A stretch of 64,000 nt of DNA, taken from assembly GCF_012568845.1 (NCBI RefSeq), contig NZ_CP046194.1:188385-252384 (forward strand), given 5' to 3'. Below, in pieces: positions 1 through 64,000 of the stretch. The notes under the pieces were generated by a model that did no database searches, was not told where the DNA came from, and was given only the letters and a program-made list of their open reading frames with translations. Source of the stretch: Enterobacteriaceae endosymbiont of Donacia cincticornis. GTDB taxonomy: Bacteria; Pseudomonadota; Gammaproteobacteria; Enterobacterales; Enterobacteriaceae. Numbering within the stretch: position 1 is the first letter of the stretch; each line of letters opens with the position of its first letter. A program made the position numbers and the translations under genes.

Positions 1-106
1 TAGGTTTATTAAAATCTTTGTCACTCATTCCTGTCGCACGCCAAAGAGCTCTAGCTCCAGCCATATTACGACCTTTGGTTGTAGTAAATGAACGATAATT
101 AGGCAT
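1..106 (-). CDS. ilvD: Dihydroxy-acid dehydratase, N-terminal fragment (runs off window)
   Basis: Only the first 35 codons are inside the window. They read [14 protein letters not shown] followed by [13 protein letters not shown], which matches the start of gammaproteobacterial IlvD closely. IlvD dehydrates dihydroxy-isovalerate and dihydroxy-methylvalerate, the step before transamination in valine and isoleucine synthesis, and uses an Fe-S cluster. It lies 32 bases downstream of ilvE on the same strand, the usual ilvGMED order. The rest of the gene, including the cysteine ligands, lies to the left of position 1, so its integrity cannot be judged. Confidence 0.93.
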
Positions 107-138
107 ATTTATTTTCTTTTATTAAAATTAAAAATTCA

Positions 139-1068
139 TTAAATATTAATATAATCTAACCAATTCCATTTATCTTTTATTTTTCCTCTTAATAAAGAGA
201 TAAATTTTTTTTGTATACTTTTTGTAATTTTTCCTCTTTTACCATTATTTATTAATATATTATCTACACTACAAACAGGTATAATTTCTGCTGCTGTTCC
301 TGTTAAAAATATTTCATCAGCTAAATATAAAGATTCTCTTAAAATAAAAGATTCTTTAATTATAATGTTTAAATTTTTAGCTATTTTAATAACAGAATCT
401 CTAGTAATCCCAGGAAGAATAGATGAAGTTAATGGAGGAGTAAATAAAATATTATCTTTTATCTTAAAAATATTTTCTCCAGAACCTTCAGAAACAAATC
501 CTAAATTATCTAAAGATATTCCTTCATCATATCCATTTCTACGTGCTTCATTACTAATTAATAAAGAAGATAAATAATTACCCCCCGCTTTAGACAAACT
601 AGGTATAGTATTAGGTTTATATTTATTCCAAGAAGATATCATTGTATTAATACCATTAGTTTTTGAATTATTACCAAGATAATTTTTCCATGGAAAAGCA
701 CTAATCATTATATCTGTATAATAATCTTGAGGAGGATTAATCCCTAAACCAACATCTCCTATAAATACTAAAATTCTGATATAAGCTTCTTGAAGCTTAT
801 TAATATTAATTGTCTGATAAACAGCATTTATGATTTCTTTTATAGAAAATTTTATTGGGAAACGATATATTTTAGCAGAATTATATAAACGATTTATATG
901 ATCTTTATGACGGAAAATAACAGGTCCTTGATGTGATTTATAACATCTAATACCTTCAAAAACAGATGTACCATAATGTAATGCATGACTCATAACACTA
1001 ATTTTAGCATCTTCCCATTTTATAATATTACCATTTAACCAAATAAAATCTGCTTTTTTTATAGACAT
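139..1068 (-). CDS. ilvE: Branched-chain amino-acid aminotransferase
   Basis: PLP-dependent transaminase of about 309 residues that performs the last step of valine, leucine and isoleucine synthesis. It aligns along its whole length with E. coli IlvE. Recognisable blocks are MSHALHYGTSVFEGIRCY near the N-terminus, the lysine-containing SKAGGNYLSS, and the C-terminal FLTGTAAEI. The open frame extends two codons upstream (ATG at 1074), but the family start M-S-I-K-K-A-D falls at 1068, with an AAGGA ribosome-binding sequence about 9 bases ahead. It sits between ilvM and ilvD in a typical ilvGMED operon. The partner gene ilvA is not visible. Confidence 0.96.
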   Translation of the reverse strand: MSIKKADFIWLNGNIIKWEDAKISVMSHALHYGTSVFEGIRCYKSHQGPVIFRHKDHINRLYNSAKIYRFPIKFSIKEIINAVYQTININKLQEAYIRILVFIGDVGLGINPPQDYYTDIMISAFPWKNYLGNNSKTNGINTMISSWNKYKPNTIPSLSKAGGNYLSSLLISNEARRNGYDEGISLDNLGFVSEGSGENIFKIKDNILFTPPLTSSILPGITRDSVIKIAKNLNIIIKESFILRESLYLADEIFLTGTAAEIIPVCSVDNILINNGKRGKITKSIQKKFISLLRGKIKDKWNWLDYINI

Positions 1069-1094
1069 TATCATAATTCCTTATCTTAAATATC

Positions 1095-1328
1095 TTATGA
1101 TATGATCACTATATCTAATACATCTATAAGTTTTGTAATTTGTTTTACTAAAAAATCTATAGGTTTAGAACTTTTTACTATTAATTGAAAATTAATATTT
1201 TTTACTTTATTTATCACATTAATATTCATTTTTTTAAGGGAAAAACCTCTATGACGAATAATTCTTATTATTCTTTCACTTATTTCAGGACTAATATTTG
1301 TTTTAATATGTAATTGATATTTATACAT
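1095..1328 (-). CDS. ilvM: Acetolactate synthase II small (regulatory) subunit
   Basis: A 77-residue ACT-domain protein, slightly shorter than the 87-residue E. coli IlvM. The block IIRHRGFSLKKMNIN matches the family signature around the conserved R-H-R-G-F. It pairs with IlvG to form acetolactate synthase II. Its ATG follows directly after the ilvG stop codon, which suggests translational coupling. The C-terminal tail of the E. coli protein is missing. IlvM-type subunits give an enzyme insensitive to valine, which would suit a symbiont that overproduces branched-chain amino acids; that point is inference from the family. Confidence 0.93.
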   Translation of the reverse strand: MYKYQLHIKTNISPEISERIIRIIRHRGFSLKKMNINVINKVKNINFQLIVKSSKPIDFLVKQITKLIDVLDIVIIS

Positions 1329-2990
1329 TTAACTTTTCTCTATCATATAATCATTACTACATCCAGGAGGAACTAAAGGCCAAACATTATCATTTTCATT
1401 AATAGAAACATGTAATATATAAGGTTTATTAATGTTAAAAATTTTTTGTAAACTTTTACTAATTTCATTAGTATTATCTATACTATGTCCAGATATTCCA
1501 AAAGATTTTGCTAATTGAATAAAATCTGGATTATCATATAAATATGTTTCACTATATCTTTTATTAAAAAAAATTTGTTGCCATTGTCTTACCATACCTA
1601 ACCTTTGATTATCTAGTAATATAATTTTTATAGGTAAATTTTTTCTTTTAATTGTACTTAATTCTTGAATATTCATCATAAATGATCCATCACCAGAAAT
1701 ACATATAACATTACTATTAGGTTTAGCTATTTGTGCCCCAATTGCTGCAGGTAATCCAAAACCCATTGTTCCTAATCCACTAGAAGTAATAAAATTTTTC
1801 GGATTAGAAAAATTTATATGTTGTGCTACCCACATTTGATGTTGTCCTACATCAGTAGTAATAATAGTATTATTATTTTTAATATCTGATAATTTTTTAA
1901 GTAAAATAGGAGCAAATATTTTTTTTTTATTTTTATAAGATTTATATATATAAGAATATTTTTTCTTTATTTTTTTTACATATATTTGCCATTTTAAAAT
2001 ATTTGTAGGTTTTTCTAAAAGAGGAATTAAATAATTAAAATTTCCTAATAATGCTACATTTACTTTACAAATTTTATTAATTTCAGATGGATCTATATCT
2101 AAATGAATAATATTTGCATATGGTGCAAATTTTTTTATATTTCCTGTAACTCTATCATCAAATCTAGTTCCAATAGCTACTAATAAATCACATTTTTGTA
2201 CAATATAATTTGCTGCTTTATTTCCATGCATTCCTATCATTCCTAAATAATAAGGATTTTTATTATTTATAGTACCTATTCCTTTTAAAGTAACTACAGT
2301 AGGTATTTGAGATTTTTTAATAAATTTTCTTAATACTTTTACTGCATTACCTATATTAACTCCACCACCTATATATAATATAGGCATTTTAGATTTTCTT
2401 AATAAAAAATTTGCTTTTCCTATCTTCGTAATTGAAGATGTTTTATAGGAAATAACAAAATTTTTTTTATTTTGTAAAATAATTCTTTTATCTATATTAG
2501 ATAATTGTATATCTTTAGGTATATCTATCAATACAGGACCTGGTCTATTAGATAATGCTATATAAAAAGCTTTATCTATAGTAGTAGATAATTCTATTAA
2601 TGAAGTTATTAAAAAACTATGTTTAGTACATGATAATGACATTCCTATAATATCTATTTCTTGAAAAGCATCAGTCCCTATTAAAGAAAGTGATACTTGT
2701 CCAGTAATTGCAATAATAGGTACGGAATCTACCATTGCATCTGCAAGACCAGTTATTAAATTAGTAGCTCCTGGACCAGATGTAGCAATACATACTCCTA
2801 TTTTACCAGTAGCTCTTGCATATCCGATAGCTGCTATTGCAGCCCCTTGTTCATGTCTACATAATATGTGTTCTATATCTCCATCATATAATGCATCATA
2901 AAGAGGCATTATCGCACCTCCTGGATATCCAAATACTTTTTTAATATTTTTTTTTTTTAATATTTGAATTATACATTGTGCTCCGTTCAT
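1329..2990 (-). CDS. ilvG: Acetolactate synthase II large (catalytic) subunit
   Basis: A 553-residue ThDP- and FAD-dependent enzyme that condenses pyruvate to acetolactate, or with 2-oxobutyrate to acetohydroxybutyrate. The N-terminal Pyr domain carries [14 protein letters not shown] and the catalytic glutamate in CRHEQGAA (E47). The ThDP motif GDGSFMMN lies around residue 430. The frame is complete and unbroken, unlike the frameshifted ilvG of E. coli K-12. An AGAGGT ribosome-binding site precedes the ATG. It is the first gene of the ilvGMED run; I found no ilvL-like leader peptide rich in branched-chain codons upstream. Confidence 0.97.
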
Positions 2991-3214
2991 ATTTTATACC
3001 TCTTTTTTTAAATAAAATGATATGCATAATTCAATTTAATTATGATTTAATTTATATATTTATAGGTTATAATGATATGGTTTTATGTCAGATATGTTAT
3101 CAAAATTTTATAAAAATCATATAATTTTTTAAATTAAATATTCATATATATGAATATATATTTATATAAAATATTTTACTATTTATTTATATTTTTTTTT
3201 AAAAAAAATATTTT

Positions 3215-3287
3215 CAGGGGTGGAGGGATTTGAACCCCCAACCATTGGTTTTGGAGACCAATATTCTACCAATTAAACTACACCCCC
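3215..3287 (-). tRNA. trpT: tRNA-Trp (anticodon CCA)
   Basis: A 73-base cloverleaf on the minus strand. The acceptor stem is GGGGGTG paired with CACCCCT (one G-T pair). The anticodon stem-loop is ATTGGT-CTCCAAA-ACCAAT with anticodon CCA, and the T loop is TTCAAAT. It matches the E. coli tRNA-Trp pattern closely. The 3' CCA tail is not encoded; the base after the discriminator G begins an A run. The CCA anticodon, rather than UCA, argues against UGA being read as tryptophan in this organism. Confidence 0.96.
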
Positions 3288-3517
3288 GTAATTTTTATAT
3301 ATAATATATTATATATTTTTATTAGTAAAATTTATTTATCATAAAATTTATCTTTTTTAGATATAAAAATAAAAAATATCCTGTTATTATTAAATAAATA
3401 TTTTTATATTAAAATGTTTTAATAAAAATTTTTTTTATGTATTATTAATTATTATTTTTTTATAAAAATATTTATAGAATAAATTTATATATTTTATAAT
3501 TTTAAAAGGATTAAAAA

Positions 3518-4270
3518 ATGACAGAATGGAGTATTGGGAAAATAAAAGATATTAAATATTGGGCAAATGATTTATTTAGTATTATTCTAAAAGCAAAAGT
3601 AAATAATTTTTTAGCTGGTCAATTTACTAAATTAGCATTAATAATTAATGATAGAAAAATACAAAGAGCATATTCATATATTAATTCACCAAAAAATAAA
3701 AATTATGAATTTTATATTTCTAATATTAATAAGGGTAATTTAACTCCTTATTTATATAAGTTAAAAATTAATGATGAAATTCTGATTTCTAAAAATGCAT
3801 TAGGAAATTTTACAATAAATAACATTGAATCTTGTAAAAATTTATGGATGTTTTCTACAGGAACAGGAATCGGTCCTTACCTTTCAATATTACAAGATGG
3901 CATATGTTTTCAAAAATTTAAAAAAATAATTTTAATACATTCTGTTAGATATATAGAAAATTTTAATTATTTAAATTTAGTTAAAAAAATAAAACAAAAA
4001 TATTCTAACCAATTAACTATTAAAATTATTTTAACTAGAAATATTAATATTGATCATTCTATTTTATATGGTCATATTCCTAATTTAATTAAAAATGGTG
4101 TTTTAGAAAAAAATCTTGGAATTAGAATAGATACTAATGATAGTCATGTAATGCTTTGTGGTAATCCACATATGATAAAACAAACTAGAAAATTTTTAGA
4201 GCAAAATAAAAATTTTTCTAAAAATTTAATAAATAAAAAAGGTAATATTACCTATGAACAATATTGGTAA
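3518..4270 (+). CDS. fpr: Ferredoxin/flavodoxin-NADP+ reductase
   Basis: A 250-residue FAD enzyme equivalent to E. coli Fpr (248 residues). The FAD-binding motif is QRAYSYINSP near residue 51, and the NADP-binding segment is STGTGIGPYLSILQ near residue 114. The C-terminus ends in the family's characteristic aromatic E-Q-Y-W. It passes electrons between NADPH and ferredoxin or flavodoxin, which feeds radical-SAM, Fe-S and methionine-synthesis enzymes. It is read towards tpiA, 32 bases downstream, with an aaagga ribosome-binding region. Confidence 0.95.
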   Translation: MTEWSIGKIKDIKYWANDLFSIILKAKVNNFLAGQFTKLALIINDRKIQRAYSYINSPKNKNYEFYISNINKGNLTPYLYKLKINDEILISKNALGNFTINNIESCKNLWMFSTGTGIGPYLSILQDGICFQKFKKIILIHSVRYIENFNYLNLVKKIKQKYSNQLTIKIILTRNINIDHSILYGHIPNLIKNGVLEKNLGIRIDTNDSHVMLCGNPHMIKQTRKFLEQNKNFSKNLINKKGNITYEQYW

Positions 4271-4302
4271 TTAAAATATTTTAAAATTTTAAAGGAAATA
4301 AT

Positions 4303-5082
4303 ATGAAAAAATTTTTAATTATTGCTAATTGGAAATTAAATGGTAGTTATAATTTTATAGATAAAAATCTAAATATAATTAAAAAAATAAATAATTCTTT
4401 AAATTATTGTCAATTATCTATATCGCCTCCTTATGTATATTTAAATTATATTAATAATTTAATAAAAAATACTTCCATATCTTTAACAGCACAAAATGTT
4501 GATATTCATTTAAAAGGATCTTTTACAGGAGAAATATCAGTAAATATGTTAAAAGATATAGGTGTAAAATATGTAATAATTGGTCATTCAGAAAGAAGAA
4601 TATATCATAATGAAGATATTGATCTTATATCAAAAAAATTTGTCTTAGTTAAGAAATATGGTCTCATCCCAATTTTGTGTATAGGAGAAACTGCAGAACA
4701 GAAAAAAAATAAATTAACGGAAAAAATTTGTATTAATCAAATTAATAGTATACTTAAAATTAGTAATATTAAAATATTTAATAATACTATTATAGCATAT
4801 GAACCAATATGGGCTATTGGATCTGGTAAAATAGCAGATATAAATGAAGTAAAAAAAATTATTTTGTTTATTAAAAAATATATATTTTCTTTAAATAAAG
4901 AAATAATAAAAAATATATATTTTCAATATGGTGGATCAGTAAATTTTTTTAACATAAATCATTTTTTTACAAAAAAATATATAAATGGTTTTTTAATAGG
5001 TAAAGTTTCTTTAACAATAAAAGATTTTGTACTTTTAATCGAAAAAATAGAAAAAAGTTTATATTTATTAAATAGGTCTTAA
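4303..5082 (+). CDS. tpiA: Triosephosphate isomerase
   Basis: A 259-residue TIM barrel that interconverts dihydroxyacetone phosphate and glyceraldehyde 3-phosphate in glycolysis. The substrate-binding lysine is in NWKLN (residues 9-13), the catalytic histidine in IGHSERR, and the catalytic glutamate in AYEPIWAIGSGK. The phosphate-binding YGGSVN is also present. All catalytic residues are intact. In E. coli fpr and tpiA are near neighbours, so the order is ancestral. The last 15 bases overlap the 3' end of the convergent lysS. Confidence 0.97.
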   Translation: MKKFLIIANWKLNGSYNFIDKNLNIIKKINNSLNYCQLSISPPYVYLNYINNLIKNTSISLTAQNVDIHLKGSFTGEISVNMLKDIGVKYVIIGHSERRIYHNEDIDLISKKFVLVKKYGLIPILCIGETAEQKKNKLTEKICINQINSILKISNIKIFNNTIIAYEPIWAIGSGKIADINEVKKIILFIKKYIFSLNKEIIKNIYFQYGGSVNFFNINHFFTKKYINGFLIGKVSLTIKDFVLLIEKIEKSLYLLNRS

Positions 5083-6567
5083 CATCGGAAATAAAATAAC
5101 ATCTCTTATTGATTTAGTATTTGTAAATAGCATAACTAATCTATCTATTCCTATACCTAATCCGGCAGTAGGAGGTAATCCATGTTCTAATGCTTCTATA
5201 TAATCCTTATCATAAAAATAATTATTAATTTTTTTATAATTTTCTTGTTTTTTAAATCTTTTTTTTTGTTCTTGAGAATCATTAAGTTCTGAAAAACCGT
5301 TTGCAATTTCCATCCCACAAATAAAAAATTCAAATCTATCGGTAAATAAAGGATTCGAATCATTACTCCTTGATAACGGAGAAATTTCAATAGGATATTC
5401 TGTAATAAATGTCGGTTCTATAATTTTATTAATAATTTTTTCTTCAAAAATTTTAGAAATAATTTTACCTTTACTCCAATGTAAATTAATTTTAACATTT
5501 AAAAAATTAGCAATTTTTATCAATTTATTTAAATTTTCTAAATTTTCTAAAGAAAAATTAGGATAAAATTTTATAATAGCTTCTTTCATAGTTAATTTAT
5601 TAAACTTATTATTTAAATCAAAAACATGACTATTATATTTTAATAAATTATTTTTAAATATTTTTTTAAATATTTTTTTAAATAATTTTTCAAAGAAAAT
5701 CATTAAATCTTTATAATCTGAATATGCAACATATAATTCCATCATAGTAAATTCAGGATTATGTTGAGTTGATATTCCTTCATTACGAAAATTTCTATTA
5801 ATTTCAAAAATTTTATTAAATCCTCCAATAATTAAACGTTTTAAATATAATTCAGGAGCAATACGTAAATATATATTCATATTATATTTATTATGATAAG
5901 TTATAAAAGGTTTAGCTAAAGCTCCTCCTGGAATATTATGCATCATCGGAGTTTCTACTTCAATAAAATTATTTTTATTCATAAAATCCCGAATATTTAA
6001 TATAATTTGATGTCTTTTTTGGAAGACAAAACGTGTTTTTTCATTCACAATAAGATCTAAGTATCTTTTTCTATATTTTATTTCTTTATTTTGTAATCCA
6101 TGATATTTATCAGGTAATGGTTTTGTTGCTTTTGTTAATAAGTAAATTTTTTGACAAAAAATTGACAAAACTTGAGTTTTAGTTTTAAAAACATAACCAA
6201 TTATACCTATAATATCTCCAAGATCATATTCTTTTAAAAATTTTTTATATTCTTGAAAAGATATCTCATTTTGAGATATATAAATTTGTATTTTACCTGT
6301 ATAATCTTGAATGTTAATAAAAGAAGCTTTACCCATAATACGTATATTTACTATACGTCCTGCAATATGTAATGTTTTTTTTTGAAAAAAATCATTTTTT
6401 TTATTTGAAATCTTATCCAAATAATTACATGTAATATTAACTTTAAAATGATTAGGAAAAACTATATTATTATTTTTTTTTAATATATCTAATTTTCTAG
6501 ATCTAAATTTTATTTCATTATTATTAATATTTTTAATATTATTTAGTTTATCTTTTAATTCAGACAT
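5068..6567 (-). CDS. lysS: Lysyl-tRNA synthetase (class II)
   Basis: A 499-residue class II synthetase that charges tRNA-Lys. It has an N-terminal OB-fold anticodon-binding domain (about residues 65-150, with RIMGKASFINIQD) and a catalytic core. Motif 2 is seen as FRNEGISTQHNPEFTMMELY and motif 3 as GLGIGIDRLVMLFTN near the C-terminus. Length matches the E. coli enzyme. It lies 23 bases after prfB, the conserved prfB-lysS operon. Its 3' end overlaps convergent tpiA by 15 bases, so neither gene has room for a separate terminator. Confidence 0.97.
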   Translation of the reverse strand: MSELKDKLNNIKNINNNEIKFRSRKLDILKKNNNIVFPNHFKVNITCNYLDKISNKKNDFFQKKTLHIAGRIVNIRIMGKASFINIQDYTGKIQIYISQNEISFQEYKKFLKEYDLGDIIGIIGYVFKTKTQVLSIFCQKIYLLTKATKPLPDKYHGLQNKEIKYRKRYLDLIVNEKTRFVFQKRHQIILNIRDFMNKNNFIEVETPMMHNIPGGALAKPFITYHNKYNMNIYLRIAPELYLKRLIIGGFNKIFEINRNFRNEGISTQHNPEFTMMELYVAYSDYKDLMIFFEKLFKKIFKKIFKNNLLKYNSHVFDLNNKFNKLTMKEAIIKFYPNFSLENLENLNKLIKIANFLNVKINLHWSKGKIISKIFEEKIINKIIEPTFITEYPIEISPLSRSNDSNPLFTDRFEFFICGMEIANGFSELNDSQEQKKRFKKQENYKKINNYFYDKDYIEALEHGLPPTAGLGIGIDRLVMLFTNTKSIRDVILFPMLRPI

Positions 6568-6590
6568 AATATTAAACCTTATTTATATAT

Positions 6591-7689
6591 TTATAAACCT
6601 AATTTTAAACTTGCTTGAATAAAGTGATCTAAATTACCATTTAATACAGATTGTATATTTTTACTTTCTATACCGGTCCTTATATCTTTTATTCTCGAAT
6701 CATCTAATATATAAGAACGTATTTGATATCCCCAACTAATATTAAATTTTTTTTTTTCTATTTTTTTTTTTGTTTTTTCCCTTATTTTATTTTGTAATTC
6801 ATATATTTTATATTTTATTTGTTTCATAGCTTGATTTTTATTTTTATGTTGTGATCTATTATTTTGACATTGTGTAACTATCCCGGTAGGAATATGCGTA
6901 ATACGTACAGCAGATTCTGTACGATTTACATGTTGTCCACCAGATCCAGATGCTCTATATACATCAATACGTAAATCTTCCATATTAATAGATATATCTG
7001 TATTTTCTTTAATTTCAGGATACATAAAAGTTGAAGCAAAAGATGTATGTCTTCTACCTGAAGAATTAAAAGGACTTTTTCTAACTAAACGGTGGATGCC
7101 ACTTTCTGTTCGAAGCCATCCAAAAGCATATTTACCAATGATATGAATTGTAGACGATTTAATACCGACAATCTCTCCAGGAGATTCATTTATTATAGTT
7201 ACTTGATATTTTTTTTTTTCTGCCCATTTTAAATACATTTTCATTATTATTTGAGCCCAATCTTGTGATTCTATCCCACCAGATCCAGATTGTATATCTA
7301 TAAAACAATTTTTTTTATCATTTTTTTTAAAAAAAATTTTTTGTAATTCCAAATTATTTATTTTTTTTTGTATTTGAAATAAAATTTTTATAGATTCTTT
7401 TAACATTTTTTTATCATTAGAATGGATTGCTAAATTAATTAATTCATCAATATCAATAATATCTTGATTAATATTATCTAAAGTTAATAGCATATTTTCT
7501 ATATTAGATTTTTTTTTATTTAAAGAGAGTAAATCATTTATATTTTTCCAAATATGTGGATTTTGTAATTTTTCTTTTATTTTTAATAATTTTTTTTGAT
7601 ATTTTGAATAATTAAAGAAACCCCCTAATAAAAATATTTTTTTTTTTAATTTCTTTTAATTTATTTTTTATCAAAATAATTTCTGACAT
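6591..7689 (-). CDS. prfB: Peptide chain release factor 2, expressed by programmed +1 frameshift
   Basis: RF2 releases peptides at UGA and UAA stops. The gene starts at the ATG at 7689, preceded by AGGA, runs 25 codons to a stop at 7614-7612, and continues in the +1 frame from 7613 to the TAA at 6591. The joined product is 365 residues, exactly the E. coli length. The stop-recognition tripeptide SPF is in KSPFNSSG and the catalytic GGQ is in SGSGGQHVN. The frame-two segment before the first downstream ATG (7493) encodes KEKLQNPHIW, homologous to the E. coli N-terminal helix, which proves the frameshifted product is the real protein. It is followed by lysS. Confidence 0.96.
7612..7626 (-). promoter_or_regulatory. 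prfB: RF2 programmed +1 frameshift site with UAA stop
   Basis: Read on the minus strand the site is AGGGGG TTT CTT TAA T. The AGGGGG acts as an internal Shine-Dalgarno element three bases before the slippery CTT codon. The stop is codon 26, the same codon as in E. coli, where the site reads AGGGGG TAT CTT TGA C. Here the stop is TAA rather than TGA. A +1 slip on CTT-T continues as AAT TAT TCA, giving N-Y-S, in the frame that encodes the rest of RF2. Confidence 0.93.
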
Positions 7690-7844
7690 ATTTAGTTCCT
7701 AACTTTTAATAAAAAATTGTAAATATAAAATAATTTTTATATTAATTTTTATTAATATAAATTTTATATAGATAATTATTAATAATTTATAAATATTAGA
7801 TATGAATAATAATTTAAAATTTAATTTTATTAAATTAATAAATT

Positions 7845-7917
7845 TGGCCCTTGTTGGACTTGAACCAACGACCTAACGATTATGAGTCGTTTGCTCTAAC
7901 CACTGAGCTAAAGGGCC
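7845..7917 (-). tRNA. ileX: tRNA-Ile2 (anticodon CAT, lysidine-modified)
   Basis: A 73-base cloverleaf on the minus strand with acceptor GGCCCTT/AAGGGCC, D arm TAGCTCAGTGGTTAGAGCA, anticodon loop CTCATAA and T loop TTCAAGT. The anticodon is CAT, but the body matches E. coli tRNA-Ile2 (identical D arm, near-identical acceptor) rather than elongator or initiator tRNA-Met. Its C34 should be converted to lysidine by TilS, whose gene is at 41703-43034. No CCA tail is encoded. Confidence 0.9.
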
Positions 7918-7977
7918 ATACATAAATACAACATTATGTTATATTTTAATATATATTTCAATTATATTTATTATTTT

Positions 7978-9429
7978 TTAATTTAGTAAATATAATTCTT
8001 TATTTCCTCTTAAAATATTTAAGAGTATTAATGATGGCTGTGTATCTAAAATCTTTTTAAGATCTTTTATATTATATATATTATTTTGATTAATTCCTAT
8101 TATTATATCATCTTTTTTTAATCCTATTATAGAGGCAGGTGAATTAGGTATTACTTTAATAACTTTTACTCCATTTTTTTTTACTTTATTAAAAATAAAA
8201 AATCTCTTTTTTAAAGATATATTTTCTAAATATGCACCTTCAATACCATATATTGAATTTTCATTAGAAGATTCATCATCACAAAAATTATCTAATTGTG
8301 TTTCTATTATTTTAAATGTTCCATTTCTTATTATTCCTAATTTAATAATAGAACCTCGCATTAATGTACTAATTTTTGCTTTTAATAAAGCATAACTATC
8401 AATTTTTTTATTATTTAATGTAATTATAATATCACCAGGTTTTAATATATTATTTTTAGATGATATTACTTCACGTATAAAAATTCCTTTAAATATATTA
8501 GGTACTTTCATAACTTTTGCAATTTGTGGATCAAGTTCAACACCGTAAATACCTAAAAAACCTCTTTCTATTTTCCCAAATTTAATAAATTGATTAACTA
8601 AATTCATCACAGTATTACTTGGTATCGCAAAACCAATACCAATATTTCCTTCATTGGGAGTTAAAATAGCTGTATTTATTCCAATTAAATCTCCATTTAA
8701 ATTAACTAAAGCCCCACCTGAATTACCTTTATTAATTGCAGCATCTGTTTGAATAAAATTTTCAAAATTTTCGATATTAAGTCCAGTACGTCCTAATCCT
8801 GATATAATTCCTGATGTAACACTTTCTCCTAATCCATACGGGTTACCTATCGCTATAGTATAATCTCCTACTTTTAAAGTATCAGAATTAGCTATTTTAA
8901 CACTTTTTAAATTTCCAGTTCTATCTTTTATTTGTATTAAAGCTAAATCTGTTTTTGGATCTTGCCCTAAAATTTTAGCTTCATAAATTTTCCCATTATT
9001 TAATTCTACTGAAATATAATCAGCATTATTTATAACATGATTATTAGTAATAATTAAACCTTTTTTAGAATTTATTATTACTCCAGAACCAATGGAATGA
9101 AATTTTTGTTGAAGGATATTATCATTATCCCCACAAATAGGAGTATTTTTATATGGTGATCCTTCTTTACAAAGAGAAAATTTTTCATTTAAATATTCTT
9201 GTATTTTTTGAGGTAGTCTAAATTGCGATACATAAGTACTACCTTGTACATTAATATTAACAACAGAAGGAGTAACTTTTGATAATATAATAGATAAACT
9301 AGGTAATTTATTACTATTCCATTTTTTTGTTAAATTAAATGGTAATAATTTTGCATGTACATTTGGTGATGTAAATATTATATTACTTATAAAAAAAAAT
9401 AGGTAAAAAATTATTTTTAATTTCTTCAT
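7978..9429 (-). CDS. degP: Periplasmic serine protease/chaperone Do (HtrA)
   Basis: A 483-residue HtrA protease that degrades and refolds damaged envelope proteins. An N-terminal signal peptide is visible (basic start, hydrophobic residues 6-20, VHA cleavage region near 26). The trypsin-like domain has H131 in TNNHV, D161 in KTDLA and S237 in GNSGGA. Two PDZ domains follow, from about residues 285 and 400. The paired cysteines C87 and C99 correspond to the disulfide loop specific to DegP among E. coli HtrA proteins, so DegP is preferred to DegQ. It complements skp, bamA and rseP elsewhere in the window. Confidence 0.93.
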   Translation of the reverse strand: MKKLKIIFYLFFFISNIIFTSPNVHAKLLPFNLTKKWNSNKLPSLSIILSKVTPSVVNINVQGSTYVSQFRLPQKIQEYLNEKFSLCKEGSPYKNTPICGDNDNILQQKFHSIGSGVIINSKKGLIITNNHVINNADYISVELNNGKIYEAKILGQDPKTDLALIQIKDRTGNLKSVKIANSDTLKVGDYTIAIGNPYGLGESVTSGIISGLGRTGLNIENFENFIQTDAAINKGNSGGALVNLNGDLIGINTAILTPNEGNIGIGFAIPSNTVMNLVNQFIKFGKIERGFLGIYGVELDPQIAKVMKVPNIFKGIFIREVISSKNNILKPGDIIITLNNKKIDSYALLKAKISTLMRGSIIKLGIIRNGTFKIIETQLDNFCDDESSNENSIYGIEGAYLENISLKKRFFIFNKVKKNGVKVIKVIPNSPASIIGLKKDDIIIGINQNNIYNIKDLKKILDTQPSLILLNILRGNKELYLLN

Positions 9430-9674
9430 AAAAAAATCTCATGATAAATTTTTTTAAATATAATTATATAAAATATGTTTTTATTCTTACTTTATTAAAA
9501 AGATTAAATTTTAAATTTCATTTTTTTATATTATTAATCAATTATTTATGTAATTGTGTATGTAATAAATATATTTTTAATTTTTAAAATAAAAAATTAT
9601 TTAAATATAAAATTTTTACAAATTATTATACTTAATATAATATAAATTTTACTTTATATAAAGTATAAATATAT

Positions 9675-10349
9675 ATGATAAACAAATTAAAAAGTATTGC
9701 ATCTAAAGTAGCGATAAAATATATTAAAGACGATAATATTATCGGTATTGGTTCAGGTACTACAATATCTCAATTTATTAAAATTTTATATAATGAAAAA
9801 AAAAATATTAAAGGTGTAGTATCTGCTTCTAAATATTCAACTAAAAAATTAAAAAAATATAATTTTAATGTTTATGAAATGAATAAAATAAATAAAATTG
9901 GAATATATTTTGATAGTGCTGATGAAATTAATGAAAAAATGCAAATGATAAAAGGAGGAGGAGCAGCGTTAACTAATGAAAAAATTATATCTAATTATTC
10001 AGATACATTTATTTGTATTATTGATCAATCTAAATATGTAAAAAATTTAGGAAAATTACATCCTGTTCCTATAGAAATTATACCTTCTGCAGAAAATTTT
10101 ATTACTAGAAAATTATCATATATAGGAGCTATAGCAAAATTAAGGAAGAAAACAATTACAGAACACGGTAATTTTATATTAGATGTATATAATTTAGATT
10201 TACATAATCCTCTTAAAACAGAAAAATATATAAATACCATTCCTGGAGTTGTAACTGTTGGGTTATTTACTCAAAGATGTGCAGATATAGTTATTATAGG
10301 AAAATATAATTCTACAGTGTCAATAATAAATAAAAAAAATTTAAAATAA
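9675..10349 (+). CDS. rpiA: Ribose-5-phosphate isomerase A
   Basis: A 224-residue enzyme that interconverts ribose 5-phosphate and ribulose 5-phosphate in the pentose phosphate pathway, supplying nucleotide and riboflavin precursors. The phosphate-binding GIGSGTT lies near residue 25, the DSADEI block with active-site aspartate near 83, and MIKGGGAALTNEKI near residue 95. It aligns fully with E. coli RpiA (219 residues). No clear ribosome-binding site is visible ahead of the ATG; the start is chosen by homology. It is followed by dapF after 59 bases. Confidence 0.96.
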   Translation: MINKLKSIASKVAIKYIKDDNIIGIGSGTTISQFIKILYNEKKNIKGVVSASKYSTKKLKKYNFNVYEMNKINKIGIYFDSADEINEKMQMIKGGGAALTNEKIISNYSDTFICIIDQSKYVKNLGKLHPVPIEIIPSAENFITRKLSYIGAIAKLRKKTITEHGNFILDVYNLDLHNPLKTEKYINTIPGVVTVGLFTQRCADIVIIGKYNSTVSIINKKNLK

Positions 10350-10408
10350 TATTATTAATTTTAAATTTTATTTTAAATTTTTAACATTATACAGTATATC
10401 ATAAATAT

Positions 10409-11239
10409 ATGAAAATAAAATTTACTAAAATGCATTCGTTAGGTAACGATTTTATTATTATAAATAATATAAAAAATGATTTTTTTTTTACAAAAGATAT
10501 TATACAAAAATTATCTAATAGATATTTAGGTATAGGTTTTGATCAATTATTATTAATTGAATCATCATTTAATAGTGAAATTGATTTTCATTATAGAATT
10601 TTTAATTCTGATGGAAATGAAGTAGAACAATGTGGAAATGGAGTACGTTGTCTTGCATTATATTTAGAAAAAAAAAAATTAATTTGTAGAAAAAAAATAT
10701 GTGTAAGTACAAAAAATCGTGTAATATATTTACAGATTATAAGCAACAATATAATTTCTGTAAATATGGGAGTCCCTTTATTTAATCCTGAAGATATACC
10801 ATTTATCACTCATAGTATTAAAGATACTTATAAAGTTTATTTTCAAAATAAATATATTTATTTTAATGTTGTTTCTTTAGGAAATCCCCATTGTATAATA
10901 CAAGTAAATGATGTATCAATCACTCCTGTATCTTTAATAGGATCTTTTTTAGAAAATCATGTTTTTTTCCCGCAAAGAATTAATGTAGGTTTTATGCAAT
11001 ATATAGATGTACATAATATTAAATTAAGAGTTTTTGAAAGAGGGGTGGGTGAAACTAATGCTTGTGGATCAGGCGCTTGTGCAGCTGTAGCTATAGGAAT
11101 CAAAAAAAATATTTTAGCAAAAAAAGTATATGTTAATCTACGTGGAGGTATTATAACTATTAATTGGAAAGGAAATAAAAATAATTTATTTATGATAGGA
11201 GATGCTAATTATATATATGATGGTAAAATTATATTATAA
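10409..11239 (+). CDS. dapF: Diaminopimelate epimerase
   Basis: A 276-residue PLP-independent epimerase that converts LL- to meso-diaminopimelate for lysine and peptidoglycan. Both catalytic cysteines are present: one in EQCGNGVRC and one in NACGSGACA. The N-terminal KMHSLGNDF is the usual family start. Length matches E. coli DapF (274). Together with dapE at 31397-32560 it shows that the lysine/DAP branch is retained. In E. coli dapF lies upstream of xerC-yigB-uvrD-corA; here xerC and yigB are gone and uvrD follows after 46 bases. Confidence 0.97.
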   Translation: MKIKFTKMHSLGNDFIIINNIKNDFFFTKDIIQKLSNRYLGIGFDQLLLIESSFNSEIDFHYRIFNSDGNEVEQCGNGVRCLALYLEKKKLICRKKICVSTKNRVIYLQIISNNIISVNMGVPLFNPEDIPFITHSIKDTYKVYFQNKYIYFNVVSLGNPHCIIQVNDVSITPVSLIGSFLENHVFFPQRINVGFMQYIDVHNIKLRVFERGVGETNACGSGACAAVAIGIKKNILAKKVYVNLRGGIITINWKGNKNNLFMIGDANYIYDGKIIL

Positions 11240-11285
11240 TGAATTTTTTATAAAAAATATTATTTTAATTACGGCATTTAAATAA

Positions 11286-13475
11286 ATGAAAAATATAGAT
11301 TTATTAAAAAATTTAAATAATAAACAAAAAGAGATAGTATCTGAAAAAAGAAAAAATTTATTAATATTAGCCGGAGCTGGTAGTGGTAAAACATTAGTTT
11401 TAATTCGTAAAATAGCTTGGTTAATTTATGAAGAAAATTGTTCTCCTAAATCTATTTTAGCTGTAACTTTTACAAATAAAGCGGCAATAGAATTAAAAAT
11501 TAGAATTAAATCATTATTAATAAATAATTATCAAAAAGATATCTGGATAGGTACTTTTCATAGTTTTGCTTATTATTTATTAAGAATACATTATTTAAAT
11601 GTAGGATTAACAAAAAAATTTCAAATTATAGACACCTATGATCAAAAAATAATCATTAAACGAATTTTAAAAAAATTATCTTTAAAAGATAAAATTTTTT
11701 CTGTAGAAAATATTTTAAAATATATAAATAATAAAAAAAATAATTTATTAAATAATTATTTTTATAAAAATAATATATATAATATTAATTTATCTAAAAT
11801 ATATGATGAATATCAAAATTTTTGTAAAAAAACAGAAGTCATTGATTTTAATGAATTAATATTTTATTTATATAAATTATTTTTATATAATCCTAAAATA
11901 TTAAAAATATATCAAAAACGTTTTCAAAATATTCTAATAGATGAATTTCAAGATACTAATGATATACAATATAAACTTATTTCTTTATTATATAATAAAT
12001 ATTATGATACAAAAGTTGTTTTTGTTGGGGATGATGATCAATCTATTTATGGATGGAGAGGAGCTAAAATTGATAATATAAATTCTGTTTTAAAAGAATT
12101 TGATGAAGTAAAAACAGTATTATTAGAACAAAATTATCGTTCTACTTCTAATATTTTAGAAACTGCAAATAGATTAATTTCTTATAATAATAGTAGATTA
12201 AAGAAAAAATTATGGACGAATGCAAATAACGGAGATCTTATTACAATATATTATGCATTAAATGAATTTGATGAGGCTGAATATATTGCTAAATATATAA
12301 AAAAAAAGACTTTTAAAGAAGAAAACAAATTAAATAATTATGCAATTTTATATAGAAATAATTCACAATCTCGTATTTTAGAAGAAATTATGTTAAAATT
12401 TTCTATTCCATACAAAATATATGGAGGAATACAGTTTTTTGAACGTCAAGAAATTAAAAACACTTTATCTTATTTAAGATTAATATCTAATCATAATGAT
12501 GATATTTCTTTTGAAAAAATAGTAAATATTCCAAAAAGAGGAATTGGTGATATTACATTAAATATCATAAAACATATTGCTAATAAATATTCCTTAACAT
12601 TATGGAAATCTAGTTTTTTTTTATTAAAAAATAAAAATTTTTTAAATAAAACATCATTTAATGCATTAAAAAAATTTATTACATTAATTATATATTTAAA
12701 AAATAATACAAAAAAACAATCATTATCTAAGATTATTAAACAAACAATAAAAAAATCTGGACTATGGGATATGTATAAGAAAAATTATTTATTTAAACAA
12801 GATAATACTAAGATAAATAATTTGAAAGAATTTATTAATGCAGCTAAATATTTTACAAAAAAAAAAATACAACATAAAAAAAAAGAAAATATTTTAGATA
12901 TAAAAGATAATAATTTATTAATAGATTTCCTTTCTCAAACATTATTATTAAATGAAAATATAAATAAAAATAATGAAGAAAAAAATAATTATGTACAATT
13001 AATGACAATTCATTCATCTAAAGGATTAGAATTTTCTGAAGTTTTTATTATTGGTATGGAAGAAGGTATTTTTCCTAATAAAATTTCTTTTAATGAAAAA
13101 TCTATAAATGAAGAAAGACGTTTAGCTTATGTAGGTATTACTAGAGCAAAAAAAAAATTAACTTTAACTTATACAAAAAAACGTTTTCTACATGGTAAAG
13201 AAATTAATTCAATACGATCAAGATTTATTAATGAATTACCAAAAAATTGCATAAAAAATATTAATTATATCCAACATAATAATGTTTTACTAAAAAAAAG
13301 TTCTTTTTTTATAAAAAAAAAATATTCTATAGGACAAATAGTTTATCATAAAATTTTTGGACAAGGAACTATTATAAAAATAGAAATTCTTAAAAAAAAT
13401 GAAAAATTACAAATTAAATTTGATAATACAATAATAAAATGGATAATGTCTGATTATATACAATCTTCTACTTAA
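11286..13475 (+). CDS. uvrD: DNA helicase II (UvrD)
   Basis: A 729-residue superfamily 1 3'-to-5' helicase for mismatch and excision repair. Walker A is AGAGSGKT (residues 30-37), motif Ia AVTFTNKAA, motif II DEFQDTN, motif III GDDDQSIYGWRGA, motif IV LEQNYRST, motif V MTIHSSKGLEF and motif VI YVGITRAKKKL. The C-terminal tail (YSIGQIVYHKIFGQGTI) is the UvrD extension that Rep lacks, so UvrD is preferred over Rep. The position between dapF and corA is the same as in E. coli. Confidence 0.96.
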   Translation: MKNIDLLKNLNNKQKEIVSEKRKNLLILAGAGSGKTLVLIRKIAWLIYEENCSPKSILAVTFTNKAAIELKIRIKSLLINNYQKDIWIGTFHSFAYYLLRIHYLNVGLTKKFQIIDTYDQKIIIKRILKKLSLKDKIFSVENILKYINNKKNNLLNNYFYKNNIYNINLSKIYDEYQNFCKKTEVIDFNELIFYLYKLFLYNPKILKIYQKRFQNILIDEFQDTNDIQYKLISLLYNKYYDTKVVFVGDDDQSIYGWRGAKIDNINSVLKEFDEVKTVLLEQNYRSTSNILETANRLISYNNSRLKKKLWTNANNGDLITIYYALNEFDEAEYIAKYIKKKTFKEENKLNNYAILYRNNSQSRILEEIMLKFSIPYKIYGGIQFFERQEIKNTLSYLRLISNHNDDISFEKIVNIPKRGIGDITLNIIKHIANKYSLTLWKSSFFLLKNKNFLNKTSFNALKKFITLIIYLKNNTKKQSLSKIIKQTIKKSGLWDMYKKNYLFKQDNTKINNLKEFINAAKYFTKKKIQHKKKENILDIKDNNLLIDFLSQTLLLNENINKNNEEKNNYVQLMTIHSSKGLEFSEVFIIGMEEGIFPNKISFNEKSINEERRLAYVGITRAKKKLTLTYTKKRFLHGKEINSIRSRFINELPKNCIKNINYIQHNNVLLKKSSFFIKKKYSIGQIVYHKIFGQGTIIKIEILKKNEKLQIKFDNTIIKWIMSDYIQSST

Positions 13476-13550
13476 AATTTATACTAAATTACTTTAATAA
13501 AATATATGAGTTTTTTTATATATTAATTATAATCTTAGTTAGGAGTTATT

Positions 13551-14504
13551 ATGTTAAATGCATATAAATTATATAATAAATATCTAACTCATCTTAAATT
13601 AGATAATAATTTCAAAAATCTTTTAGATGCAATATGGATTGATTTAATTCAACCAGAAGATGTTGAAAGAAAAAAAATATATCATCTACTAAAACAAAAT
13701 TTAGCTACCAGACCAGAATTAGAAGATATAGAAGCATCAGCAAGATTTTTTGAAAATCAAGAAGGATTACATATTCATTCATTTTTTTTTTATAAAAAAA
13801 AAAATAAACATGCAGGTACTACTACTGTAGCATTTACGATAAAAAATAATAGATTATATACTTTAAGAGAAAAAGAATTATCTGTATTTCGTTTATACAG
13901 AATACGTATGCATAATCGTTGTATGTTTTATGGAAATCCTTATGAATTGTTATTAGATATATTTGATACTAAAATTGAACAATTAGCAGATGAAATTGAA
14001 AATATATATAGTGATTTAGAATCTTTAAGTTGTATTATCATGAAAGGACATCAAAATAAAGAATTTGATAATGCACTTTCTACTTTAGCAGAATTAGAAG
14101 ATTTTGGATGGAAAGTAAGATTATGTTTAATGGATACACAAAGAGCAGTAAATTTTTTAATGAGAAAAACTAGATTACCTGATAATCAAATTAAACAAGC
14201 AAAAGAAATTTCAAGAGATATTAAATCATTATTACCACATAATGAATCCTTATTTCAAAAAGTGAATTTTTTAGTACAAGCTGCAATGGGATTTATTAAT
14301 ATAGAACAAAATAGAATAATTAAAATATTTTCGTTAGTATCTGTAATTTTTTTACCTCCAACCTTAGTTGCATCTAATTATGGGATGAATTTTACTTTTT
14401 TACCAGAATTAAAATGGAAATATGGCTATATTTATGCCATCGTTATAATGATGGTATCAGCTTTTGCTCCTTATTTTTATTTTAAAAAAAAAAAATGGTT
14501 ATAA
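13551..14504 (+). CDS. corA: Magnesium/cobalt transporter CorA
   Basis: A 317-residue pentameric Mg2+ channel of the inner membrane, the same length as E. coli CorA (316). The long helical cytoplasmic domain is followed by two C-terminal transmembrane helices with the signature Y-G-M-N in SNYGMNFTF around residue 278 in the loop between them. The basic C-terminal tail ends YFKKKKWL. The ATG has an AGGAG ribosome-binding site. It lies directly after uvrD, as in E. coli. A hairpin 130 bases downstream may end the transcript. Confidence 0.96.
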
Positions 14505-15208
14505 TATTATTAATGTATGTTTTTTAAAAAAAATTTATAAAAAAATGTTTTTTTTATATTTAATTCATATAAATAATGGTATTTATGATTGTACAAATAA
14601 AAGTAAATAGTTTAAATTATATTTCTTATATTTAATATAGGTAAATTATTATTATTTACCTATATATTTTTTATATGTAATTTTTCTCAATTATTTTTTT
14701 ATAAATTTTGAAAAAAAATAATATCTATATAGATAAAATAATTTTTTTTTTAATATTTTAAAAAAAATTTATATAATAAATACAATATTAAAATTATTTA
14801 CTATATAAATAAAATGATATATAAGATTTTATGATTAAATATACTAATATTTGTTTATTATTTTTTATAATTTTATATAATAAATTTTTAAAAATAATTA
14901 TATATAAAAAATTAAATTTAACCAAATTAAAAAATTTATTGATTAATAAATAATTTATATAAATCTATATAATACTAATTAAAAATATAAATATTTTTTT
15001 ATGTAAAAAATATTCTTTTCATTTAAATATTTAGTATTTGAAATATTTTATTTTTAAAAAATATATTAATATCATTTTTAATTTATTTATATTAAATGTA
15101 TTAAAATTAATAGAAATTTTTTTCATTTAAAAATATAATTATAAATTATATGTAAATTTTATTTATTTAAAATAAAATTAATATTTTTTTTTAAAAAAAG
15201 AAATAATA
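14505..15208. other. 704-base gene-free AT-rich stretch upstream of sucA
   Basis: The only gap over 300 bases in the window. It holds a perfect hairpin (14636-14664) and otherwise nearly featureless A/T sequence. Two small open frames exist (14585-14635, 16 residues; 14831-14953, 40 residues), but neither resembles a protein I know and both are expected by chance in such sequence. No tRNA or other structured RNA was recognised. In E. coli the sdhCDAB genes lie just before sucA, so this may be the eroded remnant of an sdh operon plus the sucA promoter; that is inference only. Confidence 0.5.
14636..14664 (+). terminator. Probable intrinsic terminator downstream of corA
   Basis: A perfect 10-bp stem, TATAGGTAAA paired with TTTACCTATA, encloses a 9-base loop and is followed by TATTTTTT. 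The two G-C rich steps stand out against the surrounding A/T sequence. It lies 130 bases after the corA stop, so it could end the rpiA-dapF-uvrD-corA transcript. Confidence 0.5.
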
Positions 15209-17890
15209 ATGAATAATTATAATCTTAATAAAAATTTTTTATATGAAAATTTTTTTTATATCGAAAAATTGTATCAAAAATTTTTAGTAAATCCTAATTC
15301 TATAGAAAAAAAATGGAAATATTTTTTTATAAATTTTGAAAAAAAAAAAAAAGTTTTATTCCAAAATAATCAATTAAAAAATAATGATTTTTATAAAAAA
15401 AATCTTTTAGTAGAAAAGATAAATCAATTAATAAATAATTTTAGAATATTTGGACATTATGATGCAAATATAAATCCTTTATTTTTTAATAAAAAAAAAC
15501 TTAGTAATATTTTACAATTAAAAAATTATGACATTAATAAAAAAGATTTTCAGAAAAAAATTTCATTGAATTCTTTGTTTGAAAATCAAAAAATTATTGA
15601 TATATATAATTTTTTTAAAAAAAAATATTGTCATCATTCTGGTATAGAATATTTTCATTTATTAAATCATGAAAAATATTGGATACAAAAAAATATAGAA
15701 TTAATGGTAAATAATTTACAAGTTAAAGAAAAGAAAATTTTTTTTGAAGAATTAATTGCAACAGAAATCTTTGAAACTAATATAGCAAAAAATTTTCCAG
15801 GTATTAAAAGATTTTCTTTAGAAGGATGTGATATATTAATTCCAATAATTAAAGAAATTATACGTTATTCAAGTAAATTAAAAAATAAAATTACAAAAAT
15901 AATTTTAAGTATGGCTCATAGAGGAAGATTAAATGTTTTAGCAAACATAATGGGTAAAAATATTAAAGAAATAAAAAATGAATTTAAAAATATTTTATTA
16001 AAAAATAATGATATAGATGATGTTAAATATCATTTAGGATATTCTTCCATAATTATTAATAATAATAAAAAAATAAAATTAAAATTAACATTTAATCCTT
16101 CTCATTTAGAAATTATTAATAGTGTTTCTATGGGTATAATTAAATCTTATATTGATTCATCTAAGGAAAATAATATAATTCCTATTAATATACATGGAGA
16201 TGCATCTTTTAGTGGGCAGGGTATAATACAAGAAATTTTAAATTTATCTCAAACAAGAGGTTATGGAATAGGTGGAACTATACATATCATAATTAATAAT
16301 CAAATCGGATTTACTACTTCTAAAATTTCTGATATGAGATCTAGTTATTATTGTACTGATATAGCTAAAATGATTCAATGTCCTATTTTTCATATAAATG
16401 CAGATGATATAGAAAATGCTATACTTATTATAAGATTAGCACTTACATATAGAGATCTTTTTAAAAAAGATGTTTTTATAGATCTAGTTTCATATAGAAG
16501 ACATGGTCATAATGAAATAGATGATCCATATATAACACAACCATTAATGTATAATTATATTAAAAATCATGAAACAATACAAAATTTATATTTTAAAAAA
16601 TTATTTACTAAAAATATTTTAAATATTCAAGAAAAAAAAGATATATATCAAAAATATCAAAATCTTTTTAATAAAGATGATTTTTTTATCAAAACATATG
16701 TTATTTCTAAAAAAAATATTTTAAAAAAAATATTTAAAAAATTAACAATAAATGAATTAAAAAAATTAATTTTTAAAATTAGCAATTTTCCTGAAAATTT
16801 TAATATTCATTCTAGAGTTCAAAAAATTTTTAAAGATAGATTAAGTATGAGTAAAGATAAAAAAAAAGTAGATTGGGGTACCGCTGAAAATTTAGCATAT
16901 GCAAATATTTTAACTCAAGGAATATCATGCCGTTTATCTGGAGAAGATATTAAAAGAGGTACTTTTTCTCATAGACATGCTGTTATTTATGATCAAAAAA
17001 ATGGAATTTCATATATACCTTTAAAAAATCTTAGTTTAAAACAAGGCAAATTTTATATTTATAATTCCATACTTTCTGAAGAAGCAGTTTTAGGATTTGA
17101 ATATGGATATTCTTTAAATAAAAAAAATATATTAACAATATGGGAAGCGCAATTTGGAGATTTTGTTAATGGAGCTCAAATTATTATAGATCAATTTATC
17201 AGTTCTGGAGAAAAAAAATGGAAATATCAAAGTAAATTAATAGTTATGTTACCTCATGGTTATGAAGGACAAGGACCAGAACATTCTTCAGCACGAATAG
17301 AAAGATTTTTACAATTAAGTGCTGAAAATAATATGAAAATATGTATACCTTCTTATGCATCTCAAATATATCATTTATTATGTGAACAAGCATTTAATTA
17401 TATAAAAAAACCACTTATTATATTTATGCCTAAATCTCTTTTAAGATATAATTTAGCTTGTTCATCATTAAAATATTTTATAAATAATTTTGAACTAATT
17501 ATAGATGAATTAGATAAAAACATTAATATTAAAAATATTAAACGTGTTGTTTTTTGTTCTGGAAAAATATATTATGATTTATTAGAATATAGAAATTCTA
17601 TGAAAGAAAAAAATATAATTTTAATTAGAATAGAACAATTATACCCATTTCCATATAATAATATAAAAAAAATAATTAAAAAGTATTTAAAAATAAATAA
17701 TTTTATTTGGTGTCAGGAAGAACCTAAAAATCAAGGAGCATGGACATATATTCAAAATAATTTTAAAAATAAATTAAATTTAAATATTCACTATATAGGA
17801 AGAAAATCATCTTCATCTCCTTCTACAGGACATCTTAGTATACATAAAAAACAACAACACAAGATCATATTCTCCGTTTTTAATATTTAA
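15209..17890 (+). CDS. sucA: 2-oxoglutarate dehydrogenase E1 component
   Basis: An 893-residue ThDP-dependent decarboxylase (E. coli SucA is 933) forming the E1 part of the 2-oxoglutarate dehydrogenase complex. N-terminal FLVNPNSIEKKWKYFF matches the family. Further landmarks are LSMAHRGRLNVLAN, the ThDP site GDASFSGQG, RRHGHNEIDDP, and the C-terminal LPHGYEGQGPEHSSARIER. It is followed by sucB after 29 bases. A run of 14 adenines at 15339-15352 lies inside the frame, encoding a glutamate-lysine stretch; the frame stays open. sucC, sucD and sdh genes are not in the window. Confidence 0.96.
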   Translation: MNNYNLNKNFLYENFFYIEKLYQKFLVNPNSIEKKWKYFFINFEKKKKVLFQNNQLKNNDFYKKNLLVEKINQLINNFRIFGHYDANINPLFFNKKKLSNILQLKNYDINKKDFQKKISLNSLFENQKIIDIYNFFKKKYCHHSGIEYFHLLNHEKYWIQKNIELMVNNLQVKEKKIFFEELIATEIFETNIAKNFPGIKRFSLEGCDILIPIIKEIIRYSSKLKNKITKIILSMAHRGRLNVLANIMGKNIKEIKNEFKNILLKNNDIDDVKYHLGYSSIIINNNKKIKLKLTFNPSHLEIINSVSMGIIKSYIDSSKENNIIPINIHGDASFSGQGIIQEILNLSQTRGYGIGGTIHIIINNQIGFTTSKISDMRSSYYCTDIAKMIQCPIFHINADDIENAILIIRLALTYRDLFKKDVFIDLVSYRRHGHNEIDDPYITQPLMYNYIKNHETIQNLYFKKLFTKNILNIQEKKDIYQKYQNLFNKDDFFIKTYVISKKNILKKIFKKLTINELKKLIFKISNFPENFNIHSRVQKIFKDRLSMSKDKKKVDWGTAENLAYANILTQGISCRLSGEDIKRGTFSHRHAVIYDQKNGISYIPLKNLSLKQGKFYIYNSILSEEAVLGFEYGYSLNKKNILTIWEAQFGDFVNGAQIIIDQFISSGEKKWKYQSKLIVMLPHGYEGQGPEHSSARIERFLQLSAENNMKICIPSYASQIYHLLCEQAFNYIKKPLIIFMPKSLLRYNLACSSLKYFINNFELIIDELDKNINIKNIKRVVFCSGKIYYDLLEYRNSMKEKNIILIRIEQLYPFPYNNIKKIIKKYLKINNFIWCQEEPKNQGAWTYIQNNFKNKLNLNIHYIGRKSSSSPSTGHLSIHKKQQHKIIFSVFNI

Positions 17891-17919
17891 AATAGAAAAT
17901 AAATTTATAAGGATAAAAA

Positions 17920-19101
17920 ATGAATAATACTAACATTATTGTTCCTGAATTACCTGAATCTGTAAATAATGCAATTATTATTCAATGGTATAAAAAACCA
18001 GGTGAAATAGTAAATGTTGATGATATTCTTCTAGAATTAGAAACAGATAAAATAGTTTTAGAAATACCCTCACCAATTAATGGTATCTTAAAAAAAATTT
18101 TAGTTAAAAAAGGAGAAAAAGTACAATCACAACAAATTATTGGTATATTAGAAATATATAAGGATTTTAAAAAAAAAAATAAAAATAACCAAAATATAAT
18201 AAAAAAAAAAAATAATTTTACTAAAAATATAAATGATAAAATATCATTTTTTGATAAATTAAATGATTTTAGTCCTTCTATAAGAAGAAAAATAAAAAAA
18301 AAAGATTTAAAATTAGATAATTTTTCTTTCTTAAAAAAAGAATTAAATAATTTAAATTTAGATAATTTTAATAAAATTAAAAAAAATAAAGAAAAAATTG
18401 ATAAAACAAATGATTTTGAAATAAAAAAAATGAGTCCAATCAGAAAATATATTTCTAATAAACTAATGGATTCTAAAAAAAATACTGTTATGTTAACAAC
18501 TTTTAACGAAGTTAATATGAAAAAAATTCTTGATATAAAAAATAATTATAAAGATTTAATATTAAAAAATTATAATTTAAAATTAGGGTTTACTTCTTTT
18601 CATATTAAAGCTGTTACTAAAGCATTAAAATCATTTAAAAATATGAATGCATTTATTGATGGAGAAAATATTATTTATAATAAATGTTATAATATTAATA
18701 TTGCTATTGCAACAAAAAGAGGTTTAATAACTCCTATTATATATAATACTAATCAATTATCATTGATAAACATCGAAAAAAAAATAAAAGAATTAGTTAA
18801 AAAAAGTGATTGTAATCAATTATCTATTGAAGATCTAAAAAATGGAACTTTTACTATTACAAATGGGGGAGTTTTTGGATCTTTAATGTCGACTCCAATT
18901 ATAAATCCACCACAAAGTGCTATTTTAGGAATGCATTCTATTAAAGAAAGGCCTGTTGTTATAAATCATAAAATATGTATTATGCCTATGATGTATTTAG
19001 CTTTATCATATAATCATTGTTTAATAGATGGAAAAGATGCTATAGGTTTTTTAATGTTAATAAAAAAATTTTTAGAAAATCCTATGTGTTTATTTTTATA
19101 A
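17920..19101 (+). CDS. sucB: Dihydrolipoamide succinyltransferase (2-oxoglutarate dehydrogenase E2)
   Basis: A 393-residue E2 with one N-terminal lipoyl domain (lipoyl lysine in ETDKIVLEI, near residue 44), a lysine-rich linker containing a short E1/E3-binding region (SPSIRRKIKK, near residue 115), and a C-terminal acyltransferase domain. The catalytic motif reads SYNHCLIDGKD; the family has SYDHRLIDGR. The histidine and the downstream aspartate are kept, but D and R beside the histidine are changed to N and C. It shares the E3 subunit Lpd (28543-29958) with the pyruvate complex. It follows sucA as in E. coli. Confidence 0.95.
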   Translation: MNNTNIIVPELPESVNNAIIIQWYKKPGEIVNVDDILLELETDKIVLEIPSPINGILKKILVKKGEKVQSQQIIGILEIYKDFKKKNKNNQNIIKKKNNFTKNINDKISFFDKLNDFSPSIRRKIKKKDLKLDNFSFLKKELNNLNLDNFNKIKKNKEKIDKTNDFEIKKMSPIRKYISNKLMDSKKNTVMLTTFNEVNMKKILDIKNNYKDLILKNYNLKLGFTSFHIKAVTKALKSFKNMNAFIDGENIIYNKCYNINIAIATKRGLITPIIYNTNQLSLINIEKKIKELVKKSDCNQLSIEDLKNGTFTITNGGVFGSLMSTPIINPPQSAILGMHSIKERPVVINHKICIMPMMYLALSYNHCLIDGKDAIGFLMLIKKFLENPMCLFL

Positions 19102-19188
19102 ATTTGAATTTTTTTAAAAAATTTATATTAATATTTAAAATAATAAAAATAAATAATTAATAATATGAAAATTTAGTAGGGATTAATA

Positions 19189-20769
19189 ATGTTAAATATT
19201 AATGAACTATCAAGGTTACAATTTGCATTAACAGCAATGTATCATTTTCTATTTGTGCCATTAACATTAGGATTATCTTTTTTAATAGCTATCATGGAAA
19301 CAATATATATTTTATCTAAAAAAAAAATATATAGAGATATGACCAAGTTTTGGGGTAAATTATTTGGTATTAATTTTGTATTAGGAATTGTAACTGGTTT
19401 AACAATGGAATTTCAATTTGGAACAAACTGGGCATATTATTCACATTATGTTGGTGATATTTTTGGAGCTCCATTAGCTATAGAAGGTTTAGTTGCATTT
19501 TTTTTAGAATCTACATTTGTAGGTTTATTTTTTTTAGGATGGAATCGTTTAAATAAAATACAACATTTATTTGTTACATGGTGTGTGGCTATAGGATCTA
19601 ATCTTTCTGCTCTCTGGATTTTAATCGCTAATGGATGGATGCAAAATCCAATTGCATCTTTTTTTAATTATCATAATATGCGTATGGAAATAAATAATTT
19701 TTGGAATCTAATTTTTAATTCTACAGCACAAATTAAATTTGTACATACTATAACAGCTGGATATACAACAGGATCAATGTTTATTATTGGAATTAGTTCT
19801 TATTATCTTTTAAAAAAAAGAGATATTAAATTTGCAAAAAAATCTATTATTATTGCTTCTTGTTTTGGTTTAATTTCTATTTTATCTGTAATAATTTTAG
19901 GAGATGAATCAGGATATCAATTAGGTAATACACAAAAAATGAAGTTAGCTACTATTGAAGCTGAATGGGATACACATACTCCACCAGCATCATTTAACTT
20001 AATAAGTTTTCCTAATCAAAAAAAACAATTAAATAAATATTCTATAAAAATCCCTTATTTATTAGGAATAATAGCTACAAGATCTTCTTATTTACCTGTT
20101 TTAGGTATAAAAGATTTAATAAAAGAAAATGAATTAAAAATTAAGAATGGTTTAAAAGCTTTAATTGCTCTTGAAAAAATTAAAAATGGAAATCTACGAT
20201 TAGATAATATAAAAATTTTTAATAAAAATAAAAAATATTTAGGATATGGATTTTTAGTAAAACAATATTATAAAAATATTAATAATATAAATGATATTCA
20301 AATTAAAAAAGTAGCTCAAAAATCTATACCATTAGTAAGTCCTCTATTTTTTTCTTTTAGAATTATGGTATTATCCAGTATATTATTATTAATAATATTA
20401 ATATTAGTTTTTATTTTTAGTATTTTAAAAAATAATATTGAAAAAAAAAAATATTTATTAAAAACATGTTTATATTCAATCCCATTACCATGGATTGCAT
20501 CTGAATCTGGATGGTTTGTTGCTGAATATGGTAGACAACCATGGGCTATAAAAGAAATATTACCAACATATATGGCTGGATCTTCATTGCAATTAATAGA
20601 AATATTATTTTCAATAATTACAATTTTTATTTTTTATACTATTCTATTAACAATAGAATTATTTTTAATATATAAAATATCTAATATAGGTCCTAGTATT
20701 TTAGGTACTGGTAAATATTTTTTTGAGAAAAAAACACAAAAAAATATTTTACATAAAAATATCAATTAG
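19189..20769 (+). CDS. cydA: Cytochrome bd-I ubiquinol oxidase subunit I
   Basis: A 526-residue multi-pass membrane protein, the quinol-oxidising subunit of the high-affinity terminal oxidase. The N-terminal LSRLQFALTAMYHFLFVPLTLG contains the histidine that ligands heme b595. GLTMEFQFGTNW, GDESGYQ and ESGWFVAEYGRQPW are intact family blocks. The Q loop is present. Length matches E. coli CydA (522). It ends in TAG, one of only three TAG stops in the window. cydB follows after 9 bases. Confidence 0.97.
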   Translation: MLNINELSRLQFALTAMYHFLFVPLTLGLSFLIAIMETIYILSKKKIYRDMTKFWGKLFGINFVLGIVTGLTMEFQFGTNWAYYSHYVGDIFGAPLAIEGLVAFFLESTFVGLFFLGWNRLNKIQHLFVTWCVAIGSNLSALWILIANGWMQNPIASFFNYHNMRMEINNFWNLIFNSTAQIKFVHTITAGYTTGSMFIIGISSYYLLKKRDIKFAKKSIIIASCFGLISILSVIILGDESGYQLGNTQKMKLATIEAEWDTHTPPASFNLISFPNQKKQLNKYSIKIPYLLGIIATRSSYLPVLGIKDLIKENELKIKNGLKALIALEKIKNGNLRLDNIKIFNKNKKYLGYGFLVKQYYKNINNINDIQIKKVAQKSIPLVSPLFFSFRIMVLSSILLLIILILVFIFSILKNNIEKKKYLLKTCLYSIPLPWIASESGWFVAEYGRQPWAIKEILPTYMAGSSLQLIEILFSIITIFIFYTILLTIELFLIYKISNIGPSILGTGKYFFEKKTQKNILHKNIN

Positions 20770-20778
20770 GTTATTTAA

Positions 20779-21927
20779 ATGTTAAACCATAAAATTTTAT
20801 GTATAATTTGGTCATTAATAATTAGTGTATTAATGACAGGTTCTATAATTACTAATGGATTAGATATGGGAGTAGGTATATTATTATTTCTTATTGGAAA
20901 AGATAATATTGAGCGTAGAATTATGATAAATACTATTGCTCCTCATTGGGATGGTAATCAAGTATGGTTAATTACAACTGCTGCTGCTTTATTTGCAGCA
21001 TGGCCTATTGTTTATGCAACAATATTTTCTTGTTTTTATATTCCAATAATATTATTATTAATATCTTTATTTTTACGTCCTATAGGATTCGAATATCGTT
21101 CAAAAATTAAAAATAAAATATGGCAAAAGATGTGTGATATATTTATATTTACTGGAAGTATTATACCTCCTTTTATTTTTGGTATAATATTAGGTAATAT
21201 ATTTAAAGGTATTCCATTTTATATGGATAAATATTATCATATTTTTTTTAAAGGATATTTTTTAAGTTTATTTAATTTATCAAGTATATTAATTAGTATA
21301 ACTATAATTATAATGATTACTAATCATGCTGCTTCTTATTTACAAATAAGAATTAAAGAAAATAGTATAAATTATAAATTAAATATCATTTTAAAATTAT
21401 TTTCTATATTATTAATAATTTTTTTTATATTATCTTTTATTAGTACAATAATTTATACAAAAGGTTATAAAATTAATTCATTATTATATAATAATAATGT
21501 AAATAATTTTCTTATAAAGAGTAATGATATTACTCATGAAAAATATGCATGGGTTAATAATTTTAGAAAAAATACATACTTATGTTTGATACCTTTGCTA
21601 AGTATAATTTTTTCATTTTTAATGATAATATCATCTATATATAAAAAAATAATAGCTACCTTTATTTTTTCGACATTGAATATTATTAGTACAGTTATAA
21701 CTGTAGGAATTGCAATGTTTCCTTTTATTATTCCTTCAAGTATAAGATCTATACAAAGTTTAACTATTTGGAATTCTACATCAAGTACACTAACATTAAA
21801 AATAATGTTATATATAGTTATTATATTTATGCCTATTATTTTAATATATACTGTTTGGTGTTATAAAAAAATGTTTTTTTATATAAATAAAAAAGAAATT
21901 AAAAAAAAATCTGATTTTTATTATTAA
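20779..21927 (+). CDS. cydB: Cytochrome bd-I ubiquinol oxidase subunit II
   Basis: A 382-residue hydrophobic membrane protein with about eight to nine predicted transmembrane segments, matching E. coli CydB (379). Characteristic segments are NGLDMGVGILL and APHWDGNQVWLI near the N-terminus, WPIVYA, and IPSSI near residue 315. It forms the bd oxidase heterodimer with CydA, and the small CydX is encoded 21 bases downstream. The spacing of 9 bases to cydA suggests coupled translation. Confidence 0.97.
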   Translation: MLNHKILCIIWSLIISVLMTGSIITNGLDMGVGILLFLIGKDNIERRIMINTIAPHWDGNQVWLITTAAALFAAWPIVYATIFSCFYIPIILLLISLFLRPIGFEYRSKIKNKIWQKMCDIFIFTGSIIPPFIFGIILGNIFKGIPFYMDKYYHIFFKGYFLSLFNLSSILISITIIIMITNHAASYLQIRIKENSINYKLNIILKLFSILLIIFFILSFISTIIYTKGYKINSLLYNNNVNNFLIKSNDITHEKYAWVNNFRKNTYLCLIPLLSIIFSFLMIISSIYKKIIATFIFSTLNIISTVITVGIAMFPFIIPSSIRSIQSLTIWNSTSSTLTLKIMLYIVIIFMPIILIYTVWCYKKMFFYINKKEIKKKSDFYY

Positions 21928-21948
21928 TAATAAATTATGGATATAAAT

Positions 21949-22038
21949 ATGTGGTACTTAATATGGTTAATAGGAATATTATTTTCATGTATTTTTACTA
22001 TTTTTATAGCTTTAAATAAAGAAAATAAAAATACATAA
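21949..22038 (+). CDS. cydX: Cytochrome bd-I small subunit CydX
   Basis: A 29-residue single-pass membrane peptide that reads MWYLIWLIGILF then SCIFTIFIALNKENKNT. It matches E. coli CydX, which begins MWYFAWILG. CydX stabilises the bd oxidase. An in-frame ATG four codons earlier (21937) is possible, but the family starts at M-W-Y, and the GGAT around 21939-21942 acts well as a ribosome-binding site for 21949. It lies 21 bases after cydB. Confidence 0.9.
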   Translation: MWYLIWLIGILFSCIFTIFIALNKENKNT

Positions 22039-22040
22039 AA

Positions 22041-22082
22041 ATTTATCTGATATTTTATAATATATAAAAATATCAGATAAAT
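22041..22082 (+). terminator. Hairpin after cydX
   Basis: A perfect 16-bp stem with arms 22041-22056 and 22067-22082 and a 10-base A/T loop, beginning two bases after the cydX stop. No T run follows on the plus strand, so it may act as an mRNA 3'-end stabiliser or processed end rather than a classical terminator. Confidence 0.55.
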
Positions 22083-22166
22083 AATAAAAAATTATTAAAA
22101 TCAATTGACTAAAAATGGATTTTTTTTATATTTAAAATATAAAATTATTATATAATTAATAAAAAA

Positions 22167-24086
22167 ATGAACCATTTACATCAATATAACGCAGACTCTA
22201 TAGAAGTTTTAGAAGGTCTAGATCCTGTAAGACGTCGTCCAGGTATGTATACAGATCTTACTAGACCTAATCATTTAGCACAAGAAATTATAGATAATAG
22301 TGTAGATGAAGCACTAGCTGGATATGCAAAAAATATTTTCGTAACTTTATATCAAGATCAATCACTAGAAGTTATTGATGATGGTAGAGGGATGCCTATT
22401 GATATACATTCTCAGGAAGGAATCCCTGCTATTGAACTTATTTTATGTCGTTTACATGCAGGAGGAAAATTTTCTAATAAAAATTATAATTTTTCTGGTG
22501 GTTTACATGGTGTTGGTATTTCTGTAGTTAATGCTTTATCAAAAAGAATGGAAGTAAGTATTTTCCGACAAAAAAAAATTTATACAATTGTTTTTGAAAA
22601 TGGATATAAAATTCAAAATCTTAAATTTTATAAAAATTTAAATCAACAAAAAACGGGAACAAAAATTAGATTTTGGCCAAATCAATGTTTTTTTGAACAT
22701 CATAATTTTTTAACTACTCATTTAATAAATTTATTAAAAGCTAAAGCAGTTTTATGTTCAGGTCTAACTGTGTATTTTAAAAATAAAAATACTAAAGATA
22801 ATTATTGTTGGAATTATAAAAATGGTTTATCAGAATATTTAACTAATTCAATAAAAAATATTATTACTATTCCAAATAATCCTTTTATAGGTACATATGT
22901 TAATGATATTAAAGAACTTCATTGGGCATTATTTTGGCTTTCTGAAAGTAATCATAACTTTCTTACAGAAAGTTATGTTAATTTAATTCCTACTACTTCT
23001 GGTGGAACACATGTTAATGGATTACGTTTAGGTTTATTAGATGCAATACGTTATTTTTGTAATTTTCATAATATGTTACCTAGAAATCTAAAGTTATTAG
23101 GAGAAGATATTTGGGATAAATGTTCATATGTTTTGTCTATAAAAATTCAGGATCCTCAATTTACAGGACAAACAAAAGAACGTTTAGCTTCTAGAAAATG
23201 TACTGTTTTTGTAGCTAATATAGTAAGAGATGCTTTTATTTTATGGTTAAATCAAAATTTTAAAATAGGAGCTCTTTTAATCAATATGTTTATAGTTAAT
23301 GCACAAAAACGTATTAGAGCTTCTAAAAAAATTATTAAAAAAAAAAATTATAATACAAATTCAATATTACCAGGAAAATTATCTGATTGTATTCTTCATA
23401 ATACAAAACAAACAGAACTTTTTTTAGTAGAAGGAGATTCAGCAGGAGGATCAGCAAAACAAGCACGAAATAAAAATTTTCAAGCTGTTATGCCATTAAA
23501 AGGAAAAATTTTAAATACTTGGGAAATAAATTCTGAAGAAATTTTATCTTCACAAGAAATATATGATATTTCTTTAGCTATAGGTATTTATCCTAATAAT
23601 GAAAATTTAAAAAAATTAAGATATAATAAAATTTGTATTTTATCTGATGCAGATTCAGATGGATTACATATTGCGACTTTATTATGTGCTTTATTTATAA
23701 AACATTTTTTACCATTGGTAAAAAATGGACATATTTATGTAGCTATGCCTCCTTTATATCGTATAGATTTAGATAAAAAAATTTTTTATGCTTTAAATGA
23801 AAATGAAAAAATAAAAATATTAAAGCAATATAATTATAAAAATAACAAACAAAAAATAAATATACAAAGATTTAAAGGATTAGGTGAAATGAATCCAACC
23901 CAACTTAGAGAAACAACTTTTAATCCTAATAGTCGTAGATTAGTACAACTAGTTATTAACAATAATGAAAAAGAAATTAATAAAACATTTTCAATAATGG
24001 ATATGTTACTAGCTAAAAAAAGAGCAGAAGATCGTCGTAAATGGTTACAAAAAAAAGGTGATATAACAACAATGATAAATTTTTAA
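22167..24086 (+). CDS. parE: DNA topoisomerase IV subunit B
   Basis: A 639-residue type II topoisomerase ATPase subunit that decatenates daughter chromosomes with ParC. The GHKL ATP site is seen in EIIDNSVDEAL and IDDGRGMP, with FSGGLHGVGISVVNAL. The TOPRIM domain has EGDSAGGSAKQ and DADSDGLHI. The C-terminal QRFKGLGEMNP is conserved. Full-length alignment is clearly to E. coli ParE (630) and not GyrB, which has a longer insertion. It is monocistronic here, between cydX and aceE. Confidence 0.95.
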   Translation: MNHLHQYNADSIEVLEGLDPVRRRPGMYTDLTRPNHLAQEIIDNSVDEALAGYAKNIFVTLYQDQSLEVIDDGRGMPIDIHSQEGIPAIELILCRLHAGGKFSNKNYNFSGGLHGVGISVVNALSKRMEVSIFRQKKIYTIVFENGYKIQNLKFYKNLNQQKTGTKIRFWPNQCFFEHHNFLTTHLINLLKAKAVLCSGLTVYFKNKNTKDNYCWNYKNGLSEYLTNSIKNIITIPNNPFIGTYVNDIKELHWALFWLSESNHNFLTESYVNLIPTTSGGTHVNGLRLGLLDAIRYFCNFHNMLPRNLKLLGEDIWDKCSYVLSIKIQDPQFTGQTKERLASRKCTVFVANIVRDAFILWLNQNFKIGALLINMFIVNAQKRIRASKKIIKKKNYNTNSILPGKLSDCILHNTKQTELFLVEGDSAGGSAKQARNKNFQAVMPLKGKILNTWEINSEEILSSQEIYDISLAIGIYPNNENLKKLRYNKICILSDADSDGLHIATLLCALFIKHFLPLVKNGHIYVAMPPLYRIDLDKKIFYALNENEKIKILKQYNYKNNKQKINIQRFKGLGEMNPTQLRETTFNPNSRRLVQLVINNNEKEINKTFSIMDMLLAKKRAEDRRKWLQKKGDITTMINF

Positions 24087-24255
24087 AAAATTTTTTCTTA
24101 AAGTTTATTTTAATAATTTAATAACAAAAGTTATTAAAAATTTATAAATTCATAATAAGTAATATATATTTAAATTTTAATAAATATCATTTTAAATTTT
24201 AAATTGTTAATTTTAATAATATTTTTAATTTTCATTACAATAAGGAATAATCACC

Positions 24256-25947
24256 ATGTCAGATAAGTATTTGTTATATTATAATGACGTGGATCCAATT
24301 GAAACAAATGATTGGATACAATCAATAGATTCTGTCATAAAAGAAGAAGGTATTGAAAGAGCTAAATTTTTAATTAAAACAACTTTAAAACATCTTAATA
24401 AGAATGGTATCATTTTAAATGATGATAATAAAAATTATATTAATTCTTTTTCTAGGAAAGAAGAATTTCCATATCCTGGAAATCTAATTTTAGAAAGAAA
24501 AATTAGATCTTTTATTAGATGGAATGCAATAATGATTGTTTTAAGAGCTTCCAAAAAAAAATTAGATTTAGGTGGCCATATTTCATCTTATCAATCTTCT
24601 TCATATATTTATGAAGTTTGTTTTAATCATATTTTTAAAGCTTCTAATAATAAAAATCACGGAGATATTATCTATTTTCAGGGACATATTTCACCAGGTA
24701 TATATGCTAGATCTTTTTTAGAAGGAAGAATAAATGTTTATCATTTAGATAATTTTCGTCAAGAAGTGTTTGGTAAGGGATTATCATCCTATCCACATCC
24801 TAAACTTATGCCTAATTTTTGGCAATTTCCTACTGTATCTATGGGTCTTGGACCAATAGCTGCAATTTATCAAGCTAAATTTCTTAAATATTTAGAAAAT
24901 AGAGAATTATATAAAACTAAAAATAGAAAAATTTTTGCATTTTTAGGAGATGGTGAAATGGATGAACCAGAATCAAAAGGAGTTTTAAATATTGCTGCAA
25001 GAGAAAAACTAAATAATTTAATTTTTGTTATAAATTGTAACTTACAAAGATTAGATGGTCCCGTATATGGTAATGGTAAAATTATTAATGAATTAGAAAA
25101 TATATTTCACGGATCTGGATGGAAGGTTATAAAAGTTATATGGGGAAATAGTTGGGAAAATTTATTAATTAAAGATAAAACTGGTAAATTAATGGAATTA
25201 ATTAATAATACTCCTGATGGAGATTTCCAAAATTTTAATTCTAAAAATGGATCTTATATTCGAAAAAATTTTTTTGGAAAATTTCCAGAAACACTCAATT
25301 TAGTTAAGGATTTTACTGATAAAGAAATAGAAAAATTAAAATATGGAGGACATGATCCAAAAAAAATTTATACAGCTTTTAAAAAAGCATATCTTATTCA
25401 TGATAAACCTATAGTTATATTATTTCATACAATTAAAGGATTTGGTTTAGGAGAAATTGCTGAAAGTAAAAATATTGCTCATCAAATTAAAAAAATTGAT
25501 ATTAATACAATAAAATATATACGTAATAATTTAAATATTCCTATAAATGATGAAGATTTATATAAATTACCTTATATTACTTTTAATAAAAATTCATTAG
25601 AATATAATTATTTACATAATCAACGTAAAAAATTAGGTGGATATATTCCATATAGAAGAATTAATTTTACAGAGGAATTAATATTACCTAATTTAGGTGA
25701 TTTTAAACTTTTATTAAAAAAACAAAATAAAATATCTACAACAATTGTATTTTTAAAAATATTAAATATTTTATTAAAAAATAAGAATATAAAAACTAGA
25801 ATAGTTCCTATTGTAGCTGATGAAGCACGTACATTTGGTATAGAAGGATTATTTAGACAAATAGGAATATATAATTCAAAGGGATTACAATATACACCAC
25901 AAGATAAATCATTATTTGTCCTTTTATATCTTCTTTATAATATGTAA
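24256..25947 (+). CDS. aceE: Pyruvate dehydrogenase E1, N-terminal fragment
   Basis: A 563-codon frame homologous to residues 1 to about 555 of E. coli AceE. It opens with YNDVDPIETNDW, has ASKKKLDLGGHISS and YFQGHISPG, and carries the ThDP pyrophosphate-binding motif in GDGEMDEPESKG. The last authentic residues are PQDKSLF; then ten foreign codons from the inverted copy lead to TAA at 25945-25947. It lacks the part of the Pyr domain with the catalytic glutamate and the C-terminal domain, so alone it should be inactive. The start has an AAGGA ribosome-binding site. aceF and lpd follow. Confidence 0.8.
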   Translation: MSDKYLLYYNDVDPIETNDWIQSIDSVIKEEGIERAKFLIKTTLKHLNKNGIILNDDNKNYINSFSRKEEFPYPGNLILERKIRSFIRWNAIMIVLRASKKKLDLGGHISSYQSSSYIYEVCFNHIFKASNNKNHGDIIYFQGHISPGIYARSFLEGRINVYHLDNFRQEVFGKGLSSYPHPKLMPNFWQFPTVSMGLGPIAAIYQAKFLKYLENRELYKTKNRKIFAFLGDGEMDEPESKGVLNIAAREKLNNLIFVINCNLQRLDGPVYGNGKIINELENIFHGSGWKVIKVIWGNSWENLLIKDKTGKLMELINNTPDGDFQNFNSKNGSYIRKNFFGKFPETLNLVKDFTDKEIEKLKYGGHDPKKIYTAFKKAYLIHDKPIVILFHTIKGFGLGEIAESKNIAHQIKKIDINTIKYIRNNLNIPINDEDLYKLPYITFNKNSLEYNYLHNQRKKLGGYIPYRRINFTEELILPNLGDFKLLLKKQNKISTTIVFLKILNILLKNKNIKTRIVPIVADEARTFGIEGLFRQIGIYNSKGLQYTPQDKSLFVLLYLLYNM

Positions 25948-26055
25948 ATAATGATTTATCTTGTGGTGTATATTGTAATCCCTTTGAATTATATATTCCT
26001 ATTTGTCTAAATAATTATTTACATATTATAAAGAAGATATAAAAGGACAAATAAT
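25848..26055. repeat. Nested inverted duplication inside aceE
   Basis: Two overlapping perfect inverted repeats. The first has 70-base arms at 25848-25917 and 25946-26015 with a 28-base loop. The second has 42-base arms at 25911-25952 and 26014-26055. In effect the sequence between the ATTATTT copies is the reverse complement of the aceE sequence on both sides. This is the pattern left by a polymerase switching to the opposite strand at a 7-base microhomology and switching back. Confidence 0.95.
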
Positions 26056-26134
26056 ACAAGAAGGAATAAATGAATCTGGAGCTTTTGCATCATGGTTAGC
26101 AGCGGCTACTTCTTATTCAACCAATAATTTTCCT

Positions 26135-27028
26135 ATGATACCATTTTATATTTATTATTCTATGTTTGGTTTTCAAAGAATTGGAGATTTTTGTTGGGCA
26201 GCAGGAGATCAACAAGCAAGAGGTTTTTTAATAGGAGCAACTTCAGGACGCACTACTTTAAATGGTGAAGGATTACAACATGAAGATGGTCATAGTCATG
26301 TTTATTCTTTAACAATTCCTAATTGTATATCATATGATCCTACTTATTCTTATGAATTAGCTGTTATTATTAATAATGGTTTACAAAGAATGTATGGGAA
26401 AAAACAGGAAAATATTTTTTATTATATTACCACTATGAATGAAAATTATGATATGCCTTCTATGAATCCATCATATGAATATGGTATTTGTAAAGGTATA
26501 TATAAACTTACTTCTATAAATAATAATAAAAATAAAATAACTGTTCAATTATTGGGTTCAGGTGCAATATTATGTAACATGATTAAAGCTGCTAATATAT
26601 TATATCAAGAATATAATATTAATTCAGATATTTTTAGTGTTACTTCTTTTACTGAAGTTGCTAGAGAAGGGCAAGATTGTGATCATTGGAATTTATTACA
26701 TCCTTGTGAAAAACGTCGTATTCCATATATTACAAGTATAATGAAAAATTATCCAACAATAGCTACTACAGATTATATAAAAATTTTTGCAGAACAAATT
26801 CGTAAATATGTACCAACAAATAATTATTTTGTATTAGGAACAGATGGATTTGGTCGTTCTGATAGTAGAAAAAATTTACGTGATTTTTTTGAAATTAATG
26901 AAATATATATAGTATTAGCTACACTAAATATATTATTAGATCTAAAATTGATTAATTTAAAATTAATTTTAAATTTTATTAAAAAAAATAATATTGATAT
27001 AAATAAAAACAATCCTAGAAATTCCTAA
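26135..27028 (+). CDS. aceE: Pyruvate dehydrogenase E1, C-terminal fragment
   Basis: A 297-codon frame homologous to the last third of AceE: MIPFYIYYSMFGFQRIGDF, GRTTLNGEGLQHEDGHSH, PNCISYDP, GQDCDHWN and LGTDGFGRSDSR. The homologous frame is open from 26015 (LFTYYKED, EGINESGAFASW), but the first ATG is at 26135 and has no ribosome-binding site, which argues against efficient separate translation. The ATG is an internal methionine of the family, not a true start. Base composition and conservation look like functional sequence. aceF begins 9 bases downstream. Confidence 0.75.
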   Translation: MIPFYIYYSMFGFQRIGDFCWAAGDQQARGFLIGATSGRTTLNGEGLQHEDGHSHVYSLTIPNCISYDPTYSYELAVIINNGLQRMYGKKQENIFYYITTMNENYDMPSMNPSYEYGICKGIYKLTSINNNKNKITVQLLGSGAILCNMIKAANILYQEYNINSDIFSVTSFTEVAREGQDCDHWNLLHPCEKRRIPYITSIMKNYPTIATTDYIKIFAEQIRKYVPTNNYFVLGTDGFGRSDSRKNLRDFFEINEIYIVLATLNILLDLKLINLKLILNFIKKNNIDINKNNPRNS

Positions 27029-27037
27029 AAGGTGAAT

Positions 27038-28501
27038 ATGTATACAAAAATAATACTTCCTGATACAGGAATAAAAGAAATGAAAGTAACTGATATTTTA
27101 GTTAAAGAGGAAGATGTTATCAAAAAAAACCAATCAATTATTACAGTAGAAAGTGATAAAACTTCTATTGAAATACCTTCTGATCATGGAGGTAAAATTA
27201 AAAAAATTTTAATATCTATAGGTGATCTCCTTCGTAAGGGAGATATTATTTTAGAATTGTGTAATAATCAAATTAATAATATTAGTAAAAATAATAAAAA
27301 AATATCAAATGAAGAAAAAATAAAATTAAAAAAATTAATTATTCCTGATATCGGTCTTAATAAGATGAAAATATTTGCTATTTTAGTCAAAAAAAATGAT
27401 TTTTTTGTAGAAAATCAAACTTTAATTACTATTGGAAATAATACAAATATTTTTGAAATAGCATCTAAATATTCAGGTACTATTAAAAAAATTATTGTTA
27501 AAATTGATGATTATATATATAAAAATGATGTATTTATGTATATTAATCCTTCTTTACAAACAATAAAACAGGATATAATAAAAACATTTATTAAAACAAA
27601 ATCTTTTAAAAAAAATATACAGACATATGTACATGCTTCTCCTATTATAAGGAAAATGATAAGAAAATTTAATATTAATTTAAAAAAAATTAAACCAAGT
27701 GGATTAAAAAATAGGATTCTTAAAGAAGATATTTTAAAATTTATTAAAGATAAAAAAAATAATAATATTCAAAATTCTCTTTTTATTTATAAAAAATTTG
27801 GTGATTGTAAAGAGATCAATTTAAATAACATACAAAAAATTTCTAGTAAAAATTTATCTAATTATTGGAAAAATATTCCTCATGTTACACAACATATAGA
27901 AACTGATATAACTAATTTAGAAAAATTTAGAATTGAAAAAAATCAAGAATTTAATCAAGAAAAAAAAAATATTAAATTAACCTTATTAAGTTTTATAATT
28001 AAAATTTGTGCATGTGCTTTAAAAAAATATCCTAATTTTAATTCTTCTTTATCACAAGATAATAATACTTTAATAATAAAAAAATATTTTAATATTGGTA
28101 TAGCTATTAATACAAAACAAGGTTTATTAGTTCCAGTAATTTTTGATGTTTTAAGTAAAAATATAAATAATTTATCTCAGATAATACTTAATCTTTCTTA
28201 TAAAGCAAAAAATAATCAACTTCGTCAAGATGATATGCAAGGAGGATGTTTTACCATATCTAATCTTGGACAATTTAAAGGAAGTTTTTTTACACCTATA
28301 ATTAATTCTCCAGAAGTAGCAATTTTAGGAATTTCACGAGCTAATATAAAACCTATATGGAAAGAAAATAAATTTTTACCAAAACTTATGTTACCATTAT
28401 CTTTATCATATGATCATCGTGTTATTAATGGAGTAGAAGGTATTAATTTTTTAAATTATATTTGTTATTTAATATCTGATATTAGAAATGTATTAGTATA
28501 A
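27038..28501 (+). CDS. aceF: Dihydrolipoamide acetyltransferase (pyruvate dehydrogenase E2)
   Basis: The E2 core of pyruvate dehydrogenase, about 487 residues against 630 in E. coli. It has two lipoyl-like domains instead of three. The first carries the lipoyl lysine (K41 in ESDKTSIEI). The second, about residues 99-170, reads GNNTNIFEIAS where the lysine should be, with T136 in its place, so it cannot be lipoylated. A peripheral-subunit-binding domain (SPIIRKMIRKFNINL) and the acyltransferase domain with SYDHRVING follow. An in-frame GTG lies at 27032, but AAAAGG at 27027-27032 is a good ribosome-binding site for the ATG at 27038. Confidence 0.94.
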   Translation: MYTKIILPDTGIKEMKVTDILVKEEDVIKKNQSIITVESDKTSIEIPSDHGGKIKKILISIGDLLRKGDIILELCNNQINNISKNNKKISNEEKIKLKKLIIPDIGLNKMKIFAILVKKNDFFVENQTLITIGNNTNIFEIASKYSGTIKKIIVKIDDYIYKNDVFMYINPSLQTIKQDIIKTFIKTKSFKKNIQTYVHASPIIRKMIRKFNINLKKIKPSGLKNRILKEDILKFIKDKKNNNIQNSLFIYKKFGDCKEINLNNIQKISSKNLSNYWKNIPHVTQHIETDITNLEKFRIEKNQEFNQEKKNIKLTLLSFIIKICACALKKYPNFNSSLSQDNNTLIIKKYFNIGIAINTKQGLLVPVIFDVLSKNINNLSQIILNLSYKAKNNQLRQDDMQGGCFTISNLGQFKGSFFTPIINSPEVAILGISRANIKPIWKENKFLPKLMLPLSLSYDHRVINGVEGINFLNYICYLISDIRNVLV

Positions 28502-28542
28502 TTTTTTTTAAAATATTATGTATAATAATGATAGAGATTAAT

Positions 28543-29958
28543 ATGAATAATACAATAAAAACTGAAGTAGTTGTAATTGGTGGAGGCCCAGCAGGATATG
28601 CTGCAGCTTTCCGTTGTAGTGATTTAGGATTAAAAACTATAATAGTAGAAAATTATGAAAATTTAGGTGGTGTTTGTTTAAATGTAGGTTGTATTCCATC
28701 TAAAACATTATTAAATATAACTAAAATTATCAAAGAACAAAAATTTTTTTCCCAAAAAGGTATATTTAATAATGATATTAAAATAAATTTAAATAATATT
28801 TTACATTGGAAACAAGATGTAATTAACAAATTATCTAATGGATTAGATTTTTTAGCAAAAAAACGTAATATTAATATTATTAATGGTATGGGTTTTTTAG
28901 AAACAGAAAATTGTTTAAATGTTATTAACAATAAAAATAATTTACAAATTTTATTTGATAATGCTATAATAGCAACTGGATCTCAACCAATAATGTTACC
29001 ATGTCTTTCTTATAAAGATGAAAGAATTTGGGATTCTACAGATGCATTAAATTTAAAACAAATTCCTAACAAAATGATGATTATAGGAAGTGGAATTATT
29101 GGTTTAGAAATGGCTACAATTTATCAATCTCTTGGTTCTAAAATAGATATAATAGATATTTCGAATACTTTTTTATCAGAAGTAGATGATGATATTATTA
29201 ATATTTATAAAAAAAATATAAAAAATAAATTTCATTTTATATTAGGTACTGAAATACTATCAGTAGATAATAAACATGATTATTTACAAGTACAAATGAC
29301 TAGTGATAATCATCAATCTATTTATTCAAAACAATATGATGTAATTCTTGTTGCAATAGGTAGAAAACCTAATTCTAATTTTATAAACAAAAAATTTAAT
29401 AAAATTTTAATTAATAATACTGGATTTATTAATGTAGATAATCAAATGAGAACTAATATTTCTAATATATATGCAGTAGGAGATGTTGCTGGATATCCTA
29501 TGTTAGCTCATAAAGGAATACATGAAGGACATTTAGCTGCAGAAGTAATTTCTGGTAAAAAACATTATTTTGTTCCAAAAGTAATTCCATCTATCGCTTA
29601 TACTAATCCAGAAATAGCTTGGGTTGGAATAACTGAAAAAAATGCAATAAAAAATAATTTAAATTATAAAAATTCTATTTTTTCTTGGAAAGCATTAGGA
29701 AGAGCTGTATCTTCTAATGCAGAAGAAGGTTTAACTAAATTAATTATAGAAAAAGATTCTAGCAGAATTATAGGAGGAAGTATTGTAGGATATAATGCAG
29801 GAGAATTATTAGGAGAGATAAGTCTAGCAATTGAAATGGGGTGTGATATAGAAGATATTTCATTAACTATGCATGCACATCCTACTTTTTATGAATCTAT
29901 TGGTATAGCCGCTGAAATATATACAGGAACAGCAACAGATATTATCAATATAAAATAA
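28543..29958 (+). CDS. lpd: Dihydrolipoamide dehydrogenase (E3)
   Basis: A 471-residue FAD disulfide oxidoreductase shared by the pyruvate and 2-oxoglutarate dehydrogenase complexes. FAD site VVVIGGGPAGYAAA, redox-active disulfide GGVCLNVGCIP, NAD site IIGSGIIGLEMA, and the C-terminal catalytic HAHPTFYES are all present. An in-frame ATG exists at 28528, but starting at 28543 gives MNNTIKTEVVVIGG, which aligns exactly with E. coli MSTEIKTQVVVLG, and GAGA sits 5 bases ahead. It ends the aceE-aceF-lpd run. Confidence 0.95.
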   Translation: MNNTIKTEVVVIGGGPAGYAAAFRCSDLGLKTIIVENYENLGGVCLNVGCIPSKTLLNITKIIKEQKFFSQKGIFNNDIKINLNNILHWKQDVINKLSNGLDFLAKKRNINIINGMGFLETENCLNVINNKNNLQILFDNAIIATGSQPIMLPCLSYKDERIWDSTDALNLKQIPNKMMIIGSGIIGLEMATIYQSLGSKIDIIDISNTFLSEVDDDIINIYKKNIKNKFHFILGTEILSVDNKHDYLQVQMTSDNHQSIYSKQYDVILVAIGRKPNSNFINKKFNKILINNTGFINVDNQMRTNISNIYAVGDVAGYPMLAHKGIHEGHLAAEVISGKKHYFVPKVIPSIAYTNPEIAWVGITEKNAIKNNLNYKNSIFSWKALGRAVSSNAEEGLTKLIIEKDSSRIIGGSIVGYNAGELLGEISLAIEMGCDIEDISLTMHAHPTFYESIGIAAEIYTGTATDIINIK

Positions 29959-30091
29959 TTTTTATTAAATTCAAATTTGTTTTTAAATAAATATAAATTT
30001 TTTTATTAGTAAAAAATGATTAATATCAAATATTATTATTTTATTTATAATTATAATATATTTTATTATATATAATTTATATAAATAAAAT

Positions 30092-31378
30092 ATGAACAAT
30101 CTTAAAAAACAAAATTCTATTTTAGATCAAATAAGAATTCCATTTTTTAATAAAAAAAAATATTTTGTTAAAGAATATATAAAATTTTTTAATAAAAAAA
30201 ATGATATTTCATATGCTATAAATAATGCAATTAATGATTGTCATAATAATGGAGGAGGAATTGTTATTATTCCTAATGGAGAATTTTATACAAGTTCTAT
30301 TATTTTAAAAAGTAATGTAAATTTACATTTACAAGATGATACTGTATTAAAATTTTATACTGATCCTAATAAATACTATAATGTATTTACTAGATGGGAG
30401 GGGATAGAATGTATTAATTATATTTCATTAATTTATGCTTATAACCAAAAAAATATTGCTATAACAGGTAAAGGTATATTAGATGGACAAGCTAGTTTTT
30501 ATAATTGGTGGTCTTGGAAAAATGATATAAACGGTAATCATTTACAAAATGATGATGTAAAAATACTTAAAAATATGGATAAAAACAATATTTCTATTAA
30601 AAATAGAATTTTTGGTATTAATCATTTTCTTAGACCAAATTTTATACAATTATATTTATGTAGAAATATTTTTATTTCCGATATACATATTATAAATTCT
30701 CCTATGTGGGAAATACACCCAGTTTTAAGTGAAAATATTACTATACAAAATATTAAAATTAATAGTTTAGGACCTAATAATGATGGATGTAATCCTGAAT
30801 CTTGTAATAATGTTTTAATTCAAAATAGTATTTTTTATACAGGAGATGATTGTATAGCAATAAAATCAGGAACAAATAATGATGGAAGAAAAATAAATAT
30901 TCCTTCTAAAAATATTATAATAAAAAAATGTAAGATGTACCATGGACACGGTGCTATTACATTAGGAAGTGAGTGTTCAGGTGGAATAAAAAATATTTTT
31001 ATAGAAAAATGTACTATTAATGGTATTATTCAATCTTTTTTTAAAGTTAAAAATAATGCGGAACGAGGAGGTAAAATAAATAATATTTATATTAAAAATA
31101 TAAATATTAAATTTATTCAAAATTATTTTTTTAATATAAACTATTTATATGATGAAGGAGATAAAGGTGATTTTATACCTATTGTAAAAGATATTTTTAT
31201 TTCTGATATTAATGTAGAACATTGTTTACAAGTATTTAACATTAATACATTTAAAAAATCTATTGTAGATAATATTTTGTTAAAAAATTGTGTTTTTAAA
31301 GGATTAAAAACACCAGAAAAAATATTAATTTATAATAAATATAATATTAATATTATAAATACAAAATTTATTTCTTAA
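30092..31378 (+). CDS. GH28 polygalacturonase (pectinase)
   Basis: A 428-residue glycoside hydrolase family 28 protein with the right-handed parallel beta-helix pattern of repeating I/V-x-I/V-x-N segments. The GH28 motifs are in order: N-N-D at 229-231 in GPNNDGCNPE, G-D-D at 251-253 in GDDCIAIKSG, G-H-G at 285-287, and K-V-K at 318-320 followed by NNAERGG where the family usually has R-I-K. Family members hydrolyse galacturonan in pectin; the bacterial form with NDGxxPE suggests exo-acting or oligogalacturonide activity. No hydrophobic signal peptide is visible at the N-terminus. It stands alone between lpd and convergent dapE; no E. coli neighbour corresponds to it, so acquisition by transfer is likely. 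Confidence 0.9.
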   Translation: MNNLKKQNSILDQIRIPFFNKKKYFVKEYIKFFNKKNDISYAINNAINDCHNNGGGIVIIPNGEFYTSSIILKSNVNLHLQDDTVLKFYTDPNKYYNVFTRWEGIECINYISLIYAYNQKNIAITGKGILDGQASFYNWWSWKNDINGNHLQNDDVKILKNMDKNNISIKNRIFGINHFLRPNFIQLYLCRNIFISDIHIINSPMWEIHPVLSENITIQNIKINSLGPNNDGCNPESCNNVLIQNSIFYTGDDCIAIKSGTNNDGRKINIPSKNIIIKKCKMYHGHGAITLGSECSGGIKNIFIEKCTINGIIQSFFKVKNNAERGGKINNIYIKNINIKFIQNYFFNINYLYDEGDKGDFIPIVKDIFISDINVEHCLQVFNINTFKKSIVDNILLKNCVFKGLKTPEKILIYNKYNINIINTKFIS

Positions 31379-31396
31379 AAAAAAGAAATCATTTTA

Positions 31397-32560
31397 CTAA
31401 GTTAAAAAAATATTTTTTATGATTTGATAATATATTTTATATAAAATATATAAATCATTAATATGAACATGTTCATTAATTTTATGAATAGTTGAATTAT
31501 TTAAACCTAATTCAATAATTTGTGCTCCTGTTTTTATAATAAAACGTCCATCAGAAGTTCCACCATCATTAATTAATGATGGATTAAAATTATTAACAGA
31601 ATAAATACTTTGTTTAACTATATTTAATAAATTTTTTTTTTTATTTTTACAATATTGATTACTTAAAAAAGGTTTTCCAGATAATTGCCATTTTATTTTA
31701 AAATTTAAAACATATTTTTTAAGCATATAATTTAATTTTTTTAAAATATTTTTATAACTTATTTCATTATTAAAACGAAAATTTATATAAATTATAATAT
31801 TTCCTGGAATTATATTATTATCTTCTATATTAGATTTAATTTTTGTAATTTGCATACTAGTTTCAGGAAATAAACTATTTTTTTTACTCCATTTTTTAAA
31901 AATTAATTCTTTTAATAAAGGTATTACCATATGAATAGGATTTTTAGCTAAATTATGATACGCTACATGTCCTTGTATACCTATGATTTCTAATTGGATA
32001 TTTAAAGATCCTCTTCTACCATTTTTAATATTATCTCCAATAATTTTTTTACTTGTAGGTTCTCCTATAATACAAAAATCTATTTTTTCTTTATTTTTTA
32101 ATAATTTTTTAATAATTTTTATAGTTCCATTTTTAGCATTACCTTCTTCGTCTGAAGTTATAATAAAAGATAAACAACCATGATAATGAGGATAATTTAA
32201 AATAAATTTTTTAGCCGCAAAAATCATTGCAGCTAAAGAACCTTTCATGTCGCAAACTCCTCTACCATATAAAATATTATCATGTATAATAGGTGTAAAA
32301 GGATTAAATTTCCATTTTGTTATATTTCCAGGAGAAACAACATCAGTATGGCCTGCAAAAACTAAAGTATTATGTATATTCTTTTGTCTAAAATTATGAA
32401 TTGCCCAAAAATTATTTGTATTATTAATATTAATTAAATCGATATGAAATTTTAATTTTTTAAGTATTGTAATTAAAATATCTTGACATCCTGCATCAAA
32501 AGGACTAATAGAAGGACACTTAATAAGTGTTTTAGTTAAATTAATTATTTTTTGTAACAT
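31397..32560 (-). CDS. dapE: Succinyl-diaminopimelate desuccinylase
   Basis: A 387-residue M20 family metallohydrolase that releases LL-diaminopimelate from its succinyl form for lysine and peptidoglycan. The metal ligands are in FAGHTDVV, GRGVCDMKGS, and SDEEG (general base and ligand), with the C-terminal histidine in NSTIHKINE. GGTSDGRFI is also conserved. Length is close to the E. coli enzyme (375). It ends in TAG. It is convergent with the GH28 gene with only 18 bases between them and lies 39 bases after lon. Confidence 0.96.
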   Translation of the reverse strand: MLQKIINLTKTLIKCPSISPFDAGCQDILITILKKLKFHIDLININNTNNFWAIHNFRQKNIHNTLVFAGHTDVVSPGNITKWKFNPFTPIIHDNILYGRGVCDMKGSLAAMIFAAKKFILNYPHYHGCLSFIITSDEEGNAKNGTIKIIKKLLKNKEKIDFCIIGEPTSKKIIGDNIKNGRRGSLNIQLEIIGIQGHVAYHNLAKNPIHMVIPLLKELIFKKWSKKNSLFPETSMQITKIKSNIEDNNIIPGNIIIYINFRFNNEISYKNILKKLNYMLKKYVLNFKIKWQLSGKPFLSNQYCKNKKKNLLNIVKQSIYSVNNFNPSLINDGGTSDGRFIIKTGAQIIELGLNNSTIHKINEHVHINDLYILYKIYYQIIKNIFLT

Positions 32561-32599
32561 AAAATTATACTTTTTATTAAATAAAATAATTTTTGATTA

Positions 32600-34933
32600 T
32601 TAAAATGGTTTATTTTGTAAAGCTAGTAATAATACTTCTTCAATATTTTTTACTGTTAAAATTTTTAAATCTGTAATAATATTTTTAGGTATATCTTCTA
32701 AATTTCTTTTATTTTGTTCTGGAATAAGAACAATATTAATTCCCCCTCTATGAGCTGCTAATAATTTTTCTTTTAATCCTCCAATAGCTAATATTTGTCC
32801 TCTTAAAGTAATTTCCCCAGTCATAGCAACATTAGCCTTCACAGGATTATTAGTTAAACTAGAAACTAAAGCAGTACATATAGATATTCCAGCACTAGGT
32901 CCATCTTTAGGAGTAGCTCCTTCTAAAGCATGAACATGAATATCTATATTTTTATAAAATTCAGTTTTAATATTTAATTTTTTTGTTCTTGCTTTTACTA
33001 CAGTTAAAGCTGTTTGTATAGATTCTTGCATCACTTCACCTAAAGATCCTGTATATATTAACTTTCCTTTACCGAATATACATACAGTTTCAATAGTTAA
33101 TAATTCTCCACCTACTTCTGTCCAAGCTAATCCAGTAACTTGCCCAATTAAATTTTCATTTTCTGCTTTACCATAATCAAATTTTTGGACACCTAAATAA
33201 TTTTTTAGATTTATACTATTAATTGTAACAGATTTTATATTATGTTCTATTAAAATTGTTTTTACTGTTTTTCTACACAATGTAGATAATTCTCTTTCTA
33301 AACCTCTTACACCTGATTCTCTGGTATAATATCTAATTATATCAATAATTGTTTTATCATCTATAATTAATTCTTTTTCTTTTAAAGCATTACGGGTTAT
33401 TTGTTTCGGTAATAAATATTTTTTAGCTATATTTAGTTTTTCATCTTCTGTATAACCAGAAATTTTAATAACTTCCATTCTATCTAACAAAGGAAGAGGT
33501 ATATGTGTAGAAGAATTTGAAGTTGCTACAAACATAACTGCTGATAAATCATAATCTATTTCAAGATAATGATCATTAAATGTAATATTTTGTTCTGGAT
33601 CTAATACTTCTAATAATGCTGATGCTGGATCTCCTCTCATATCATATGATATTTTATCTATTTCATCTAATAATAATAACGGATTTTTTACACCTGATTT
33701 AACTATTTTTTGTATAATTTTCCCTGGCATTGAACCAATATATGTTCGACGATGTCCTCTTATTTCTCCCTCATCTCTAATACCTCCTAATGCTATTTTA
33801 ATAAATTTTCTACCTGTAGCTCTAGCTATAGATTTTCCTAATGAAGTTTTTCCTACTCCTGGGGGACCTACTAAACATAAAATTGGTCCTCTCATTTTAT
33901 GAGATCTGTTTTGAACTGCTAAATATTCTAAAATATGTTCTTTAACTGATTCTAATCCATAATGATCTTTATCTAATATTTTTTTTGCTTTACATAAATT
34001 TTTTTTTAATCTACTTTTTATATTCCATGGAATTTGTATTATCCATTCTATATATCCTCTAACAACTGTCGCTTCTGCCGATATAGGAGACATCATTTTT
34101 AATTTTTTTAATTCAGAAAATATTTTTTCTTTTACTTCTTTTGGCATTTTTATTAATTCTATTTTTTTTTTAAAAACTTCATTTTCATCTAGATGATCAT
34201 CTATTTCTCCTAGTTCTTTTTGAATCGCTTTCATTTGTTCATTTAAATAATATTCCCTTTGACTTTTTTCCATTTGTTTTTTTACTCTATCACGAATTTT
34301 TTTTTCTATTTGTAATAAATCAATTTCAGATTCCATGATAGCCATTAAATATTCTAATCTTTCGTTTACATTAGACATTTCTAATATTAATTGTTTATTA
34401 GGTAATTTTAAGGGCATATGAGCTGCAATAGTATCAGCTAATTTGGCTGCATCTTCAATGTTGTTTAAAGAACTTAAAACTTCAGGAGGAATTTTTTTAT
34501 TTAATTTAATATAATTTTCAAATTGATTTATTGCAGTTCTTACTAAAACTTTTTGTTCTTTAATGTCTAAAGTTGGTGAAGATAAATGTTTTATTTTAGC
34601 AGTAAAATAATTTTCATTATCTGATAATGTTATTATTTTTGCTCTATTTAAACCTTCCACTAAAATTTTTACAGTACCATCCGGTAATTTTAACATTTGT
34701 AATATAGATGTAACAGTACCTACTTTAAATAAATCATTAATATTAGGATTATCATTAGATGCTTCTTTTTGTGCTACTAACATAACTTTTTTATCGTTAT
34801 TCATAACAGCTTCTAAACAACGAATAGATTTTTCTCTTCCAATAAATAAAGGAATTACCATATGAGGATATACAACTACATCACGTAATGGTAGGACTGA
34901 AATTGTAATATGTTCTGAATCCTTAGAATTCAT
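32600..34933 (-). CDS. lon: ATP-dependent protease Lon
   Basis: A 777-residue AAA+ serine protease (E. coli 784) for misfolded and regulatory proteins. The N-terminal substrate domain starts VLPLRDVVVYPHMVIPLF. Walker A is GPPGVGKTS, and Walker B is LLLDEIDK. The proteolytic domain has the catalytic serine in KDGPSAGIS and the lysine in GGLKEKLLAAHRGG. It is highly conserved over the full length. It lies 79 bases after clpX, the last gene of the bolA-clpP-clpX-lon run on the minus strand. Confidence 0.98.
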   Translation of the reverse strand: MNSKDSEHITISVLPLRDVVVYPHMVIPLFIGREKSIRCLEAVMNNDKKVMLVAQKEASNDNPNINDLFKVGTVTSILQMLKLPDGTVKILVEGLNRAKIITLSDNENYFTAKIKHLSSPTLDIKEQKVLVRTAINQFENYIKLNKKIPPEVLSSLNNIEDAAKLADTIAAHMPLKLPNKQLILEMSNVNERLEYLMAIMESEIDLLQIEKKIRDRVKKQMEKSQREYYLNEQMKAIQKELGEIDDHLDENEVFKKKIELIKMPKEVKEKIFSELKKLKMMSPISAEATVVRGYIEWIIQIPWNIKSRLKKNLCKAKKILDKDHYGLESVKEHILEYLAVQNRSHKMRGPILCLVGPPGVGKTSLGKSIARATGRKFIKIALGGIRDEGEIRGHRRTYIGSMPGKIIQKIVKSGVKNPLLLLDEIDKISYDMRGDPASALLEVLDPEQNITFNDHYLEIDYDLSAVMFVATSNSSTHIPLPLLDRMEVIKISGYTEDEKLNIAKKYLLPKQITRNALKEKELIIDDKTIIDIIRYYTRESGVRGLERELSTLCRKTVKTILIEHNIKSVTINSINLKNYLGVQKFDYGKAENENLIGQVTGLAWTEVGGELLTIETVCIFGKGKLIYTGSLGEVMQESIQTALTVVKARTKKLNIKTEFYKNIDIHVHALEGATPKDGPSAGISICTALVSSLTNNPVKANVAMTGEITLRGQILAIGGLKEKLLAAHRGGINIVLIPEQNKRNLEDIPKNIITDLKILTVKNIEEVLLLALQNKPF

Positions 34934-35012
34934 AAATTTCTCTCTTTAGTATCATAAAATATTTAAAATATATAGTTTATATTTAAAAAAATTAATTATT
35001 ATATAATAATAA

Positions 35013-36278
35013 TTAATTTTTTTTATATTCAATAATAGGATTAGATAACTTATTAATTACTTTACTATTAATTTTTATTTTATAAATATTTTTTATTGAA
35101 GGTGTATCATACATTATATTTAATAGTGATTTTTCTAAAATAGATCTTAAACCTCTAGCTCCAATATTTAATTTTATTGCTTTTTTTGCTATTGCTTCTA
35201 TAGCATCATTATTAAATTCTAATTTAATATTTTCATATTCAAATAAAGTTTGATATTGTTTAATAAGAGAATTTTTAGTTTCTAATAAAATTTTTACTAA
35301 TTGTTTTTTATCTAATCTTTTTAACGATGTTATGATAGGTAATCGTCCTATAAATTCAGGTATTAATCCAAATTTTATTAAATCTTCAGGTAATACTCTT
35401 TTTAAAATATTATATTTATTTGAAAATTTATTTTGATTATTATTCATTTTTATATGGAAACCTATACTTCCATTTTCAGGTTTATTAAGTCTATTTAGAA
35501 TAATATTTTCTAAACCATAAAAAGATCCTGCACAAATAAATAAAATATTTTTAGTATTTATTTGAATAAATTCTTGTTGAGGATGTTTTCTTCCTCCTTG
35601 TGGAGGTATAGAAGCTATTGTACCTTCAATTATTTTTAATAAAGCTTGTTGGACACCTTCTCCAGAAACATCTCTAGTTATAGAAACATTTTCTGATTTA
35701 CGTGCAATTTTATCAATTTCATCGATATATATTATTCCACGTTGTGTTTTTTCTATATCATAATTAGCATTTTGTAATAATTTTTGAATAATATTTTCGA
35801 CATCTTCACCTACATAACCAGCTTCTGTTAAAGTTGTAGCATCTGCAATAACAAAAGGTACGTTAAGAAAATGTGCTAATGTTTCAGCTAATAATGTTTT
35901 ACCACTTCCAGAAGGCCCTAATAAAAGAATATTACTTTTTTCTATTATAGAACAATTTTTTGTATAAAAGTTTAATTTTTTATAATGATTATATACTGAT
36001 ACCGCAAGTACTTTTTTAGCTTTTGTTTGACTAATAACATAATCATTTAAATAATTAAAAATTTTATGTGGCGTGAATAAATTTATTTTTGTATTATTAA
36101 AAATATTTTTAAATTGATTTTGGTTTTTTTTTTGTAAAATATTATAATATAATATGATACATTTATTACAGATAAATATAGAATTATTTCCTAATATAAG
36201 TTTATTAATTTCATTTTGGTATTTTTTGCAAAAAGAACAACGCAAAATTATATTAGAACTATCCTTATTATTTGTCAT
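35013..36278 (-). CDS. clpX: ClpXP protease ATPase subunit ClpX
   Basis: A 421-residue AAA+ unfoldase that feeds substrates to ClpP. The zinc-binding domain carries CSFCKKYQ and, 22 residues on, CNKC. Walker A is GPSGSGKT, Walker [12 protein letters not shown], sensor 2 in GARGLRS, and the RKHPQQEF pore-loop region is present. The frame could open at 36290, but starting at 36278 gives MTNNKDSS aligned with E. coli MTDKRKDGS, and GAGG lies 6 bases ahead. It follows clpP by 83 bases. Confidence 0.96.
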
Positions 36279-36361
36279 TACAAACCTCATATTTATTTAT
36301 GATAAATAAAATAATAAATTTTATAATTTTTAATTTATAACTTTACAAGTTATAATAAATA

Positions 36362-36988
36362 TTATTTTTTATTACAAATAATATTATCTACTAAACCATA
36401 TTCTATTGCTTCATGAGCTGATAAAAATTTATCTCTATTTGTATCTTTTTCAATAGTTTCAATAGATTTTCCTGTATGTAATGACATAAGTTTATTTATA
36501 TAATTTTTCATTCTTAAAATTTCTTGGGTTTGAATTTCTATATCTGTCACTTGTCCTTGATAATTACCCATAGGTTGATGTATCATTATTCTAGAATTAG
36601 GTAGACAAAATCTTTTATTTTTTTTACCAGAAGCTAATAAAAAAGCAGCCATAGAACATGCTTGACCTATACATAATGTACTAATATCTGATTTTACAAA
36701 TTGCATAGTATCATAGATAGACATACCTGAAGTAATAATACCTCCAGGACTATTTATGTAGATAAAAATATCTTTATTTGAATTTTCCGAATCTAAAAAT
36801 AAAATTTGAGCTACTATTAAATTCGCCATATTATCTTCAATAGAACCTGTAAGAAAAATAATACGTTCTTTTAAAAGTCTAGAAAAAATGTCATATGATC
36901 GTTCTCCTTGAGAAGTATTTTCAATTACAATTGGTATTGTATTTAAACAATGATTTTTAGTCATTTGATTATTTTTTTTATATAACAT
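36362..36988 (-). CDS. clpP: ClpP protease proteolytic subunit
   Basis: A 208-residue serine peptidase that forms the tetradecameric chamber used by ClpX. The catalytic serine is in GQACSMAAF, the histidine in MIHQPMG and the aspartate in DTNRDKF. The whole sequence aligns with E. coli ClpP (207), including the N-terminal [14 protein letters not shown]. The ATG has an AAGGAT ribosome-binding site 4-5 bases ahead. In E. coli tig sits between bolA and clpP; it is absent here. Confidence 0.97.
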
Positions 36989-37022
36989 TATTATCCTTTA
37001 ATAAAAAATTATTTATATTATT

Positions 37023-37295
37023 TTATAAAATTTTATTTTTTTTAATTTCTTCCCATTCACTTAATGTATAAGTATATAATGAAAGCGAATGAATATTATT
37101 TATTTTATTTCCTATAATACGATATATTAATTTATGACGATTAACTAATGATTGTTTTATAAAATTATTACTTACAATAATAATCTCTAAATGATTTATT
37201 ACTTTTTTTTTTTTAGATAGATTATTATCTTTAATTTTTAAATATATAGGTTTTAATTGAAATATTATTTTATTTTTTATTTTTTCTATAATCAT
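37023..37295 (-). CDS. bolA: BolA family protein
   Basis: A 90-residue BolA-fold protein (E. coli BolA 105). The conserved C-terminal signature is seen in FIKQSLVNRHKLIYRIIG, which includes the R-H that can bind Fe-S clusters with monothiol glutaredoxins, and in SLSLYTYTLSEWEE. BolA proteins take part in Fe-S trafficking and envelope stress. Gene order bolA-clpP-clpX-lon matches E. coli minus tig, which supports BolA itself rather than IbaG. The E. coli C-terminal tail is missing. Confidence 0.92.
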   Translation of the reverse strand: MIIEKIKNKIIFQLKPIYLKIKDNNLSKKKKVINHLEIIIVSNNFIKQSLVNRHKLIYRIIGNKINNIHSLSLYTYTLSEWEEIKKNKIL

Positions 37296-37399
37296 TATAT
37301 ATCCAAAATTTATAATTTTTATAATTTAAAATATATTTTTTTATTAATAATAAAATATTTTAATTTTATTAAAATTAATTATATTTTATAAAATAAATT

Positions 37400-38176
37400 T
37401 TAAGATTTAGACATTATTAATTTTCTAATACTAGAATTAGTAACTAATATATTTGAAGAATTTTTATAATTATAATTACCAATAAAATCGGTTATTAATC
37501 CTCCAGCTTCTTTAATTATTAATTCTCCAGCAAGTAAATAATAAAAATTTTTTAAATCATTATTTATATAACAATCTATTTTATTTGCAGCTAAATAAGC
37601 TAAATCTAAAGATATACAACCACTAATTCTTAATGAAAGTAAATTATTTTTAAAAAAATAGTTCAAATTAATATTTTGTTTATTAGAAAAAAAATAATTA
37701 TTATTTAAAGCAAATAATAAATTTTTTTGTTTTATATCATTATTACAACGTAATTTATACCCATTTAATTGAGCATTTTGACCTCTTATAGCTGTAAATA
37801 AATCATTTTTAATCGGATCATATATTAAAGAAATTATTGTTTTTTTCTTTATGCAAATTGCAATAGATATCGAAAAATGAGGTAATTTTTTAAAATAATT
37901 TATAATTCCATCTAAGGGATTTATAATCCATATAGTTTTTTTATAATTAAAAACTAAAAAATTTTTTTTATATATAATAATAATATTTTGTGCATATATA
38001 TTAGAAAATATTCTAGTAATCATATTATTTAAATTTTTATGAATTTTTTTTATAAAAATATTAGCATCATAATTATTATTATAATGTATATTAATATTAT
38101 GAATTTCATAATTTTTAACAATTATATTACCAATATTACGAATTATACGTATAGCAATATTAAGTATTGGTTGCAT
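37400..38176 (-). CDS. suhB: SuhB-like inositol monophosphatase family protein, degenerate active site
   Basis: A 258-residue protein that aligns over its length with E. coli SuhB (267): MQPILNIAIRIIRNIGN, LPHFSISIAICIK, IYDPIKNDLFTAIRGQNAQLNGYKL, LDLAYLAANKIDCY and AGELIIKEAGGLITDF. The catalytic metal ligands are mostly gone. The E-E-S-G motif (E67 in E. coli) reads I-Y-K-K, DPLDGT is NPLDGI at 86-91, and the W-D-x-A-A-G-E aspartate is tyrosine in FYYLLAGE. It is unlikely to hydrolyse inositol phosphate. E. coli SuhB also acts, without catalysis, with NusA in rRNA transcription antitermination, so that role may be what is kept; this is inference. Confidence 0.85.
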   Translation of the reverse strand: MQPILNIAIRIIRNIGNIIVKNYEIHNINIHYNNNYDANIFIKKIHKNLNNMITRIFSNIYAQNIIIIYKKNFLVFNYKKTIWIINPLDGIINYFKKLPHFSISIAICIKKKTIISLIYDPIKNDLFTAIRGQNAQLNGYKLRCNNDIKQKNLLFALNNNYFFSNKQNINLNYFFKNNLLSLRISGCISLDLAYLAANKIDCYINNDLKNFYYLLAGELIIKEAGGLITDFIGNYNYKNSSNILVTNSSIRKLIMSKS

Positions 38177-38355
38177 ATATTATTTCTCATATATATGAAT
38201 TAAATAATTAAACAATAGATTTTTTTTATTTTATAATAAAAAATTAATATTTTAAATATTTTTTTTATAAAAGATATTTATATAAATAAATATTGTTTTT
38301 TTTAAAAATATACTTATTTATTTAGAATAAATAATTTAAAAAAATTAACTTTAAT

Positions 38356-38928
38356 ATGTTGCAAATTACAAAATCAGCTCAAAAATATTTTTTAAAATTA
38401 CTATCTCAAAAAGAAAAAAATGTATTTATTAAAATTTCAGTTTTTTTTAAAAAAAATATATTTAAAGGAAAAGTTACTTTTTGTGATATAACAAAAATAA
38501 AAAAAGATGATATTAAATTAAATTTTCATGAATTAAAAATATTTGTAGAAAAAAATAGTTTTATTTTTTTAAAAGATATTAAAATAGATATTATTCAACA
38601 TAATTTATCTAAAAAAATAAATTTTACTATTTTAAATAAAAATATACAAAATATTAATAATATCGATTATTTAAAAAAAAATGTTAATATTTTTTTAGAA
38701 AATATAATTAATCCTAAATTATTAAATCATGGAGGTTCAATAATATTAAAAAATATTACTACAAACTATGTTGTATTATTAGAATTTCATGGAGGTTGCA
38801 AAGGATGTATAATGAGTAAACAAACTTTAAAAAATTGGATTGAAAAAGAAATATTAGATAATTTTCCAGATATAAAAGGTGTTCATGATGTTACTTTACA
38901 TAAAAAAAATAAATTTTCTTATTATTAA
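38356..38928 (+). CDS. nfuA: Fe-S cluster carrier NfuA
   Basis: A 190-residue protein, close to E. coli NfuA (191). The C-terminal Nfu domain carries the cluster-binding C-x-x-C in GGCKGCIMSKQTLKNW and the preceding NPKLLNHGGS. The C-terminus ends with the S-Y-Y seen in E. coli. The N-terminal half is a diverged A-type-like domain (MLQITKSAQKYFLKLLSQ) without cysteines for a cluster, as in the family. It delivers 4Fe-4S clusters to client enzymes such as lipoyl synthase. It is divergent from suhB and upstream of metA. Confidence 0.94.
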   Translation: MLQITKSAQKYFLKLLSQKEKNVFIKISVFFKKNIFKGKVTFCDITKIKKDDIKLNFHELKIFVEKNSFIFLKDIKIDIIQHNLSKKINFTILNKNIQNINNIDYLKKNVNIFLENIINPKLLNHGGSIILKNITTNYVVLLEFHGGCKGCIMSKQTLKNWIEKEILDNFPDIKGVHDVTLHKKNKFSYY

Positions 38929-39029
38929 TTAAATATATATTTATTTTATTTAAATATTTTATAATTTTTTAGTAATATAAATTTATTATTTTAAAAAAAT
39001 ATTTTTATCTAAATAAGGAATAAAAATAT

Positions 39030-39947
39030 ATGCCAGTTATAGTATGTAAAGAATTACCGGCTATTAACATTTTAAAACAAGAAAATATATTTTTATTAAC
39101 CAAATCGAAAAAAAAAAAAAAATATCCTAGTCAACTTAAAATTCTTTTTTTAAATTTAATGTTTAAAAAAATTGATACAGAAAATCAAATTATTAGATTA
39201 TTATCTAATTCTTCATTATTTATAGATTTATCATTATTAGCAGTAAGTGATAATAAATCATCAAATTATTTATCTATTCATCATATTAATAAATATTATT
39301 CTTATTTAAATCAAATTAATAATAAATATTATGATGGTTTAATTATTACAGGAGCACCTTTAGGATTAATTAATTTTAATGATATTAGATATTGGAAAGA
39401 ATTTATAAAAATTATACATTGGGCTCATGAACATGTAAATTCTATTTTATCTATATGTTGGTCTGTACAAGCAATATTAAATATTTTATATAAAATTCCT
39501 AAAAAAATTAATCAATCAAAATTATTAGGTATATTTAAACATAAAATTTTATTAAAAAATAATTATTTGATTCAAGGATTTGATGATTATTTTTTTGTTC
39601 CTCATTCTAGATATTCTGATTTTTCATTAGATGTTATTAAAAATTATACTGATTTAAATATAATTTCTTATTCAAAAAAAGCAGGTGTATATTTATTTAC
39701 TAGCCAAAAAAATAAATATATATTTATTACTGGCCACCCTGAATATGATGTTTTAACAATAAATGAAGAATATTTAAATGATTTAAAAAATAAACTACAA
39801 TCTACTAATTTACCATATAATTATTATCCTTTAAATAATCCAAAATTAAAACCGAAAATTAATTGGCGTAGTCATGGTAATTTATTATTTTTAAATTGGT
39901 TAAATTATTTATTTTATCAAAAAAATATTTACATAAATAAATTTTAA
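39030..39947 (+). CDS. metA: Homoserine O-succinyltransferase
   Basis: A 305-residue enzyme (E. coli MetA 309) that activates homoserine for methionine synthesis. The nucleophile is C143 in SICWSVQA, with TGAPLGLINFNDI before it and the catalytic GHPEYD near residue 236. The C-terminal WRSHGNLLFLNWLNY is fully conserved. A run of 15 adenines (39108-39122) encodes five lysines near residue 30; any single-base slip there would break the frame. It points to methionine precursor supply for the host. proS follows after 26 bases. Confidence 0.96.
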   Translation: MPVIVCKELPAINILKQENIFLLTKSKKKKKYPSQLKILFLNLMFKKIDTENQIIRLLSNSSLFIDLSLLAVSDNKSSNYLSIHHINKYYSYLNQINNKYYDGLIITGAPLGLINFNDIRYWKEFIKIIHWAHEHVNSILSICWSVQAILNILYKIPKKINQSKLLGIFKHKILLKNNYLIQGFDDYFFVPHSRYSDFSLDVIKNYTDLNIISYSKKAGVYLFTSQKNKYIFITGHPEYDVLTINEEYLNDLKNKLQSTNLPYNYYPLNNPKLKPKINWRSHGNLLFLNWLNYLFYQKNIYINKF

Positions 39948-39973
39948 AATATTAAAAATATAAAGGAATAATA

Positions 39974-41728
39974 ATGTTAACAACAAAATATGTATTTTTT
40001 ACGTCTAAAAATAGAATAGATAATAATCATTTAAATAGTTTTAATTTAATGATTAAGTCAGGCATTATTAGAAAATTATCTTCAGGAATATATATTTGGT
40101 TACCGACAGGATTAAGAATTATTAATAATTTAAAAAAAATCATACGTTATTTTATGAATAGTATAAATGCTATTGAATTAATATTACCAATATTAAATCC
40201 GATTAATATATGGGATCAAAGTGGTCGTAGCAAAGATTATGGTAAAGAATTATTTAAAATAGTAGATTATAGAAAATATAATTTTGTTTTAAGTCCTACA
40301 AATGAAGAAGTTATTACTTATTTAATAAATAATGAAATTCAATCATATAAATCTTTACCAGTTCATTTTTATCAAATTCAAACTAAATTTAGGAATGAAA
40401 TGAGATCTCGTTTAGGAGTTGTACGCGCAAAGGAATTTTTAATGAAAGATAGTTACTCATTTCATATGAATGAATTTTCTTTAAAAGAAACGTATAATAT
40501 TGTATTAAAAACTTATAAAAAAATATTTGATTTTTTAAATATTAACTATGTAATAGTTAAAGCAGATAATAATATTATTGGAGGTAATATTTCTCATGAA
40601 TTTCATATTTTATCTAAAAATGGAGAAAATTTAATTGCTTTATCTGAAGATAAAAAATATATTATGAATAGAGAGTTAGGAAATTTTTTATTACCTAAAA
40701 AATTAAGTACAGATAAAAAAAAAATTTTAAAGAGAAAATTTCTAATTATAAAAGATTGTTTAAATTACAAAGAATTAGCTAAAAAAATTAATATATCTAT
40801 AAAAAATATTATTAAAATCATTATAATTAAAATAACAAATAAAAATAATCCTTTTATTGCTCTAATGATTAGAGCAGATTATAAACTAAATATTTATAAA
40901 ATAAAAAAAATAAACATTGATATAATTAAAATTTTATCTAATGAAGAAATAGAAAAAATTTTTAAAATTAATATCTATTTTATAAATCCATTTCTTTTAA
41001 AAATACCTATTATTGGAGATTATTCTATAATAAATATGTATAATTTTATTATAGGAACTAATATTAAAAATCAATATTCTATAAATACAAATTGGGATAT
41101 TAATTTACCTTTACCAAAAAATATTCAAGATATTCGTTATGTAAATAATAATGATATTACACCAGATGGTAAAAGTTTAATAAAAATAAAACATAGTATA
41201 GAAATAGCACATATTTTTCAAATTGGTACGAAATACTCTAAATTAATACATAATTATATATACAATAAAGAAGAATTAAAACAATTAATATATATGGGAT
41301 GTTATGGACTTGGTATATCAAGATTAATTGCAGCTATTATAGAAAAAAATTATGATTTTAAAGGTATATATTGGCCAAATGAATTTTTAGCTCCTTTTTT
41401 AGTAGCTATTATTCCTATTAATATGTATAAATTTTCTATAGTTAAAAAAAATGCTTTTTTACTATATAAAAAATTTAAATTATTAGGTATAGAAGTTATA
41501 ATAGATGATAGAAAAGAAAATCCAGGAGTAATGTTTACTGATATGGATCTTATTGGGGTTCCTCACATTATTGTAATTAATAATTTTAATATTACAAATA
41601 ATAATATTGAATATAAATGTAGAAAAACAGGATCAAAAAAAATTTTATCTATTAATTTAATTATTGATTTTATTTTTAAAAAAATAAAAAAAAATAAATG
41701 TTTTAATATTTTTTTTGGAAATAAATAA
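39974..41728 (+). CDS. proS: Prolyl-tRNA synthetase
   Basis: A 584-residue class II synthetase, slightly longer than E. coli ProS (572). Motif 2 is FRNEMRSRLGVVRAKEFLMKD, motif 3 GCYGLGISRLIAAI, and LSPTNEEVIT lies in the core. The bacterial-type insertion between motifs 2 and 3 (about residues 225-385), which edits Ala-tRNA-Pro, is present but strongly diverged and isoleucine/lysine rich. The C-terminal anticodon-binding domain has DDRKENPGVMFTDMDLIG. The last 26 bases overlap the 3' end of convergent tilS. Confidence 0.95.
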   Translation: MLTTKYVFFTSKNRIDNNHLNSFNLMIKSGIIRKLSSGIYIWLPTGLRIINNLKKIIRYFMNSINAIELILPILNPINIWDQSGRSKDYGKELFKIVDYRKYNFVLSPTNEEVITYLINNEIQSYKSLPVHFYQIQTKFRNEMRSRLGVVRAKEFLMKDSYSFHMNEFSLKETYNIVLKTYKKIFDFLNINYVIVKADNNIIGGNISHEFHILSKNGENLIALSEDKKYIMNRELGNFLLPKKLSTDKKKILKRKFLIIKDCLNYKELAKKINISIKNIIKIIIIKITNKNNPFIALMIRADYKLNIYKIKKINIDIIKILSNEEIEKIFKINIYFINPFLLKIPIIGDYSIINMYNFIIGTNIKNQYSINTNWDINLPLPKNIQDIRYVNNNDITPDGKSLIKIKHSIEIAHIFQIGTKYSKLIHNYIYNKEELKQLIYMGCYGLGISRLIAAIIEKNYDFKGIYWPNEFLAPFLVAIIPINMYKFSIVKKNAFLLYKKFKLLGIEVIIDDRKENPGVMFTDMDLIGVPHIIVINNFNITNNNIEYKCRKTGSKKILSINLIIDFIFKKIKKNKCFNIFFGNK

Positions 41729-43034
41729 ACCAATTATTTTTTTCTACAATATCAGTTTGTCCATATTGTGTAATTAATTGATTTTTTAATTCAGCAATTA
41801 ATTTTTCATTATAAAATAATAATGGAATTTGTTCTCTTTCCCATTTAGGGATATTTAAATTTTTCCATATATTGTTAATATTTTTTTTATATTCAGAATT
41901 ATTAAAATAATATTTTTCTGTTGGATTATTAAATTTTATATATACAATTTCTTTGTTTTCTGGTTTTTTAATATGTGTTATTTTTTTTTTATTGTTTTCA
42001 TGATATAAAATTGTTAGTTTACCTAATTTATTAGGTAAAATTAAAGATTTTTTAAAATCATTCCATATTAAAATATTATTTTTTAAATTAGGAAAATATT
42101 TTATACAAAATAAATAATTTTTATATTTTCTAATACTATATTCACCTATTTTAATTTGAGGATTATTATTATTTTTACAACAAATAATTTCATTCCATAT
42201 AATATTTAATAATTTTCTAGATGGTAAATAATAATATTTATTATACTCTATCCATTTTCTAATAATAAAATTTCTTTTATTTTCCTTAAAAGAATATAAG
42301 GGAGAAATAAATAAACTATTATTTTTTTGAATTAATTTTATTAATACAGGTTTCATTAAATCACATAATAATTTTTCTTGTTCATCATAATTTTTAATTG
42401 ATCTTGCAAGATTTTTTTGAAAAAACGGCCATCTATTAATTATTTTTGGTAAAATAATATTACGTAAAAAATTACGATCATATTTTATATCTTTATTACT
42501 AGGATCTTCTATCCAATTTATTTTTTTTTTTATAGCATAATTAAATATTTCATTTTTACTTATATTTAAAAAAGGACGAAATATTTTAAAATTGTTTATC
42601 ATTGTAATTGTAGACATGCTTGATAAACCTTTAGGACCACTTCCTCTTTTTAAAAATAAGAAAAAAGTTTCACATTGTTCATCTAAATTATGAGCAGTAA
42701 CTAAAATTTCATTATCTTTTATAATTTTTTTAAAAATTTGATATCTTTTTTTACGTGCATTTTCTTCTATATTATTATTTTTATTTATATAAATATTTTT
42801 ATGTATAAATAATACATTTAGTTTTTTACAATTTAAAAAACAAAATTTCATCCAATCATCAGATTTTTTATGTAAATTATGATTAATATGAATAGCTCTG
42901 ATTATAAGAGGATATTTTTCCCTTAATTTTACTAAATTATATAATAATACAGTAGAATCTATTCCTCCACTATAAGCTAATAATATTTTCTTAAAATTAT
43001 ATAACATTAATTGTATTTTTTTTTTTATTAACAT
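41703..43034 (-). CDS. tilS: tRNA(Ile)-lysidine synthetase
   Basis: A 443-residue N-type ATP pyrophosphatase that adds lysine to C34 of tRNA-Ile2 so it reads AUA codons. The P-loop SGGIDS is at residues 22-27. Further conserved parts are TAHNLDEQCETF, LFLKRGSGPKGLSSM and the WIEDPSNKDIKYDRNFLRN block. The C-terminal tRNA-binding part is present but diverged. Its substrate tRNA gene is at 7845-7917. It overlaps proS by 26 bases tail to tail and follows dnaE by 46 bases, near its usual chromosomal position. Confidence 0.95.
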   Translation of the reverse strand: MLIKKKIQLMLYNFKKILLAYSGGIDSTVLLYNLVKLREKYPLIIRAIHINHNLHKKSDDWMKFCFLNCKKLNVLFIHKNIYINKNNNIEENARKKRYQIFKKIIKDNEILVTAHNLDEQCETFFLFLKRGSGPKGLSSMSTITMINNFKIFRPFLNISKNEIFNYAIKKKINWIEDPSNKDIKYDRNFLRNIILPKIINRWPFFQKNLARSIKNYDEQEKLLCDLMKPVLIKLIQKNNSLFISPLYSFKENKRNFIIRKWIEYNKYYYLPSRKLLNIIWNEIICCKNNNNPQIKIGEYSIRKYKNYLFCIKYFPNLKNNILIWNDFKKSLILPNKLGKLTILYHENNKKKITHIKKPENKEIVYIKFNNPTEKYYFNNSEYKKNINNIWKNLNIPKWEREQIPLLFYNEKLIAELKNQLITQYGQTDIVEKNNWFIYFQKKY

Positions 43035-43080
43035 AAATAATTACATTTTTCTATTTAAAGTAAAATAAAAAATATTTGTT

Positions 43081-46000
43081 TTAATCAAATTCTAATTTAA
43101 TATCTTTTTGGTTTAGTAAACTAATAAATTTATTAAAAATACTTGTTTCAGTCGAAATAAAATAAGAATTATTAAAATAAATTTTTTTTCTAGAGTTAAA
43201 TTTTTCGTAAAAAAAATATATTTGTACATTTTTTTTACACTTTTTTTTTTTAGAAAAAATTATTTCTTTTAAGTTTTTTAAAAAAATCATATTATGTAAT
43301 ATTTTTTTATTTTTAAAAATAACATTTATTTTATTTAGATATTTTTCTCTAGCAGTTGTTATATCTATAATATTATGTACATCGCATATAAATAATTTTA
43401 AAAAATTATTAAAGTATAATATTCCATTTATAATAACTATATTATTTAACGTAACTATATTGTTATTATTTTGTAATAAATCTAAAAATAGATGTATTTC
43501 TAATACAGAAGATTTATCATCTAAATTAAATAATAATATTTTTTGTTTTTTTTTGTTATAAGAAATTCTAATATTATTAATTATTCCTCCTATTGTAATT
43601 TTTATTGGTATTTTATAATTTTGTAAAAAATATTTTATATTATTTTGTTTAGTGTAAAATAAAATTTCTTTTAAAAATTCATCTAATGGATGACCTGTTA
43701 AATAAAAACCCAAAATATTTTTTTCTTTTATAAGAATATCTTTATTTACCCATGATAAATTGATATCATTATAAATATAATCTTTATCTTTCAATAAAGA
43801 AGTATTTTTTTTATTAAAAAAATCTATTTGTTTTGTTTGTTTTTCTTTTAAATATTTATTTGTTAATTTTATAATTTTTTCTAAATTATTTATTAATAAC
43901 CCTCTATTAAAATTAAATAAATCTAATGATCCTGACAATATTAATGTTTTTATGATTTTTTTGTTTAATTTAGAAAAATTAATTTTTGTAAAAAAATGAA
44001 ATATGGATTTAAAATAACCTATTTTTTTTCTAGCATTTAATATATTAAAGGCTAATTGTTCCCCAATACCTTTAATGGCTCCTAATCCAAAAATAATATG
44101 TCCATTTTCATTAACATGAAATTTATATAAACTAGTATTAATATTAGGTGATAAAATTTTAATTTTCATTTTTTTACATTCATGTATTAAATTAATAATT
44201 TTATTTTTATTATCCATATCTGATGTTAATACTGCAGCCATAAATTCTGATGGATAATATACTTTTAACCATAAAGTTTGATAAGATATTAAAGCATATC
44301 CTGCAGAATGAGACTTATTGAATCCATATGAAGCAAATTTTTCTAAATAATCAAAGATTTTCATAGATAAAGTACTATTAATATTTAATTTTTTAGAACC
44401 TTGCAAAAAATATTTTCTTTGTTTTGCCATTTCTTGATGTTGTTTTTTGCTAATTACTCTTCTTAAAATATCTGCTTCTCCTAAACTATAATTTGCTAAT
44501 ATTTGAGCTATTTTCATGACTTGTTCTTGATATAAAATAATACCATATGTAGATTTTAATATTGGTTTTAATTTTTCATGTTGCCAATTTTTATCAGGAT
44601 ATGAAATAACTTCTCTACCATGTTTTCTATTAATAAAATTTTCAACCATTCCTGATTGTAATGGGCCTGGTCTATATAATGCTAATAAAGCTGTTAAATC
44701 TTCAAAATTATCAGGTTTTAATTGTAAAATTAATTCTTTAATACCTTTTGATTCTAATTGAAAAATTCCAGTAGTTTTAGCTGTTTGTAAAAAATTATAA
44801 ATATTTTTATCATCTAAAATAAGATTATTAATTTTTAATAATTTTTTATTATTTTTGATAAGTTTTTTGTTAATCATTTTTACTGCATAATGAATAACAG
44901 TTAAAGTTTTTAAACCTAAAAAATCAAATTTTACTAAACCAATATCTTCTATATCATTTTTATCAAATTGAGTAACTATATTATTACCATTATAATCACA
45001 ATATATAGTTGTATATTTTATAATATTTTCAGGAGATATAACAACACCTCCAGCATGTTTTCCAACATTTCTAATTGTACCTTCAAGTTTAAGAGATGTA
45101 TCAACTAATTCTTTAATATTATTATCTGATTTGTATAAATTAAATAATATTTTATTTTTTAAAAAAGCATTTTTTAAATTAATACCTAAATCTAGAGGAA
45201 TTAATTTTGAAATACGATTAATAAAATCGTATGGATAACCTAAAACTCTACCAACATCTCTAATAACAGATTTTGCAGTCATTTTCCCGAATGTTATAAT
45301 TTGGAATACTGATTCATTTCCATATATTTTTTTTACATGATTAATAACTAAATCACGTTTTTCCATACAAAAATCAATATCAAAATCTGGTAATGATACT
45401 CTTTCTTTATTTAAAAATCTTTCAAAAATTAAATCAAATTTTATAGGATCTAAGTTGGTAATATTTAAAACATAAGCTATTAAAGAACCTGCTCCTGAAC
45501 CTCTTGCTGGACCTACAGGAATATTATTTTTTTTAGCCCATTGAACAAATTCCATGACTATAAGAAAATAACTAGGATAACCCATTTGATTAATAATTTT
45601 TAATTCTTGATTTAATCTTTTTTTATATTGTATATTTTTTTTTTCAAAATCATTTTTTTTAGGATATAAAATTTTTAATTTTTCTTTTAAACCTATATAA
45701 GCTTTTTTAGTAATATAATTTTCTGGGGTTATATTTTTTTTCATTATAAATTTCGGCAAAAAATATTTACCTAATGATAAAAATAAATTACATCTTTTTG
45801 CTATTTCTACACTATTAGAAAGTGCCTCTGGAATATCTTTAAATAAAAAACACATTTCTTCTGTATTTTTTAAAAATTGTTCTTTACTATAATGGGAATT
45901 TTTATAATTTTTATTTATAGTTAAACCTTTATTAATCGCAATACGAATTTCATGTGCATAATAATCTTTTTTATTTAAAAAACGTACATCATTAGTAGCA

Positions 46001-46599
46001 ACTAAAGGTATATTAAAATAACTTGCTAAATCTACAATTAAATTAATGTAATCATTTTCATATATACGATTTGTACGTATTATTTCAAAATAAAAATGAT
46101 TATTAAAATATTTTTTATAAAAAGAAATTATTTTTTTTATTACAAAAATATTATTTTGTAAAATATTTTTTCCTATTTCTCCTTCAACTCCTCCGGATAA
46201 TATAATTAATCCTTTATTATACTTGGCAAGTAAATTATAAGTTACTATAGGACCTAAATTATTATCATAACCATTTTTATAACTATAAAATATTAATAAT
46301 TTCAAATTTTGATAACCAATATTATTTTTTACTAAAATAGTTATTTTAGAATACTGATAATTATTATAAATATTTAAATTCTTAATTTTAAAATCAGCTC
46401 CAATTATAGCTTTTAATCCTAAAGTATAGGATTTTTTATAAAATTTAACTAAACCAAATATATTATTAAAATCTGTAATAGCTATAGCTGGCATATTAAA
46501 TAATTTAGCTCTATTTATGATTTGTTCTATTTTAGCAAGTCCATCTTTAATAGAATAATCACTGTGTACATGTAAATGAATAAATTTAGGATAATTCAT
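43081..46599 (-). CDS. dnaE: DNA polymerase III alpha subunit
   Basis: A 1172-residue replicative polymerase (E. coli DnaE 1160). The N-terminal PHP domain starts FIHLHVHSDYSIKDGLAKI. The palm has the catalytic aspartates in SLPDFDIDFCME near residue 400, preceded by GPARGSGAGSL. The finger/tau-binding region has LYQEQVMKIAQILANYSLGEAD and SYGFNKSHSAGYALISYQT. The OB domain and tail after about residue 980 are strongly diverged. In E. coli lpxA-lpxB-rnhB separate fabZ from dnaE; here fabZ is only 42 bases upstream. Confidence 0.97.
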   Translation of the reverse strand: MNYPKFIHLHVHSDYSIKDGLAKIEQIINRAKLFNMPAIAITDFNNIFGLVKFYKKSYTLGLKAIIGADFKIKNLNIYNNYQYSKITILVKNNIGYQNLKLLIFYSYKNGYDNNLGPIVTYNLLAKYNKGLIILSGGVEGEIGKNILQNNIFVIKKIISFYKKYFNNHFYFEIIRTNRIYENDYINLIVDLASYFNIPLVATNDVRFLNKKDYYAHEIRIAINKGLTINKNYKNSHYSKEQFLKNTEEMCFLFKDIPEALSNSVEIAKRCNLFLSLGKYFLPKFIMKKNITPENYITKKAYIGLKEKLKILYPKKNDFEKKNIQYKKRLNQELKIINQMGYPSYFLIVMEFVQWAKKNNIPVGPARGSGAGSLIAYVLNITNLDPIKFDLIFERFLNKERVSLPDFDIDFCMEKRDLVINHVKKIYGNESVFQIITFGKMTAKSVIRDVGRVLGYPYDFINRISKLIPLDLGINLKNAFLKNKILFNLYKSDNNIKELVDTSLKLEGTIRNVGKHAGGVVISPENIIKYTTIYCDYNGNNIVTQFDKNDIEDIGLVKFDFLGLKTLTVIHYAVKMINKKLIKNNKKLLKINNLILDDKNIYNFLQTAKTTGIFQLESKGIKELILQLKPDNFEDLTALLALYRPGPLQSGMVENFINRKHGREVISYPDKNWQHEKLKPILKSTYGIILYQEQVMKIAQILANYSLGEADILRRVISKKQHQEMAKQRKYFLQGSKKLNINSTLSMKIFDYLEKFASYGFNKSHSAGYALISYQTLWLKVYYPSEFMAAVLTSDMDNKNKIINLIHECKKMKIKILSPNINTSLYKFHVNENGHIIFGLGAIKGIGEQLAFNILNARKKIGYFKSIFHFFTKINFSKLNKKIIKTLILSGSLDLFNFNRGLLINNLEKIIKLTNKYLKEKQTKQIDFFNKKNTSLLKDKDYIYNDINLSWVNKDILIKEKNILGFYLTGHPLDEFLKEILFYTKQNNIKYFLQNYKIPIKITIGGIINNIRISYNKKKQKILLFNLDDKSSVLEIHLFLDLLQNNNNIVTLNNIVIINGILYFNNFLKLFICDVHNIIDITTAREKYLNKINVIFKNKKILHNMIFLKNLKEIIFSKKKKCKKNVQIYFFYEKFNSRKKIYFNNSYFISTETSIFNKFISLLNQKDIKLEFD

Positions 46600-46641
46600 A
46601 TTATTATATTAATTTATAAAATTTATTAATTAATTAAAATT

Positions 46642-47073
46642 TTATTTTTGAATATTTATACATATAATTTTTGCTTTACAAATAATTTTATCATTAATTT
46701 TTGCTATACTTTTAAAAAAAAAAAACGATTTTTTTTTTTTTAAAAAAATACTTTGTATTATTATTTGATCTCCAGGAAAAATAAATTTTTTAAAACGTAC
46801 TTGATCAATACCAACAACATAATATATAAATTTTTTTTGATTTATATTACTTTTATAAATTAATAATCCTGTAGTTTGAATCATAGATTCTAATAATAAT
46901 ACTCCAGGATAAACAGGATTTTTAGGGAAATGTCCTTGAAAAAAAGATTCATTTAGAGAAATATTTTTTATAGCATTTAAAAATTTAAATTTTTTAAATG
47001 CTATAATTCTATCTACTAAAATAAAAGGATATCTATGTGGTAAAATAGACAAAATTTCATTAATATCTAACAT
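46642..47073 (-). CDS. fabZ: 3-hydroxyacyl-[ACP] dehydratase
   Basis: A 143-residue hot-dog fold dehydratase of fatty-acid synthesis. The N-terminal ILSILPHRYPFILVDRI and the catalytic histidine and glutamate in GHFPKNPVYPGVLLLESM are intact. Homopolymer runs of 12 and 13 bases lie at about 46714-46741 within the frame. It is flanked by skp and dnaE, whereas E. coli has lpxD on one side and lpxA, lpxB, rnhB on the other. Its retention shows fatty-acid synthesis for membranes continues even though lipid A genes are missing here. Confidence 0.95.
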   Translation of the reverse strand: MLDINEILSILPHRYPFILVDRIIAFKKFKFLNAIKNISLNESFFQGHFPKNPVYPGVLLLESMIQTTGLLIYKSNINQKKFIYYVVGIDQVRFKKFIFPGDQIIIQSIFLKKKKSFFFFKSIAKINDKIICKAKIICINIQK

Positions 47074-47120
47074 AATAATTTTTTTATAGATAAATTTTTA
47101 ACTAAATTTTATTATATTTA

Positions 47121-47642
47121 TTAGATAAATAAAATATTATTTTGTTGAATTGCTAAATTAATTATATCATTTGTTATATCTTTAATATTTTTAATATATG
47201 CTACTGAAGAAATATCTATAATAATATTATAATGACCTTTTTCAGCAACAGTGTTTATTAATTTATGAATAAAAATTAATATTTTATCACGTGCATTTTC
47301 TTGTTTTTGACGATTTTTTTTTGTATAAAATTTTATTTTTTTTATTAAAATTTTTTTTTCATGTTTTATTTCTTTTTTTAAATTTTCTCTTGATTGTTTA
47401 GATAAATTTTTATTTCCTAATTGTTTTATTTTATATAAATATAATTTTTTCATTTTTTTTATAACTAAAAAATCAGCATCTAATTCTTTTTCTAATTTTT
47501 TAGTCATTTTTTCTTTTTGAGGTATAACATCAAAAATTTTAGCAATATTAACAACTGCTATTTTTGTACAACAATAAACTTTTTTATTAGGAAAACTAAA
47601 AATAATAAAAATTAATAATGTAAATTTAAAAAAATTTTTCAT
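47121..47642 (-). CDS. skp: Periplasmic chaperone Skp (OmpH family)
   Basis: A 173-residue protein with an N-terminal signal peptide (basic start, hydrophobic FTLLIFIIFSF, likely cleavage near CC). The family start of the mature protein, KIAVVNIAKIF, follows. The centre is a lysine- and glutamate-rich coiled coil (about residues 45-115), the tentacle region that cages unfolded outer-membrane proteins. It lies between bamA and fabZ, as in E. coli once lpxD is removed. Sequence identity is modest, so order and architecture carry much of the call. Confidence 0.88.
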   Translation of the reverse strand: MKNFFKFTLLIFIIFSFPNKKVYCCTKIAVVNIAKIFDVIPQKEKMTKKLEKELDADFLVIKKMKKLYLYKIKQLGNKNLSKQSRENLKKEIKHEKKILIKKIKFYTKKNRQKQENARDKILIFIHKLINTVAEKGHYNIIIDISSVAYIKNIKDITNDIINLAIQQNNILFI

Positions 47643-47673
47643 ATTTTAAATACTCCTTTTAATCATTAAATAA

Positions 47674-50172
47674 TTATACCCATTTCTGAACAAAATTAAA
47701 TTGAAAAAATTGTATTTTATCCATTTTATATTTTTTAAATGGATATGCAAAAGAAATAATTATATTCCCAAATGAAGTACGAAATTGAAAAGATAATCCT
47801 ATAGAAGATCTTATTTGATAAATAAGATTAAATTTAGGAATTTTATATAATTTTAGTAAATAATTATTTTTTAATGAAGTATCAATTACATTACCTATAT
47901 CTAAAAAAATAGAAGATCTTATTTGTTTTATGAATCTATTATTTAAAAAAAATAAAGGAATAATTAATTCATTATTTATACTAAATAAAATATTACCACC
48001 TATAGGAATATTAGATAAACAAATAGTTTTTTTATTACTACAATTATATTCTTTTGAAGAATAATATATACCTTTAGGCCCAATACTATTTATTTGGAAA
48101 CCTCTAATAGAATTAGATCCACCTAAATAAAAATTTTTATAAAAAGGATATTTTCCGCCTAAAAAACCATTACCATAACTAAAATTACTTTTAAATAAAA
48201 AAACTATAAAATTATTATTTTGGAAATTATTTTTTAATTTTTGTAAACAAAATATAGGGAAATATTGTAAATAATTAAAATTAATTTTAAAATAACGATT
48301 TTTACTATACCAAGGAATAGAAAAATAAGTATCTAAAGAACTTAAAATACCACTTGATGGTAAATTAAAATCATTTAAATTTTTAAATATAAATGTGCAA
48401 TGAATTATGAATTCATCTAATAAATAATATTTATATAATTTATTATATTTTTGATATCCTATATTTCTAAGATAATTCCACAATGATAATTGTGGTTCAA
48501 TATTAGTAATTTTATTTTTAATAAATCCAATATTATTTTCAATAAAAAATTTATTATTAATTGGTAATTTAAATATTCCTAAAAACCCTTTATTTTTATT
48601 TAGATAATTATAAAAAAAATTATCATCTTCATTTATAGAATTTAAGAATATTTTTATACCAGAATTTATTTTTCTAAAAAAAGCATGGTTTTTCATAATA
48701 AAAATTTCAAAATAATAATGATAAAAATCTTTGTGGAAATCAATATCTACATCATATCCAGTACCTATAAAATTATTTTGTTGTAAAACAGTATTTAATC
48801 CTAAAGATCCACCTTTTATTATTCCTATCCCAGTTTTTAAAAAACCTTCATTTTTTTCATCTACCTTAAATATAATATTTAAGGTATTTTTTAAATCATA
48901 ATTTTTATATAAAAAAATTTCTACTTTATTAAAGTATCCTAAAGACAATAATCTTTCTTTTGTTTTTTTTATTAATTTCAAATTTAATAAATCACCTTCT
49001 GATTGTAGTAATTCATTTCTTAAAAGAGAATCTTTAGTATAATTATTTCCTAAAAAATTTATTTTTCTTATATAATATTGATGATTATTTTTTATGTAGA
49101 TTAAAATATCTACTGTATTTTTTTTTTTATCTATAATAGGTCTTATTATTACTTTAGGATTTACAAATCCATTTTTTTTAAAAAATTTTATTATTTTATA
49201 TTTTAATTTTATAATTGTATTAGTATTATAAGTTTCTCCTGGAATAATATTAATTATATTTTGTATCGATTTTTTAAAATATTTATTTGTATTCAGTATT
49301 ATTAATATTCTTTTATAAAAAAAAGGTTTATTTTCTTTAATTTTTATTGTTAAAGTTTTTTTTGTTTTATTACGTGATATATTTTGTATAACATCTTGTA
49401 TTTCAAATTTTAAATATCCTTGATTTATATAAAAATTATTTAATTTATATATAAAATAATTAATATCACTAATTCTGTATTTTCTTTTATTTATAAAAAA
49501 AAATAAAAATTTATTATTAATATTTAAATTTTTTAATAAAAAATTAGTTTTATAAGCTTTATTACCTATAATATTAATATCATCAATATCTATTGAATTA
49601 TATTTTTTAAATAAAATTTTAATATCTACCTTATTATTTAAATGTCTTTTTATTTTTATTTTTATATAAGAAAAAAACATAGAATTTTTTAAAAAAATTA
49701 ATTTTATATTTTTTTTAAATAAAAATAATGAATTATTATTTAATATATTATTTTTTTTTATATCTAATTTATCTAATAAATAATGAATATAATGATCACC
49801 AATAATTTTATTACCTTCAATTTTAATATTATTAATAATTGGTTTTTCTAAAATTTTAATAAAGATAAAATTTTTATATTGAATAATATTCAGATTATTT
49901 ATCATATTATGTAAATACATTACTTGTAATATGTTAAATATTTTTTTTGTAGAAAGACAATTTTTTTTTATATATTTATATATTTCATTATTTTGTAATG
50001 TTTTTTTATTTAAACCAAAAAAAATAACTTGATTAATACAATTATTTTTTTTATTTAAATTATTTGCATAACAAAAAATATTTATATCAAAAATAAATAA
50101 AAAAATAAATAAAAATTTACAATAATTAATAATTTCTATTAATTTTTTTTTTTTAAAACTGATTGAAATCAT
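47674..50172 (-). CDS. bamA: Outer membrane protein assembly factor BamA
   Basis: An 832-residue Omp85 protein that inserts beta-barrel proteins in the outer membrane (E. coli 810). A hydrophobic N-terminal signal (about residues 10-36) is followed by diverged POTRA domains to about residue 430 and a C-terminal barrel. The barrel has the conserved NFYLGGSNSIRGF (the RGF of loop 6) and ends with an aromatic W-V. GSLGLNTVLQQNNFIGTGYDV is also recognisable. Its first 20 bases overlap the end of rseP. With Skp and DegP it shows an outer membrane is still built. Confidence 0.94.
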   Translation of the reverse strand: MISISFKKKKLIEIINYCKFLFIFLFIFDINIFCYANNLNKKNNCINQVIFFGLNKKTLQNNEIYKYIKKNCLSTKKIFNILQVMYLHNMINNLNIIQYKNFIFIKILEKPIINNIKIEGNKIIGDHYIHYLLDKLDIKKNNILNNNSLFLFKKNIKLIFLKNSMFFSYIKIKIKRHLNNKVDIKILFKKYNSIDIDDINIIGNKAYKTNFLLKNLNINNKFLFFFINKRKYRISDINYFIYKLNNFYINQGYLKFEIQDVIQNISRNKTKKTLTIKIKENKPFFYKRILIILNTNKYFKKSIQNIINIIPGETYNTNTIIKLKYKIIKFFKKNGFVNPKVIIRPIIDKKKNTVDILIYIKNNHQYYIRKINFLGNNYTKDSLLRNELLQSEGDLLNLKLIKKTKERLLSLGYFNKVEIFLYKNYDLKNTLNIIFKVDEKNEGFLKTGIGIIKGGSLGLNTVLQQNNFIGTGYDVDIDFHKDFYHYYFEIFIMKNHAFFRKINSGIKIFLNSINEDDNFFYNYLNKNKGFLGIFKLPINNKFFIENNIGFIKNKITNIEPQLSLWNYLRNIGYQKYNKLYKYYLLDEFIIHCTFIFKNLNDFNLPSSGILSSLDTYFSIPWYSKNRYFKINFNYLQYFPIFCLQKLKNNFQNNNFIVFLFKSNFSYGNGFLGGKYPFYKNFYLGGSNSIRGFQINSIGPKGIYYSSKEYNCSNKKTICLSNIPIGGNILFSINNELIIPLFFLNNRFIKQIRSSIFLDIGNVIDTSLKNNYLLKLYKIPKFNLIYQIRSSIGLSFQFRTSFGNIIISFAYPFKKYKMDKIQFFQFNFVQKWV

Positions 50173-51511
50173 TTATAAATGTAATCCCCATAATTATTAT
50201 TAAAGTAATTATACTAAAAATATATATTATTTGTTTAATCTTATTTGGTATTTTTTTATTAATTATTTTTTCAAAAATTAAAAATAGTAATTGTCCACCA
50301 TCTAATATTGGCAAAGGAAATAAATTAATTATACTTAAGTTAATACTTATTATTGCTAAAAATAAAAAATAGTATGTAATACTATTTCGAAATAATATAC
50401 TTGCAATATGTCCTATAGAAATAGGCCCATTTAATTTAGAAACATAATTTTTTTTATAAAATAAAAAATTATTTAAAATTAATTTTATTACTTTAAAAGT
50501 TTGATTTAATGATTTTATTAATGCTTGAATGAAATTTATTTTATATCGAAAATATAGTTTATTTTTATTTTTATATACTTTAGGTAACAATCCTAAAAAT
50601 CCTTCATTATTTTTTCTTTTCAAAGAAAAAATATTTAAATTTATATTATTATTTTTTCTTTTAATATTTAAATGAATTATTTTATTAGGACTATTATAAA
50701 TAATTTTTTGAAAATTATACCAATTTATAAATTTCATATTTTCTATACTTATAATTTTATCTCCAACTTTTAAATTAGCTTGTTCTGCAGGAGAACCTGG
50801 TACTATATAGTTAATAATAGGATAAATTTTTAATTCTTGAGGTAATATTCCTAATATTGTTATCAAATTTTTTTCATTCAGAAAACTAAGAAAATTTTTA
50901 TCAAAATTTAATTTTTTTTTTTGGAAGGAAGAAGAATTAATTTTATGAAATTCTATATTTATTTCTTTTTTTTGGTGAATATTTTTAATTAATTCTGTAT
51001 TTAATTTATTCCAATTACTAATTTTAGTTTTATTTATTTTTGTTATTTCAATATGAGATTCTAAATTAATTTTATTTCCTATAGAAGTAAAATTAATTTC
51101 ATTAATAATGTTTTTTTTTATTGGGAATCCTATTAAAAAAATTATAAAATAAATAAATGTTGCAAAAAGAATATTTGCAAAAGGTCCTGCAAATATAATA
51201 AATATTTTTTTAAAAAAATTTAATTGATAAAAAAGTAATAATTTAAATTTTTTAATATATTTTAAATCATATTTTTTTACCGATTCAGGTATTTTAACAT
51301 ATCCACCAAAAGGTAATAGTCTTATTATATAATTTGTTCCATATTTATCACGATATTGAAAAATTTTTTTACCAAAACCTAATGAAAAACATTCAACGTA
51401 AATATTAAAACAACGTGCTATAAAAAAATGTCCATATTCATGAATTATAATTAAACTACTTATAGTAATACAAAATATTATAATATTATATAAAATATTT
51501 ATCAAAATCAT
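50153..51511 (-). CDS. rseP: Site-2 zinc metalloprotease RseP
   Basis: A 452-residue intramembrane protease (E. coli RseP 450). The zinc motif HEYGH is at residues 24-28 in the first transmembrane helix, and the third ligand is in LPILDGGQLLF near the C-terminus. PDZ domains lie between, with VVPGSPAEQANLKVGDKI-like sequence split across the second (about residues 235-260). RseP clears signal peptides and cuts anti-sigma factors; no rseA or rpoE is in this window, so signal-peptide clearance is the safer inferred role. It overlaps bamA by 20 bases; cdsA, normally upstream, is absent. Confidence 0.94.
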   Translation of the reverse strand: MILINILYNIIIFCITISSLIIIHEYGHFFIARCFNIYVECFSLGFGKKIFQYRDKYGTNYIIRLLPFGGYVKIPESVKKYDLKYIKKFKLLLFYQLNFFKKIFIIFAGPFANILFATFIYFIIFLIGFPIKKNIINEINFTSIGNKINLESHIEITKINKTKISNWNKLNTELIKNIHQKKEINIEFHKINSSSFQKKKLNFDKNFLSFLNEKNLITILGILPQELKIYPIINYIVPGSPAEQANLKVGDKIISIENMKFINWYNFQKIIYNSPNKIIHLNIKRKNNNINLNIFSLKRKNNEGFLGLLPKVYKNKNKLYFRYKINFIQALIKSLNQTFKVIKLILNNFLFYKKNYVSKLNGPISIGHIASILFRNSITYYFLFLAIISINLSIINLFPLPILDGGQLLFLIFEKIINKKIPNKIKQIIYIFSIITLIIIMGITFINDFNQF

Positions 51512-51584
51512 AACTCCTAAAATTAATATTAATTTTTATAAAAATAAAATTTATGTTTTTTTATAAAAAAATAAAATAATTTAT

Positions 51585-52307
51585 TTAATTCCCCCCAAAA
51601 CGGCGATTTCTTCTTTTAAAAGAATTAAGTGCTTTTTTAAAATCATATTCATTAAAATCAGGCCATAATGTTTGGGTAAAATATAATTCTGAATAGGCAA
51701 TTTGCCAAATTAAAAAATTACTAATACGATATTCTCCTCCTGTTCTAATTACTAGATCTATAGGAAAAATTTTATTTAAACAAATATAACTACTTATCAT
51801 ATTTTCATCAATATCATCAGGATGTAATAATTTTTTATGAATTTTAAAAGCTATTTTTTTTACACTATTAATTATATCCCAACGTCCACCATAATTTATG
51901 GCTATATTTAATAATAATTTATTATTATTTTTTGTTAAAAACTCTGCTTTATTAATAGATTTTTGTAAAGAAAAATTTAATTGATTTATATTACCAATAA
52001 TTTTTAAACATATATCTTGTTTTTTTAAATTTATTGCTTCTATATCTAATATTTCTTGAAATAAATCCATTAAAAATTTAATTTCTTGATTAGATCTTTT
52101 CCAATTTTCACTGCTAAAAGCATATAAAGTTAATGCTTTAATTTTATATTTTAAAGATAAACCAATAATTTTTTTTACAGTTTTTACTCCTTCTTTATGT
52201 CCTAAAAAATTTAATTTTTTATTTTTTTTTGCCCATCTTCTATTTCCATCCATAATAATAGCTATATGTTTAGGATAAAAATTAAGATAATTATTTTTTT
52301 TTTTCAT
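51585..52307 (-). CDS. uppS: Undecaprenyl diphosphate synthase
   Basis: A 240-residue cis-prenyltransferase that makes the C55 carrier lipid for peptidoglycan. The catalytic aspartate is in AIIMDGNRRWAKK. YAFSSENWKR, IAINYGGRWDI and RTGGEYRISNFLIWQIAYSELYF are all family blocks. It is also called ispU. It lies 59 bases after frr; dxr, which sits between them in E. coli, is missing. Together with uppP at 61351-62154 and dapE/dapF it indicates continued cell-wall synthesis. Confidence 0.96.
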   Translation of the reverse strand: MKKKNNYLNFYPKHIAIIMDGNRRWAKKNKKLNFLGHKEGVKTVKKIIGLSLKYKIKALTLYAFSSENWKRSNQEIKFLMDLFQEILDIEAINLKKQDICLKIIGNINQLNFSLQKSINKAEFLTKNNNKLLLNIAINYGGRWDIINSVKKIAFKIHKKLLHPDDIDENMISSYICLNKIFPIDLVIRTGGEYRISNFLIWQIAYSELYFTQTLWPDFNEYDFKKALNSFKRRNRRFGGN

Positions 52308-52366
52308 TTTTAAAAATCTAAAATTTTATTTATTAAATAAAAAAAATTTTATTATGATTTAAAATA

Positions 52367-52921
52367 CTAACAGAAAAAATTTCTTTCTATTTTTTTAAAA
52401 AATTCTTGAATTTCTTTAATATAAAAAACTGTTTGTTTTTGAATTTTATTATATAAAATTTTTTCTTGATTTTCATTTATTTGTTTATTTTTAAATAAAT
52501 TTTTAATTTTATGGTTTGATTTTCTACGTATATTTCTAATATTAATTTTATTTTGTTCAGTTTCTGTTTTTATATTTTTAATAATTTTTATTTTTCTAAA
52601 TTCTGTAATAGGAGGTATATATACATATATATTATGTCCAATAATTTTGGTTGTTAGATCTAAATTTGCAAGTATAATACTTTTTTCTATATTTTTTTTT
52701 ATTGTAATGTCAAATGGTGTAATTTTAAGAGTAGAATTATTTTCTAATACTATAGAACATATATGATTAATAGGTGTTAATTTATTATTTAATTTTAAAC
52801 AAATATGATTTAATAAATAAGGAGATAATCTATTTTGTGATAAAATATTTACTTTTTTAATAAACGTATTTAAACATTTTTGCATGCTTATTTTATTATC
52901 ATTAATAATATTATTTTCCAT
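52367..52921 (-). CDS. frr: Ribosome recycling factor
   Basis: A 184-residue three-helix protein that splits post-termination ribosomes with EF-G (E. coli 185). Conserved parts are RLSPYLLNHI near residue 36, ITPFDITIKKNIEKSI, and IYVYIPPITEFRKIKIIK. The start is chosen by homology. It follows pyrH by 30 bases in the order rpsB-tsf-pyrH-frr, the same as E. coli. It ends in TAG, one of three such stops seen. Confidence 0.95.
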   Translation of the reverse strand: MENNIINDNKISMQKCLNTFIKKVNILSQNRLSPYLLNHICLKLNNKLTPINHICSIVLENNSTLKITPFDITIKKNIEKSIILANLDLTTKIIGHNIYVYIPPITEFRKIKIIKNIKTETEQNKINIRNIRRKSNHKIKNLFKNKQINENQEKILYNKIQKQTVFYIKEIQEFFKKIERNFFC

Positions 52922-52951
52922 ATAAATATCCTTTATTTAAACTAAATTTAT

Positions 52952-53683
52952 TTAATAATTTTTTATTATTGTTCCTATAATTTGCCCAGTTAAAATCTTA
53001 TAAAGAGAACCAGGTTTTTGAATATTAAAAATATGTATAGGTATATTATGATCACGTGCTAAAAAAAATGCAGTATTATCCATAATTTGGATTTTCTTTT
53101 TTATAACATAATCATAATTTATCATATTAAAAAATTTAGCATTTGAATAATTTATAGGATCTTGAGAATAAACTCCATTAACTTTAGTTGCTTTTAATAC
53201 AGCATCAGCTTCTAATTCTATAGCTCTTAAACATGCTGTAGTATCTGTAGTAAATAATGGATTACCAATACCTCCTGTTAATATAACTATATTATTTTTA
53301 ATTAAATCAATTGCTTTAAAAGTATTGTACTCTTTACAAATACCCTGTATTGGTAAAGAAGACATTAAATATACATTAATTAATTTATTTTTAATAGAAT
53401 GATATAATAATAAACCATTAATTATAGTTGATATCATACCAATTTGATCACCTAAAACTCTTTTTATATTATTATTTTTGTTACAATATCTACCTCTAAA
53501 TAAATTACCACCCCCTATTACTATACCGATTTCAACACCTAAAGGTAAAATACTTTTTATTTCTTGTATAATATAATCTAATAATTTATTATCTATACCA
53601 GATAGATTTTTACCTTGCAAAAATTCTCCACTAATTTTTAGTATGATCCGATTATAAACTGTTTTTTTTGTAGTATTATTCAT
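52952..53683 (-). CDS. pyrH: UMP kinase
   Basis: A 243-residue hexameric amino-acid kinase family enzyme that makes UDP from UMP (E. coli 241). LKISGEFLQG near the N-terminus, GIVIGGGNLFRG, FTTDTTACLRAIE and KATKVNGVYSQDP are the usual blocks. IMDNTAFFLARDHNIPIHIFN is the conserved C-terminal part. It lies between tsf (62 bases upstream) and frr in the ancestral operon. Confidence 0.97.
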   Translation of the reverse strand: MNNTTKKTVYNRIILKISGEFLQGKNLSGIDNKLLDYIIQEIKSILPLGVEIGIVIGGGNLFRGRYCNKNNNIKRVLGDQIGMISTIINGLLLYHSIKNKLINVYLMSSLPIQGICKEYNTFKAIDLIKNNIVILTGGIGNPLFTTDTTACLRAIELEADAVLKATKVNGVYSQDPINYSNAKFFNMINYDYVIKKKIQIMDNTAFFLARDHNIPIHIFNIQKPGSLYKILTGQIIGTIIKNY

Positions 53684-53745
53684 AAGATATTTATTTTTTA
53701 TATACTTTATACATATAAAATTAATTAGTTATATAAATAAAATAA

Positions 53746-54552
53746 TTAATTTTTAATTATATTACTACCAATTTCTAAACATAAAAAATTTAAAATTTTC
53801 ATTTTATTTTCACTTAAAATATCAAATACTGTTTTATTATTATTTAATAAAAATTTTTGATTATATAGTGTAACATTATTTATAAATTTTTTTATACGTC
53901 CTTCTATAATTTTTTTTATAATAATTTTAGGTTTATTTTCTTTAATTGCAATATTTTTTTGTAATTCATATTCTTTTTTGATAATAATAGAAGGAATATT
54001 TTTTTCTTGTATATATTTTGGCCTTAACATAGCTATATGCATAGAAATTTTTTTCATTAATGATCGATTATTAATATTAGATTTAATAATAATACCAAGA
54101 TGCTTATTATGATGTATATATTCTCCTATAAATTCACCTTTAATATATTCTAGATGATGAATAAATATATTTTCTTTTAAAAGACTAATTAGTTCTATTC
54201 TTTTATGATTAAAAATTTCTTTTATTATATTTATATTTTTTTGATTATTTTTTATAACATATTTTAAAATTTCATGTCCAAAATTAATAAAATGCATTGA
54301 TTTTGCAACAAAATCAGTTTGACAATTTATTTCTAATAATATTCCGAAATCTTTTGTTATATAATCAAAAATTAATCCTTCTTTTGTTTCACAATTTTCT
54401 TTTTTAATAGATTCTATTTCAAAATGTTCTCTTATATAACTTATTGCATTCTGTATATTACCTTTTGTTGCTTTTAATGCTTTTTTACATTTTATAATAC
54501 TAATACCTGTTATATTTCTCAATTCTTTAATTTTATTAATATTAATTTTCAA
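53746..54552 (-). CDS. tsf: Elongation factor Ts
   Basis: A 268-residue nucleotide exchange factor for EF-Tu (E. coli 283). The N-terminal UBA-like domain has KELRNITGISIIKCKKAL, and the core signature INCQTDFVAKS with the T-D-F-V that inserts into EF-Tu is intact. HIAMLRPKYI is also present. The C-terminal portion is more diverged than in free-living relatives. It follows rpsB by only 15 bases, the conserved rpsB-tsf operon. Confidence 0.96.
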   Translation of the reverse strand: MKININKIKELRNITGISIIKCKKALKATKGNIQNAISYIREHFEIESIKKENCETKEGLIFDYITKDFGILLEINCQTDFVAKSMHFINFGHEILKYVIKNNQKNINIIKEIFNHKRIELISLLKENIFIHHLEYIKGEFIGEYIHHNKHLGIIIKSNINNRSLMKKISMHIAMLRPKYIQEKNIPSIIIKKEYELQKNIAIKENKPKIIIKKIIEGRIKKFINNVTLYNQKFLLNNNKTVFDILSENKMKILNFLCLEIGSNIIKN

Positions 54553-54567
54553 TATTATCTCCTTTTT

Positions 54568-55266
54568 TTAATTTAAATTATTATTTAATTTAAGTTTATT
54601 ATTTGATATAGTTTGAGTTATATAATATAAATATAATTTTATAGCACGGACAGCATCATCATTAGCAGGGATAACAAAATTAATACCTTCAGGATTAGAA
54701 TTAGTATCTATTATTGCAAAAATAGGAATATTTAATTTTCGAGCTTCACTTATTGCAATTTTTTCATGATTTGCGTCTATTACAAATATGGCATCAGGTA
54801 ATCCTCCCATATTTTTAATACCACCTAAACTTTTTTCTAATTTTAATAATTTTCTATTACGTGTTAAAGCTTCTTTTTTTATTAACTTTTTGAACGTTCC
54901 ATCTTTACTTTGTAATTCTAATTCATTTAATGTTTTAATAGATTTTTTAACAGTTTTCCAATTAGTTAACATTCCTCCTAACCAACGATGATTAATAAAA
55001 AATTGATTACAATTAATAGCTGTTTCTTTTATAAGAGAAGAAGCTGCTTTCTTTGTTCCAATAAATAAAATTTTCCCTTTACGAGAAGTAATTTTTTTTA
55101 ATTCTTTTAATGCAATATTAAACATTTGAATAGTTTTATCTAAATTAATAATATGTATTTTGTTTTTATCATTAAAAATAAATCTTTTCATTTTTGGATT
55201 CCAATAACGTGTTTGATGTCCAAAATGAGCTCCTACTTTAAACATTTCATTAATAGATATAGACAT
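54568..55266 (-). CDS. rpsB: 30S ribosomal protein S2
   Basis: A 232-residue small-subunit protein (E. coli 241). The start [26 protein letters not shown], seen across residues 1-26, is the family signature with [22 protein letters not shown] and [16 protein letters not shown] are conserved. The start has an AAGGAT ribosome-binding site. It heads the rpsB-tsf-pyrH-frr-uppS-rseP-bamA-skp-fabZ-dnaE-tilS series on the minus strand and diverges from map. Confidence 0.97.
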
Positions 55267-55431
55267 TATATTATCCTTATTTTATATATAAATAAAATCA
55301 TATTATATAATTAATATTTATACAAAAATTTTCTTAAATAAATTTAATTTAATTATTTTTAAAGTTATTAAAATTATGTATATAATATAACATTATATAT
55401 TATATAATTAATATTTTATAAAAAGAAAATA

Positions 55432-56217
55432 ATGAAAATATTCATTAAAAATTCTAAAGAAATAAAAAAAATTTATAAATCTTGTCAATTAGCAGTTGAA
55501 GTATTAGAAATGATTAAAAATTATATTATACCGGGAATTAGTACTGAAGAGATAAATAATATATGTCATAATTATATTACAAATATTCAAAAAGCTAAAT
55601 CAGCTACTCTAGGATATAAAGGTTTTCCAAAATCAGTATGTATTTCTATAAATGATGTTGTGTGTCACGGAATACCAAATAAAAAAGAAATTTTAAAAAA
55701 TGGAGATATTGTAAATATAGATGTAACAGTATTATATAAAAATTATTATGGAGATACATCAAAAATGTTTTTAGTAGGCAATAATGTTTCTAAAAAATCT
55801 AAATTATTATGTTTAACTGCCCAAAAAAGTTTATATAAAGCTATTAATATTTTAAAACCTGGTATAAGATTATATAAAATTGGGCAGACAATACAAAAAT
55901 ATGTTGAATCTAAAAATTTTTCTGTAGTTAGAAACTATTGTGGTCACGGTATAGGTAAAAATTTTCATGAAGATCCTCAAATATTACATTATAAATCATA
56001 TGATTATGGTATAATCTTAAAATCTGGTATGATATTTACAATTGAACCTATGATTAATATAGGACATCATGGTGTATATGTAATGAATGATAATTGGACT
56101 GTAAAAACTATAGATAAAACTAATTCAGCTCAATATGAGCATACAGTACTTATTACTGATGGAGGGAGTAAAGTATTAACTATTAGAAAAGAAGAAAATA
56201 TATTTATAAAAAAATAA
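55432..56217 (+). CDS. map: Methionine aminopeptidase type I
   Basis: A 261-residue dinuclear metallopeptidase that trims initiator methionine (E. coli 264). The metal ligands are D97 and D108 in IDVTVLYKNYYGDTS, the histidine in CGHGIGKNFHED, and the glutamates in FTIEPM and QYEHTVL. SVCISINDVVCHGIP is also conserved. It diverges from rpsB, as in E. coli. A perfect palindrome right after its stop separates it from convergent rpoD. Confidence 0.97.
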   Translation: MKIFIKNSKEIKKIYKSCQLAVEVLEMIKNYIIPGISTEEINNICHNYITNIQKAKSATLGYKGFPKSVCISINDVVCHGIPNKKEILKNGDIVNIDVTVLYKNYYGDTSKMFLVGNNVSKKSKLLCLTAQKSLYKAINILKPGIRLYKIGQTIQKYVESKNFSVVRNYCGHGIGKNFHEDPQILHYKSYDYGIILKSGMIFTIEPMINIGHHGVYVMNDNWTVKTIDKTNSAQYEHTVLITDGGSKVLTIRKEENIFIKK

Positions 56218-56222
56218 ATTTG

Positions 56223-56262
56223 ATATGATTAAGTAATTAAAATATTAATTACTTAATCATAT
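56223..56262. terminator. Bidirectional hairpin between map and rpoD
   Basis: A perfect 18-bp inverted repeat (56223-56240 with 56245-56262) and an AATA loop lie between the convergent stops of map and rpoD. Reading on the minus strand it is followed by ATTTATTTTTTT, a fair T tract for ending rpoD transcripts. The plus-strand side is A-rich and less typical. Confidence 0.65.
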
Positions 56263-56275
56263 TAAATAATATTAA

Positions 56276-58078
56276 TTAATTATCTAAGAAGCTTTTTAAT
56301 ATTTCAGATCGACTAGGATGTCGTAATTTTCTTAATGCTTTTGCTTCTATTTGTCTAATTCTTTCTCTAGTTACATCAAATTGTTTACCTACTTCTTCTA
56401 AAGTATGATCTGTATTCATATCAATACCAAATCTCATTCTTAATACTTTTGCTTCTCTTGGTGTTAAACTAGAAAGAATATTATATGTAGCTACTTTTAA
56501 ACTTTCTGAAGTTGCAGAATCTAAGGGTAATTCTAAATTATTATCTTCAATAAAATCACTTAAATGTGATTCCTCATCATCTCCTATAGGAGTTTCCATT
56601 GAAATAGGTTCTTTTGCTATTTTTAATACTTTTCTAATTTTATCTTCAGGAAGAAGCATATGTTCTGATAATTCTTCTGGTGTAGGTTCTCTACCTAATT
56701 CTTGTAATATTTTTCTAGAAACTCGATTAAGTTTGTTAATAGTTTCAATCATATGCACAGGAATTCTTATAGTTCTTGCTTGATCAGCAATTGATCTTGT
56801 TATAGCTTGTCTAATCCACCATGTGGCATATGTAGAAAATTTATAACCTCTTCTATATTCAAATTTATCAACTGCTTTCATTAAGCCTATATTTCCTTCT
56901 TGAATTAAATCAAGAAATTGTAATCCTCTATTTGTATATTTTTTAGCTATAGAAATAACTAATCTTAAATTAGCTTCAATCATTTCTTTTTTTGCTTTTT
57001 TAGCTTTTATTTCACCTATAGTAATTTTTTTATTAATTTTTTTAATTTGTGAAATAGTTAATCCAGTTTTTTTTTCAATATTAATTAATTTAGTTATATA
57101 ATTATGAAATTGATTTAAAAATAAATTTTTTTCATATATATTATATTTTTTTTTATATTGAAAATATTTTATTTTATTTAAAAATAATTTTTTATTTGTT
57201 TCATTACCATAAAAAATTGAAATAAATTTTTTTTTTGATATATAATAATTTTTAAGTATTAAATTCATAATATTACGTTCTTCTATATGTATTTTAAATA
57301 TTATAGAACGCATTTTTTTTACTAAATAATTAAATTCTTTAGATATTAAACGAAATTGTTTAAAAATTTTTGAAAGATTTTTAATTTCATTTATTGACTT
57401 ATTATGATATCTACCATTTTTTTTTACTAAGACTAATGTTTTATAATATTGTTTTTTTAATTCTGAAAATTTTTTTTTAGCAAATTTACAATCTATAATA
57501 TTTTCATTATTTTCTATTTGTATATTATTAGATAAGTTAACATTAGAAGAAAATACGATATTTTCTTTAAAATTATTATTGATAAAACCATGTATTAAAT
57601 CTGATAAACGAATATTTCCAGATTTAACTTTTTCATATTTTTCTAATAAATATTTAATTGATTTAGGATATTCAGCTATTGCAGATTGCATCTGATTAAT
57701 ACCTTCTTCTATACGTTTCGCAATATTAATTTCTCCTTCTCTTGTTAATAATTCTACAGTACCCATTTCTCTCATGTATATTCTTACTGGATCTGTAGTT
57801 TTACCCATTTCTAATTCTACATTAGATAATACTTGTACTGCGTCTTCTGCTTCTGTTGTATTATTTTCATTATTATTTAAAATTAAATCATCACCATCAG
57901 GAGCTTCTTCCATGACTTGGATACCCATATCATTTATCATTTGAATAATATTTTTTAATTGATCAGAATTAATTATATTATCAGGTAAATGATCATTGAT
58001 CTCTGAAAAAGTTAAATAACCTTGTTCTTTACCTTTAGTTACAAGAAGTTTAAACTGTAATTTTGAGTTATAATCCAT
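56276..58078 (-). CDS. rpoD: RNA polymerase primary sigma factor (sigma-70)
   Basis: A 600-residue housekeeping sigma factor (E. coli 613). Region 1.1 is present ([20 protein letters not shown]), then region 1.2 [11 protein letters not shown], a diverged and lysine-rich non-conserved region, and highly conserved regions 2 to 4: [39 protein letters not shown], and the region 4.2 helix-turn-helix [25 protein letters not shown]. The frame opens at 58090, but the start at 58078 (MDYNSKLQF) aligns with E. coli MEQNPQSQL and has GGA 7 bases ahead. It is the last gene of rpsU-dnaG-rpoD. Confidence 0.96.
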
Positions 58079-58166
58079 AAATAGTTCCATAATATTATTT
58101 ATTAATATTTAAATAAATTTTTTATTTAAAAAATATATTACTTATAATATTTTAATAATTTTTTAT

Positions 58167-59912
58167 TTAAATTTTTAAATTATTTTTTTTTTTAATTAAA
58201 ATTTTATTTAAAGACCATAATTCTTTTTTTTTTTCATTACTTAATCCTTGTTTTCTATCTAAAGATATTAAATAATCTTGTCTATTTTCCAATATATTTA
58301 TTTTTAATTTGTTTATTAAATATATAAAAAATGTTTTTATTTGATGATCAGGAATCATATGATCCCATGTAATTAACATTTTAATGATTTTATTTAACTT
58401 TGTTCCTTTATATTGTTTTAATATTTCAGCTGTCGTAATATGTTTATTTTTATAAAAATTTACAAATTTTATAAAAAAAAATAAACCATTTATATTCGAA
58501 TTTTTAAAATATTTAAATTTAGGTACTAATTTAATTAATTTAGGATTTTGTATTAATAAACTTAATAATCTACGAACAGTAGTTTTTTTAAAACTATTAT
58601 TTATAATAGTTTCTTTTTGATTATATAAAAAATTATATATATCTAAAAAATTTAATATTCCTATTTTTTCTCCTAATTTTTGTATTAAATTAATTTGAAA
58701 AAAATTATCAGGAATCAATTTTATAAAAGATAAAGCTTTGTATATGAAATTAGTTTTTTCTTCACAAGAAGAAAACAAATTTTTTAAAAATAATGTTTTA
58801 AAAAAAAAATGTGAAAATGATAAAGTATTATTTATTCTTTTTTCAAAAAGATTTTTTCCTTCTTTTCTAATTAAACTATCAGGATCTTCTCCTTTAGGTA
58901 AAATCATGAAAAATATTTGTTTTCCTTTTACTAAAAAAGGTAAACTTTTTTTTAACGAATTCCATTGTGCTTCTATGCCTGCTTGATCTCCATCAAAACA
59001 ATAAATAATGTTATTGGTTATATTAAATAACTTTTTTATATGAACACTAGTTATAACAGTTCCTAGTATAGCAACTGCATATTTTATATTAAATTGGAAT
59101 AAACTAATTACATCAATATAACCTTCTACTACAATTATTTTTTTTAAAATATTATTTTCTTTTTTTATTTCGAATAATCCATATAATTCATTACTTTTAT
59201 AAAAAATATTATTTTCTGAAGAATTTAAATATTTAGGTTCTTTATTATCAAAAACTCTTCCTCCAAAACCAACTATAAATCCATGTATATTCTTAATAGG
59301 AAATATGATACGATTATAAAAAATATCATAATAATTATGGTTATGTTTATTTAATTTTAAAATTTTTAATTTTTTATGTAAAATTTCTATATTTTTTGTA
59401 TTACGGAATCTTTTATTAGCCCAATATAAGGGAGAAAAACCAATAGAAAAATATTTTATAATATATAAATTAAATCCTCTGTTTAATAAATATTTTAATG
59501 CCGTTTTACCTAAAGATTTAAATAAATAATTTTTATAAAAAAAACTTAAATTAAACATTAATTGATAATAAATATTATCTTTTATTCTCTTTCTAAAAAG
59601 AAAAGATTTATTATTATCTTCAATAGGTATATTAAATATATTTGATAATAATTTTATACTTTCAAGAAAAGATAAATTTTCATAATTTATAATAAAATCA
59701 ATAATATTACCATGTGCACCACAACCAAAACAATGGTATAATTGTCTTTCAGAATTAACAACAAATGAAGGATTTTTTTCTATATGAAAAGGACAAATTC
59801 CAAAAAAATTTTTACCTTTTTTTTTTAATTTAATTTTATCTATAATTAATTTTACAATGTCAACTTGATTTAATAAATTATTAATAAATATACGAGATAC
59901 ATATTTAATCAT
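58167..59912 (-). CDS. dnaG: DNA primase
   Basis: A 581-residue primase, the same length as E. coli DnaG. The zinc ribbon has CPFH near residue 40 and CFGCGAHGN near 61. The RNA polymerase basic motif and TOPRIM domain follow, with VVEGYIDVISLFQ and YCFDGDQAGIEA (the metal-binding D-x-D). The C-terminal DnaB-binding domain (after about residue 440) is strongly diverged and rich in lysine and asparagine. It lies between rpsU and rpoD, the conserved macromolecular synthesis operon. Confidence 0.96.
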   Translation of the reverse strand: MIKYVSRIFINNLLNQVDIVKLIIDKIKLKKKGKNFFGICPFHIEKNPSFVVNSERQLYHCFGCGAHGNIIDFIINYENLSFLESIKLLSNIFNIPIEDNNKSFLFRKRIKDNIYYQLMFNLSFFYKNYLFKSLGKTALKYLLNRGFNLYIIKYFSIGFSPLYWANKRFRNTKNIEILHKKLKILKLNKHNHNYYDIFYNRIIFPIKNIHGFIVGFGGRVFDNKEPKYLNSSENNIFYKSNELYGLFEIKKENNILKKIIVVEGYIDVISLFQFNIKYAVAILGTVITSVHIKKLFNITNNIIYCFDGDQAGIEAQWNSLKKSLPFLVKGKQIFFMILPKGEDPDSLIRKEGKNLFEKRINNTLSFSHFFFKTLFLKNLFSSCEEKTNFIYKALSFIKLIPDNFFQINLIQKLGEKIGILNFLDIYNFLYNQKETIINNSFKKTTVRRLLSLLIQNPKLIKLVPKFKYFKNSNINGLFFFIKFVNFYKNKHITTAEILKQYKGTKLNKIIKMLITWDHMIPDHQIKTFFIYLINKLKINILENRQDYLISLDRKQGLSNEKKKELWSLNKILIKKKNNLKI

Positions 59913-59957
59913 AAAATTAATTTTTGAATTTATTATTTTTATAAAAAAAGATAATTT

Positions 59958-60173
59958 TTAATATAAACGAATTCTTTTAGAATTTTCTCTTAATATTTTT
60001 TTAATATGTCTTTTTTTTGCAGAAGCTTTTGCTCTTTTTCTTGCTGTTGTTGGTTTTTCGTAAAATTCTCTACGTCTAACTTCTGATAAAATTCCTGCTT
60101 TTTCACATGAACGTTTAAAACGTCTTAAAGCTAAATCAAATGGTTCATTATCACGTATTTTAATGATTGGCAT
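59958..60173 (-). CDS. rpsU: 30S ribosomal protein S21
   Basis: A 71-residue basic protein, the same length as E. coli S21. It reads [20 protein letters not shown] at the start and has [19 protein letters not shown] in the centre. An AAGGAT ribosome-binding site precedes the ATG. It is the first gene of the rpsU-dnaG-rpoD operon and diverges from tsaD, as in E. coli. Confidence 0.97.
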
Positions 60174-60305
60174 ATAATATCCTTTAGTTTAGAATATATA
60201 ATATTTACTATATTATAATCATATATTATATTATAATATAATATTTAAATTATATAAATAATTTTTTATTTTATTCATAAAAAAATTATAATTTTAAGGA
60301 AAAAT

Positions 60306-61328
60306 ATGCTTTTTATGGGTATAGAAACATCATGTGATGATACATCAATATCTATTTATGATGATAAAAAAGGTATATTATGTAATAATGTTTGTACACA
60401 AAAAATTCATTCTAAATATGGAGGTATAGTACCTGAAATAGCTGCTAGAAATCATTTAAAAAAAATTATCCCATTAATTAAAAAATCTTTATTAAAAATT
60501 AATAAAAATTTAAATAATATTGATGCTATAGCTTATACTGCAGGGCCAGGACAAATAAACTCTTTAATAGTAGGAGCTACTGTTTCACATACTTTAGCAT
60601 TTGCCTTAAACATTCCTATTATTCCAGTAAATCATATGGAAGGTCATTTATTTTCAATCATGTTACAAAAAAAAAAACCATATTTTCCTTTTATTGGTTT
60701 ATTAATTTCTGGTGGACATACACAATTAATATATGTATATAAATTTGGAAAATATAAAATTTTAGGAAAACATATAGATAATGCTGTAGGTGAAACTTTA
60801 GATAAAGTATCTAAATTATTAGGATTAAAATATCCTGGAGGTAAAAATTTATTTCAATTATCTAAATACGGTATACCAAAAAAATTTATTTTTCCTCGTC
60901 CAATGACATCTAAAAAAAATAATTTAGATTTTAGTTTTTCTGGATTAAAAACTTTTATCCAAAATTTTATAAAAAAACAAGATTTAAAAAATTTTCAAGT
61001 TAGGGCAAATATTGCACTTGCATTTGAAGATGCAATTATTGATACTTTATATATAAAAAGTTTATGGGCTTTAAAAAAATATCATATAAATCAATTAGTT
61101 ATTGCTGGAGGAGTTAGTGCAAACAAAAAATTAAGAAAAATTTTTTATCAAAATTTTCAAAAGTATAATATTAAATTATTTTATAGTAATAAAAAATTAT
61201 GTACAGATAATGCTGGAATGATTGCTTATATTGGATCAAAAAAACTTCTTAAAAAAGAAAAAAAATATATATTAACTAATATAGTTGTAAATTCTAAACT
61301 TTCTTTAGAAGATAATTTTTTATTGTAA
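60306..61328 (+). CDS. tsaD: tRNA N6-threonylcarbamoyladenosine (t6A37) synthase subunit TsaD
   Basis: A 340-residue ASKHA-fold metalloenzyme (E. coli 337) that transfers threonylcarbamoyl to A37 of ANN-decoding tRNAs. GIETSCDDTS at the start, the metal-binding histidines in NHMEGHLFS, LLISGGHTQLI, NAVGETLDKV, and VIAGGVSANKKLR are present. It needs TsaB, TsaC and TsaE, which are not in the window. It is divergent from rpsU and lies 22 bases before uppP; plsY and folB, which separate them in E. coli, are gone. Confidence 0.97.
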   Translation: MLFMGIETSCDDTSISIYDDKKGILCNNVCTQKIHSKYGGIVPEIAARNHLKKIIPLIKKSLLKINKNLNNIDAIAYTAGPGQINSLIVGATVSHTLAFALNIPIIPVNHMEGHLFSIMLQKKKPYFPFIGLLISGGHTQLIYVYKFGKYKILGKHIDNAVGETLDKVSKLLGLKYPGGKNLFQLSKYGIPKKFIFPRPMTSKKNNLDFSFSGLKTFIQNFIKKQDLKNFQVRANIALAFEDAIIDTLYIKSLWALKKYHINQLVIAGGVSANKKLRKIFYQNFQKYNIKLFYSNKKLCTDNAGMIAYIGSKKLLKKEKKYILTNIVVNSKLSLEDNFLL

Positions 61329-61350
61329 AATTTTAATATTTGAGGTTTTT

Positions 61351-62154
61351 ATGATAAAATTAGATTTTTTTTCTATTATAATATTAAGTATGATACAAAG
61401 CTTAACTGAATTTTTACCAATATCTTCAAGTGCTCATATAATTATTTTTTCTAAAATACTAAATATTATTAATGATAAAAATTTACAAATTTTCGAAGTT
61501 ATCCTACAATTAGGATCAACATTAGCAATTTTTATTATATATTGGAAAAAAATTATTAAAATTATATTAAATACAATTTATTATAATTCTTTTAATAAAA
61601 AAAAAATTAATATATTTAATATAATAATATCTACATCACCAATAATTTTTATAGGGTTAATTTTTTTTTATAAAATAATAAAAATTAATAATATATTATT
61701 TATTAAATATGGATTATTTTTCGGAGGATTATTATTATTATTTTCTGAAATATATAAACCTAAAGTATATATTAAAAATATTAATTTTATTTCATATTAT
61801 TTCAATTTTATAATTGGATGTTTCCAATGTTTAGCCTTATTACCGGGTATTTCTAGATTAGGATCAACATTATCTATAAGTTTATTATTAGGAATACAAC
61901 GTTCTATTGCTATAGATTTTTGTTTTATTATATCTATACCTGTAATTTTAGGAGCAAATTTATTAACGTTATATAAAAATTATTCAATTATAACTTCCAA
62001 TAATCTTAAAATCTTGTTTATAGGATTTTTTCTTTCATTTATCATTAGTTTATTTATAATAAAAAAATTTATTTATGTAATAAATAATATTTCTTTAATA
62101 TGGTTTAGTATATATCGTATATTTTTAATATTAATTTTATTATTAATTTATTAA
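61351..62154 (+). CDS. uppP: Undecaprenyl-diphosphatase
   Basis: A 267-residue multi-pass membrane enzyme (E. coli BacA 273) that recycles the undecaprenyl carrier for peptidoglycan. The first conserved block is QSLTEFLPISSSAHI (residues 16-30, with the active-site E-x-x-x-P-x-S-S), and the second is LPGISRLGSTLSISLLLG near residue 168, with the essential arginine. The hydrophobic segments are rich in isoleucine. It is convergent with cca, with 18 bases between. Confidence 0.96.
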   Translation: MIKLDFFSIIILSMIQSLTEFLPISSSAHIIIFSKILNIINDKNLQIFEVILQLGSTLAIFIIYWKKIIKIILNTIYYNSFNKKKINIFNIIISTSPIIFIGLIFFYKIIKINNILFIKYGLFFGGLLLLFSEIYKPKVYIKNINFISYYFNFIIGCFQCLALLPGISRLGSTLSISLLLGIQRSIAIDFCFIISIPVILGANLLTLYKNYSIITSNNLKILFIGFFLSFIISLFIIKKFIYVINNISLIWFSIYRIFLILILLLIY

Positions 62155-62172
62155 TTAAAATATAAAAAATAA

Positions 62173-63402
62173 TTAATATTTAAATTTTAAAAAATATTTT
62201 AATAATTTTAATCTTTCTTTTTGAATCTCTTTATTTATATTAACTCCTTTTAAATTAATATTATTAATTATATTTTTAATATTTAATGTAGAAATAAATT
62301 TATACATTTTAATAAAATATTTACCTTGTTTATATTTAATTGATTCTAACGTTAATCTACCTCTTGCATCGGCTTCACTTATTAAAGCAATTTGTTTTAC
62401 TCTTTCAGGTTTGCGCCAAGCATCAATAATATTATATATATTCAATATGTTTTCTGGTGTTTGATGATATATATCATGAATAATATCATGTACTTTAGCT
62501 GCTAAAATAGATAGTTTTTTAATATTATTAGGTACTTTTAATTTTTTACATAATTTTTTAATTAATGGTATTCCAGCTATACCATGTCCTGGATGTCTAG
62601 GCCATAATTTTTTTGGAGTTAATCCTTTACCTAAATCATGACATAATGCTGCAAATCTTGTTGATACATTCTTTGTAAGTTTAGAAATAATTTTTAATGT
62701 AAGTATTGTATGTATTCCAGTATCAATTTCTGGATGCCATTTTATTGGTGCAGGTATACCATATAATTGATCTATTTCTGGAAAAATTACAGACAAAGCA
62801 TTACATTTTCTTAATATTTGAAAATATATTTGAGGATCTTTAGATTGAAGTGCACTGTATGTTTCTTTCCAAATTCTTTCAGGTTTTAAATATAATAATT
62901 CTCCAGAATTACTCATAATTTTCATTAATTGTAATGTACTATCATGAATTTTAAAATTTAAATAGTTTAATTTAGCAGCAAATCTAGCTACTCTTAAAAC
63001 CCTTAAAGGATCATCTTTAAATGATGAAGATACATGTTTTAATATACGATTTTTGATATCTTGCAACCCATTATACGGGTCATAAAATTTTCCTAAATTA
63101 TTTTGCGCAATAGCATTAATAGTAAGATCTCTACGTAATAAATCTTCTTTTAAAGTAATATTAGGTGTAACATAATATTTAAAACCTTTATAACCATGTC
63201 CTGATTTATATTCAGTTCTAGCTAATGCATATTCTTCATATGTTTTAGGATGTAAAAAAACAGGAAAATCTTTACCAACTAATTTAAAACCTAATTTTAA
63301 CATAGATTTTATATCAGCTCCGACAACAACCCAATCTTTATCTTTTACATTTATTTTTAATAAATGATCGCGAACAGCTCCACCAACTAAATAAATTTTC
63401 AA
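62173..63402 (-). CDS. cca: CCA-adding tRNA nucleotidyltransferase (with HD domain)
   Basis: A 409-residue class II nucleotidyltransferase (E. coli 412) that builds the tRNA 3' CCA end. The nucleotidyltransferase motif is YLVGGAVRDHLL with the metal aspartates in KDKDWVVVG. RRDLTINAIA and the DDPLRVLRVARFAAKL block are conserved. The HD phosphohydrolase domain is intact at ALCHDLGKG. Because both tRNA genes in this window lack an encoded CCA, this enzyme is needed for making tRNAs here and not only for repair. Confidence 0.97.
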   Translation of the reverse strand: MKIYLVGGAVRDHLLKINVKDKDWVVVGADIKSMLKLGFKLVGKDFPVFLHPKTYEEYALARTEYKSGHGYKGFKYYVTPNITLKEDLLRRDLTINAIAQNNLGKFYDPYNGLQDIKNRILKHVSSSFKDDPLRVLRVARFAAKLNYLNFKIHDSTLQLMKIMSNSGELLYLKPERIWKETYSALQSKDPQIYFQILRKCNALSVIFPEIDQLYGIPAPIKWHPEIDTGIHTILTLKIISKLTKNVSTRFAALCHDLGKGLTPKKLWPRHPGHGIAGIPLIKKLCKKLKVPNNIKKLSILAAKVHDIIHDIYHQTPENILNIYNIIDAWRKPERVKQIALISEADARGRLTLESIKYKQGKYFIKMYKFISTLNIKNIINNINLKGVNINKEIQKERLKLLKYFLKFKY

Positions 63403-63524
63403 TTTATTACTCCTAAATTTTTTTTAAAACATAAAAAATTTATTTTTTATAAATAAAATATTATTTTTTTTATTTTACTAAATTAATATATAATATCATT
63501 AAATTATAATTTAAATATTATTTT

Positions 63525-64000
63525 ATGAATTTACTTGATATAGAATTTGGTAATATTGAAACACGCATTAAAAATGCTATTAATTTCTTAAAAAAGGGAA
63601 AAGGTATTTTAATTTTAGATGATGAAAAAAGAGAAAATGAAAGTGATATTGTTTTTGCAGCAGAAAATATTTCTATAGAAAATATTGCTTTTTCTATTAG
63701 ATATGGTAGTGGTATTATTTGTTTATGCATTACAGAGTATTTACGTAAAAAATTAAAATTACCTATGATGGTAAAAAAAAACACTAATTTTTATAAAACA
63801 GGATTTACTGTTAGTATTGAAGCAGCTAAAGGTATTTCTACTGGTGTTTCTGCAAAAGATAGATTTACAACTATAAAAACTGCTATTTCTGATAATGTAA
63901 TTCCTACAGACTTAAATAAACCAGGACATGTTTTCCCATTAAGAGCTGTAGATGGAGGTCTTTTTAAAAGACAAGGACATACTGAAGCAACAATAGATTT
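63525..64000 (+). CDS. ribB: 3,4-dihydroxy-2-butanone 4-phosphate synthase, N-terminal part (runs off window)
   Basis: The first 158 codons of RibB, which converts ribulose 5-phosphate to the four-carbon precursor of riboflavin. LDDEKRENESDIVFAAE carries the acidic metal-binding D-D-E-x-R-E-N-E, and YGSGIICLCITE, TGFTVSIEAAKGISTGVSA, PGHVFPLRA and GHTEATID are conserved. It continues past position 64000. The E. coli gene has an FMN riboswitch in its leader; here only 122 bases of A/T sequence separate it from cca, and no riboswitch is visible. Fits riboflavin supply by a beetle symbiont. Confidence 0.94.
   Translation, partial: MNLLDIEFGNIETRIKNAINFLKKGKGILILDDEKRENESDIVFAAENISIENIAFSIRYGSGIICLCITEYLRKKLKLPMMVKKNTNFYKTGFTVSIEAAKGISTGVSAKDRFTTIKTAISDNVIPTDLNKPGHVFPLRAVDGGLFKRQGHTEATID

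Follow-up and report, generated by a model that had tools for sequence, protein, structure and literature searches.

Frameshifting in the RF2 gene, prfB, is a textbook case of autoregulated recoding, in which a UGA stop makes the feedback specific for RF2. The prfB gene of the Enterobacteriaceae endosymbiont of Donacia cincticornis has UAA at this position, which raises the question of whether the gene retains a working regulatory site and, if so, what such a site would sense. We addressed this question starting from a stretch of 64,000 nucleotides (hereafter the window), which lies inside a 454,754-bp contig; the second contig of the genome has 6,683 bp. The original prediction placed here a prfB +1 frameshift site with UAA, composed of AGGGGG, the usual spacing, CTT at codon 25, TAA and a +4 T, with a joined product of 365 residues. 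Every one of these elements is observed directly in the sequence and its frames. The gene lies on the minus strand with its start codon, ATG, at 7689; AGGGGG-TTT-CTT-TAA-T occupies positions 7626-7611, and a shift at codon 25 joins ORF1 and ORF2 into 365 aa ending at 6591. The features of the locus are the following:

7844..7918, minus strand: tRNA-Met(CAT), upstream of prfB
7612..7689, minus strand: zero-frame ORF1 of prfB, 25 codons (MSEIILIKNKLKEIKKKNIFIRGFL) and then TAA
7637..7647, minus strand: A11 run in ORF1; a transcript lacking one of these A residues would likewise have the RF2 frame open
7621..7626, minus strand: internal Shine-Dalgarno-like (SD) AGGGGG, codons 22-23, followed by a 3-nt spacer and CTT
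7618..7620, minus strand: spacer codon TTT, which occupies the E site while CTT occupies the P site
7614..7617, minus strand: slippery CTTT, with a predicted slip of tRNA-Leu(GAG) from CTT to TTT
7617-7615, minus strand: slippery codon CTT, codon 25
7612..7614, minus strand: premature stop TAA (UGA in nearly all bacteria)
7611..7611, minus strand: +4 base T (usually C), third base of AAT, the first +1-frame codon
6591..7613, minus strand: +1-frame ORF2 of prfB, the RF2 body, 340 codons from AAT plus stop
5068..6567, minus strand: downstream ORF of 499 aa from the open reading frame list, which we take to be lysS

The gene thus has a short ORF1 closed by a stop and a long +1 ORF2 without a start of its own near the junction, an SD-like AGGGGG three bases 5' of the slippery codon, a slippery CTTT for which tRNA-Leu(GAG) is available, and a premature stop readable by RF2, UAA being a small minority form. 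The RF2-specific UGA is absent, with TAA in the window and 16 relatives, as is the C after the stop, with T at 7611. The translation of ORF2 contains SPF and GGQ, to which we assign their presumed functional roles in RF2, and has Ala at the position aligned to E. coli residue 246. At CUU, tRNA-Leu(GAG) is the tRNA described as being used (PMC13245932), and in Blochmannia prfB is reported to adjoin lysS (PMC4389277). The motif AGGGGGNNNCTTTAA, with up to one mismatch allowed, has a single match in the 64-kb window, exact and at the prfB site; in the shuffle control the mean was 0.17 matches, and 16 of 100 shuffles had at least one match somewhere. From the last upstream stop to 7493 there is no ATG, GTG or TTG in the RF2 frame, so that full-length RF2 needs either a shift or an altered transcript. 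Restart in the RF2 frame near the site was rejected, as the first start, ATG at 7493, would yield a product of 300 aa that lacks the N-terminal part.

Aligning prfB from related symbionts, the check proposed along with the original prediction, revealed UAA-U in 17 of the 24 genomes of the genus, UGA-U in five and a fused gene in two, with TAA-T at the same codon in the 16 UAA genomes other than that of the window. Using the host assignment of PMC7289800 (Plateumaris, G012, G020, G014, G010 and G016; Neohaemonia, G018; Macroplea, G002 and G021; Donacia, the other 15 and the window), the UAA-U carriers are 16 Donacia symbionts, window included, and that of Neohaemonia, the UGA-U carriers are the five Plateumaris symbionts, and the fused prfB without the stop belongs to the two Macroplea symbionts. 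The pattern is also seen directly in a protein tree from which the site was excluded: the Plateumaris UGA clade of five (97/97) stands opposite the other 19 genomes (94/89), and the three states (UAA, UGA and fused) need two changes. According to Reis et al. 2020 (PMC7289800), Plateumaris is sister to all other Donaciinae, and the whole radiation covers 75-100 million years. Given the two changes and the sister position of Plateumaris, the simplest reading would be one UGA-to-UAA change on the Donacia + Haemoniini stem and one later fusion in Macroplea. The +4 T is present in all 22 genomes of the genus that have the stop; therefore, it either predates the split or arose on both sides.

Several individual genes of the genus deserve mention. 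In the Macroplea symbionts (loci L034 and L053), prfB is a single frame with the SD gone and is nested in the UAA clade, indicating a later loss of the switch. Three Plateumaris symbionts (L044, L052 and L046 in G012, G020 and G014) keep UGA, but their SD has decayed to AGGAAT or AGGAGT; the Donacia symbionts show the opposite combination, UAA with a strong SD. The symbiont of Plateumaris pusilla (G010; L042, positions 1140-1080, minus strand) has AGGAGGTTTCTTTGAT followed by a long A run of such a length that the ATG and the RF2 body share one frame, with UGA inside it; a frameshift with a second shift, readthrough or a homopolymer assembly error are the options. In G003, 96 N lie inside prfB (L035, positions 1125-1220), and the apparently longer RF2 of this genome was discarded as an artefact of that stretch.

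How common is UAA at prfB sites in general? In the survey of Prince et al. 2025, 98.6% of 8,164 genomes with the motif have TGA and 1.4% TAA; as presented there, the UAA sites are not broadly fixed in clades, and the C after the stop is highly or almost universally conserved (PMC12421855). We took an even sample of 392 Enterobacteriaceae-type genomes and from it picked by eye reduced genomes of up to 2.0 Mb (rounded), 117 without counting five of the window's genus. One genome of another family (G058) was added, and 7 of these 118 had no prfB match at the threshold. Genes were classified by an alignment anchor and an upstream ATG at a distance of 18-34 codons; G162, in which the anchor did not work, was classed as fused, and two genomes of the genus, G010 (in-frame according to the script) and G002 (unclear), were placed by eye. 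The 111 reduced genomes read outside the genus comprise 59 frameshift-type, 41 fused and 11 unclear prfB genes. The frameshift-type genes have UGA in 42, UAA in 17 and UAG in no case; UAA occurs in 14 of the 32 genera represented, four of which have both stops. Comparison genomes of the family and order (n = 29; 27 above 2.0 Mb, G056 with 1.7 and G043 with 2.0) include 25 frameshift-type genes, all with UGA. The difference (17/59 vs 0/25) has a Fisher P of 0.002 by genome; here and in our other counts, the genomes depend on each other phylogenetically. In a tree of frameshift-type genes with 91 rows, 35 of 88 inner branches are weak, and the UAA/UGA distribution needs 13 parsimony changes.

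Pattern scans, which miss other SDs and spacers and thus give lower bounds, add to this picture. The UAA pattern had 15 matches in the 392-genome sample: five in the window's genus, seven at true prfB sites in other small genomes and three outside prfB; no true UAA prfB match was found in the 270 larger genomes of the sample. A scan of GTDB contigs with AGGGGGTWYCTTTAAYTAY produced 32 matches, of which 14 are flagged as prfB and two are partial genes starting like RF2 (L071 and L077). All 16 are UAA-C and none is UAA-T, in a scan limited to AGGGGG with C or T at +4 and possibly leaving out records near the window. UAA prfB sites are also found in free-living bacteria of other families. UAA-C sites L065, L088, L089 and L093 belong to Thiospirillum, Thiodictyon, Chromatiaceae and Thiocapsa records, which we group as presumably purple-sulphur type, and L083, L091 and L077 to Thiobacillus/Hydrogenophilales records; there is a hint of further clade clustering in these two groups. 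As a separate observation, the UAA sites of three symbionts (L187, L192 and L176 in G068, G212 and G110) combine AGGAGG and a TAT or AAT spacer with TTT TAA C, that is, with TTT as the slippery codon; the TTT sites described by Prince et al. carry TGA (PMC12421855).

The original prediction that prfB almost always has TGA followed by C therefore holds for bacteria at large (98.6% TGA of 8,164; PMC12421855) and fails for the reduced symbionts read beyond the genus: of their 59 sites, 17 carry TAA and 33 carry a +4 C. In other words, UAA is rare overall (1.4%), and in the reduced genomes read it is a recurrent state; its view as an isolated oddity did not survive the finding of 17 of 24 carriers in the genus and 14 other symbiont genera in addition to the 1.4% in print. 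The rare UAA stop was already known. For its spread through a clade and its recurrence in symbionts we found no earlier report: the literature searched on prfB with UAA and symbionts yielded no description of a clade-wide UAA at the prfB site, and the main text of two papers on reed-beetle symbionts (PMC7289800 and PMC12508126) contains no mention of prfB.

Conservation of the site elements can likewise be read directly from the genomes. Within the genus, codons 22 and 25 are AGG and CTT, respectively, in all 17 genomes with UAA; codon 23 is GGG in 15 and AGG in two, and AGGRGG is present in every one. The other invariant codons of ORF1 are only 1, 12 and 20. In the window, AGG accounts for 3.2% of Arg, GGG for 5.6% of Gly and CTT for 8.5% of Leu codons. 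Among the reduced genomes outside the genus, GGRGG is found at this place in 12 of 17 UAA sites and 14 of 42 UGA sites, compared with 0 of 41 fused genes (fused vs UAA, Fisher P = 7e-9 by genome); three fused genes (G175, G195 and G196) have a weaker GGGG near the place. The strong SD is thus seen only where a stop must be passed, and both fused Macroplea genes also lack GGRGG. Since the rare AGG and CTT are kept in 17 of 17 genomes and GGRGG is absent from fused genes, the UAA site in the genus looks selected. A link between UAA and a stronger SD is suggestive only. Outside the genus, the strong SD is more frequent with UAA than with UGA by genome (12/17 vs 14/42, Fisher P = 0.019), whereas collapsing to genera with the window's genus added gives 11/15 vs 10/23 (P = 0.10). 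The first 45 genomes gave P = 0.118 for the SD class and 0.115 (one-sided) for duplex energy, the link was not significant in sister pairs, and the four mixed genera other than that of the window showed no difference in SD class between UAA and UGA.

The +4 T had been singled out in the original prediction as a strong stop context, an emphasis that is weakened by the UGA-bearing Plateumaris symbionts, which also have T. This base is the third position of the first +1-frame codon, and it fits the codon bias of the window, where GAT makes up 98% of Asp and AAT 95% of Asn codons. In P. fluorescens, a change to +4U after the UGA of prfB is described as causing no detectable growth defect, while SD or CUU changes caused one (PMC13245932). 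UAA-U is expected to be the strongest termination signal in bacteria (PMC5289835), and frameshifting should accordingly be low unless release factors are in short supply or slow.

As for what drove the switch, mutation toward A+T explains the direction from UGA to UAA, although not everything. At a locus GC of up to 0.25, UGA is kept in 15 of 22 frameshift-type symbionts and UAA is found in seven (first 82 genomes read, outside the genus), while in sampled genomes with GC up to 0.25 UGA makes up 1.3-10.7% of terminal stops. UGA is therefore usually still favoured at the site despite being rare as a terminal stop, and this preference was lost or overruled in the Donacia line. Scarcity of UGA found no support as a discriminating driver: within the genus, terminal UGA is alike in UAA-site (3.3, 4.3 and 9.0%) and UGA-site genomes (3.8, 3.6, 4.5 and 1.3%). 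The 121 ORFs sampled from the window genome end with TAA in 112, TGA in four and TAG in five cases (about 93% UAA and about 3% UGA). In the window itself, 45 ORFs of at least 120 aa have 42 TAA, three TAG and no TGA.

The translation apparatus required for the site is also directly observed in this genome. Its 16S rRNA ends with GGATCACCTCC... and includes the anti-SD CCTCC, the tRNA-Leu(GAG) gene is present, RF1 is intact and the PrmC methylase is encoded. That UAA could also be read by RF1, as originally proposed, is thus supported, and both factors could act on it. Outside the genus, RF1 was found in each of the 16 UAA symbionts tested (all of the 17 except G400), in 15 of them over the cut-off; for the remaining 23 genomes of the genus, it was picked up with the RF2 model, as a weaker match ranking second, rather than with a model of its own. 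As RF1 is present, we rejected a loss of RF1 that would make UAA specific for RF2. RF3 had no match over the cut-off in any of the 24 genomes of the genus, where the weaker RF3-model matches are open frames of ~600-710 aa, presumably other GTPases. Residue 246 of RF2 is Ala in 12 and Ser in 12 of these genomes. In E. coli, loss of RF3 is reported to raise RF2 expression with Thr246 RF2 and not with Ala246 RF2 (PMC5373646). Since RF2 of the window is of the Ala246 type, RF3 loss cannot be counted as compensation, and we dropped this idea. According to the same source, Ala246 RF2 is a major contributor to the reading of UAA in E. coli (PMC5373646), and RF2 with Ala or Ser at this position may still dominate UAA reading at the site.

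This last point underlies an explanation to which we give somewhat less than an even chance, namely that the G-to-A change was a nearly neutral product of AT-biased drift, with RF2 doing most UAA termination and the loop remaining RF2-sensing in practice. In its favour are the confinement of UAA to reduced genomes in the family and order sets read (17/59 vs 0/25), the 13 parsimony changes and Ala or Ser at residue 246 (12 genomes each), given the role of Ala246 in E. coli (PMC5373646); in the view of Prince et al., moreover, a UAA site should continue to respond to RF2 (PMC12421855). Yet a free base should make UGA as rare at the site as it is terminally (1.3-10.7%), and 15 of 22 AT-rich genomes, which are not independent of each other, keep it. 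UAA sites also exist outside reduced genomes, in other families.

If UAA were a step toward losing the frameshift altogether, the fused prfB in 41 of 111 reduced genomes and in the Macroplea symbionts inside the clade of 19 would be its natural end point. We consider this very unlikely because all 17 UAA genomes of the genus keep the strong SD and CTT, while the eroded SDs (AGGAGT and AGGAAT) sit in the UGA-bearing Plateumaris clade. The stop might also be bypassed by transcriptional slippage, with one A lost at the A11 run as the main route to RF2. Such a loss opens a 365-aa frame in the window; counting the window, each of the 21 frameshift-type genomes in the genus gains a frame in this way, of 364-398 aa (G003 holds the N stretch). 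Runs of 11 or 12 A occur in 13 of 17 UAA genomes, and long A runs have been reported to correct 12-50% of transcripts of some symbiont genes (PMC5009743). Against this, the longest run varies among relatives from 5 to 12, and four of the 17 UAA genomes (G001, G005, G011 and G018) have runs of only 5-8 with the same site kept, which makes slippage unlikely as a conserved route. In Buchnera, transcript deletions are put at ~2e-5 per nucleotide, rising with run length, and no restored frame was observed there (PMC5574713). Slippage also leaves the conserved SD and CTT unexplained, and overall we regard it as very improbable. A sequencing or assembly error of TGA can hardly be entertained with TAA at the same codon in 17 genomes.

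We therefore favour the view that prfB of the window probably has a working RF2 autoregulatory +1 frameshift site in which UAA replaced UGA as the sensor codon, most simply through one G-to-A substitution on the Donacia + Haemoniini stem, and was kept thereafter. A ribosome would read ORF1 up to CUU, with UAA in the A site. When release at UAA is slow, SD pairing and slippage of tRNA-Leu(GAG) from CUU to UUU would lead to full-length RF2; when it is fast, the 25-residue peptide would end at the site. As UAA is read by both RF1 and RF2, feedback should track the capacity of the two factors together to release at UAA, the stop of about 93% of the ORFs sampled from this genome, and RF1 would plausibly share or weaken the feedback by RF2. 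We infer frameshifting at the site, its rate and the RF1 share; the literature searched holds no frameshift product, ribosome profile or reporter for the Donacia cincticornis symbiont. It is tempting to speculate further that in Donacia and Haemoniini an RF2-specific UGA sensor came to respond to overall UAA release by RF1 and RF2, matched to the UAA-ending genome, with the strong SD kept to offset UAA-U. This possibility is a tentative one; if true, RF2 autoregulation in reduced symbionts would have a second form that is stable and recurs. The UAA switch has been kept through much of the reed-beetle radiation, and the UAA clade, its UGA sister and the nested fused genes constitute a natural experiment on the need for RF2-specificity. 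The clade-wide UAA also qualifies the published statement that there is no broad fixation in any clade (PMC12421855).

Compared with known systems, the window shares with the E. coli-type prfB site (CUU UGA C) the position at codon 25/26, AGGGGG, the 3-nt spacer, CUU, the +1 direction and the RF2 product, and differs in UAA for UGA, U for C at +4 and a UUU spacer for UAU. The fused in-frame prfB of Macroplea (G002 and G021) has the locus and the protein in common with it, whereas the premature stop is absent there, the SD is lost and feedback is not expected. Other UAA sites of reduced symbionts, such as that of Serratia symbiotica of Cinara cedri (L092), have the same stop and frameshift layout, with CTT (14/17) or TTT (3/17) as the slippery codon and RF1 found in the 16 tested; they differ in the +4 base, which is C in 11, T in four and A in two of the 17. 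The 16 UAA prfB sites of the GTDB scan have C at +4 in contrast to T in the window. Finally, the UAA sites of Prince et al. 2025 (1.4% of 8,164) have CTTTAA in the same motif and gene and, as described there, are not broadly fixed, whereas the type seen in the window is common to 17 of the 24 genomes of one genus.
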